Below, piece by piece: positions 1 to 42,033 of a DNA stretch of 42,033 nucleotides. Each line of letters opens with the position of its first letter. Position 1 is the stretch's first letter. The stretch spans positions 1 through 42,033 of the forward strand of contig JAHBXV010000048.1 of the NCBI GenBank assembly GCA_019636285.1, given 5' to 3'. The notes under the pieces were generated by a model. That model worked only from the letters and a program-made list of their open reading frames with translations, did not search any database and had not been told where the DNA came from. The position numbers were made by a program, and so were the translations under genes. This DNA is from Planctomycetaceae bacterium (lineage in GTDB: Bacteria; Planctomycetota; Planctomycetia; Planctomycetales; Planctomycetaceae).

Positions 1-1
1 G

Positions 2-421
2 GACGTCAGTCGAGAGGCTCACATTAAGTGGCTGGCAACGCGAAGCGATCCGCGACTTGTGAAAACATTCGCTCCGCGCGAGGATGAGTTATCGATTCCA
101 GGGAGCATACGTTGGGCAGATGGCTCCGTGAGCGCCGTCTTCGAGAGTCGCGTGGAGGTGCATGCAAGTTATCGCCTTGGTGACGGCCAGGAATGCAGCG
201 ATCAACTGTATCACGGCCTCTTCACCAGGAGCCTCGTGCAGAACTTCTTTCTGAAAGTGGCAAACGGTGCCGACGGCGATTACAGCTTTGTGTTGACCTT
301 GAACGGTCACGCCTCGGCCCCGGTGACATTTCAAGTTACGAACGGTCGCCCTTCGATCAGCCGACTGGAATTCGTGATGCCAATCGATGAAGCCACGGCT
401 CGTTCGCTAGGACCAAAATAA
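2..421 (+). CDS. Partial hypothetical protein (5' end outside window)
   Basis: The reading frame is open from the first bases of the window to the TAA at 419-421, so the gene very probably begins upstream. A GTG at position 59 could start a 120-residue protein, but the codons before it also read as ordinary protein sequence. The visible part is about 139 residues, soluble, with alternating polar and hydrophobic stretches that suggest beta strands (for example YRLGDGQECSDQLYHGLF and GDYSFVLTLNGHASAPVTFQ). I recognise no family and see no catalytic motif. It converges with the FhcB-like gene at 473. The short gap holds a C/T-rich stretch resembling sequences dispersed in some GC-rich bacterial genomes. 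That it is a gene is likely; its function is unknown. Confidence 0.55.
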   Translation, partial: DVSREAHIKWLATRSDPRLVKTFAPREDELSIPGSIRWADGSVSAVFESRVEVHASYRLGDGQECSDQLYHGLFTRSLVQNFFLKVANGADGDYSFVLTLNGHASAPVTFQVTNGRPSISRLEFVMPIDEATARSLGPK

Positions 422-472
422 GGGCCTTCTCTTCTTCTCTCCGCGCCCTCTGCGTCTCCGCGCGAAACCGTC

Positions 473-1747
473 CTACTCACCGAGTTCCGCGTGAATCGCC
501 CGCAGGATGTCGGCGTCCGTGGGAAGATCATTTGCCAGCGGGGCCGCGAGAGGAATTGGGACTTCGTCCATGCGGTAGGCGGTGCCGCGATGGTGGATGC
601 CATAGGTCGCCGTCGTGAAGCGGACGGTTGGCTCGAAGTCGGGGGTGGCGGTGGGGCCATCCAGCAGGATCGTCGGCACGTTGCGCAGCCGCTCCTGGGC
701 CGCCGGAGGGAATGTTTCGAGGCGTTCGCTGCCGACGAGGATGACGGCATCGACATCGTGCCGGGCGAGCGCCGGGCCTGCCGAGAATTCGCCGGGGCTG
801 TAGCGGGGAAAGCCTCGTGCGAAGCTGACGCTGAAGGGATAGCCCGTCTGCCACGCAAGGACGCTGTCGGCTCCGCTGACGTCACCGACCACGCGCATCC
901 GCCGGGCCGCGAAGCGGGTGAAGGCATTCAACTCGGTGACGAGGCGTAGCAGTTGCTCGACAAGCAGATGACCATTCGGCTGATGGACGAGTCCGTAGCC
1001 GAAAAAGACGATCCCATAACGGCACGGCTTGAGATGGTCGGCCAGTCGCGAGACCTGTTCGCGGCTCCAACCCGTGGTGGCTTCGACGTCGAGATGTTGC
1101 CCCTGTAGCTCAGCTCGCAAGGCCAGGATGGCGTCGAGGTCGCCCCCCTCCCGCAGCGGCAGGAATTCATCGGCGACCGCGGCCGTTTCCGTCTCTTTCA
1201 CGTCAATGACGACCAGCCGCCGGTCGCTGCGACCATTCGGAATCTGATGCCCCGTTGGTTCGACCGAATAGCGGCTCATGTGGCGCGGATGAGAGACGGC
1301 GGGGTTGGAACCCCAATACATCACCAGGTCGGCCCGGTTGCGGACTTCCCCCAGCGAGCAGGTCGATTCGCCAACTTGCTGGAGGGCCAGAATCGACGGG
1401 GCGTGACCTTCGGAAGCCGTCGTATCGATCATCGCCCGCAAACGATCAGCCAGCGCGATGGCGGCCCGCTGGCCGGGGGTTGAACTGCGGGAAAGGCCAT
1501 AGATGAGCGGCGACTTCGCGGTCCGCAGAATGTCGACGGCTCGCGCGATGGCGGCTTCCCGTGAGGCGGGTTGACCATCGACGCTCACAAGCTCCTCGCA
1601 CAGCCGCGACTGCTCCGCGAACCACGGTTCCGCGAGCGAACAGCCTGGGGCGATCTGGTCGATGCGGCCGTCGCGAATGGTCAACGTCACGTCGTCGCAG
1701 ACGCAGGCACACCTGGTGCAGGCCACATTCGCGATCGTCTCGAACAT
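473..1747 (-). CDS. fhcB: Formylmethanofuran dehydrogenase subunit B-like protein (FwdB/FhcB family)
   Basis: The 424-residue product matches the FwdB/FmdB/FhcB family, a molybdopterin-oxidoreductase relative. In methylotrophs and planctomycetes it belongs to the formyltransferase/hydrolase complex that releases formate from formyl-methanofuran in the tetrahydromethanopterin C1 pathway. The N-terminus carries a Cys cluster (CTRCACVCDDV, Cys10, 13, 15, 17, with Cys36 following). The family signature region reads TCSLGEVRNRADLVMYWGSN. At the place where, from memory, methanogen enzymes have the metal-ligating Cys (VCHGPS), this protein has EGHAPS (residues 113-118), so Gly replaces Cys. That agrees with a structural, non-dehydrogenase role as proposed for bacterial FhcB. 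The start at 1747 has a good ribosome-binding site (GTGAGGAATTC) and begins just before the Cys motif; an upstream in-frame ATG at 1801 would overlap the preceding gene. None of the other fhc genes lies in the window. Confidence 0.85.
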   Translation of the reverse strand: MFETIANVACTRCACVCDDVTLTIRDGRIDQIAPGCSLAEPWFAEQSRLCEELVSVDGQPASREAAIARAVDILRTAKSPLIYGLSRSSTPGQRAAIALADRLRAMIDTTASEGHAPSILALQQVGESTCSLGEVRNRADLVMYWGSNPAVSHPRHMSRYSVEPTGHQIPNGRSDRRLVVIDVKETETAAVADEFLPLREGGDLDAILALRAELQGQHLDVEATTGWSREQVSRLADHLKPCRYGIVFFGYGLVHQPNGHLLVEQLLRLVTELNAFTRFAARRMRVVGDVSGADSVLAWQTGYPFSVSFARGFPRYSPGEFSAGPALARHDVDAVILVGSERLETFPPAAQERLRNVPTILLDGPTATPDFEPTVRFTTATYGIHHRGTAYRMDEVPIPLAAPLANDLPTDADILRAIHAELGE

Positions 1748-1759
1748 GAATTCCTCACA

Positions 1760-1790
1760 TGAAAAGCCGCCTCCGCCGGAGGCGGTCTTC
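1760..1790 (-). terminator. Hairpin of the TGAAAAGCC/GAAGAC family, terminator of dus
   Basis: On the minus strand the sequence after the dus stop reads GAAGACCGCC, then a GC-rich palindrome, then GGCGGCTTTTCA. The stem is CCGCCTCCG paired with CGGAGGCGG, followed by a short T run, which suits an intrinsic terminator between dus and fhcB. The flanks match seven other hairpins in this window, but the inner stem differs by paired changes. Confidence 0.7.
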
Positions 1791-1794
1791 GGTC

Positions 1795-2901
1795 TTACCA
1801 CTCCGCGATCGGCCCGCTGGGAACGGGAATGTGCAGATCGGGAAGTTCTCCCGATCGGTTGCCCGTGCTGGGACCGTGTTCGTCGATCTTGCGAATCGTC
1901 GCCTCGAAGGCGTCAGCCGTGCGGGCTTCCTGAAACTCGTGACGCAGCCAGGCGGGAACGCGCATCGACTTCAAGTACCAGTGCGCCATCTTGCGGAACT
2001 GCGTCAGCGCCCGCTCGGTGCCGCGGAGGGCTTCCAGGTACCGAAACTGGTGAATCATCAGTTCGAGCCGGTCGGCGAAGTTGCCGGTCGGGCCGGGTTC
2101 GCCGGTGGTCTCCCACGCCAGGAACTGACGGAAGATCCACGGATTCGCGAGCGCCCCACGTCCCATGGAGATCCCCGCGCAACCGGTCTCGGCAAACATC
2201 CGCGCCCCGTCTTCAATCGTGCGAATGTCGCCGTTGCCGATGACGGGGATCTTCTCAACGGCCTCGACCACCTTGCGGATACCCTCACGACTGACCGTAC
2301 CGCTGAATCCCTGCTGTCGGGTCCGGCCGTGAATGGCAACGGCTGCAATGCCCACCTGCTCGAACTCGCGGGCAAACGCTGGAGCCGTCAGTTGCGTGTC
2401 GTCCCAGCCCAGTCGCATTTTGACCGTGACGGGAAGGGAGACCGCTTCCACCACCGTTTGAACCAGTTTGACCGTCCGGTCGGCTTGGCACATCAAGCTG
2501 GCCCCGGCTCCGTTCCGAGTGATGCGAGCGACCGGGCACCCCATGTTGATGTCGATGCTGTCGACGCCTCGGGCGGCCAGGAACTGGGCGGCATCCCGCA
2601 GGATGACGGGGTCGCCACCGAAAATCTGGACGGCGAACGGCTTCTCGGAGGAGTGCGTCTCAATCAGTGACAGCGTTTTCGGGCTGCCATCCATCAGGCC
2701 GCGAGCGTTCACGAGATCGGTCGTGCAGAGGCCCACTCCGCCGATTTCGCGGACGATCCGCCGAAACGGTAGATTGGTAAACCCCGCCAGCGGCGACAAC
2801 AGGTATCGCGACGGCAGCGTCAGCGGTCCGTAGGCGAGCGGCGGCAACTGGCCGAGTCGCCGGCGAACGTCGTCGAGCAAAGTGGTGGACGAACAGGTCA
2901 T
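1795..2901 (-). CDS. tRNA-dihydrouridine synthase (Dus family)
   Basis: This 368-residue flavoenzyme reduces uridine to dihydrouridine in tRNA using FMN and NADPH, in the cytoplasm. The sequence is a full Dus TIM barrel. The N-terminal strand reads LLSPLAGFTNLPFRRIVRE (about residues 34-52), and the active-site segment is DINMGCPV with the catalytic Cys at 122. The substrate and FMN strands follow as VTVKMRLGWDD, AIHGRTRQQGFSG and VIGNGDI, and the phosphate-binding end is GISMGRGALANPW. A helical C-terminal domain follows (RYLEALRG, FRKMAHWYLK). The length is normal for the family. I cannot say with confidence whether it is DusA, DusB or DusC; the motif spelling is closest to the DusB-like group. 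The gene is followed on its strand by a hairpin terminator and then the FhcB-like gene. Confidence 0.93.
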   Translation of the reverse strand: MTCSSTTLLDDVRRRLGQLPPLAYGPLTLPSRYLLSPLAGFTNLPFRRIVREIGGVGLCTTDLVNARGLMDGSPKTLSLIETHSSEKPFAVQIFGGDPVILRDAAQFLAARGVDSIDINMGCPVARITRNGAGASLMCQADRTVKLVQTVVEAVSLPVTVKMRLGWDDTQLTAPAFAREFEQVGIAAVAIHGRTRQQGFSGTVSREGIRKVVEAVEKIPVIGNGDIRTIEDGARMFAETGCAGISMGRGALANPWIFRQFLAWETTGEPGPTGNFADRLELMIHQFRYLEALRGTERALTQFRKMAHWYLKSMRVPAWLRHEFQEARTADAFEATIRKIDEHGPSTGNRSGELPDLHIPVPSGPIAEW

Positions 2902-3062
2902 AACGGCCGCGCTAAGTGGATGATCGCATCAACGCATTTCGATGGGCTCCCCGCTTCGCGCGGCGGAGTGGACTGGTTATTCTACAGTTTCGCAAATTCT
3001 CCGGCGCATGGGCAGCCGAGCAGGAAATCCCGCCGACGTTTTTGAAACCTGGAAGGAAGACG

Positions 3063-3152
3063 ATGTCCGCGAAAATGACCACCAAGCAGAAGCGCGACCG
3101 CCGCTGGAAGGCCAAGCGCCGCCGCATCCGCCGCCAGAAGTACGGTATGTAG
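3063..3152 (+). CDS. Very small, highly basic peptide (29 aa), unknown
   Basis: A 29-codon frame encodes a peptide that is more than half Lys and Arg (MTTKQKRDRRWKAKRRR is its core) and ends in KYGM. Support for it as a real gene comes from its surroundings. AAGGAAG lies five bases before the ATG, and a strong intrinsic terminator follows 51 bases after the stop. The frame stays open upstream to an ATG at 2916, but that extension lacks the basic composition and a ribosome-binding site. Composition and size recall very small ribosomal proteins (bS22/bTHX-like or AURKAIP1/COX24-like peptides), yet I cannot align it to any of them with confidence. A nucleic-acid-binding role is inference from charge alone. 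Confidence 0.6.
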   Translation: MSAKMTTKQKRDRRWKAKRRRIRRQKYGM

Positions 3153-3203
3153 GACGGCTGGAAATTCCGGCGATGCCCTCGCCGGCTTTGGGATGCCGAT
3201 CAT

Positions 3204-3235
3204 AGCCCCCCACGACTTGTGGGGGGCTTTTTTTT
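3204..3235 (+). terminator. Strong intrinsic terminator
   Basis: A perfect 10-bp stem (AGCCCCCCAC with GTGGGGGGCT) closes a 5-base loop and runs straight into eight T residues. It is oriented to end transcription of the small basic peptide gene, and is the clearest intrinsic terminator in the window. Confidence 0.92.
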
Positions 3236-3239
3236 CGTA

Positions 3240-3315
3240 CCGTCAAAACCCTCTGGACGTCAGAAATGTTCCTGAATTTCTGGAGGTTTCCGAGCCGCCA
3301 ACCGGGTTTTGACGG
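3240..3315. other. Nested inverted repeat between convergent genes
   Basis: A perfect 12-bp inverted repeat (CCGTCAAAACCC at 3240-3251, GGGTTTTGACGG at 3304-3315) encloses a second 7-bp hairpin (CAGAAAT at 3261, ATTTCTG at 3276). It lies between the terminator of the small peptide gene and the 3' end of the SNF2 gene. It could be a terminator-like structure for the SNF2 transcript, a structured RNA, or a mobile palindrome. No T run follows directly. Confidence 0.5.
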
Positions 3316-3339
3316 AGGCACTTTTTGCCGGACCATTCC

Positions 3340-6300
3340 TCACGAGAGCAGCATTTGCAGGTCGTCGGCTGTCAGGTTTTCGAGCAGTGAGCCATCCTGT
3401 TCCAGAATGGCATCGGCCAGTTCCCGCTTCTGCTGCTGGAGCTCGGCGATCTTTTCTTCGACCGTGTGCCGGGCGATCAGCCGGTAGGCGAAGACCGGCC
3501 GGGTCTGGCCGACGCGGTGCGCCCGGTCGATGGCCTGCGTCTCGACGGCGGGGTTCCACCAGGGGTCGAGAATAAAGACGTAGTCGGCCGCGGTCAGATT
3601 GAGGCCGAGCCCGCCTGCCTTGAGGCTGATGAGGAAGACACCGCACTTTTCATCGGTCTGGAAGCGCTCGACGCGCTCTTTCCGATTGCGGGTCTGCCCA
3701 TCGAGGTACTCGTAAACGATGCCTTCCCGATCCAGATGCTGCTTCACGATCGCCAGCATGCTGGTGAACTGCGAGAAGACCAGGGTCTTGTGACCTTCTT
3801 CCAGCAGTTCCTGAATCTGCGGCAAGAGGGCATCGAGCTTGGCCGACGACTCGTCCGCCGTCGCCTTGTCGAGCAGCGCGGGATGGCAGGCGGCCTGACG
3901 CAATCGCAAGAGCGCCTCGAGCACGTGCATCTTCGAGCGGGCGAGCCCCTGCTCTTCGATCTGCCCCAATAGCGATTCGCGGAAGTGGTCGCGCATCTGG
4001 TTGTACAGACGCTGCTGGTCCTCTCCCATTTCGCAGTAAATGGTTTGCTCGCTCTTCTCGGGAAGCTCGCTGGCCACGCCCCGTTTTGTTCGTCGGAGAA
4101 TAAACGGTCGCAATCCCTCGGCCAGAATCCGTCGCGACTCTCGGTTTTCCGGCTCGGTGGCGTGCAGACGGAATGCGGCGCTGCGGCCCAGCATGCCGGG
4201 GTTCAAGAATTCGAAGATCGAACACAGGTCGCCCAAGTGATTTTCGATGGGGGTACCGCTCAGCGCCAGGCGATGTTCGCACCGCAACAGCCGCGTTGCC
4301 TTCGCGACCTGCGAGGCCGAATTCTTGATGGCCTGCGCTTCGTCGAGCACCACGCAGTCGAACAACGTGTCCTTGAGCGCCAGGATGTCCCGTCGCAACG
4401 TGCCGTAGGTCGTCAGAATAATGTCGTGCTTGGCGAAGGTATCGCGCATACCGGCCCGGTCGATGCCGGAGTACTCGAGCACGCGCAGTACCGGGGCAAA
4501 CTTCTGACTTTCCTGCCGCCAGTTGAACAGCAGCGACTTGGGGACAACCACGAGTGAGGGCCGCCGAATCTTGCGCCGCCGCACCCGGTCGAGCAGAAAC
4601 GCCAGCACCTGAATCGTTTTCCCGAGACCCATGTCGTCGGCGAGGCACCCGCCGAAGTTAAAGTCTTCGAGGAACCGCATCCAGCCGACACCTTCCCGCT
4701 GGTATTCGCGGAGCGAGCCTTGGAAGCCCTCGGGTTCCTTCACGGCATCGATGCCGGTGAAGTCGCGAAGCCGCTGGCGGATAGCTTCGAACTTCTCGTC
4801 GTAGTCGACGGACGTCTGCGTGCTGAGCAGAGCATCGAGCAGACCGACCTGTACGGCCGAAAATCGGAGATGGTCTTCTTCATTGAGCGCCAGGCCCGAC
4901 AGCATGCCGAACTGGCGGATCCACTCTTCGGGGAGGATCCCCAGCGAGCCGTCGTCGAGGACGATGGTCTGATCGCCGCGCGACAGGGCCGCGAGCAGTT
5001 CGGGAAATGCGACTGTACCGCCCCCGAAATCGACGTTGCCGTGCAGTTCAAACCAGTCGATCCCCGACTTCACCTGGAACCTCAGATCCTGGCCTTCGCG
5101 CACCTGCTTGCCGTCGGCCCGCACCTGCCAGCCATCGGTCATCAACCGACGGACGACATGGCCCAGTTCCCGCGCGCCGAGTTCCACGTCATGTTGGCCA
5201 CGCTTCTGGTCGAGCAGGCGGCGGACGCCGAGTTGCTGCAGTTCGCTCCAGCGCTCCAGCTCACGATCGCGATCGCGCAAGAGACATCGCCGCTGGTCGC
5301 GCTGGACAATGGCCCAGCGATGGCTCGAACCTCGGACCTGCGTCCCGTCGTAATCGAACAGGACTTCCGCCTTCAGCCGATCCGATTGCCACTTTCGTCG
5401 GGCGGGCGTATGCAGCAACAGGACGGGATGCGGTTCGACGGACACTTCCTCCAACTGCAATTCCGGTGGCAGGCTCAACCGCGGCAGCGCGGGCATGTCG
5501 AGCAACCGCTCGACCAGCGTGTGCTCGTCTCCATTGGGAACGACCAGATCGTCACTGCGTCGCATCAGCGAGACCCAGGGAAACGCATCGAAGTCTTCAA
5601 ACGTGCCGATCCGGCCGTCATGGACGAACAGACCGCCGGGCACGAGGGTCGACGGTTTGCGAATCGACAGCGATTCACCGTCGCGCTGCAGATCGGCGGT
5701 CAGCCGCCACTGTTCGCGCTCGGTGTCGTGTTCGACCGTCAGCAAGAGTTCCCAAGGGCCCTGGTCGTCCCAGGCCAGGGTTTCGGTCATGCGCTCTTCG
5801 GTGTCCAGCAGCCGGACACGCCCCGTTTCGCACATCGCGGGGAGCAGCAACTGGCACAGATCGTGAGGAACCCGATAGCGATGCGAAGTTGCCGCGATGT
5901 CACCCGGTCCGACGGCTCGCTCGGGAGTTCCGCCCACGAGGTGCGCGAGTATCCGGCGATCTTCTTCGTCGTCAATCTCTTCCAGGCGACCGGGGCGCAG
6001 CTTGAGGGGTTTCAGTTTGCCCCATTCACCGTTCGCGCGGCGTTGCCGCTGGGATGTCTGAATGATGACCTGCCCCGCCTCGTCCGTGGCGACGGCGTCG
6101 ATTTCATAAATGATTTCACGGTCGGTCGGCGTGGACCCGTTCAATCCGCCTGAAGCATCCTGCATCAAACGTCGCAAATCGCGCAGTCGGTTTTCCCATT
6201 CCGGGAGCCGCACGACGGGCTCGGCGACGGCGGTGGCCGGCGGGGCGCGACGCACGGTCCGCCGCTCGATTGGCACCTCGTCAGGATCTTCGAATTCTTC

Positions 6301-6660
6301 TTCGGAGAATTCGAGCGAACCGAACTCGGCGTCGTCGACCTTGAACTGCGGGACAAACCCGGGCTTGGCGGCTGCCGTCAGATAGTCGCCAGCGTCAACG
6401 GCCAGAATCGTGGCCCACAGGTGCTTGCAGAAGGGGTTGCTGGAGGCGTTCTGCGGCGTGCCGCGGCAACTGCACGCCATCGTCAGGCCATCGCCGCCAC
6501 GGACGAGCTGAGTCTGGAACTCAACTCCATCCCGCACGACGGCAAAGACCTGCTCGCTGGTGGTATGAGTGATCGCCACGCGTTCGGCCTGGACGTACGC
6601 CGCCCCCCGAAAACGGATATCGCCTCGGAATTTCGCTTCCAGCAGTTCCGACAATGTCAT
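3340..6660 (-). CDS. SNF2-family DEAD/DEAH ATPase with N-terminal SWIM zinc finger
   Basis: This 1106-residue protein is a bacterial SNF2/RapA-type DNA translocase. A SWIM zinc finger lies near the N-terminus (CSC at 63-65, CKH at 78-80). A long poorly conserved middle region follows, containing a conserved-looking segment before the motor. The ATPase core has the P-loop ADDMGLGKT (Lys681), the DEAQ box in VVLDEAQAIKN (about 773-776), LALSGTPIENHLGD (about 801) and a complete helicase C-terminal domain with LVFSQF, SLKAGGLGLNLT and RAHRVGQ (about 1046). All ATPase motifs appear intact. Family members remodel protein-DNA or RNA polymerase-DNA complexes; the specific target here is unknown. The gene stands alone on its strand. 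The ATG at 6660 has only a weak AAGG upstream, so the start is moderately certain. Confidence 0.92.
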   Translation of the reverse strand: MTLSELLEAKFRGDIRFRGAAYVQAERVAITHTTSEQVFAVVRDGVEFQTQLVRGGDGLTMACSCRGTPQNASSNPFCKHLWATILAVDAGDYLTAAAKPGFVPQFKVDDAEFGSLEFSEEEFEDPDEVPIERRTVRRAPPATAVAEPVVRLPEWENRLRDLRRLMQDASGGLNGSTPTDREIIYEIDAVATDEAGQVIIQTSQRQRRANGEWGKLKPLKLRPGRLEEIDDEEDRRILAHLVGGTPERAVGPGDIAATSHRYRVPHDLCQLLLPAMCETGRVRLLDTEERMTETLAWDDQGPWELLLTVEHDTEREQWRLTADLQRDGESLSIRKPSTLVPGGLFVHDGRIGTFEDFDAFPWVSLMRRSDDLVVPNGDEHTLVERLLDMPALPRLSLPPELQLEEVSVEPHPVLLLHTPARRKWQSDRLKAEVLFDYDGTQVRGSSHRWAIVQRDQRRCLLRDRDRELERWSELQQLGVRRLLDQKRGQHDVELGARELGHVVRRLMTDGWQVRADGKQVREGQDLRFQVKSGIDWFELHGNVDFGGGTVAFPELLAALSRGDQTIVLDDGSLGILPEEWIRQFGMLSGLALNEEDHLRFSAVQVGLLDALLSTQTSVDYDEKFEAIRQRLRDFTGIDAVKEPEGFQGSLREYQREGVGWMRFLEDFNFGGCLADDMGLGKTIQVLAFLLDRVRRRKIRRPSLVVVPKSLLFNWRQESQKFAPVLRVLEYSGIDRAGMRDTFAKHDIILTTYGTLRRDILALKDTLFDCVVLDEAQAIKNSASQVAKATRLLRCEHRLALSGTPIENHLGDLCSIFEFLNPGMLGRSAAFRLHATEPENRESRRILAEGLRPFILRRTKRGVASELPEKSEQTIYCEMGEDQQRLYNQMRDHFRESLLGQIEEQGLARSKMHVLEALLRLRQAACHPALLDKATADESSAKLDALLPQIQELLEEGHKTLVFSQFTSMLAIVKQHLDREGIVYEYLDGQTRNRKERVERFQTDEKCGVFLISLKAGGLGLNLTAADYVFILDPWWNPAVETQAIDRAHRVGQTRPVFAYRLIARHTVEEKIAELQQQKRELADAILEQDGSLLENLTADDLQMLLS

Positions 6661-7165
6661 CGACTCAGCCTTGCTCCGCAGCCTGAGAGGGTTCTCGAAC
6701 AGAATTCAATGCACGTCGACAAGAGCGAGCAACAGGAGGTGAGTCCGCTGCACTGGTCGCGACGCGCAGCCCGTCAGGCTAACCGATTCCAGTCGCGATT
6801 GACTACTCCACTCGGACAAGAAACTCCGGTTCTGACGGTTGGCGAAAACTTTTCAGGAATTCCTGCGCTTTCGCGTTCGTTCCGCGAGCACCGGTCGTCT
6901 CGTCAGGAGCCGGTTTCAAGGGCGGAAATGCGTTATGCGAATCAACAGCCGAAATGGTACGATCATTGCTCTCGATGGCTGAGGCATGCGGTGAATTGAG
7001 CACGAACACTCAAACCGGACTCGGTCTTGTCGAAATCCTGGCGGTTCTTCAAACAGGATCGGCGAGGTCTGCCTCCCGTGGTCGATGAGTCAACGGGGGC
7101 CGAGTTCGCGCGGGTGATCTGCCGTTGGCATTCTGGATTTACCCGGAAACGGAGTTCGGAAAACC
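6661..7165. other. 505-bp divergent intergenic region, no gene seen
   Basis: This stretch separates the minus-strand SNF2 gene from the plus-strand gene at 7166 and must hold both promoters. Short open frames exist on both strands, but none has a convincing ribosome-binding site or recognisable product. I see no strong palindrome and no convincing sigma-70 pair. Confidence 0.6.
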
Positions 7166-9076
7166 ATGTTTCCCATTTTAACATCTCAACTCACGGCACC
7201 AGCCACCCCTCGAAGTTCGCGTCGCCCGCTGATCGTTTGCGGGATCGTCGCGACAGCGTCGTCGTTATTTCTTGGCGTCGAGAGCGCCGAAGCTCAGCGA
7301 CGACCGCGCACCGGACCTGTCCCTTTGGCGCCAGGGGCGTTGTCGCCCGGCCCGATTACGGTCTCTCCGGCTCCTCAACCGTTTCAATCCGGACCATTCG
7401 TCCCCGTTGATCCTCTCAGCCCGAACTACTTTCCGCCGGTGAGCGGTGCTCAGGCACAAGCCGCGCCACCGCTGACGCCGATTCCTGACCCTTCCGTGCC
7501 CACACGGGCTGAAATGCGGCGTGCGCGTCGCGCGCCGTTGCCATTGGAGAATAACCCCCAAGGCTTTGGAGCCCCGCCCCCTTCGGGACCCAATGCGCCG
7601 CAACCGATTGACCTCGGTCCGGCGAATGCGGTGCCGGTCGGGCCGTTCGACACCGCCGTGCCCGTGGCTGCCAGCGGACCAGCCTGGCAGTTCCTCGATC
7701 GGTATAACCTGCAACTCATCGTCGCCGAGCGATTCCTCAATCGCTTCGTCGCGAACGAACGGGTCGAACCGGGCGAGATTCAGGACTACATTCTCGGCGC
7801 GCAAGTTTCCGGCCGCCAGATGACGACCAGCCGTCTGCAATTGGACCTGGTGCCGGGGACCGATTTTGCCGCCGGTAAATTTGTCTTGAGGGGCCATGTC
7901 GACAGCCGCACGACCGGCGTGACCGAACAGGCGATCGTCGACACCGCCGCGCGGCAGGAGTTCGTGGCGGTCAAGGACGTGCAGTTTGATGGCCGTCACT
8001 TCGCGACTCGGCATGCGCAGGTCTTCGTGCGAGCCGAAAATCAGACGCTCAATGCGCAAACGCCCCTCACGGGGACGCTGTTTGGAAATCTCGCGAACCG
8101 CATTGCTTACCGAGTCGCGGAGAATCGACGGCCCCAGGCCGAGGCGATTGCCCGACAGCGCGTCGCCGACCGGCTGTATCCGAAATTCGACGGCGAAATC
8201 GACCAGCGGCTGGGGGACGCCAATCAAGTTCTGACCGGCCAGTTGCGCTCCAAACTCGAGAACACGGGATTGCAGCCATCGTCGCTGAAATTGTGCAGTT
8301 CCGACACCTATCTCCAGATGGGGATCGCGCTCTCTCAGGCAGACGAACCGGTTAATACGCCCGCGCCCTCCCTGGACCTTGTTGATGGCGCGCCGCTGAT
8401 GGCTGTCCTGTTTCATCAGGATCTGTTCGACGCGTTGTTGCGGAAGGCCGATTTTCGCGGATTTCGCACGACCAGCTCGCAATTGCGGGCTCTCGCCTCG
8501 CGATTCGCGCACCTGTTTCCCGGCCGAGTGGATGACCTTGATGGTCCGATTGCCGGTCTGCGCGATGTCGACGTGGAAATCCTGTTCGACGAACACGAAC
8601 CCTTGGCGATCGAAGTGACTGACAACGCCGTCAACGTCACGTTCCGTGGAACCTTCAAACCCTCCGGCCAGGATTTCCTGCCGCCGGTGGAAGTGACGAT
8701 TCCCCTGATGCTGGACGACGATGGCAGCCACTTCCTCTTGAAGAGCGGAGCGTCAACGGTCCGAGTGACCGGAAACTCGCCTGGTCTCAGCGCCGCGACC
8801 ATCGAGAAACTGGCGCAACAGGCCATCGATTCCAGCCTTCCTCCGGTTCGGCTCGCGAAACAACTTCCGGCGGAAATCTGGACGATCGATGCCAACGCCC
8901 CGTTTGTGAGGTCAGTAACCAGTCGGGCTGGCTGGCTGGCCGTCATTCTCGACGATCATGCCGGCGTCGCTCCCACGAGTACCTCAAAGCCGCCAGTCAC
9001 GAGCGAGCCGACGCTCGTTCCCGCAGGGGAGCCTGAGCCCCCGCGCCTGCCGCGGCTTGAGATTCCGCCGCAATAG
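7166..9076 (+). CDS. Secreted protein of unknown function
   Basis: The product has 636 residues. The N-terminus carries a basic region, a hydrophobic stretch (LIVCGIVATASSLFLGV) and a cleavage-like AEAQ around residues 47-50, so export by the Sec pathway is likely. The next 100 residues are rich in Pro and look disordered. The rest is a large globular region with many predicted beta strands, including RYNLQLIVAERFLNRFVAN and VNVTFRGTFKPSG. Near the C-terminus a segment reads AGWLAVILDD, followed by a Pro-rich tail. I recognise no family; I have an impression that related sequences occur in planctomycetes, but cannot document it. GGAG lies about 12 bases before the ATG. The gene converges with yacG, and a perfect 25-bp inverted repeat follows its stop. 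Confidence 0.82.
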   Translation: MFPILTSQLTAPATPRSSRRPLIVCGIVATASSLFLGVESAEAQRRPRTGPVPLAPGALSPGPITVSPAPQPFQSGPFVPVDPLSPNYFPPVSGAQAQAAPPLTPIPDPSVPTRAEMRRARRAPLPLENNPQGFGAPPPSGPNAPQPIDLGPANAVPVGPFDTAVPVAASGPAWQFLDRYNLQLIVAERFLNRFVANERVEPGEIQDYILGAQVSGRQMTTSRLQLDLVPGTDFAAGKFVLRGHVDSRTTGVTEQAIVDTAARQEFVAVKDVQFDGRHFATRHAQVFVRAENQTLNAQTPLTGTLFGNLANRIAYRVAENRRPQAEAIARQRVADRLYPKFDGEIDQRLGDANQVLTGQLRSKLENTGLQPSSLKLCSSDTYLQMGIALSQADEPVNTPAPSLDLVDGAPLMAVLFHQDLFDALLRKADFRGFRTTSSQLRALASRFAHLFPGRVDDLDGPIAGLRDVDVEILFDEHEPLAIEVTDNAVNVTFRGTFKPSGQDFLPPVEVTIPLMLDDDGSHFLLKSGASTVRVTGNSPGLSAATIEKLAQQAIDSSLPPVRLAKQLPAEIWTIDANAPFVRSVTSRAGWLAVILDDHAGVAPTSTSKPPVTSEPTLVPAGEPEPPRLPRLEIPPQ

Positions 9077-9096
9077 AGCCGATAATTTAAGAGCTT

Positions 9097-9158
9097 AATA
9101 ACCCGAAGCGTGAGCGAGGGAACTGATGTTCTCTCCCTCGCTCACGCTTCGGGTTATT
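9097..9158. terminator. Perfect 25-bp inverted repeat, bidirectional terminator
   Basis: The arms at 9097-9121 and 9134-9158 are exact reverse complements (left arm begins AATAACCCGAAGCG) around a 12-base loop. A T-rich stretch follows on the plus strand and an A/T-rich one lies on the other side. The repeat lies between the convergent genes ending at 9076 and 9184. The arm sequence resembles a repeat I recall as common in planctomycete genomes, which needs a genome search to confirm. Confidence 0.8.
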
Positions 9159-9183
9159 GTTTTCTTATTTCCTTGGCTCCGTC

Positions 9184-9384
9184 TCAGCCTTCTTCGATAT
9201 CTTCGCCTGGTTCCTCTTCCGGTTCCGGTCGGTAGAGAGGTTCGACGATGGCGTATTTGCCGTCGAACCAGCGGAACAGGTCGACCTTGCGGCAGCGCTC
9301 GCTGCAAAACGGCTCGTAGGAGCGCGCCGTCGGCGACGGCGCGAGTTCCTTGCCACAAATGGGACACTTCGGATTGGCGATCAT
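9184..9384 (-). CDS. yacG: YacG-type zinc-ribbon protein (DNA gyrase inhibitor family)
   Basis: The 66-residue protein has the full YacG signature: CPIC at residues 7-10, FCSERC at 26-31 and then [15 protein letters not shown]. The four Cys bind zinc. In E. coli YacG binds GyrB and inhibits gyrase; whether it does so here is inference from family. The C-terminus is strongly acidic ([13 protein letters not shown]), as in other members. The start at 9384 is chosen because GGAGG sits directly upstream and the Cys motif follows at once; a longer frame to 9501 would add Arg/Ala-rich sequence overlapping the preceding gene. It is the last gene of the minus-strand chaperone block, 40 bases after the FmdB-type gene. 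Confidence 0.9.
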
Positions 9385-9424
9385 TGTCGGACCTCCGGAT
9401 CGTCCCGAATCAAACGGGCCGGGC

Positions 9425-9706
9425 TTATTCGGACTTTGCGCCCGAGCTCGAGCCGCTCGACTTGGAGCTTTCGCCGCCACCCGACGACGGCTTATCGGCA
9501 CTCGCCGACTTCTTGTACGAGTCGCTGCGGTAGTCGGTGATGTAAAAGCCCGACCCTTTGAAAAGGAGACCTGCCCCTCCGCCGATCAGGCGGCGAGCTT
9601 TCGACTTCTTGCAGGCCGGGCACTTCTTCGTCGCGGCGGCCTTGATGGACTGGAACTCTTCCCAGGCGTGTTCGCACGCGTCGCACTTATAGTCGTACGT
9701 GGGCAT
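9425..9706 (-). CDS. FmdB-family zinc-ribbon protein
   Basis: A 93-residue protein begins [18 protein letters not shown] and has a second CPAC pair about 20 residues later, the classic FmdB/CxxC_CxxC_SSSS putative regulatory domain. It continues with [16 protein letters not shown], also typical. The tail is a low-complexity Ser/Gly/Lys stretch. The name comes from a gene near an archaeal formylmethanofuran dehydrogenase cluster; the molecular function of the family is not established. The start at 9706 places the conserved MPTYDY at the N-terminus, although the ribosome-binding site is weak. It lies between grpE and yacG on the same strand, so co-transcription with the chaperones is plausible. 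Confidence 0.9.
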
Positions 9707-9793
9707 CGGAAGGACTCGTGTTTGAGTTGGGACTACGAAACCAAATTTTGCATCCACTGTTCGAAAACTTGTCAGTCACGCCATGGACGCGTT

Positions 9794-10321
9794 TCAGGCG
9801 TCCGCGGCTCGACTGACAACCACTTTGCTCGGTCGCACGACGCGGTCCGCCAGTTCATAGCCGCGCTCGACTTCTTGCAGCACGGTCATGGGCGGGTGAT
9901 CCGCGGACGGCATCTGCGTGAGGGCCTCGTGTCGATTGGGGTCGAACGCCTGCCCGACGGCCACGATGGGTGTTGCCCCCACCGAGGCCAACGCCGTTTC
10001 GAATTGTTTCACCACCATGCCGAGGCCGGCGACGAGTTCTTCGATGTTCGAATTCGTGCTGGCCGCCTGAATGGCGCGGTCGAGATTGTCCAGCGCCGGC
10101 AACATGGCCTTGAGCAGCGCGAGCGATTCGTACTTCCGCTGTTCGGCCAGGTCGCGCTGCATCCGCCGACGGTAATTCTCGAGGTCGGCCGATGTCCGGA
10201 TCCACTTTTCGCGAAAGTCATCGCGTTCGGCGACCAGTTTCGACACCTCGTCGGAGTCGTTGGAGGTGGCTTCCGGGTTGATCGGACCGTCAGCGGCAGG
10301 TGTTTCGTTTTCGTCAGCCAT
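9794..10321 (-). CDS. grpE: Nucleotide exchange factor GrpE
   Basis: The 175-residue product matches GrpE, the dimeric co-chaperone that drives ADP release from DnaK. An acidic, likely disordered N-terminus precedes a long coiled-coil helix (residues about 25-75, including REKWIRTSADLENYRRRMQR). The C-terminal beta domain contains FDPNRHEAL and VLQEVERGYELADRVVRPSKV, the family's conserved end. GGAG lies nine bases before the ATG. It follows dnaJ on the same strand with a gap of about 140 bases. No dnaK gene is present in the window, so the DnaK partner is encoded elsewhere. Confidence 0.96.
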   Translation of the reverse strand: MADENETPAADGPINPEATSNDSDEVSKLVAERDDFREKWIRTSADLENYRRRMQRDLAEQRKYESLALLKAMLPALDNLDRAIQAASTNSNIEELVAGLGMVVKQFETALASVGATPIVAVGQAFDPNRHEALTQMPSADHPPMTVLQEVERGYELADRVVRPSKVVVSRAADA

Positions 10322-10464
10322 GATGAATCTCCGTCATTCCATCGCCGGGCATCGTTCCACCAGACAATCGGCCTCGAAGGGGTGATTGCCGGACACCTCG
10401 GTTCAGGGCGCTTTCACAATCTCTGCGTGCTGAAATCTCTGAACAGAAATCGTACCAGGACTTC

Positions 10465-11616
10465 TCACGAGGGTTCTTCGTCGGCTCCTGTAAAGAACTC
10501 CTTGACCTGCTCGAAGAATCCTTTTCGTCGGGGGCCCACGTGGCGGTCCTCTAACTCCGCGAATTCCCGCAGCAGCTCTTCCTGCTTGCGGGTCATCTTT
10601 TTGGGAACTTCGACGTGAATCTGGGCCAGCAGGTCTCCCCGGCTGCCGCCATGAACGTCGGGCAGGCCCATGCCCCGCATGCGAATGACCTCCCCCGGTT
10701 GCGTTCCCGCAGTGATGGAGACCGTGTGCCGACCGCTCAAGAGCGGAATTTCGACCTCGGTTCCGAGCGCAGCCTGCGAGAAAGTAATCGGGATTTCGCA
10801 GACGAGATTCTTACCGTCTCGCTGGAAAAACCGATGTGGTTTAACATGAATGTCGACGTACAGGTCGCCGGCTGGCCCGCCCTGAAATCCGGGGTCTCCT
10901 TCGCCGCGCAGGCATAACTGCATGCCGGTATCGACGCCGCCGGGAACTTTGACCTCCAGGGTGAATTCCCGTTCGACCTGTCCCGCGCCGCGGCAGTCAC
11001 CGCACTTTTCGCGAATGACGCTTCCCGCACCCCGGCAGGCGGGGCAAGTGGTCTGCATGCGGAAGAAGCCCTGCGACTGAACGACCTGGCCCCGACCGCC
11101 GCAGTAATCGCAGGTGACCGGCGATGTCCCCGGCTTGGCCCCGCTTCCCTCGCACGTTTCGCAGGCCACATGCCGGGTAATTTGCAGGTCGCGAACGCAG
11201 CCGACAGCCGCATCGGCGAGGTCGATCGTCAGCGACGTCCGCAGGCTGTCGCCGCGCCGCGCGCGAGTCCCCCCGCCACCCCGTCGTCGACCGCCGCCAC
11301 TTCCGCCGAAGAGATCACCGAACAGGTCGCCGAAGGCGTCCATGATGTCCTGGACATCATGGAATTGCTGCCCGGCCCCCGCCGCACCGGAAACGGCATC
11401 GTGGCCGAATCGGTCGTACCGGGATCGCTTATCGGGGTTGGAGAGAACGTCGAACGCCTCGGCCGCTTCCTTGAAACGGACAATCGCTTCTTCATCCCCC
11501 GGATTTCGATCGGGATGATACTTCGCAGCCAGCTTGCGATACGACTTCTTAATGACCTCGACGGTGGCCGTCCGTTCGACCTCAAGAACTTCGTAGTAGT
11601 CGCGTTTGGTGGCCAT
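10465..11616 (-). CDS. dnaJ: Chaperone DnaJ (Hsp40, type I)
   Basis: The 383-residue protein has every type I DnaJ domain in order. The J domain (residues 1-70) carries HPD at 34-36, which stimulates DnaK ATPase. A Gly-rich linker follows, here Gly/Arg-rich (about 104-122) rather than the usual Gly/Phe. Four zinc-binding motifs come next: CETCEGSG (152), CDYCGGRG (169), CPACRGAG (191) and CGDCRGAG (205). Two beta-sandwich client-binding domains complete the protein. The start ATG has no clear ribosome-binding site. It lies downstream of groL1, separated by a terminator-like hairpin, so it may have its own promoter in the 190-base gap. grpE follows. Confidence 0.96.
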   Translation of the reverse strand: MATKRDYYEVLEVERTATVEVIKKSYRKLAAKYHPDRNPGDEEAIVRFKEAAEAFDVLSNPDKRSRYDRFGHDAVSGAAGAGQQFHDVQDIMDAFGDLFGDLFGGSGGGRRRGGGGTRARRGDSLRTSLTIDLADAAVGCVRDLQITRHVACETCEGSGAKPGTSPVTCDYCGGRGQVVQSQGFFRMQTTCPACRGAGSVIREKCGDCRGAGQVEREFTLEVKVPGGVDTGMQLCLRGEGDPGFQGGPAGDLYVDIHVKPHRFFQRDGKNLVCEIPITFSQAALGTEVEIPLLSGRHTVSITAGTQPGEVIRMRGMGLPDVHGGSRGDLLAQIHVEVPKKMTRKQEELLREFAELEDRHVGPRRKGFFEQVKEFFTGADEEPS

Positions 11617-11689
11617 GGGACCGTCTTTGATACCGCGGTGACGATCCGCGATCGGATCTGCGAGTAATGGACGTTGGCGTCATCTGTCT

Positions 11690-11711
11690 CTGGCTCTGCC
11701 AGTGGCACACG
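11690..11711. repeat. Partial copy of the GTGCCACTGGCTC palindromic repeat
   Basis: CTGGCTCTGCCAG forms a small hairpin followed by TGGCACACG. It matches part of longer copies near 13564, 23416 and 41987. It lies in the groL1-dnaJ gap. Confidence 0.6.
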
Positions 11712-11747
11712 AGCCAAAAGCTGGGGCTTTTCTCAGTCCTGCTAGGA

Positions 11748-11782
11748 CCAAAGCCCGGCCCCTCGACGGAACCGGGCTTTGG
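11748..11782 (-). terminator. Intrinsic terminator-like hairpin after groL1
   Basis: An 11-bp stem (CCAAAGCCCGG with CCGGGCTTTGG) closes a 13-base loop, 28 bases beyond the groL1 stop on the minus strand. A second small hairpin (AAAAGC with GCTTTT) follows downstream. There is no long T run, so termination or attenuation between groL1 and dnaJ is probable but unproven. Confidence 0.65.
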
Positions 11783-11809
11783 CGTTGCATTCAATTCACC
11801 GTCGACAAT

Positions 11810-13429
<1,620 letters not shown>

Positions 13430-13563
13430 GCTATGACAATCCTATACAGGTGATCGCAGTTACTTAGAGTTCTGACACACCCTCTGTGCAATCAGGTGTT
13501 TGCCTGGTACTTCGGCAGGTTTTTGACAGGCACAACCGCTTGTGTCAGGGTCTCTCAGGCACC

Positions 13564-13602
13564 ACCGGCAGAGCCAGTGGCACCCGAACATCGAGCCGTG
13601 TC
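13564..13602. repeat. Copy of the GTGCCACTGGCTC palindromic repeat
   Basis: On the minus strand this reads GACACGGCTCGATGTTC followed by GGGTGCCACTGGCTCTGCC. It matches about 40 bases of the copies near 23416 and 41987. It sits between groS and groL1, close to the groS stop, and includes a short hairpin. Confidence 0.65.
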
Positions 13603-13614
13603 AACGCACATGCA

Positions 13615-13905
13615 CTAGGCCAGCAGCTTGGCCAGAATGTCTGACTCACGCAGAATCTTGACTTCCTTGCCGTCGACTTCGATTTCCGTGCCGCCGTACT
13701 TCGAGAACAGCACTTCGTCGCCAACGCTCAGACCGATCGGGTGACGTTCGCCGTTGTCGAGCAGCCGGCCGGGGCCAACCGAGACGACCTTGCCGCGCTG
13801 CGGCTTTTCCTTGGCCGAATCGGGCAGGACGATGCCGCCGGCGGTTCGCTCTTCAGCCGAGAGAGGTTCAACAACAACGCGGTCATCCAAAGGCTTCAAA
13901 GTCAT
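13615..13905 (-). CDS. groS: Co-chaperonin GroES
   Basis: A normal-length GroES (96 residues), the heptameric lid of the GroEL chamber. It begins [15 protein letters not shown], and the mobile loop that contacts GroEL is [12 protein letters not shown]. The rest matches the family fold: [34 protein letters not shown] and the end [13 protein letters not shown] is eight bases before the ATG. It lies between the two groL genes, 89 bases after groL2 and 185 before groL1 in transcription order, so one lid may serve both chaperonins. Confidence 0.97.
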
Positions 13906-13994
13906 TGCAAAAACTCCAGGACAGTTGATTCAAAGTTTGGTCAAGTAAAAACTATGTGTTCTTCTTTAGCTGGCTGCTCGCCGCTGGCTGCCGG

Positions 13995-16140
<2,146 letters not shown>

Positions 16141-17118
16141 ATGATTCCCACCTATTCCGCCACCGTCGAGCCGTACCTGCATGGCGTGCGGATTGACAGC
16201 TTTCTTGCGAAGCACCTCCGGTCGTACACGACCTGGCGGCTGCATCGGATGGTGCGCGCGGGGATGGCGACGGTCGATGGCGAACCGGCGCCGCCGGTGA
16301 CGCGCGTGCGGCGGGGCCAGACGATTGCCATTCGACTGAATGAACCGCCTGACGACCCCTTTCCGCCGGAGCCTCGGGCCGTTGAGGTCCTGTTTGAAGA
16401 CGAGTGGCTGGTCGCCGTGAACAAGCCTCCGGGGCTCATCATTCACCCGTGCGGCGAAGCACCGACCGGGACGCTGGCAAATGTGATCCAGCATCACCTC
16501 GACACGAGCGGACCGGCTCGCGGCATGCTCAAGCCGGGGCTCGTCCATCGGCTCGACCGCGACACAACGGGGGTCGTGGTGGTGGCGAAGGAACACAATG
16601 CCCATCGGTTGCTGTCCGTCCAGTTCCAGAAGGAACGGACGCAGAAGACGTACATGGCGATCGTCGAAGGGACGGTCGAAAACGACTCGGGGCTGATCGA
16701 TCTGCCGATTGGTCGCGCGCCGGGGACGGCACTGATGAGTTGCCGGGCCGATGCGCAGGAAGCACGGGCCTCGCGGACTGCCTATGAAGTGATTGAGCGA
16801 CTGAATGGCTACACGCTGGTCCGCGCGAAGCCGCGAACCGGGCGTTTGCACCAGATTCGTATTCACTTCGCGACGATCGGCCATCCCCTGCTGGGAGACG
16901 AGTACTATCTCGCCCAGGGACGCCTGCGACCGCCGCGTCCCAAGGACGTTCGCCGCGAAGACCTGCCGCCTGTTTCCGATTTGATTCCCCGCCACGCGCT
17001 GCACGCGGCTGAGCTGTCGTTCCAGCACCCGATCTCGGAAGACTGGATGACGATCACGGCTCCGTTGCCAGCCGACTTTTCGATGGCGCTGGAGCGGCTG
17101 CGCGTCAGCGCTTCCTGA
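16141..17118 (+). CDS. RluA-family pseudouridine synthase
   Basis: The 325-residue enzyme isomerises specific uridines to pseudouridine in rRNA or tRNA. An S4-like RNA-binding domain occupies about residues 15-65. The catalytic domain contains VNKPPGLIIHP, GLVHRLDRDTTG with the catalytic Asp139, KTYMAIVEG and RPKTGRLHQIR-like KPRTGRLHQIRIH, then HPLLGDEYY, all hallmarks of the RluA/RluD group. A short insertion, rich in Pro and Arg (RLRPPRPKDVRRED), precedes the last conserved block HALHAAELSFQHP. It starts at ATG 16141 without a visible ribosome-binding site. It converges with sthA; the two stop codons are 36 bases apart. Which RNA position it modifies cannot be told from sequence. Confidence 0.93.
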   Translation: MIPTYSATVEPYLHGVRIDSFLAKHLRSYTTWRLHRMVRAGMATVDGEPAPPVTRVRRGQTIAIRLNEPPDDPFPPEPRAVEVLFEDEWLVAVNKPPGLIIHPCGEAPTGTLANVIQHHLDTSGPARGMLKPGLVHRLDRDTTGVVVVAKEHNAHRLLSVQFQKERTQKTYMAIVEGTVENDSGLIDLPIGRAPGTALMSCRADAQEARASRTAYEVIERLNGYTLVRAKPRTGRLHQIRIHFATIGHPLLGDEYYLAQGRLRPPRPKDVRREDLPPVSDLIPRHALHAAELSFQHPISEDWMTITAPLPADFSMALERLRVSAS

Positions 17119-17154
17119 ATCGAGTGCGATCGTCCGACGAGATTTGCTACCTCG

Positions 17155-18645
17155 CTACGCCGTTGCCATGGCTGGTTCGCTAGCCGTGGCGGTCTCGCTC
17201 TGCAACTCTTCCACGGTCTGCAGCAATTGCTCCTCGATGGGCTGTTCGATCATTTCCCGCGAGTCGAGGTTCAGTTTGTTGAGTCCGTTGAAGGCGGCGA
17301 TTTTGTAGGCTTCGGCCATCGTGGGATGGTTGAAGACGGTGTCGCGGAAGTATTCGATCGTCCCACCCAGCGCCATCACAGCCTGGCCGATGTGGATGAT
17401 CTCGGTCGCGGTTTCGCCGATGATGTGCACGCCCAGGACGGCTTTCGTTTCGCGATGGAACAGGATCTTAAGCAGACCCGTTTCATCGCCCGAGATTTTG
17501 CCTCGGGGCAGTTCGCGAAACTGGCAGACGCCCACTTCGTAGGGGACACGGTCGTTGGTGAGCTGCTGCTCCGTCTTCCCGATCATCGAGATTTCGGGGA
17601 TGGTGAAGAGGCCGTAGGGCAGAAGTTTGGTGCCCGAGTGGGGTTTGCCGAACGCGGCAAGCGCCGCACGACGACCTTGTTCCATCGACGCGCTGGCGAG
17701 CGCCGGGAAGCCGATTACGTCGCCCACGCCGTAAATGTGCGGTACCCAGGTGCGGAAGTTTTCGTCGCACCACAGCTTGCCCCGCTCGTCGACTTCGAGA
17801 CCGGCCGCGGCGAGGTTCAGGGTATCGGTATCACCCACGCGGCCCGTGGTGAAGAGGATCGACTCGGCGATCAATCGCTTGCCGCTTTCGAGCTGAATCG
17901 CTCCCCGGTTATGGCGCAGCCGGTCGATGGCCACCACGTCTTCGCCGAGGCGGAAGACCATGCCCAGGCTGCGGGCGTGGAACTGGAGCATTTCAATAAT
18001 TTCGCGATCGCAGAATTCGAGCAGCCGTTCGCGACCGTCGACCACGGTGACTTCGGTTCCCAGCGTGGCGAACATGATGGCGTATTCCATGCCGATCACA
18101 CCGCCGCCGACGACCACCATGGACCGGGGAATTTCCTGGATTTTCAGGAGCTCATCCGAGTCAAAGATCGTGCGGCCATCGAAGGGAATGTGCTTCGGGC
18201 GTGAGGGGCGCGTACCGACAGCCAGCAGAATCTTGTCGCCTTTGAGCTTGGTGCACTGCCCTTCCCGGCAGACTTCGATTTCGTGCGGCGAGACGAAGCT
18301 CGCCTCGCCGGTAAAGAGATCGATGTCGTTGCGGTCGAGGTACTCGTGCAGGACATCCATTTCGTTGAGGATGACCTGGTCGAGCTTGCGCCGCAGATCG
18401 TCCATGGTGATCTTGCGCTTCTGGCGGTAACGCTCGGTATAGACTTCGCGCTGGCGGTAACCGGTCAGGTGCAGAATCGCCTCGCGCATCGTCTTGGAGG
18501 GGATCGTGCCGGTGTGCAGGCAGACGCCCCCCATGCGTTCGACGCGACGCTCGATCAGGGCGACTTTCTTTTCGAGCTTGGCGGCGGCGATCGCCGCCTT
18601 CTGGCCCGACGGCCCGCTTCCCACCACAATCAGGTCGTAGTTCAT
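17155..18645 (-). CDS. sthA: Soluble pyridine nucleotide transhydrogenase (Si-specific)
   Basis: This cytoplasmic FAD enzyme of the disulfide-reductase superfamily exchanges hydride between NADPH and NAD. FAD binding is seen in YDLIVVGSGPSGQKAAIAAA, and the segment where relatives have a redox Cys pair reads GGVCLHTGTIPSK, so only one Cys remains, as expected for SthA rather than lipoamide dehydrogenase. NAD(P) binding is VVVGGGVIGMEYAIMFATLG. YGVGDVIGFPALASASMEQG and the dimerisation domain follow, with VFNHPTMAEAYKIAA near the end. The start at 18645 gives 496 residues, slightly longer than usual because of an Ala/Glu-rich tail; an in-frame ATG at 18690 adds 15 residues and also has a possible ribosome-binding site. 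Confidence 0.93.
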   Translation of the reverse strand: MNYDLIVVGSGPSGQKAAIAAAKLEKKVALIERRVERMGGVCLHTGTIPSKTMREAILHLTGYRQREVYTERYRQKRKITMDDLRRKLDQVILNEMDVLHEYLDRNDIDLFTGEASFVSPHEIEVCREGQCTKLKGDKILLAVGTRPSRPKHIPFDGRTIFDSDELLKIQEIPRSMVVVGGGVIGMEYAIMFATLGTEVTVVDGRERLLEFCDREIIEMLQFHARSLGMVFRLGEDVVAIDRLRHNRGAIQLESGKRLIAESILFTTGRVGDTDTLNLAAAGLEVDERGKLWCDENFRTWVPHIYGVGDVIGFPALASASMEQGRRAALAAFGKPHSGTKLLPYGLFTIPEISMIGKTEQQLTNDRVPYEVGVCQFRELPRGKISGDETGLLKILFHRETKAVLGVHIIGETATEIIHIGQAVMALGGTIEYFRDTVFNHPTMAEAYKIAAFNGLNKLNLDSREMIEQPIEEQLLQTVEELQSETATASEPAMATA

Positions 18646-18865
18646 CGCAGCGCGTTCCTCAGACTGACCCCAGACGATAAGGTTTGACATAACGTCGCCT
18701 CATCGACATCGGAATCTCTCCCGGTCGCGCAAAAAGAGAAGTCTGGGAAAAGCGTGAGGCGTGGCGAAAGACGGTCGGCTGTAACGATTGTGCCGCGTGT
18801 GGGGCCGCAAGAGTTGCCGGCTCGCACCAGAGCTGGAGTGCGTGCGGGACGGTTGTTTGAGCGGC

Positions 18866-19753
18866 TTAGGGAAATTCCGTCACCAGATCGCCACTATCGA
18901 TTGTCCCCAGATGCCACCAGGCGATGCCGTCGATCCAGTTGCTGGTGAACCGCACCGAGCCATCGGCGTACAGCACGTTCACGCCCTGAGGATGTCCGCC
19001 GACGGCTGAATTGACGTCGGCGGGGTAATCGCTGAAGACGCAAGCGGGCGAATTCGGGGGCAACAGGTGGTTGTACCCCCCCGAGAGATTGATCACCGAG
19101 GGTGACCCGCCGCCGATTCCGCGGGGCGACACTGTTCCAGGGCTCGCGGCGCAGCGACGGGCCAGCTCGCGATGTTCGGTTATCGAGCGTCGGAGCGGCA
19201 GCGAGGGTTCGTACAGAATAAAGGACGGTCTCCAGGTGTTGGTGATCTGCTCCGACGCGAACGCCGTTTGCGAAAGTCCATCCGTCACGTCGGCCGGCTT
19301 GACTGGTTCGAAGACGAACCCCCGCATCTGTCCGACGGCTCGCAGCAATCCCTTATTAGTACTGTAACTGGCGACGTTGTTCGACTTGTCGGTGGGATCT
19401 TCGGGGCAGAGATAGGCGGGAATCACGGGGATGGCCGCCATTTTCGCGCGGAGATCGGCAATCGCTTCGGTCCGCTGAAAGACGGACGCTTGATCCATGT
19501 AGGGCAGAAGCGCGTAGAGGCACCCCAAGGTGCCAACTCCGCCACTGGGAAATGTTTCAAACATCTCGACGTAGCTGTGCGTTGCGATACCGATCTGGTG
19601 CAGTCGGGAGCGGCATTCCAGCATGCGAGCCGTCGAGCGGGCCCGCTGAATCGCGGGTAGCAAGAGCGCGAGCAGCACCGTGATGACCGCCAGAACGGTG
19701 AGCAGTTCCAGCAGACTAAAGCCAGCACGGCGGGAACGTGGCAGGGCGAGCAT
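18866..19753 (-). CDS. DUF1559-family protein with prepilin-like N-terminus
   Basis: The 295-residue protein starts with a basic leader and the type IV pilin signature RAGFSLLELLTVLAVITV, cleaved before Phe by a prepilin peptidase in related proteins. The hydrophobic helix is followed by RARSTARMLECRSRLHQIG, typical of DUF1559. The C-terminus has the family's HPQGVNVLYADGSVRFTSNWID motif region. DUF1559 proteins are greatly expanded in planctomycetes and are pseudopilin-like by sequence; their function is not known. The ATG at 19753 is preferred because the leader length is typical. A GTG at 19810 would add 19 residues. It stands alone, with about 175 bases to the sthA start. Confidence 0.9.
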   Translation of the reverse strand: MLALPRSRRAGFSLLELLTVLAVITVLLALLLPAIQRARSTARMLECRSRLHQIGIATHSYVEMFETFPSGGVGTLGCLYALLPYMDQASVFQRTEAIADLRAKMAAIPVIPAYLCPEDPTDKSNNVASYSTNKGLLRAVGQMRGFVFEPVKPADVTDGLSQTAFASEQITNTWRPSFILYEPSLPLRRSITEHRELARRCAASPGTVSPRGIGGGSPSVINLSGGYNHLLPPNSPACVFSDYPADVNSAVGGHPQGVNVLYADGSVRFTSNWIDGIAWWHLGTIDSGDLVTEFP

Positions 19754-19884
19754 TTTGGAAGATCCCAATGTCAGGCGTCCACGTTCTTCATAGTATTCGA
19801 AGAGTGACACCTTTCATTAATGCATTATCCTTGCCAGTAGATTTTTGAGGGGGAAGCGGCAGTCAGACTGTGTTGGCGGACGAA

Positions 19885-20538
19885 TCATTCGATGACCGCA
19901 TCGTATTCCGCCGCGAGCAATCCCGGGTGATCTTCGCTTCCCTGATAGGCCCAGGAAATGAACACCAGGACATATTCTCCCGGCTCATTGGGAACATTGA
20001 ATTCCCCCTTGCAGGTCCGTCGCAGTCGGCTCGTGTTGCCACCCAGAAACTTGAACCAGCGGATCATCCATCCCCGCTGGTTGTCCGACCGCGAGACAAT
20101 GCCCAGGCCAGCCCCCAGGCAGGTGTTCGGGTTCAATCGCGGATCGCCATGGACCACGCCTTCCACGGAAATGGTCTTGCCGGCCGGCAGCACCACCAGA
20201 TGATCGTCGACGATCCGTCCGTCGAGCTTCAGTTCGACATCGGCGAAGATCTCATGGGCGACGGGAAGCGGCTTGTTCGGGCGCCCGGGGAGCGGTTTCC
20301 CTTCAAAGCCGCTTCCCGTGAACGGAAGTGGAAAGAGTTCGCCGCCGCGCTCGCGATTCAATCGCTTGAGGGTCGCCTGGACGTCCGCTAGAGGTGGATT
20401 GGTCTGTCCGATTAAAGGGGTTTCGGCCGAGTTCGACCCGAACAGCAGCCAGAGAATGAGCAAGGCGACAACGCTGGCAGCTAGGGCGAGCAGTCGTCGT
20501 GATGTCACAAATCGAGTCTCGGTGCTGTCGTTGTACAT
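19885..20538 (-). CDS. Membrane-anchored protein of unknown function, paralogue A
   Basis: The 217-residue product has a short cytoplasmic N-terminus, one membrane helix at about residues 15-34 (LLALAASVVALLILWLLFG) and a large, probably extracytoplasmic domain. It aligns along its whole length with the product at 20744-21394. Shared blocks include GELFPLPF, GRPNKPLP, FADVELKLD, VLPAGKTISVEGV, LGAGLGIVSRSDNQRGWM and VPNEPGEYVLV, and both end LLAAEYDA. The VELKLD and PNEPGEYVLV segments read like beta strands of a carbohydrate-binding-like or Ig-like fold, but no family is assigned. It is 205 bases downstream of its paralogue. Confidence 0.85.
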   Translation of the reverse strand: MYNDSTETRFVTSRRLLALAASVVALLILWLLFGSNSAETPLIGQTNPPLADVQATLKRLNRERGGELFPLPFTGSGFEGKPLPGRPNKPLPVAHEIFADVELKLDGRIVDDHLVVLPAGKTISVEGVVHGDPRLNPNTCLGAGLGIVSRSDNQRGWMIRWFKFLGGNTSRLRRTCKGEFNVPNEPGEYVLVFISWAYQGSEDHPGLLAAEYDAVIE

Positions 20539-20743
20539 CAGGGCTCCAGAACCGAGGTGGCCCGTGAATTGGCGGTGAAGTGGTTGCTCGGCGAATGAAT
20601 CCGCCGGGCGTTCATATCATGCCTTGCGAATCTCAGGTCATTCATCCTCCGAGAATTCGCAACTGCCGATAGGGCAGTTCGTGTTGTCGCACCAAAGTCA
20701 AAGTATTGGCTTCCGCCGCGAATTCTGGCATCGATAGAGAGTG

Positions 20744-21394
20744 TTATTTGATTATGGCATCATATTCCGCAGCGAGCAGGCAGGGGTGGTCGCCATTTCC
20801 CATCATTGCCGAAGAGACGACAACCAGGACATATTCTCCTGGCTCGTTCGGAACAACATATTTCCCCGCGAACTCACAGCGTCGATTGCTGGTATGGTCA
20901 CCAAGAAACTTGATCCAGCGAACCATCCACCCACGTTGATTGTCGGCTCGGGTGACAAGACCTAGCCCTGCTCCTAAGCCAATGTTTCGGTCCAATTGCT
21001 CATTGGCGTGGATCACTCCTTCCACAGCAATGGTCTGGCCGGCTGGCAGGATAACCGAGCCGCTTCCGACCGGCTTTTCATCAAGCTTTAGTTCGACGTT
21101 GGCATAGATTTCCGGGGAAATTGGCAATTCCTGATTCGGGCGGCCGGCGAGGGGGCGGCCGGCAACTTCCATACCTTCGAACGGCAAGGGAAACAGTTCA
21201 CCATCCCGGATTCCTTCAATTTGCGAGAGGAATTTCATGGTTGCGTATTCGCGGGGCGGGCTGTCTGTTGGGGGATAACTTAGCGATTGCCAAAACCACC
21301 AAGTAACCAATCCCGCCACTAGTGCTGCCGATACGCTGGCAATCCATCGAATGAGTGATCGCGATCGTTGGCGAAGGGAGGCGCGGTCGTGCAT
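20744..21394 (-). CDS. Membrane-anchored protein of unknown function, paralogue B
   Basis: A 216-residue product with one membrane helix near residues 17-36 (IASVSAALVAGLVTWWFW). It is a full-length paralogue of the product at 19885-20538, sharing GELFPLPFEG, GRPNQELP, YANVELKLDE, LGLVTRADNQRGWMVRW and VPNEPGEYVLV. The start at 21394 is chosen because it gives a length and N-terminus matching paralogue A, although no ribosome-binding site is obvious. In-frame starts also exist at 21430, 21460 and, as TTG, 21475. The tandem arrangement shows a local duplication, and base composition looks less GC-rich than in the housekeeping genes nearby. Function is unknown. Confidence 0.82.
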   Translation of the reverse strand: MHDRASLRQRSRSLIRWIASVSAALVAGLVTWWFWQSLSYPPTDSPPREYATMKFLSQIEGIRDGELFPLPFEGMEVAGRPLAGRPNQELPISPEIYANVELKLDEKPVGSGSVILPAGQTIAVEGVIHANEQLDRNIGLGAGLGLVTRADNQRGWMVRWIKFLGDHTSNRRCEFAGKYVVPNEPGEYVLVVVSSAMMGNGDHPCLLAAEYDAIIK

Positions 21395-21583
21395 GTCATA
21401 TACGGCTAATCGGGAGTGGACGGTTCGCATGCTGGCTGATTCCAGCAAGGGCGTCGTCATTCGATCCAAGGCCAAGCATTCGTGACTGACGCAGGATTCG
21501 CCGCGTCATCATTTGTTCCAACAGGTCCGCAGTAATATTGACGCTCTTAGCGTTGCATTGAGTGGGGATGAACTCACGGCCGA

Positions 21584-21982
21584 TCAAGGGATTGTCCAAT
21601 AGTTCTGATCGAATGCGGATGCCATTGTCGCATTGTCCATCACCGAAACACGTACCTTATAGTCACCATTGGAACTGAAAGTGTTGCCCACACTCTGAGT
21701 GTCGTCTGGTTCTGTGTCCCACGAATTATTGTTCGTGGATGTCGACTTTAGTGGGCCAAGGGGACGTTGAGTCGACCAAGTGCTTCCGTTCAACTTGTAA
21801 AGAGACCCCGTTACCGGAGAACCCTGCGCGCAATCAGTTGTCGTCCCATCGACCGAAGTGCAATTCCAAACGCTTCCACTTCCATCGGGCGGCGTATTAA
21901 TGGTGATTGTGACGGCGCCCATCAGGAGTGGGCTGGCAGCGACGATGCAAGCTCCGCGAAGAATTCGTTGGAGGCGGCTCAT
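21584..21982 (-). CDS. Small secreted protein of unknown function
   Basis: The 132-residue protein starts at an ATG with a strong AAGGAG seven bases upstream. A signal peptide is evident (RLQRILRGACIVAASPLLMG, then AVT). The mature part is rich in Ser, Thr, Asn and Gly with two Cys (VWNCTSV, TTDCAQG), which could form a disulfide outside the cytoplasm. The sequence DYKVRVSVMDNA suggests a beta-sandwich end. It lies upstream of the two paralogous membrane proteins on the same strand with a gap of nearly 190 bases, so co-transcription is possible but not shown. No family recognised. Confidence 0.75.
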   Translation of the reverse strand: MSRLQRILRGACIVAASPLLMGAVTITINTPPDGSGSVWNCTSVDGTTTDCAQGSPVTGSLYKLNGSTWSTQRPLGPLKSTSTNNNSWDTEPDDTQSVGNTFSSNGDYKVRVSVMDNATMASAFDQNYWTIP

Positions 21983-22181
21983 GGGTAGCTCCTTGCAGAA
22001 TAGGGTCGGAGGATGGGATGCGATTGAGGATAATCCCCCCCCGTTTAATTTCAACCCGAATTCGCAGGAACTTATGGAGGCGAAACCAGTTAGAGGTGTC
22101 TACGAAAAGCTGTTAGTAGAAATAGTGGTGTTCGATGCTCGGCGGGCTGGTGCCAGATCGCCACCAGTAAAATTAGTTTTT

Positions 22182-22556
22182 CTACACGAGCCGTAGGATC
22201 GCCGGGTAGCGCCAGGGTTTACCGTCGTAGGTTTTGATGCTGGCGATCAGCGCGAAGACGATCTGAAACAACAGGACCAGCGGGAGGAGCAGAAACCCGA
22301 TGAGCACAAAACAGAGGATGCCCGCGATCGCTCCGTAGATGAGCGTCGTGATCTGGAAGTTGATCGATTCCCGGCCCTGCTCGCGGACATAGGGCATGTC
22401 ATCCCGCTTCATGAACCAGATGACGAGCGGAATGATAAAGTTGCCCAGGATCGGAAAGACGTAAAACCCGAACGTTCCCAGGTGGCACAGCATCGCCCAG
22501 GTGCGTTCTTCCTTGGGGATGTCGGTGGGGACATCGGACAGGTCGACTTCGTTCAT
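22182..22556 (-). CDS. DUF4870-family membrane protein
   Basis: A 124-residue integral membrane protein with the DUF4870 pattern. The N-terminal EERTWAMLCHLGTFGFYVFP leads into the first helix, then GNFIIPLVIWFMKRDDMPYV and REQGRESINFQITTLIYGAI, which are the most conserved parts of the family. Two more hydrophobic segments follow, with a short C-terminus (YDGKPWRYP). The family is Tic20-like by topology; its function in bacteria is not established. GAGGAAAG lies eight bases before the ATG. It is downstream of the secreted protein gene at 22611 on the same strand with a gap of 54 bases, so an operon is likely. Confidence 0.9.
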   Translation of the reverse strand: MNEVDLSDVPTDIPKEERTWAMLCHLGTFGFYVFPILGNFIIPLVIWFMKRDDMPYVREQGRESINFQITTLIYGAIAGILCFVLIGFLLLPLVLLFQIVFALIASIKTYDGKPWRYPAILRLV

Positions 22557-22610
22557 CGCGCGAACTTTCCTCGGAGACTTCGGTCCCCGATGTCGGCGGT
22601 GGCCAACGGA

Positions 22611-23285
22611 CTAACCGGCTGTCATCCCTGAGACGACAATCACCAGCGGTACTTTGACGGCGGCGTCGCCTGCTTTTCCGTCGCCGACGACGGTCAGAAC
22701 CCACCAGTCGAAGTCTTCGTTGTGAGTCAGCTTGGCGGCTTCGGTTCCCTCTTCCGGGGGAACCAGGAAATAGATCGCCGGGTGATTTGAGCCGGTCGCG
22801 GGAGCGCTCAGCTTGTTGACGGCGTCGGGCGTTTTCATCGGGGCGGGGTCGGTGTCGGCCTTGGCGGGAATCGCGAGCAGGAAGTCGTACGTTTCGCTCG
22901 TGCCAACGTGGTTTCCATCAACGGGCTGCTGCCCGTAACGGAGCGTGTAGACGCCAGGCTTCAATTCCTGGCCACGAAAGTCCGTGTAGTCGGACGACTT
23001 CTCGACCTTAATTGCACCGACGAGTTGACCGACTGCGAAGGGATACTTGACCGAGAGACTCGGCTTAAAGTCGGGCTTGATCGCGAGGGATTTCACCAGC
23101 CAGACGGTGACCACTGGTTCGTCACCCACGACAACCTGGGTTCCCGCCGGGTTGAGGGCCGCCGCGATCTTTCCGGACAATTCCGAGGGGAGCCCCTCGG
23201 CCGTCTTCAACTGGCCCTCGTCAGCCGACGCGCCCACGAACGGAGCCACGAGAATCGCGGAGAGAACCAGCGGAAGACACTTCAT
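22611..23285 (-). CDS. Secreted protein of unknown function
   Basis: The 224-residue product begins with a Sec signal peptide (MKCLPLVLSAILVAPFVGAS, cleavage near ADEG). The start at 23285 has GAGGTTACC upstream; longer in-frame sequence to 23372 has no such support. The mature protein is soluble with segments such as LKPGVYTLRYGQQPVDGNH and HPAIYFLVPPEEG, a pattern I associate with planctomycete periplasmic proteins of unknown role. The C-terminus ends VKVPLVIVVSGMTAG, rather hydrophobic and possibly a last beta strand. It probably heads a two-gene transcript with the DUF4870 gene. The region upstream to 23548 contains a copy of the GTGCCACTGGCTC repeat. Confidence 0.82.
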   Translation of the reverse strand: MKCLPLVLSAILVAPFVGASADEGQLKTAEGLPSELSGKIAAALNPAGTQVVVGDEPVVTVWLVKSLAIKPDFKPSLSVKYPFAVGQLVGAIKVEKSSDYTDFRGQELKPGVYTLRYGQQPVDGNHVGTSETYDFLLAIPAKADTDPAPMKTPDAVNKLSAPATGSNHPAIYFLVPPEEGTEAAKLTHNEDFDWWVLTVVGDGKAGDAAVKVPLVIVVSGMTAG

Positions 23286-23415
23286 TGGTAACCTCGGTCG
23301 GACCAGGGGCAAGCAGGTGCGTTTCAATGATAGAGCGCGGCCAATGCCGATCGTGATGTAGTGGATTGACAAGTACTCTGTCGGTGCGTCGTGTTCTAGA
23401 CACTCGATTTCAGGA

Positions 23416-23455
23416 GCACTGGCGGAGCCAGTGGCACACGGAAATCAAGCCGTGG
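23416..23455. repeat. Copy of the GTGCCACTGGCTC palindromic repeat
   Basis: On the plus strand CACTGGCGGAGCCAGTG forms a 7-bp hairpin followed by GCACACGG and AAATCAAGCCGTG. About 40 bases match the copies near 13564 and 41987. It lies between the genes at 22611 and 23549, in a 260-base gap with no other gene. Confidence 0.7.
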
Positions 23456-23548
23456 CAAAGGCTCGTCCGGCATCGAGCACGGTTCACAAGCGGCTGGACG
23501 CATTGTGGCAGAGCCAACGAACGCGGGGATCCATGCGGGCCAGCGTTC

Positions 23549-24205
23549 TTAGCGGCGGAACGTGCCGAGGAATGCGCTGCGCTGGCCGTGCGAAGTGAAC
23601 GACGTGTTGAGGGCGTCGCCCGTATAGGAGAGCGTGCTCGTGTAGGCGGGAGTGATGTCGCGGGCCTTGGTGAGAGGCTGGTAGTACATCTCTTCGTTCG
23701 TGCAGACGCAGTCGCCCTTCTTGAGAGCCCGCGTCTCGATCGAAGCCAGTTCACCTGCCTGGAACTTCCCACTGGCGGCCAGGTGATCGTTTTCGAAAGA
23801 CATGGTCACAGGCTGAACCCGAGCGACATTTTGCGTGTACTCGGCAGCCTGAGTCTTTGCGAAGTTGACGAGTGCGACGCGCTGCTCCGGAGAAGCCTTG
23901 TCGTCCACCAGAATGACCGACGTCATTTTGCCGGCGTTGTACTTGAAGACACCCGTGTCGCCGATGGTCGACTCAGCCGATGTCACGACGGCGACCGTCA
24001 AACCCTGGAGGTTGATGTTGTTCCAGCCCCCTTCGTCGACGCGCCATGCCATCACGGCTTCTTTACCCCCCAGGCTCATTTCCGCATTCGCGAAACAGGG
24101 GCCGGTGAAGACGTCGCACGTACGGGCTTCGAGATAATCCCCGGAAATCTGCCCGGCCAAAGCCGGTTGGGCAGCTAGCAACAACAGTCCAAGTGCCAGG
24201 CGCAT
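23549..24205 (-). CDS. Exported DUF1326-family protein
   Basis: The 218-residue product has a signal peptide (RLALGLLLLAAQPALAG) followed at once by the DUF1326 start GDYLEARTCDVFTGPCFANA. Next come WRVDEGGWNNINLQGL, then a long region ending with several conserved Cys/Asn segments (KKGDCVCTNEEMYYQPL). The domain is known from many bacteria as a conserved unit of unknown function. The start at 24205 lies seven bases after GGGGGAG; an ATG two codons earlier (24211) is also possible. It has no obvious operon partner; the upstream gap contains the A/T-rich repeat at 24305. Confidence 0.9.
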   Translation of the reverse strand: MRLALGLLLLAAQPALAGQISGDYLEARTCDVFTGPCFANAEMSLGGKEAVMAWRVDEGGWNNINLQGLTVAVVTSAESTIGDTGVFKYNAGKMTSVILVDDKASPEQRVALVNFAKTQAAEYTQNVARVQPVTMSFENDHLAASGKFQAGELASIETRALKKGDCVCTNEEMYYQPLTKARDITPAYTSTLSYTGDALNTSFTSHGQRSAFLGTFRR

Positions 24206-24304
24206 GGGCATTCTCCCCCAAGGCAAGGAACGAAACGATCGGTAGGAGTTTATTCTTGCCCCCTGGTCGTGTGAGGTCAAGGTGGTTCGGTTGGAGGTCA
24301 AAAT

Positions 24305-24340
24305 CAGAAATTCGAAATTCTAAACTCGAAATTCTAAATC
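24305..24340. repeat. A/T-rich short direct repeat
   Basis: TCGAAATTCTAAA occurs twice, at 24312 and 24326, 14 bases apart, after a related AGAAATTCGAAATTC. The stretch stands out from the GC-rich surroundings and lies between the DUF1326 gene and the small gene at 24402. Just beyond it is the TGACTGCTGATTTCTGACGG stretch that resembles one near 16055. Confidence 0.6.
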
Positions 24341-24401
24341 CGAAGCCGACAGAACACTGGGCTTTGCTGATGCCTGACTGCTGATTTCTGACGGCTGCCT
24401 G

Positions 24402-24614
24402 CTAATCTTCGTAGCAGGATCGAGAGGCGATGCGGCATTGGTCGCCGTCGCAGAGGCGATCGTCGGGACCGTAGGTGCGCTGGGTTTTGCCGCACCAGAA
24501 GTTGCCATCGCCGACAATCTGCCGATCTTCCGGCTGTCCGTGGTTGATGTACAGACCTTTGGACAGCAGGGCGCGGCAGCGCGGCGAGTCGAGAACCGGA
24601 AGCTCGTGCGTCAT
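24402..24614 (-). CDS. Small Cys-containing protein coupled to the molybdenum hydroxylase genes
   Basis: A 70-residue protein whose ATG overlaps the stop of the FAD-subunit gene as ATGA, with AAGGAG ten bases upstream, so it is translated with that gene. It reads MTHELPVLDSPRCRALLSKG, then GDGNFWCGKTQRTYGPDD, CDGDQC and ends RSCYED. The five Cys and the many Asp, Gly and Asn suggest metal binding or a structural zinc site, but this is inference. I do not recognise the family. Its tight coupling to a molybdenum hydroxylase suggests a role in assembly, electron transfer or maturation of that enzyme. Confidence 0.8.
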   Translation of the reverse strand: MTHELPVLDSPRCRALLSKGLYINHGQPEDRQIVGDGNFWCGKTQRTYGPDDRLCDGDQCRIASRSCYED

Positions 24615-25612
24615 GGCAGGTTGACTCCTTCCCATTGACCGGCGGCCTTGAGCACGGCTCGTTTGACGGCGGTGCGGGCCAGTTGAACTTTGTACTCGTT
24701 CATGGAGAGCGGTGTCGCCCGGGCGACGGCCATGTCGGCCGCGCGACCGGCGGTGTCGTCGTTGACGGGATTCCCCAAGAGGAAGCGGGCAGCTTCCTGA
24801 GCGACCCACGGTACCGGCGCGACGTGGCCCATCACGATTCGGGCTTCGCGTACGAGGCCGTTCTCGATATCGAGCGTGGCCGAAGCCGACGCGAGCGGCC
24901 AGTCGAGCCCCTGCATCTGCAGAACCTCGTACGTCGCGCTCGTCAGCACGCCCGGGTCCGGCAGCCACACATGGCTGACCAGTTGACCGGGCTTGAGGAT
25001 GGTGTTCCCCTGCCCGTTCGTCTTCGGCGTGATGTAGAAGTACTCCAGCGGAACCCACTCGGCCTGATCCGGCGCCGGGCCGATGATGCGGACCTTTGCG
25101 TTCCAGGCAATCGCGGATGGGGCAAAGCGAGACGCGTTCACGAACTTCGCCGGGCCCTGATTCCCCAGAATCGCGTGGTAACGATTGTCGCCTTCGGACA
25201 CGAGCGACTCGGCACCATCGATTCCCAGCAGGCCGTAGCCGTTGCGGAAGTACCAGCAGTTCGGGAGATGGCACAGATCCCCGCCGATGGTTCCCGCCGA
25301 TTGAACCTGGACGGCACGCACTCCGTCGACCACATCGATCAATGATCGGTAGTCGGCGAGCATCGGATCGCGGGCAAGTTCCGTCAGCGTGACGAGCGCG
25401 CCGATCTTCACGCCGCCATCCATTGCGGTGATTTCCCGCAGGCTGGAGATCGGCTTCAAATCGACGACCCGCTTCGGCTGAACCAGGTCGGCCCGCAGCA
25501 GGTTCATCAGGTCCGTACCGCCCGCAAGGACAGCAGTTTGACCCTGATGGTCGGCGAGGAATTCGAGGGCTTCTGCTTCTGTATCGGGACGGGCGTATTC
25601 AAAGTTTCTCAT
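24611..25612 (-). CDS. FAD-binding subunit of a molybdenum hydroxylase (xanthine dehydrogenase/PaoB-like)
   Basis: The 333-residue product matches the medium (FAD) subunit of the xanthine oxidase family. The FAD pyrophosphate loop is LAGGTDLMNLLRAD, the second FAD site is QVQSAGTIGGDLCHLPN, and the C-terminal domain follows. The loop after it, CWYFRNGYGLLG with NRYHAILG later, resembles the PaoB/HcrB subtype, which from memory carries an extra [4Fe-4S] cluster; here only two Cys (CHLPNC) appear in this area, so the extra cluster is probably absent or altered. It starts two bases after the stop of the molybdenum subunit and overlaps the small gene at 24402 by four bases. Confidence 0.92.
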   Translation of the reverse strand: MRNFEYARPDTEAEALEFLADHQGQTAVLAGGTDLMNLLRADLVQPKRVVDLKPISSLREITAMDGGVKIGALVTLTELARDPMLADYRSLIDVVDGVRAVQVQSAGTIGGDLCHLPNCWYFRNGYGLLGIDGAESLVSEGDNRYHAILGNQGPAKFVNASRFAPSAIAWNAKVRIIGPAPDQAEWVPLEYFYITPKTNGQGNTILKPGQLVSHVWLPDPGVLTSATYEVLQMQGLDWPLASASATLDIENGLVREARIVMGHVAPVPWVAQEAARFLLGNPVNDDTAGRAADMAVARATPLSMNEYKVQLARTAVKRAVLKAAGQWEGVNLP

Positions 25613-25614
25613 AG

Positions 25615-27780
25615 TTACGCTCCCTTCATAGCATCGAGGACGCGCTTGGGTGTGAGTGGGAGAATCGGGACGCGAACGCCAATCGCGTTGGCCACGGCGT
25701 TGGAAATGGCCGCGCCGGGCGAGATGACCGGAGGCTCGCCGATACCAATGACGCCGCGCGAATACTCGCTTTCCGGCTCGTAGAACTCGACGACGAGTTC
25801 GCCCACGTCGCCGATTCGCGGCAGCTTGTAGTTTTCGAGATCGGCGTTGATGAAGCGGCCGGTCTTCGGGTCCATGATCCGCTCTTCGCTGAGGGCGTAG
25901 GCAATCCCCATGATGAGCGAACCGAGAACCTGACTTTTGGCCGTCAAGCGATTGACGACGAGGCCAATATCCTGAATGGCGACCATCTTCTTCATGCGGA
26001 CAATGCCGGTCTCGGTGTCGACCTCGACTTCAGCCATCTGCACGCCGCCGACTTGCGCGGACGTCAGGCCATCGTCTTTCGGGCCCTCGCCGCGAACTTC
26101 AATGCCCATCGGACCCAGGAGCGAGCACGCCTGTTTCCAGGTACAGACTTCCTTGTCGCCCGACCAGACCTTGGAGTCTTTGACGGCCAGCGTCGCGAAG
26201 TCGACCGAGTGCTTAGCGGCCACCTTGTCCAGCACCTGCCACAGGGCTTCCTGCGACGCACGGCGAACCGGTCCCGAGACCCCGCCAATCGTCGTGCTGC
26301 CGCCCGACGGTCCGGCCTTGGGGTACTTGTTCGAGCCGATGTGAACGCGGACCGAAGTCATCGGAATGCCAAAGGTCTCGGCGGCGACAACACCGATCGA
26401 CGTCCGAATACCGGTGCCGATGTCCTGGCTTCCCAGGAACGTTTCAACCGTGCCGTCCGGGTGGACCTTCACCAGGCACGTCGCCGCGTGGGCCGCACCG
26501 CCCCATGTGTGCAGAGCGAGACCCAGACCGGTTTTGACCGAACCGTTCTGTCCCTTGCCCCGTGGATGCCACTTCGCCTGCCAGTCCATCAGCTTGGCGG
26601 CGATGTCGAGTTGAGCCGCGTAGACAGCCGGGCGGCCGGTGATGTCGAGGTTCTTGCGGACGAACGACAGGCTGTCGATCCCGGCGACGGCGGCGAGGTC
26701 ATCGATCGCGGTCTGCGTATACGCGCAGGCCTGAGGATGGTTGGGAGCCCGCCAGGCCCGTTGCGGGCCGGTGTGGGTCACAATGCCCGTCGCCGTCCGT
26801 CGACGATTGGGCGGATCGTAGACATAGGGCGTGACCGTCAGCGAGACCGTGCCGCCGCCCGTTCCGTTCGTGCCCCAGTGATTGCTGTCCCACGCGGTGA
26901 TCTTCCCGTCGGCGTCGCAGGCGACCGTCACTTCGGCCAACGAGGAGGGGCGATTTCCGGCGACTTTCAACTCGGTCCCCCGGTCCAGCATTAGCCGGAC
27001 AGGACGACCGGTCTCTTTCGCCATCTGGGCACAGGCGATGCCCCATTCGTCAGCCGCGAACTTCGAGCCGAAGCCGCCGCCGATGAATTCGCAATTGATG
27101 GAAACAGCCGCTTCTTCGATACCCAGGGGACCGGCAAATTGTCCAGCCGTGCCCGAGACGTTCTGCGTTGAGAGATGGGAGATCAGTTGATCCCCCTTCC
27201 ACTCGCAGTGCGAACCATGCGGTTCGAGGCACATGTGAGTGATGACGGCGGAACCGTATGTTCCCTTGTGAACGTACTTGGCCTCCTGGAGGGCGGCTTC
27301 GACATCCCCTTTCTTCTGATTTCCCTGCGACTTGGTGAGCTTGAGCGGCTCGCCCTTATCGGTGATCTTGGCGGCTTCCGCTCCCGCGAGATCGAAATCA
27401 TCGACCCAGTGGGGCAGGACTTCATATTCGATCGCGATGGCGCGCAAGCCGTCTTCAGCCTGTTCAGGGCGTTCAGCAGCCACCGCGACAATCAGTTCGC
27501 CTTCCCAGCGGACTTCGGTGTCGACACCTCGGAAGACATGCACGGCTTTGACGCCGGGAACTTGCTTGGCCGGTTCGACGTTCAGGCTCTTGATGATGGC
27601 GTGTGCGTGGGGCGACGTGAGAAGCCGGGCAAATAGAGTTCCCGGCGTGTTCATGTCGGCCGCGTACTTGGCGAGTCCCAGCGCTTTCTTCGCGCCGTCG
27701 TAAACGCGGGGGGTGTCTTTGCCGAGAATCTGTGCCTGCCCAAATTTAGGCCAGGCAATGGTTCGTTCCGCCATGGTCAT
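25615..27780 (-). CDS. Molybdopterin-binding catalytic subunit of a molybdenum hydroxylase
   Basis: The 721-residue protein is the large catalytic subunit of a xanthine dehydrogenase/aldehyde oxidoreductase-type enzyme, which hydroxylates aldehydes or N-heterocycles at a Mo centre. Visible features are GKALGLAKYAADM-like KKALGLAKYAAD near the N-terminus, the substrate-channel segment HMCLEPHGSHCEW, EFIGGGFGSKF, GPQRAWRAPNHPQ and, at the C-terminus, GIGEPPVISPGAAISNA, containing the family's catalytic Glu. It lacks its own Tat signal and would travel with the iron-sulfur subunit, as described for E. coli PaoABC. ATGA overlap with the upstream gene puts the start at 27780; an ATG two codons later is also possible. 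The substrate cannot be deduced. Confidence 0.93.
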   Translation of the reverse strand: MTMAERTIAWPKFGQAQILGKDTPRVYDGAKKALGLAKYAADMNTPGTLFARLLTSPHAHAIIKSLNVEPAKQVPGVKAVHVFRGVDTEVRWEGELIVAVAAERPEQAEDGLRAIAIEYEVLPHWVDDFDLAGAEAAKITDKGEPLKLTKSQGNQKKGDVEAALQEAKYVHKGTYGSAVITHMCLEPHGSHCEWKGDQLISHLSTQNVSGTAGQFAGPLGIEEAAVSINCEFIGGGFGSKFAADEWGIACAQMAKETGRPVRLMLDRGTELKVAGNRPSSLAEVTVACDADGKITAWDSNHWGTNGTGGGTVSLTVTPYVYDPPNRRRTATGIVTHTGPQRAWRAPNHPQACAYTQTAIDDLAAVAGIDSLSFVRKNLDITGRPAVYAAQLDIAAKLMDWQAKWHPRGKGQNGSVKTGLGLALHTWGGAAHAATCLVKVHPDGTVETFLGSQDIGTGIRTSIGVVAAETFGIPMTSVRVHIGSNKYPKAGPSGGSTTIGGVSGPVRRASQEALWQVLDKVAAKHSVDFATLAVKDSKVWSGDKEVCTWKQACSLLGPMGIEVRGEGPKDDGLTSAQVGGVQMAEVEVDTETGIVRMKKMVAIQDIGLVVNRLTAKSQVLGSLIMGIAYALSEERIMDPKTGRFINADLENYKLPRIGDVGELVVEFYEPESEYSRGVIGIGEPPVISPGAAISNAVANAIGVRVPILPLTPKRVLDAMKGA

Positions 27781-28397
27781 GCCCCTCCCTTCTGGGCCGC
27801 CTCGTACGCGGCATTCAGAACGCCGTCGTACGTGCCGCAGCGACAGATGTTGCCACCGAGCCCTTTGCGGCAGTCTTCTTTCGAGGCCTTGGGGTGCATG
27901 TTGCAGAATCCCCGAACAGCCATCGCGAAGCCTGGCGTGCAGAAGCCGCATTGCATGCCGTCGTGCTCGACGAACTTATCGATCACTACGTCGACCCCGT
28001 CGCCGTTCGCGAGCGACTCGGTCGTTTCGATCTTCTGGCCCTGGCATTCAATGGCCAGGCGCGTGCAGGCGTAGATGGGCTTTCCGTCGATGAGGACGGT
28101 GCACGCTCCGCACGCACTACGATCACAGACCTCTTTGCACGAAGTGAGGTTCAGGTCGTTTCGAAGGGCGTCCAGAAGAACCACCCGCGGCTCGAGCATC
28201 AGCTCGTGGGTCTTGCCGTTGACTTGCAGCGTGACCTTATGGGGACCGGCTGTTGAAATCTTCGCTGGGGCGTCCTGGGCGATGGCCTCCTGCGCAGCCG
28301 TGACAGCGGCTGTGGCCGCTATTGCCGCGCCCGACCCTTTTATGAAGTCGCGGCGATTGAAGCCCGGACCAGACCGGGCGTTGGGATCTTGACTCAT
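27777..28397 (-). CDS. Tat-exported [2Fe-2S] subunit of a molybdenum hydroxylase (PaoA-like)
   Basis: The 206-residue protein has a twin-arginine signal (NRRDFIKGSGAAIAATAAV, ending near AIAQDAP) followed by the two iron-sulfur domains of the family. The first is plant-type: CKEVCDRSACGACTVLIDG, then ACTRLA. The second is helical: GMQCGFCTPGFAMAVRG and GNICRCGTYDGV. All eight cluster Cys appear present. Export of the folded enzyme with this subunit as carrier would place it in the periplasm, as established for the PaoABC type. It heads a four-gene operon whose members overlap or nearly touch. Regulatory genes are not found adjacent. Confidence 0.94.
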   Translation of the reverse strand: MSQDPNARSGPGFNRRDFIKGSGAAIAATAAVTAAQEAIAQDAPAKISTAGPHKVTLQVNGKTHELMLEPRVVLLDALRNDLNLTSCKEVCDRSACGACTVLIDGKPIYACTRLAIECQGQKIETTESLANGDGVDVVIDKFVEHDGMQCGFCTPGFAMAVRGFCNMHPKASKEDCRKGLGGNICRCGTYDGVLNAAYEAAQKGGA

Positions 28398-28746
28398 CTA
28401 GCGGCACTCCTTCACGAAGTGAATGACAGTGGTGCAGCACGAAAAGGAGAAATGGTTGCTGGACCGACGGAACTGTGACGGTCAGAGCGAGTTGTCCGGG
28501 CAAACGGGTTTTGGGCTCAGGCGTGGATTCCTTTCGGCCTGGAAGATGTCGAACAATCGTCTCCACGATTCGCCGCCGAGCGGCAGCGACACATGGCTCC
28601 ATCAGTTTTCGGACTTTGCGGAATCGCATCGTCGCCTCAGACAGGTCGACTGCAAGATTGTGCCCGAATTGGTTCGCAGGAACAACGATGGATGAGTGAA
28701 TTCCGATCCGTTCCGGAATTGTCTTTTTCGTCAACAAAATGTGTTT
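28398..28746. other. 349-bp intergenic region, no gene seen
   Basis: This gap lies upstream of the molybdenum hydroxylase operon and downstream of the DUF1445 gene on the same strand, so the operon promoter should be here. Small open frames exist but none has coding signals. I see no strong hairpin. Confidence 0.55.
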
Positions 28747-29520
28747 TTATTCCGCTAGGTCGGTCAGGAACATTTTTCCTGGCTGGTGCGTGATGGCCAA
28801 CGGCGGCCTGGCGTGTGCCAACGCGGCTTGTGGCGTCACTCCACACGCCCAGAAGACCGGCACTTCACCGTCGCGGATAGGAACCGCGTCTCCGAAATCG
28901 GGACTTGAAAGGTCCGAAATCCCGAGTGCTTCGGGATCACCGAAGTGAACCGGAGATCCGTGCGACTTGGGAAATGCCGAGGTGACTTCGACAGCGCGAA
29001 TGACGTCGGCCGGTGCGAGCGGACGCATGGAAACGACCAGCGGTCCCGCGAATGTCCCTGCGGCGACACACGGACGATTGGTGCGATACATGGGGACGTT
29101 GCAGCCGCATTCCAGATGTCGTATGGGAATACGATTGCGCAGCAATTCGGCCTCGAAGGTGAACGAGCAGCCGATTAAGAAGCTGACGAGATCGTCGCGC
29201 CACCACTGCGTGATGTCATCGGGTTCCTGAACGAGTTCGCCATTCTTCCAGACACGATAGCCGGGCAAGTCGGTTCGCAGATCGGCATCGGGTGTCGAGA
29301 GGCGGGGCACGGGGTCGCCGGGGTCAGTCACTTCCAGGAGCGGACACGGTTGCGGATTCCGCTGGCAGAATAAGAGGAAGTCGAAGGCCCAGTCGCGCGG
29401 CAGGATGACTAGATTGGCCTGGGCGAACCCGCTCGCGAGGCCGGCTGTCGGGAGGGTGAAGGTGCCCGATCGACAGGCCATGCGAACATCGCGCGCGCTG
29501 GACGATGAATTGAGAATCAC
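28747..29520 (-). CDS. DUF1445-family putative hydro-lyase (D-glutamate cyclase-like)
   Basis: The 257-residue product matches the DUF1445 family (YcsI-like; related to the mitochondrial D-glutamate cyclase). Signature segments include [78 protein letters not shown] and [10 protein letters not shown], ending [13 protein letters not shown]. The Cys-rich [10 protein letters not shown] part is the most conserved area in the family. A GTG at 29520 with GGAG about eight bases upstream includes the conserved N-terminal Arg-rich helix; ATG 29481 would remove it. The reaction in this organism is not known. It is divergent from the MOSC gene with about 107 bases between them. Confidence 0.9.
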
Positions 29521-29627
29521 GTGGCTGCTCCGCTTGCGGTTTCAGCTCTCAGCCGGTCGGCGTGGAGGCGCGTCGACGTTCGTGACAGAATATCTCGACT
29601 CGTCAGCAAACCCCAGAGACATCAAAG

Positions 29628-30122
29628 ATGGCCGAAGAATCGCTGATCCAGGAATTGCTGGCCGTGCTGCCACAGACGGGCCGCGTCGAGTGGATCGGTC
29701 GCAGTTCCGGTTCGCGTTCGGTCCTTGAACCGGTTGAATCGATCGACGTGGAAGTCGGCACCGGACTGGTCGGCGACCATCATTCGAAGCGACGACCCGG
29801 CGGCAAACGGCAGGTGACGCTCATTCAGCAGGAACACCTGGCCGCCGTGGGAGGCCTCTTGCATCGCGGGCCGGTTCGCCCTGATGAAACGCGACGGAAT
29901 ATCGTCGTCTCGGGAATCAATCTGCTGGCGCTCAAAGGACGCCAGTTTCGCATTGGTAACGCGATCCTGGAGTACACCGGGCCGTGCGAACCGTGTTCGC
30001 GAATGGAGGAGAACCTCGGCCCCGGCGGCTGGAACGCCATGCGCGGACACGGCGGGATCACGACGCGCGTGATCACCGCCGGAGTTATCCGCGTGGGAGA
30101 CACGGTAGCGGTTTCCCCGTGA
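29628..30122 (+). CDS. MOSC-domain protein
   Basis: A 164-residue single-domain MOSC protein. MOSC domains occur in Mo-cofactor sulfurases and in YiiM/mARC proteins, where they hold or transfer the cofactor. Visible conserved blocks are VGTGLVGDHHSKRRPGGKRQ, VTLIQQEHLAAV, RRNIVVSGINLLAL, and CEPCSRMEENLGPGGWNAM ending GHGGITTRVI. The Cys in CEPCSRM corresponds to the conserved family Cys. It could act on the molybdenum hydroxylase encoded nearby, but the pairing is inference. Its TGA is formed by the first bases of the TGAAAAGC repeat that follows. Confidence 0.92.
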   Translation: MAEESLIQELLAVLPQTGRVEWIGRSSGSRSVLEPVESIDVEVGTGLVGDHHSKRRPGGKRQVTLIQQEHLAAVGGLLHRGPVRPDETRRNIVVSGINLLALKGRQFRIGNAILEYTGPCEPCSRMEENLGPGGWNAMRGHGGITTRVITAGVIRVGDTVAVSP

Positions 30123-30193
30123 AAAGCGGTCGACGCTCTCGGCGGGGCTTTCCGGGTGAAGAGAAGACCGCCGACAGCGTCGGCGGCTTTTCA
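30120..30193. repeat. Composite inverted pair of TGAAAAGCC/GAAGAC hairpins between convergent genes
   Basis: Two related hairpins lie head to head. The first, 30120-30153, is degenerate (TGAAAAGCGGTCGACGCTC). The second, 30161-30193, is a clean palindrome (GAAGACCGCCGACAGCG, then TCGGCGGCTTTTCA). The pair exactly fills the space between the MOSC gene and the cyclophilin gene. It matches the pair at 39661-39735 almost base for base in the second unit. A bidirectional terminator role is plausible. Confidence 0.8.
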
Positions 30194-30196
30194 TGG

Positions 30197-30733
30197 TTAT
30201 TTTGGCGTCGCGATGACCTTCGCCGAGTTGATCTTCACCGGCGTCTTTGGCTTGTCGCCGTGGTCGGTGGGGACCGAGCCGATTTTGAGGACGACATCCA
30301 GGCTGGGCTGGTTAGCCGTTTTGCCGAAGACCGTGTACTGGTTGTCAAGGTGCGGCACGCGGTCGAGGCAAATGAAGAACTGCGACCCGGCCGAGTTGGG
30401 ATCGTTGGTGCGAGCCATCGACAGAATGCCCGCTTCGTGCGGGATCTTGTTGAATTCGGCCTTGATGGTGTAACCCGGTCCGCCAGTCCCCGTTCCTTGC
30501 GGGCAGCCGACCTGAATCACGAAGCCGGGGATGACCCGGTGAAAGATGATCCCGTCGTAAAAACCGATCTTGGTGAGGCCGATCAGGTTCTTCGCATGTC
30601 CGGGGGCATCATCCGGATAGACATCGAGGAGAATCTTTCCCATCGTGGTGTCGAATTCGACTTGATAGGTGTTCTTCGAGAAATCGACGTCGGCGAGCGC
30701 CTTGTCGACATCGGCTCGGCGATTGGCGGGCAC
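30197..30733 (-). CDS. Peptidyl-prolyl isomerase, cyclophilin type
   Basis: The product is a cyclophilin that isomerises Xaa-Pro bonds. Conserved segments are FHRVIPGFVIQVGCPQGTG, GPGYTIKAEFNKIPH, LSMARTNDPNSAGSQFFICL and DNQYTVFGKT. No signal peptide is seen, so it is cytoplasmic. The GTG at 30733 is chosen because ADVDKAL, which I recall near the start of related proteins, follows immediately. A frame to an ATG at 30901 would add 56 residues overlapping the divergent gene at 30759 and is less likely. With this start it has 178 residues, a typical size. Its gap to the divergent gene is only 25 bases. Confidence 0.92.
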   Translation of the reverse strand: MPANRRADVDKALADVDFSKNTYQVEFDTTMGKILLDVYPDDAPGHAKNLIGLTKIGFYDGIIFHRVIPGFVIQVGCPQGTGTGGPGYTIKAEFNKIPHEAGILSMARTNDPNSAGSQFFICLDRVPHLDNQYTVFGKTANQPSLDVVLKIGSVPTDHGDKPKTPVKINSAKVIATPK

Positions 30734-30758
30734 GGCAACAGCTCTTTCGGCTAAAGGG

Positions 30759-31517
30759 ATGACGAACGTGTCTTCCGAGAGTCTATCGACGAACCATGTC
30801 GAGGTCGAACCGGGGCGGCCCGATTCCTGGAACGTGTTCGCCGGGGCGCATCGCTGGTGGCTGCGAAAGGGTGTTCCACCGACGCTGGGGCAAGCAGGCA
30901 CGCGCGTTCGTGCGATTCGGACATCGATTCTGCTGGCGGTGATGGGGATTGTGTCGAGCTGGGTCTCGTTCGGGGCGCTCTACCTTGATGGGTTTATGCA
31001 GGGACATGGCGGGTTGAATGTGCTTTTGGGCTTCGGACCGGGATGGGCCTATGGAATCGTCGTGCTGGTCCCGCTGTCGCGGTGGCTGGGACGGACGTGG
31101 TTCTGGTCGATCATCAGTCTGCTCCCATCGTGCGGACTGTATTACGCGGCGCTCCATCTGCACTTTTTGATCAGCCCCATTTTCGGGGAAACCTCCAAAC
31201 CGCCGGTCGGCGCGTTGTGGGCCGGGATGCTGGGTGGTGCGGGAATCGGGCTGTGGATGGCTCGTCCCGGTGGACGTTCCCTGGTGGGGCTGCCGGTCGC
31301 ATGTGGTCTGGTGGCGGGTGTCTGCTGTTCGATCGTGTTTCTCGACGGTGCGCCCCTGAAGGTCGGAGCGATTTCAGGGTGGATCAGCGACGCCAGGAAT
31401 CTGTTGGCTTTTCCGACGATTTATGGAAGCTTTCAGGTTCCCGTGGCGGTGGTGTTGGGAACGCGTTTGTGGGGCTGGCCTAAGAAGCGCTCGGGAGCCA
31501 ACGATGCTGCCAAGTGA
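30759..31517 (+). CDS. Polytopic membrane protein of unknown function, member 1 of three
   Basis: A 252-residue protein with about six membrane helices, beginning with MTNVSSESLS. A conserved-looking cytoplasmic lead SWNVFAGAHRWWLRKGVPPT precedes the first helix, and it is echoed in the next gene's product, SWNVLAGAPKWWFRAEIPPT. Helices include ILLAVMGIVSSWVSFGALYL and AYGIVVLVPLSRWLG; the last leads to a basic tail (WGWPKKRSG). Start at 30759 has AAAGGG upstream and gives an N-terminus aligned with the paralogue; an upstream frame to 30669 would run into the cyclophilin gene. The next gene overlaps its end by 14 bases, so the genes are coupled. No family recognised. Confidence 0.78.
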   Translation: MTNVSSESLSTNHVEVEPGRPDSWNVFAGAHRWWLRKGVPPTLGQAGTRVRAIRTSILLAVMGIVSSWVSFGALYLDGFMQGHGGLNVLLGFGPGWAYGIVVLVPLSRWLGRTWFWSIISLLPSCGLYYAALHLHFLISPIFGETSKPPVGALWAGMLGGAGIGLWMARPGGRSLVGLPVACGLVAGVCCSIVFLDGAPLKVGAISGWISDARNLLAFPTIYGSFQVPVAVVLGTRLWGWPKKRSGANDAAK

Positions 31518-32211
31518 AGACAGGGCTGATGACCCACCAGAGTCATCCCGCGAGCGGCTCTCCTGGAATGTCTTGGCGGGAGCCCCGAAGTGGTGGTTTC
31601 GCGCGGAAATCCCACCAACGCTTGGTCCTGCAGGAACGTGGGAGCGTGTGATTCGGACGTCGGGACTCATGGGCTTGATGGGTTTGGCGGCGAGTTGGTT
31701 ATCGACCGTGCTGATCCTGGCGCTGTCCTCCGATCAATCGCTGGCGCCCGTGGGCCTTCTCATTTTGCTGTTCGTGAACCCAGGAACCGTCTATGCACTG
31801 ATTGTCATCCTACCTTGGTCAGTCTGGATGCGACTGCCCCTTCGTTGGGCGATCCTGACAATCCCATTCTGCGCCGCGTTTGCCCTTGCGGTTGCCTTTA
31901 CCGTGTTTGTCGGGCCAGACCCGGGACATCCGAATACTGCAGTTGCGGTATTCGCTTGGCCCGCGGGTATTCTCTGGTGGTGCACATCGCGAAGTACGGT
32001 TCAAACGAATATCCTCACGTTGATATGCATTATCGCGACGGGGCTTGCCTGTTTGTTGGTTCACTTCGGTTTGGACTCGCGGATGCTTCGGTCAGTTTCG
32101 CCAGTCGCGACTTGGGCAGTTGAGTGTGTTCGATACTCAGCATTTTTAGCAGCGCTATCGGTCCCGGTTTCAATCACCTTGGGGTCATTGTTGTGGAAGA
32201 TGGATCGGTAA
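31504..32211 (+). CDS. Polytopic membrane protein of unknown function, member 2 of three
   Basis: The 235-residue product is a paralogue of the preceding one. It shares SWNVLAGAPKWWFRAEIPPT, then GPAGTWERVIRTSGLMGLMG before the first helix, and about six membrane helices follow (AASWLSTVLILALS, AILTIPFCAAFALAVAFTVF, LICIIATGLACLLVHFGL). The ATG at 31504 has GGGAG six bases upstream. It ends at 32211, five bases before the start of the third gene. Function is unknown; the membrane topology and paralogy suggest subunits of one complex or an expanded family, which is inference. Confidence 0.78.
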   Translation: MLPSEDRADDPPESSRERLSWNVLAGAPKWWFRAEIPPTLGPAGTWERVIRTSGLMGLMGLAASWLSTVLILALSSDQSLAPVGLLILLFVNPGTVYALIVILPWSVWMRLPLRWAILTIPFCAAFALAVAFTVFVGPDPGHPNTAVAVFAWPAGILWWCTSRSTVQTNILTLICIIATGLACLLVHFGLDSRMLRSVSPVATWAVECVRYSAFLAALSVPVSITLGSLLWKMDR

Positions 32212-32216
32212 CCCGT

Positions 32217-32990
32217 ATGACCACCGAGCCGACCGATTCGCAGGGCGTTTCGTTCATCGCGTCGCTGTTCGCCGAGCGAGACGGGGATCCGCTGTTCCTT
32301 GCGCGTTGTCACGATGTGCGGGCGCGGGCGATTCGAGTCAATCTGGTGCTTCTGGTCGGGTTGCTGGTAGCGGCGTGGGCGACCTCCGGTGCGGCGTTCT
32401 TGGGGAATCTGCTGTTTCAGTATGACGAGTTCAGAATCGTCCTGGCCGCCACATGGCCGATCGCGATCACCGCGTTTGTCTATGGGCCACTTCAGTGGTG
32501 GACCCGGCGGTCGGTGGGAGCGATACTGCTCACGGCCGCGGTCTGGCTGTTTCTGATGATTGTCTTTATCTATTGGATTGAGTATGCGGTCATACGCTAC
32601 CGTGGGGAATTCGTCGCGCTGATCGTCGGCTTTCCCGTCGTCGCGGCCGGCGCGGGTCTGACACTCATTCGGCGAACGCGGGTGCATCTGCTGGCGTTCG
32701 TGCTGGCGATCGCCGGAAGCGCGCTCACGGCGTTGATCGTCGAACCGGCGGAGGACGCGCGGAACCAGATTGACGCCTGGATTGGCGATGAACATGGCCT
32801 GTTGATCTTAAGAGTCGCGATACTGGGGGCGTGGTTGGGATCGATGACCCTTCCCTGGGGCCTGCCCTTCTGGTGGCCGCCGGAAGAGAAGACCGTCGAC
32901 GGCGTCGACGGCGTCGACGGCTTTTCAGGGGGACTCGGCGGCGGCGAAGAGTTCGGCGACGTTGACCTGGAACTCCGGAAGCAATCGTGA
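32217..32990 (+). CDS. Polytopic membrane protein of unknown function, member 3, with repeat-encoded tail
   Basis: A 257-residue product with six or seven membrane helices (LVLLVGLLVAAWATSGAAF, AVWLFLMIVFIYWIEY, ALIVGFPVVAAGAGLTL). The topology resembles members 1 and 2, though sequence similarity is weak. The membrane part ends near LPFWWPPEE. From there the frame runs through a GAAGAC hairpin repeat, giving KTVDGVDGVDGFSGG, and then 21 residues antisense to the next gene, ending at 32990. The natural stop was probably lost to, or replaced by, the repeat. It overlaps the convergent Uma2 gene by 66 bases. Confidence 0.72.
   Translation: MTTEPTDSQGVSFIASLFAERDGDPLFLARCHDVRARAIRVNLVLLVGLLVAAWATSGAAFLGNLLFQYDEFRIVLAATWPIAITAFVYGPLQWWTRRSVGAILLTAAVWLFLMIVFIYWIEYAVIRYRGEFVALIVGFPVVAAGAGLTLIRRTRVHLLAFVLAIAGSALTALIVEPAEDARNQIDAWIGDEHGLLILRVAILGAWLGSMTLPWGLPFWWPPEEKTVDGVDGVDGFSGGLGGGEEFGDVDLELRKQS
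32883..32927. repeat. TGAAAAGCC/GAAGAC hairpin with an extra GTCGACGGC unit
   Basis: The element reads GAAGAGAAGACCGTCGAC, then repeated GGCGTCGAC, and ends GGCTTTTCA. An extra GGCGTCGAC unit lengthens the stem region compared with the copies at 33586 and 34277. It encodes the tail of the membrane protein on the plus strand and, on the minus strand, the TGA of the Uma2 gene. Confidence 0.8.
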
Positions 32991-33572
32991 TTCGGCGATC
33001 GCGTCGCCGCGAAATGGGCCGTGTTCGCGATAGGCGCTGCCTTCGAGAACCAGCACACGTACCGAACGGTCATCAGGGTCGATGATCCAGTATTCGGCAA
33101 CTCCCGCTTCCGCGTAGTCGTGCCGCTTGGCGATGAGGTCCCGCTCGCGATTTTCGGTGCCGGGGCTGAGCACTTCGAGGGTCAGGTCGGCTCCCGTTGG
33201 CATCTTCGCGGTGCTGGTGAGTTGCTGACGATTGACGAGAAACAGATCGGGCTCACGGGTGAGTCCCTGCCGCAGACGTAGCGGGCAGGGTGCCGTCAGG
33301 ATGCGTCGTACGTCGGAGTGCTGCTTCAGCCAGGCTTTGAGAAGATCTCGAAAGGCATCGACGAGCAGTTGATGCAGCGGCGTCGGCATCGGCAGAAACT
33401 CCAAGCAACCGTCGACCAGTTCGACGAACGCGTCCTGCTGAACGAGGTCGTAGTCGGATTCGGTCCACTCTCCCTGTCGCGGGTATTTGAGGGCCAATTC
33501 CCACGTTGGCTCGCCTCGCCGCGACGGGGCGAGTGGGTGTTCGGTTTCGTTGGAGTGGAGGGTTCCCGACAT
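32925..33572 (-). CDS. Uma2-family endonuclease-like protein, copy A
   Basis: The 215-residue protein belongs to the Uma2/DUF820 family, which has a PD-(D/E)XK nuclease fold; members are numerous in planctomycetes and cyanobacteria and their biological role is not known. Key positions are the Asp in REPDLFLV (about 109) and the Glu in LTLEVLSPG (about 133), with AEYWIIDP after. The first 63 residues and the last 59 are nearly identical to those of copy B downstream in sequence (33618-34262), while residues 64-156 diverge strongly. No toxin-antitoxin partner is visible. Its stop codon lies inside the 32883 hairpin. Confidence 0.9.
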   Translation of the reverse strand: MSGTLHSNETEHPLAPSRRGEPTWELALKYPRQGEWTESDYDLVQQDAFVELVDGCLEFLPMPTPLHQLLVDAFRDLLKAWLKQHSDVRRILTAPCPLRLRQGLTREPDLFLVNRQQLTSTAKMPTGADLTLEVLSPGTENRERDLIAKRHDYAEAGVAEYWIIDPDDRSVRVLVLEGSAYREHGPFRGDAIAESRLLPEFQVNVAELFAAAESP

Positions 33573-33585
33573 CGTGCTATCCGAA

Positions 33586-33620
33586 GAATGAAGACCGTCG
33601 ACGGCGTCGACGGCTTTTCA
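33586..33620. repeat. TGAAAAGCC/GAAGAC hairpin between the two Uma2 genes
   Basis: The palindrome CCGTCGACGGCGTCGACGG lies between GAAGA and CTTTTCA flanks. It supplies the TGA of copy B on the minus strand and lies 14 bases upstream of the copy A start. Confidence 0.8.
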
Positions 33621-34262
33621 GAGGGATTCGGCGGCGGCGAAGAGTTCGGCGACGTTGATCCGGAACTCCGGAAGCAATCGTGATTCGGCGATTGCGTCGC
33701 CGCGAAAGGGGCCGTGTTCGCGATACGTGCCGTTTTCGAGAACCAGAACACGCACGGAGCGGTCGTCCGGATCGACGATCCAGTATTCGGCGACTCCGGC
33801 CTGGGCGTAGTCTTCCCGTTTGTTGACGAAGTCCCGTTCGCGAGCGTCGGCCCCTGGGCTGACAACTTCGACGGCAAGGTCGATCGCCGCCAGTCCGGAC
33901 GACGTTCTCTTAAGTCTTGCGTGAGAGACATACAGTAAGTCTGGCTCGCGGATGCGACCTCGCCAAAGTCTGACGGGGAGCGGCGCGAACAGAACTTCGC
34001 CCGATCTTTGGGATTCAACAAGCTGGTGAAGGCGGAGAAACAGGAACCGAACCAGCAATTGATGCGACAGGTCGGGCATTGGCAGAAACTCCAGGCAACC
34101 GTCGACCAATTCGACGAACGCGTCCTGCTGAACGAGGTCGTAGTCGGATTCGGTCCAGTCCCCCTGCCGTGGGTATTTGAGTGCCAGTTCCCACGTCGGC
34201 TCGCCGCGCCGCGAGGGGGCGAGTGTGTGCTGGGTTTCGGAGGAGTGGAGAGTTCCCGACAT
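33618..34262 (-). CDS. Uma2-family endonuclease-like protein, copy B
   Basis: A 214-residue paralogue of copy A. The N-terminal MSGTLHSSETQHTLAPSRRG and the C-terminal 59 residues are almost the same as in copy A. The centre differs: copy B reads RFLFLRLHQLVESQRSG where copy A reads DAFRDLLKAWLKQHSDV. The catalytic pattern REPDLLYV and LAVEVVSPG is kept, so both may be active. The start at 34262 matches that of copy A exactly in context (GTTCCCGACAT on the plus strand). The family's role is unknown, and both copies are transcribed towards the membrane-protein operon. Confidence 0.9.
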   Translation of the reverse strand: MSGTLHSSETQHTLAPSRRGEPTWELALKYPRQGDWTESDYDLVQQDAFVELVDGCLEFLPMPDLSHQLLVRFLFLRLHQLVESQRSGEVLFAPLPVRLWRGRIREPDLLYVSHARLKRTSSGLAAIDLAVEVVSPGADARERDFVNKREDYAQAGVAEYWIVDPDDRSVRVLVLENGTYREHGPFRGDAIAESRLLPEFRINVAELFAAAESL

Positions 34263-34276
34263 CGTGGCGTTCCGGA

Positions 34277-34311
34277 GAATGAAGACCGTCGACGGTGTCG
34301 ACGGCTTTTCA
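34277..34311. repeat. TGAAAAGCC/GAAGAC hairpin upstream of Uma2 copy B
   Basis: The element reads GAAGACCGTCGACGG, TGTCGACGG and CTTTTCA. It is nearly identical to the copy at 33586, with one central base changed. It sits between the hydantoinase 3' end and the Uma2 copy B start, so the three hairpins bracket both Uma2 genes. Confidence 0.8.
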
Positions 34312-34364
34312 GGGGGATGGTTCATTCAGCGTAATTGCGCTCGCGCGGGGGGGCAACGGCGATT

Positions 34365-37300
34365 TCAGGATCGGGCGTCTCCCCAGCCTCCGCCGCCGGG
34401 AGTTTCAATCTGCAAGACATCGCCAGGGGCGACATCGATGGAGAATTTGCCGCCGAGGTCGATTTCGTCGGCCGTGCCCGCGCGGAGGACTGTGTTTCGC
34501 CCCAGTGCTCCCGGTTGTCCGCCATTCTGGCCGAACGGTGCATACGGCCCGCGACGTTCGGAGAGCATGGAGACTTTCAGGGGTTTCAAGAACTCGATTC
34601 TGCGAACCAGTCCGTCGCCCCCGCGATGTGTCCCCGCGCCGCCGGAACCGCGTCGAATGGCGAATTCATGAATGCGGACGGGATAGCGGCGTTCGATCAC
34701 TTCCGGATCGGTGAGGCGGGTGTTGGTCATGTGGGTGTGGACGGCGTCGGCGCCGTCGTGGTCGGATGTCGCGCCGCTGCCGCCGCAGATGGTTTCGTAG
34801 TAGCCGAAGGTTCCGTCGCCGAACGTCAGGTTATTCATCGTCCCTTGGCTGGCCGCCGCCAGGCGCAGCGCGCCGAGTAAGACATCGACCACGCGTTGCG
34901 AGGTTTCGACATTACCGCCGACCATAGCCGGGCAATCCGCCGGGTTCGCGGCTTCGGGAGGATTGAGCAGGCATTCAGGCAAAATAATCGTGACCGGATC
35001 GAGGACGCCGCTGTTGAGAGGGATGTCCTCCGCGATCAGGCAGCGAAAGACGTAGAGAACTGCCGCCGTGACGATTGCCCGGTTGGCATTCAAGTTGGTT
35101 GCCAGCACTGGGCCGGTGCCGGTGAAGTCGACGGTCGCCTCTTCGCCGCGAATGGTGATCGTCGCAGTAATCGGGCTGCCGTCGTCAAGATGATCGGTGA
35201 ACGTGTATTGGCCATCATTCATCGCGCTGAGCGCCAGACGCGTCTTGGCGGCTGCCGCCTGTTGGATGAACCCCATGTAGGCGACCACCACGTCGCGGCC
35301 CGAGCGACGAATCAATTCGCCCAGAAGCTGAGCCCCCATCGCATTCGACGCGACCTGGGCCGAGAGGTCGGCCAGATTGTCGGCGACGGAGCGAGATAGC
35401 CACGGACCCGATTCCAAGAGGTGCCGAAGTTCGGCTTCACGGGATTCGCCGTTCGCCACAAGGCGAAAATTGCGGATCAGCACCCCTTCTTCACCCAGGT
35501 TCTTCGAGAACGGCGGCATGCTGCCGGGGACAATGCCGCCGATCTCGGCGTGGTGGGCGCGGCTGGCGGTGAAGAACAGCAGTTGGCCGGTTTCATCGTG
35601 GACCGGCGTCACCACGGTTACGTCTGGCAGATGCGATCCGCCGCGATAGGGATCGTTCGTCACGAACACATCACCCGGCGCGAGGTCGGGATTGTCGGCG
35701 ATCACGCGGCGAACGGTCTCGCTCATCGCTCCCAGGTGAACGGGGATATGAGGAGCATTGACGACCAGCCCGCCCGCGGCATCGAAGACCGCGCAACTGA
35801 AATCGAGCCGCTCTTTGACGTTCGTGGAAATGCTGGTGTGTTGCAGCGTCAGCCCCATCTGCTCGGCGATCGACGCGAAGAGGTTGTTGAAGATCTCCAG
35901 CCGCACGGGATCGGGATGAGTCGAGGGTCGAGAGTCGGGCGGAGTCGAGAGTCGAGTGTCGAGAGTCGAGCCAAGACTTTTCTTCTCTCTCGACTCTCGA
36001 CCCTCGTCTCTCGACTCATCGCAATCGACCAGCACTTCTCCGCGTGCGAGGATGCGGGCCGTGCAACCGGGGGGAATGACGAGCGTTGATGTTGGCTCGC
36101 AAACGATCGCGGGGCCGTCGAATTCATCGCCGGCGTGCAGGAGTTCTCGCGGGTAGAGACCGGTTTCTAACGCCTGGCCCGCGAAGACCGTGGTGATGAC
36201 TCCTTCGGGCTGAGGACGCCGTGAAACGAGTTCTTCTTCTGATTCGACGGGATCGGGCATGCGGCCGATCACTTCCACGCGGACGGCGACAATCTCCAGC
36301 GGGCGGTTGCGATGGACATACCCGTATAATCGGCGGTGTTGCTCCGCGTACGCGGCTGCGTAGTCTCCATCGTCGGGATGTTCGACCGTGATGACTGACT
36401 CGACGCCTGCATACCTCAGATCGAGGGCGACACGTGGCGGTTCAATTTGATCGAGCGAAACACCTTCGGCAACGACTTCCTGTGTGGCTTCCTCGGTCAA
36501 ACGGGCGAGCAGCGGTTCAAGTTCGCTCAGCGTGTCCGGGATATAGGGCTTGAGAATGGCTTGTTCGCGGAAGCGGCGGACGTCGGCAAGTCCAATTCCG
36601 TAAGCACTCAACAAGCCGGCATGGGGGTGACTGAGCACCCGGCCGATTCCCAGTAATCGGGCCAGTTCACACGCGTGTTGCCCCCCTGCTCCGCCGAACG
36701 TGACCAGGACATGATCGGCCGGATCATATCCCTTGGCGACCGAAACCTTGCGTACGGCCCGGGCCATCGATTGATTGGCGATCTCGACATAACCCTCCGC
36801 CAACTCGACTGCCGTATAGTCGCGACCCAACGGGGAGCGTTGAATTTCGTCACAGAGCGCCTCCAACCGCCGTTCCACCGCGTCGCGATCGAGCGCGAAT
36901 GGAAATCGTTCTTCGGGTAAGCGCCCCAGGAAGAAATTGACGTCGGTGACAGTGAGCGGCCCACCTTTTCCATAACAGGCCGGGCCAGGATCGGCACCCG
37001 CGCTTTGGGGGCCGACGAACAGCTTCACGCCATCAAAGCCGCAGATGCTGCCCCCGCCGGCAGCGACAGTGTGAATCGAGAGCATCGGCGCAACAACCCG
37101 TACGCCTGCCTTCTGTGTCTCATATTCGTACTCGTAGCGCCCGCCGAAGCGGGCTACGTCGGTGCTCGTTCCCCCCATGTCGAAGCCGATCGACTGCGCG
37201 AATCCGGCGCGCGAGGCGACCCGCGAAAAGCCGATCACGCCGCCGGCTGGCCCCGACAGAATGCTGTCCTTCCCGACGAACCGATCGGCAGAGACCAATC

Positions 37301-38267
37301 CGCCGGCCGAGGTCATCAATCTCAGAGACGGCACGTTTGATTCGCCAGTAATTGATGTCGTCAACGAGGCCTGGAGCCGCGCGAGGTAGTCGCGCAGAAT
37401 CGGGTTGAGGTAGGCATTCATGACCGTCGTATCGCCGCGCGAAACGATCTTGATGAGCGGTGCTAACTGACTGGAGACGCTGATCTCCTGGAAGCCGAGA
37501 TCGCGGGCTACTTCAGCCACCAGGTCTTCGTGAGCGGGATTGCGGAAAGCGTGCAGAAGGCAGATGGCGATCGCCTCGCATCCGGCCTCGCGCAAATGGG
37601 CCAGGGCGGTTCGCACCTGGTCGCGGCTCGGCGCGCGGAGGATGCTGCCATCAGCTGCCAGCCGTTCGTCGATTTCGGCAACTTCGGTGAAGAGAGGCTC
37701 GGGCTTTTCGATCGCCAGATCGAACAGTCGCGGGCGATCTTGATTGGCAATTTTGAGCACATCGCCAAAACCCCGTGTGGTGACAAAGCCCGTTCTAGCC
37801 CCTCGTCGCGTGAGTAGCGCGTTGGTTCCCCGGGTGGTCCCCAGACGCGCCTGAATCGGCGGCAATGGCTCATCGGCTCGCAGCCGCAAGATGTTGCGAA
37901 TCGCCACGAGCGGCGCTTCATCGGTCGAAGAGAGTTCGTAACGGGCACCCAAGGCGAGGTCGCCAGGCAATTCGGGAGAAATGGTGATCGCGCCACGATC
38001 GCCCGCGCTGGACTCCACGACGTGCGTCGAGCGGATCGATCCGTCGGGAGCGAGCACGTTCAAACGGCAGCCGCGCCAACGATTGTCGGGCTCGCCGACT
38101 CGCGAAGAATCGGTGAATCGGGCTCTCGACTCGATGTGGTTGACGGTTCCCTTGGTCAAGCCGGAGCTGAGGACTTTGGCGGTCACCAACACGTTTTCGG
38201 GAGTGCGAGCGAGGCAATCGGTGAATGTTCCCCCAACGTCGATCCAGAATTCCCACGGCGTGGTCAT
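34365..38267 (-). CDS. Fused hydantoinase A/B (5-oxoprolinase-like) protein
   Basis: The 1300-residue protein joins both subunits of the ATP-dependent hydantoinase/oxoprolinase family, which hydrolyse cyclic amides such as 5-oxoproline. The HyuA half starts with the phosphate-binding [13 protein letters not shown] (residues 9-21) and contains [14 protein letters not shown] and [14 protein letters not shown]. The HyuB half begins near residue 790 ([20 protein letters not shown]) and includes [13 protein letters not shown] and the C-terminal [20 protein letters not shown]. Between them, residues 751-775 are encoded by a palindromic DNA element and form a charged linker. The start at 38267 has AGGA seven bases upstream; longer sequence to 38384 reads as non-coding. 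Substrate cannot be told from sequence. Confidence 0.9.
35942..36017. repeat. Translated palindromic element inside the hydantoinase gene
   Basis: Arms at 35942-35970 and 35989-36017 are nearly perfect reverse complements over 29 bases (GAGTCGAGAGTCGAG type) around an 18-base loop. Another unit of the same motif precedes it at 35919. It lies in frame in the linker between the HyuA and HyuB halves, adding about 25 residues rich in Ser, Arg and Glu. Confidence 0.85.
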
Positions 38268-38422
38268 GACCAATCCTGATGTCGCGGACCGTTCCGATGG
38301 TCCCCTTATGGCGATGTTCTCGCGCCGCTTTCGGCGGCGATGCGCGGTTGTATCAAACGCTGGCGCGATTGACAGGGGGTGCATCTCTCGGGAAGGTACG
38401 GGAAACCCATGAAAGGATTCCG

Positions 38423-39658
38423 ATGCGTTTCCCGCTCCCTCTCCTCATCCTGCTCGCCCTAGCCGCCTCGCTTCAAGCCGACAGTCCCGATTCCGCGAAC
38501 GAAGAGCCGCTACGTGTGGCCGGGCTTGTGACGCTGTATCGTCAGAACTCTCACGCCGACGTCATCCTGAGCCGTATTCTGAAGACCGAAACGCTGGATG
38601 GACAGGGACGACGTCCCAACTTGAAGCTGGTGTCCCTCTATGTGGACCAGGTGCAGGAGAACGACCTGTCCCGCTCACTCGCGGACGAATACGGGATACG
38701 GCTGTTTTCGACGCCAGGGGAGGCGCTCACGCTCGGGACGGGAAAACTCGCCGTCGATGGCGTGTTTCTGATCGCCGAGCATGGAGACTACCCGACCTCG
38801 CGAACGGGACAAACGGTCTATCCCAAGCGGCGGCTGTTCACGGCGGTGACCGATGTCTTCCGGGAGAGCGGCCGCGCGGTTCCCGTCTTTCATGACAAAC
38901 ATCTGGCCGATACCACGGCCGATGCCCTATGGTACTTTCAGACGGCCGAGGAACTGAAGGTTCCGCTGATGGCGGGGACGTCGATCACCGGCACCTGGCG
39001 CGAACCGCCGATTGATGTTGAGCGAGATAGTGAACTGACCGGGCTGGTCGTGCTTTCCTACGGGCCGCTCGATGCCTATGGGTTCCATGCGCTGGAACTG
39101 TTGCAGACGCTCGCGGAACGGCGGCACGGGGGCGAAACCGGCGTCGCGTCAGTCCGCTCGCTGACGGGTGATGCCGTGTGGAACGCAATTCAGAGCGATC
39201 TGATTCCCGCCCGGTTGGTGGAGGCGGCGCTTATTCGGCAGCGCCATGCGAAGACGACAAGCGCCAGCGACCTGGCTCGATTCGTGCGCGAGCCCGTGGC
39301 CTTTCAGGTTCGTTATCGCGACGGCTTGCAGGCCAGTGTGCTGACGTTGAACGGAGCGATCGCGGACTGGTCGGCTGCGTGGTCGGCGCGCGAGGACTCT
39401 CAACCGCAAAGCTTCCGGGTCGATTTGCAGGACGAGTCGCCCTACATGCACTTCGGCCACCTGTTACGCCGCATCGAACCGTTTTTGCAAACGGGCGAGC
39501 CCTCCTGGCCGGTTGACCGGACGCTTTTCAGCAGCATTCTGCTCGATGCCGCGCTGACGTCGCGGGCCGATGGCGGACGGACGGTTGAGACGCCGGAACT
39601 CGTGCGGTCGTATCGCACCACCTGGCAGTGGCGGCAACCGGATGATGTTGGACGTTGA
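38423..39658 (+). CDS. Secreted protein of unknown function
   Basis: The 411-residue product begins with a short signal peptide (RFPLPLLILLALAASLQA, cleavage near ADSP). The start at 38423 has AAAGGA six bases upstream; in-frame sequence back to 38279 lacks support. The mature protein contains VAGLVTLYRQNSHADVILSR, then GVFLIAEHGDYPTSRTGQT and PVFHDKHLADT, and a later DLQDESPYMHFGHLLRRIEP. The early part recalls an alpha/beta Rossmann-type domain, but no cofactor motif is clear and I assign no family. It is divergent from the hydantoinase gene and convergent with the PHP gene, with a composite hairpin repeat at its 3' end. Confidence 0.82.
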   Translation: MRFPLPLLILLALAASLQADSPDSANEEPLRVAGLVTLYRQNSHADVILSRILKTETLDGQGRRPNLKLVSLYVDQVQENDLSRSLADEYGIRLFSTPGEALTLGTGKLAVDGVFLIAEHGDYPTSRTGQTVYPKRRLFTAVTDVFRESGRAVPVFHDKHLADTTADALWYFQTAEELKVPLMAGTSITGTWREPPIDVERDSELTGLVVLSYGPLDAYGFHALELLQTLAERRHGGETGVASVRSLTGDAVWNAIQSDLIPARLVEAALIRQRHAKTTSASDLARFVREPVAFQVRYRDGLQASVLTLNGAIADWSAAWSAREDSQPQSFRVDLQDESPYMHFGHLLRRIEPFLQTGEPSWPVDRTLFSSILLDAALTSRADGGRTVETPELVRSYRTTWQWRQPDDVGR

Positions 39659-39660
39659 CG

Positions 39661-39735
39661 TGAAAAGCCGCCGACGCTGTCGGCGGGAATTTCCTAAATG
39701 AAGAGAAGACCGCCGACAGCGTCGGCGGCTTTTCA
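39661..39735. repeat. Composite inverted pair of TGAAAAGCC/GAAGAC hairpins between convergent genes
   Basis: The left unit TGAAAAGCCGCCGACGC is oriented opposite to the right unit, GAAGACCGCCGACAGCG with TCGGCGGCTTTTCA, and the two are separated by about 12 bases. The arrangement and sequence nearly repeat those at 30120-30193. It lies three bases after the stop of the 38423 gene and eleven before the end of the PHP gene, so a bidirectional terminator role is likely. Confidence 0.85.
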
Positions 39736-39745
39736 TGGAGAGAAA

Positions 39746-41098
39746 TTACTTCGCCGGGCGGACGGGTTGGGTCCAGGCGTTTTCGAAGTCCCCCATTTCC
39801 GAGGGATTGGGGTGCGGTCGCGAGGAGACGACTTTGCAACGGACGTAAAGTTCGTTCCCCTTCATCCGATAGGTGGCCGATTCGCCAGTGCTCGATTGAA
39901 ACACGGCACCCACGTCCTTGGAGTAGCGGCGAGTGACCGGCAGTTCGGCCCCTTGCTCATCGCGAACCGGCTCGCTGGAACGGTCGAAGTCTTCGCGGGT
40001 GCCGATGAAGTCAATCCGATAGGTGACCCCTTCGTCCGGACGGACAGCGACGGTCAGGTCGCGACCATCGAAGCTGACCCGGTCGAGCGTGACGCCGCTG
40101 CTGGCATAGAATTGGCCGGCTTCCATCGCCGTGATAAGCGATTCGACACTGAGATCGGAGGCGAGGACCATGACCCAGGCGCGTCCGGGTTCGCTGGCGC
40201 GGCTCGGAATGTTGTGATAGTTGTGCCCGTCGTCGGTTCCCAGACCGTACATCAGCGGCAGGTCGGTCTCGGTGAGACGCCGCGAATTGATGATGTCCCA
40301 GATCGCTTCCGTCCCGGCATGCACATGGTCGCCGTGGTTGTGAACGCCCGGGTGACCGTTGTAGACCTCGAAGAAGTTCTCGCCGCGAACCGGGAAAATG
40401 TCTTCGGCGGTCACCCCCCATTGAAAATTGGGGTGGTTGAGATGCACGAGAATCGGTGTGTTTTCGCGTTCCCGCTGGGCAATGACCGCGTTGACGTTGT
40501 TCTGGATGGCTTCCGTGACGCTGTTCCCGCCAAGCGGGGGAATGGCCGTTTGAATGTTGCTGGCGTTGAGGTGAATCGGCGACTTGCCGAACCTGTCGGA
40601 GATTTCTTCACCCTGGATCAGCAGGAACTTGTCCGGAACACCCACCTTTTCGACGACTTCCGGGAACATTCGCAGCCTGACTTGCTGCTTTCCGTCAACC
40701 GTGCGTTCGTCGATCCAGTCGGGAAATTGCTGCTTGAGCTTGTCGTAGGCCTTCTGGCCTCCCTTGGTCTTTTCGACGTCGACCCAGCGTTCGCTACGAG
40801 CCAGGACATTGTGATCCGTGAAGACGAGAAAGTCGTATTTCTTTTCGCGATACCAAAGTGCAATGTTTTCGAGGTAGTCGTCGCCGTCGCTCCAGTGGGA
40901 GTGGGTATGCATATTCCCCTTGAACCACTTGAGACCCTCGCCGGCGGCGAGAACACGAGTCGGTTGGATGGGAACGGGATGGGTGCCAACAAAACTGCTG
41001 AGTGCGAATCCCAGGACTCCCAGAACGAGGACTCCGCCCAAGGCTGACGGCCAGGGAGCGCGCTGATGTGTCGTTTCACGCTGTTGCTCGGTGGTCAT
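39746..41098 (-). CDS. Membrane-anchored PHP-type metal-dependent phosphoesterase-like protein
   Basis: The 450-residue product has an N-terminal membrane anchor (about residues 18-38, SALGGVLVLGVLGFALSSFV) and then a PHP-like domain. The metal-binding start is GNMHTHSHWSDGDDY (residues 61-75), followed by DFLVFTDHNVLARSE, and histidines further on (ILVHLNHPNFQWG, HPGVHNHGDHVHAG, YGLGTDDGHNYH). Such domains usually bind two or three metal ions and cleave phosphoesters; the actual substrate is unknown. The C-terminal 130 residues look like beta-rich domains. The start at 41098 has GAGGATC about eight bases upstream. It is divergent from the Bax inhibitor gene. Confidence 0.88.
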   Translation of the reverse strand: MTTEQQRETTHQRAPWPSALGGVLVLGVLGFALSSFVGTHPVPIQPTRVLAAGEGLKWFKGNMHTHSHWSDGDDYLENIALWYREKKYDFLVFTDHNVLARSERWVDVEKTKGGQKAYDKLKQQFPDWIDERTVDGKQQVRLRMFPEVVEKVGVPDKFLLIQGEEISDRFGKSPIHLNASNIQTAIPPLGGNSVTEAIQNNVNAVIAQRERENTPILVHLNHPNFQWGVTAEDIFPVRGENFFEVYNGHPGVHNHGDHVHAGTEAIWDIINSRRLTETDLPLMYGLGTDDGHNYHNIPSRASEPGRAWVMVLASDLSVESLITAMEAGQFYASSGVTLDRVSFDGRDLTVAVRPDEGVTYRIDFIGTREDFDRSSEPVRDEQGAELPVTRRYSKDVGAVFQSSTGESATYRMKGNELYVRCKVVSSRPHPNPSEMGDFENAWTQPVRPAK

Positions 41099-41139
41099 TA
41101 CGTGATCCTCGGTTGCGGAAATCCCGATAGAAACCTGTC

Positions 41140-41168
41140 GCGACAATTCGACCGGTCGAGAGTATAAT
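41140..41168 (+). promoter_or_regulatory. Candidate sigma-70-type promoter for the Bax inhibitor-1 gene
   Basis: GCGACA at 41140-41145 and a perfect TATAAT at 41163-41168 are separated by 17 bases, and the gene's ATG is 51 bases downstream. The -35 hexamer matches consensus at four of six positions. Whether planctomycete housekeeping sigma uses this spacing is assumed. Confidence 0.5.
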
Positions 41169-41219
41169 CCGACGCTGATCGGTCTGTCGCGATGCGGCCA
41201 CAATTCTCAAGGAAAACTC

Positions 41220-41978
41220 ATGCGATCCGGCAATCCTGTCTTGAACGACGATGCCTTCCGCGGTTACACGATGGACGACGCGGCAGCCGCGTCGTCGGCG
41301 ATGACGATTCAGGGGACCGCGTTCAAAACGCTCATTCTGCTGGGCCTGTGCGTCGGGACCGCCTCGTTCACCTGGTCGATGGTTCTGACGCAGCAAAACG
41401 TCGGAGCCGCGATGCCGTGGATGATTGGCGGCGTGGTGGTCGGCCTGATTTCGGCGCTGGTTGTCTCGTTCAAGCCGACGACCGCCCCTTATGGAGCCCC
41501 GATCTACGCCTTGGCCCAGGGGTTGTTCCTGGGGGGGATCTCCGCACTGTTTGAAGCGACCCAGTACAACGGGATTGTCTTGCAGGCGGTCGCGGCGACG
41601 TTTGGGACCATGTTCGCGCTGCTCATGGCCTACCAGACCGGAATCATTCGCGCGACCGAGAACTTCAAGCTGGGAGTGTTCGCCGCGACGGGCGGCATAG
41701 CCGTCGTCTACCTGGTGTCGATGGTCGGGCAAATGTTCTTCAGCGCTCCGATTCCCTACATCCACGAAAGCGGCTGGATCGGGATTGGCTTCAGCGTGTT
41801 CGTGGTGATTATTGCGGCGCTGAACCTGGTCCTCGACTTCGATTTCATTGAAAACGCCTCCGCCCAGCGCGTGCCGAAGTACTACGAATGGTACGGGGCC
41901 TTTGGCCTGATGGTCACGCTGGTCTGGCTGTACCTCGAAATTCTCCGCCTGCTGGCCAAGCTGAACAGCCGCGACTAG
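41220..41978 (+). CDS. Bax inhibitor-1/YccA-family membrane protein
   Basis: The 252-residue protein has seven predicted membrane helices, as is normal for bacterial Bax inhibitor-1 (YccA/YbhL-like) proteins. A short cytoplasmic N-terminus (NDDAFRGYTMDDAA) leads to helices including TLILLGLCVGTASFTWSMVL and ALAQGLFLGGISALFEATQY. The conserved C-terminal block is ALNLVLDFDFIENASAQRVP, then YYEWYGAFGLMVTLVWLYLE, with the Asp residues typical of the family's calcium/pH-sensing site. AAGGAA lies six bases before the ATG. The role in bacteria is not settled; E. coli YccA restrains FtsH. A repeat copy follows the stop. Confidence 0.94.
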   Translation: MRSGNPVLNDDAFRGYTMDDAAAASSAMTIQGTAFKTLILLGLCVGTASFTWSMVLTQQNVGAAMPWMIGGVVVGLISALVVSFKPTTAPYGAPIYALAQGLFLGGISALFEATQYNGIVLQAVAATFGTMFALLMAYQTGIIRATENFKLGVFAATGGIAVVYLVSMVGQMFFSAPIPYIHESGWIGIGFSVFVVIIAALNLVLDFDFIENASAQRVPKYYEWYGAFGLMVTLVWLYLEILRLLAKLNSRD

Positions 41979-41986
41979 AGCTTAGT

Positions 41987-42026
41987 CACGGCTTCCTGTT
42001 CGTGTGCCACTGGCTCTGCCAGTGCA
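41987..42026. repeat. Copy of the GTGCCACTGGCTC palindromic repeat
   Basis: The plus strand reads CACGGCTTCCTGTTCG, TGTGCCACTGGCTC and TGCCAGTGC; CACTGGC pairs with GCCAGTG. It begins nine bases after the Bax inhibitor-1 stop and may assist termination. It matches the other copies over about 40 bases, more than the hairpin alone. Confidence 0.7.
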
Positions 42027-42033
42027 TCTTGTT

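Follow-up and report, generated by a model that had tools for sequence, protein, structure and literature searches.

Tandem Uma2 genes and the hairpins around them

The window, meaning the whole 42,033-nucleotide stretch of Planctomycetaceae bacterium DNA that was analysed, contains two intact Uma2 open reading frames placed head to tail on the minus strand, with a hydantoinase A/B gene (34365-38384) upstream of them. Gene A (32925..33572) encodes 215 aa, and gene B (33618..34262), the upstream copy in the direction of transcription, encodes 214 aa from a start picked within a longer frame. With 100.8 bits for A and 108.2 bits for B, both lie far above the curated cut-off of 27 bits of the Pfam Uma2 family PF05685. 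The genome of origin holds 18 Uma2 matches, and searching it with B as the query returned 11 places, comprising B itself, A (71%) and nine others (29-39%). An ORF on the plus strand (32124-32990), which has no Pfam match and is hydrophobic by eye, stops antisense within the 3' end of gene A after crossing the expanded hairpin described below as VDGVDGVDG.

A hairpin triplet had been reported to bracket the two genes in the initial annotation, and it is present as two 48-nt copies that are 94% alike together with one version carrying a 9-bp expansion. One hairpin lies upstream of B (34285..34305; 48-nt copy 34271-34318, family match 34283-34310), another between the genes, directly behind the stop codon of B (33594..33614; 48-nt copy 33580-33627, family match 33592-33619), and the expanded one, delimited by repeat comparison, behind the stop codon of A (32892..32921; copy approximately 32878-32934). 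The upstream and middle hairpins fold well on both strands, the RNA fold z being -3.3 (+) and -4.7 (-) for the former and -3.0 (+) and -3.9 (-) for the latter, and on the gene strand each of the three resembles a terminator (3 found vs a shuffle mean of 1.6). The repeated unit consists of a hairpin and a gene and is closed by the third hairpin, such that the hairpins bound the duplicated unit exactly.

These hairpins belong to a dispersed family. The pattern AGACCG.CG.C..CG.CG.CGGCTTTTC matched 16 places in the own genome, in the window and on the contigs C2, C22, C25, C26, C33, C38, C55 and C59; only two of the 16 adjoin A/B and the other 14 do not. Within the stretch 28000-40000 two more members, 30153-30200 and 39695-39742 (pattern matches 30165-30192 and 39707-39734), lie away from the Uma2 genes. 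Family members differ mostly by paired compensatory changes in the two arms, and the element is possibly a terminator or a REP-like element. Direct repeats around Uma2 genes were uncommon, being found at 19 of the 171 gene copies scanned; 16 of these 19 were at tandem loci, and six of the 16 were A/B fetched three times. The hairpins were discarded as a general mobility signature. Elsewhere in the own genome, a direct repeat of some 114 bp, its copies 89% identical, flanks a single Uma2 gene (L016, C18:129972-130469).

Mosaic structure of the pair

Base-by-base comparison of A and B divides the genes into four parts. Codons 1-62 of A (33387..33572, minus strand) are homogenised with those of B (34077..34262, minus strand), with 58/62 aa identical, nucleotide identity of 0.90 and synonymous differences at 12/54 codons. 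They are followed by an unrelated central cassette, codons 63-128 of A (33189..33386, minus strand), where 24/65 aa agree, nucleotide identity falls to 0.45 and synonymous differences rise to 19/24; its counterpart in B (33882..34076, minus strand; same A-numbered codons) was delimited by the junction fit and the synonymous count. Codons 129-180 (33033..33188 in A and 33726..33881 in B, both minus strand) are intermediate (37/52 aa, 0.76, 16/36), and codons 181-215 (32928..33032 in A and 33621..33725 in B, both minus strand) form a strongly homogenised C-terminal tail (32/35 aa, 0.94, 3/32). The copies also differ by a one-residue indel.

As protein conservation alone could make the ends alike, synonymous differences were counted solely at codons with the same residue in A and B. 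The contrast persists there, codons 63-128 differing from codons 1-62 at Fisher p=3e-6 and from codons 181-215 at p=1e-7. A permutation scan of synonymous sites, used in place of GENECONV, gave p=0.0005, which is the floor of 2000 permutations; it had replaced a scan on all third positions because the latter is confounded by residue change. The best three-part split has nucleotide identities of 0.92 / 0.43 / 0.84, maximum-likelihood junctions at codons 62/63 and 128/129 and a dlnL of 63. The N-side junction is sharp and falls in the motif LPMP. On the C side identity changes in steps, as if conversion tracts there differed in age.

The residue counts given by the initial annotation for the two ends, 59/63 at the N terminus (4 residue changes over 63 codons) and 52/59 at the C terminus (7 changes over 59 codons), proved exact, and its estimate of roughly 40 percent for the centre agrees with the 43% obtained from 52 changed codons in 92. 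A single C-terminal break at residue 156, as the same counts implied, was not borne out, codons 129-180 being intermediate and only codons 181-215 strongly homogenised. Because the end/centre contrast is carried by synonymous differences, the A/B mosaic is supported as the product of recombination and not of protein conservation. That reading, too, had been proposed from the sequence; neither a smooth gradient of identity nor an end/centre contrast shared as ordinary conservation was seen, since identity drops abruptly on the N side and the contrast is mostly missing from close cross-species pairs.

A structural model of B has a mean pLDDT of 80.7, with residues 1-60 low, and Foldseek matched it to 6okh (E 5e-15), 9y1l (4e-13), 3ot2 (6e-10) and 1wdj (1e-7); the model thus indicates that B has the PD-(D/E)XK fold of solved Uma2 members. 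Codons 63-128 comprise in this model a helix (65-85) and strands at 88-92, 97-100, 103-105 and 109-113, so that the cassette corresponds to the first long helix of the fold plus the strands around the active-site PD; in A it would cover the helix after LPMPT..HQ and the strands around REPD. Residues H67, P107-D108, E132 and K148 (B numbering) are invariant in 14 aligned rows including A. The H, PD, E and migrated Lys were equated by motif with the residues described by Feder and Bujnicki 2005 (PMC551604), and as they are kept in both genes, A and B both look catalytically complete judging by their sequences.

Controls were drawn from 101 distinct genes of the subfamily, that is 5050 pairs. Segment 64-105 is the most variable over all these pairs, with a mean identity of 34% vs 46-49% elsewhere. 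Close cross-species pairs, however, kept 83-100% aa in this segment (11 comparisons within four groups), as exemplified by L142, which shares 90-98% aa there with L195, L197 and L204, compared with 32% between A and B. The dlnL was 4.7-13.1 in eight close controls and 26.5-63 in 13 mosaic comparisons, figures that are descriptive because the mosaic comparisons were picked after earlier scans. One of the eight controls (L145/L199) was significant on the synonymous scan (p 0.004), over a short stretch at A117-131, and one cross-genome pair (L198/L209) had ends more alike than the segment between (N 83%, 64-105 49%, E 95% aa) yet a scan p of 0.14. Ordinary conservation was accordingly rejected as the cause of the contrast, which is mostly absent in close cross-species pairs and present in synonymous sites.

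Phylogenetic trees were built from the ends and the centres separately. The ends placed A and B in one clade (100/99) and rejected the union of B with its G001 relative (AU p=5e-19), so the two copies are nearer each other here than to foreign relatives, as is found in concerted evolution. In the centre tree (83 columns) B joined the G001 copy (94/87) and A was unplaced; the data did not reject A+B, the two G001 copies or the G036 triplet as single clades (p-AU 0.41, 0.37 and 0.19), the columns being too few to reject A+B. The closest match to the B centre is a G001 tandem copy (58-59% aa), and the order of copies differs, the B-like centre being upstream in the window pair (G000) and downstream in G001. 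Among 170 family genomes no donor closer than 49-51% aa was found for the A centre and none closer than 58% aa for the B centre, and the own genome, searched for Uma2 genes sharing either centre, held nothing close besides A and B.

Recurrence in neighbouring pairs and at loci with conserved flanks

The synonymous scan was extended to neighbouring, same-strand Uma2 genes with a threshold of p<0.01. Membership in the subfamily meant that both genes were found by the subfamily model at E<=1e-30 among the best seven candidates per genome, and L143 was excluded because its second gene was missed by that model. At least seven mosaics were obtained among the 11 subfamily pairs tested (A/B, L139, the second/third genes of L144, L160, L176, L177 and L181), the pairs below significance being L144 first/second (p=0.058), L178, L179 and L180. 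By comparison, 5/42 subfamily pairs from different genomes (>=60% identity, two same-genome rows excluded) were significant, a difference with Fisher p=0.001, or p=0.003 without A/B.

The pattern varies in extent. Only one end is homogenised in L160 and L185, and in L177 homogenisation covers one 26-codon stretch (0/18 vs 46/84 synonymous differences). L181 (G214) differs mainly in about 20 central codons, and L189, from a different Uma2 branch, has 0/20 synonymous differences at its two ends together and 49/74 between them. The third copy (by coordinate) of the G036 triplet combines an N end like that of copy 1 with a tail near identical to that of copy 2. The 5' junction lies at A55-70 (A numbering) in 9 of the 13 mosaic comparisons and at A62-64 in five, which are not all independent, three of them being the trio from genus g16 described below.

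In the first six genomes, 6 of the 15 adjacent pairs among the matches listed were at p<0.01 (A/B, L139, L144 second/third, L160, L185 and L189), a proportion biased upward because the set held genomes already known to carry mosaics; the full list from six further genomes contained none among eight neighbouring Uma2 pairs. None of five pairs from genomes reached via cyanobacterial and other loci was a central mosaic, L256 attaining p=0.0005 solely through its last codons. For widely spaced Uma2 genes in G038 (L254) the scan gave 0 of 3, and L191, a pair outside the subfamily, was uniform (p 0.53). Overall, the recurrence in some relatives suggests that the family evolves partly by swapping its middle section as a unit.

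Further observations concern the arrangement of the copies. The two Uma2 genes of L180 (G181; 728-1312 and 2117-2701), about 800 bp apart, have 0 synonymous differences in 185 codons, in contrast with the related G214 pair (L181), which differs mainly centrally. L161 and L163, on different contigs of G094, are 0.94-0.97 identical in nucleotides outside codons A56-96, where identity is 0.69; this resembles the other mosaics, though the two genes are not visibly in tandem. In seven draft contigs (L147, L161, L208, L209, L212, L224 and L230) a subfamily Uma2 gene lies about 2-375 bp from the contig end, as if unresolved repeats break assemblies, and tandem arrays may therefore be undercounted.

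At two loci with conserved flanks, the gene body or centre differs between congeneric species, the break being at A58-64. In genus g56, the flanks of L019 and G264 are conserved at 95-100% upstream and 92-100% downstream per 40 bases, and the Uma2 gene has an N end of 0.96 nucleotide identity, a break at A58/59 and 0.58-0.72 in the rest. The unlike stretch extends beyond the gene end, by approximately 100 bp in G264 and 290 bp in L019. The L019 gene is identical to that of G432 over A18-213, and G431 retains the same version (0.94 over A18-179). A 94-bp copy of the end of the upstream ORF is placed after the Uma2 gene in G264 and resembles a remnant left when a tandem duplication collapsed; on that reading, copies may be repeatedly duplicated, exchanged and lost.

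In genus g16, G015, G319 and G324 each have one match to the subfamily model. Between G015 and G324 collinearity extends to both sides of the gene, with 91% aa identity in the upstream gene, and G319 shares the 3' side only; a downstream gene, preceded by an extra ORF in G015 and G324, is 92-96% aa identical across the trio. The Uma2 ends of these species are about 0.8 identical and the centres 0.46-0.54 in nucleotides, and the 5' junctions fall at A62-64. When synonymous sites alone were considered, one of the three comparisons was significant (the others p 0.07 and 0.24), and a fourth gene of the genus (G420) is diverged throughout, without a clean mosaic (dlnL 7.2-12.0).

Origin of the mosaic and its significance

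The most probable account, held with some confidence, combines tandem duplication, conversion of the ends and replacement of the central helix-strand cassette, recurring in the subfamily. One hairpin-Uma2-hairpin unit would have been duplicated in tandem to give A and B, conversion between the copies would have kept their ends alike, and the cassette (about codons 63-128, elsewhere to about 150) would have been swapped in one piece for the corresponding part of a divergent Uma2 allele, presumably by RecA-type recombination. The exchanged block would comprise the helix starting at the conserved HQ, the next strands and the active-site PD. Junctions tend to lie within conserved blocks or next to them (LEFLPMP..HQ at the 5' side; ADL.EV.S or K..YA.AG-EYWIVDP at the 3' side), so that chimeras would stay whole enzymes with their putative active-site residues intact. 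Such exchange would be a recurring process in the subfamily.

The initial annotation had left a choice between homogenised ends and a replaced centre, and each has examples, tail conversion in G036 and in-place replacement in g56 and g16; A/B alone is compatible with either. An explanation that needs no foreign cassette, and that deserves perhaps one chance in three, is that A and B are old tandem duplicates whose centres diverged by substitution while ordinary gene conversion kept the ends alike. Its tracts would end where the centres are too divergent for conversion, or where selection maintains two distinct centres. The unequal ages of the tracts (3/32 at codons 181-215 vs 16/36 at codons 129-180), the composite third copy of G036 and the affinity of the B centre to a G001 tandem copy, as expected of an old orthologue, all agree with it. 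It accounts less well for the inverted copy order between G000 and G001 and for centres that differ between congeneric species at conserved-flank loci where no partner copy was seen, except that the species may each retain a different member of an array since lost. Loss of different copies from an older array could give the appearance of replacement.

Fast divergence of the centre in place, through positive selection, relaxed constraint or hypermutation as by a diversity-generating retroelement, would fit the high variability of segment 64-105 over the 5050 pairs and is nonetheless very improbable, because synonymous sites are strongly diverged too, the changes run across all base types without adenine bias, a one-residue indel is present and close cross-species pairs show no acceleration in the centre. 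Hypermutation in particular is thought unlikely from the substitution spectrum and from close pairs that are even along the gene. It is equally hard to credit that the exchange depends on the hairpins, with these acting as sites of recombination or cutting. Recombination at or near these repeats, as originally suggested, would fit the duplication, whose unit they bound exactly, and fails for the mosaic, whose junctions lie inside the genes and away from the hairpins; most family members are elsewhere in the own genome, and direct repeats accompany few Uma2 copies. The hairpins were hence rejected as mosaic breakpoints and may have served the duplication step.

Uma2 (DUF820/COG4636) was described by Feder and Bujnicki 2005 (PMC551604) as having a PD...EXX...K active site and proliferated paralogues with reported tandem duplications, and a recombinogenic, selfish behaviour was proposed for it. 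A and B resemble the family so portrayed in fold, active site and tandem duplication, and differ in being segmental mosaics, an exchangeable central cassette not being described in the accessible parts of that account. Makarova et al. 2009 (PMC2701414) presented COG4636 as cassettes of paralogous genes, in the portion available without a within-gene analysis of the present kind, and the available portions of PMC1913061 and PMC4963859 add nothing on within-gene mosaicism. A search of titles and abstract openings, a weak negative with most subscription papers outside its scope, found no report of within-gene mosaicism in Uma2/DUF820/COG4636 and none on Uma2 in Planctomycetes. The literature covered, in the parts available, likewise contained no tested Uma2 function.

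Tandem duplicates that evolve in concert around a protected, diverged segment are a general pattern. The A/B ends follow it, resembling each other more than relatives in other genomes; it differs from the Uma2 case in that Uma2 centres also vary between species at the conserved-flank loci, where a partner copy was not seen. Type I restriction HsdS subunits undergo shuffling of target-recognition domains, where conserved parts likewise flank exchangeable divergent modules; the swapped DNA-reading domains of HsdS have a known function, whereas the piece swapped in Uma2 lies inside the compact nuclease core and has a putative role in recognition. A divergent module between conserved flanks is found at the g16 locus and in the tandem pairs; in G264 the altered stretch instead continues past the end of the gene. 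Differential loss could mimic such an exchange.

In the replacement account, the ends would keep the scaffold and the cassette most likely sets recognition, so that it may determine the specificity of the nuclease for a substrate, a dimer partner or an inhibitor. Uma2 matches number 12-38 in twelve family genomes, and 65 and 74 in two genomes reached via cyanobacterial loci. We tentatively consider, as a possibility rather than an expectation, that the first long helix and the strands of this subfamily form a recognition cassette that can be interchanged, traded between alleles via preferred LPMP junctions, with tandem copies holding two specificities side by side. This would constitute a diversification system not described so far, in a highly proliferated nuclease family. 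If evolution keeps exchanging one helix-strand block while the rest stays constant, that block is where the recognition determinant should be sought, and natural pairs of the A/B type would provide ready-made domain-swap experiments.
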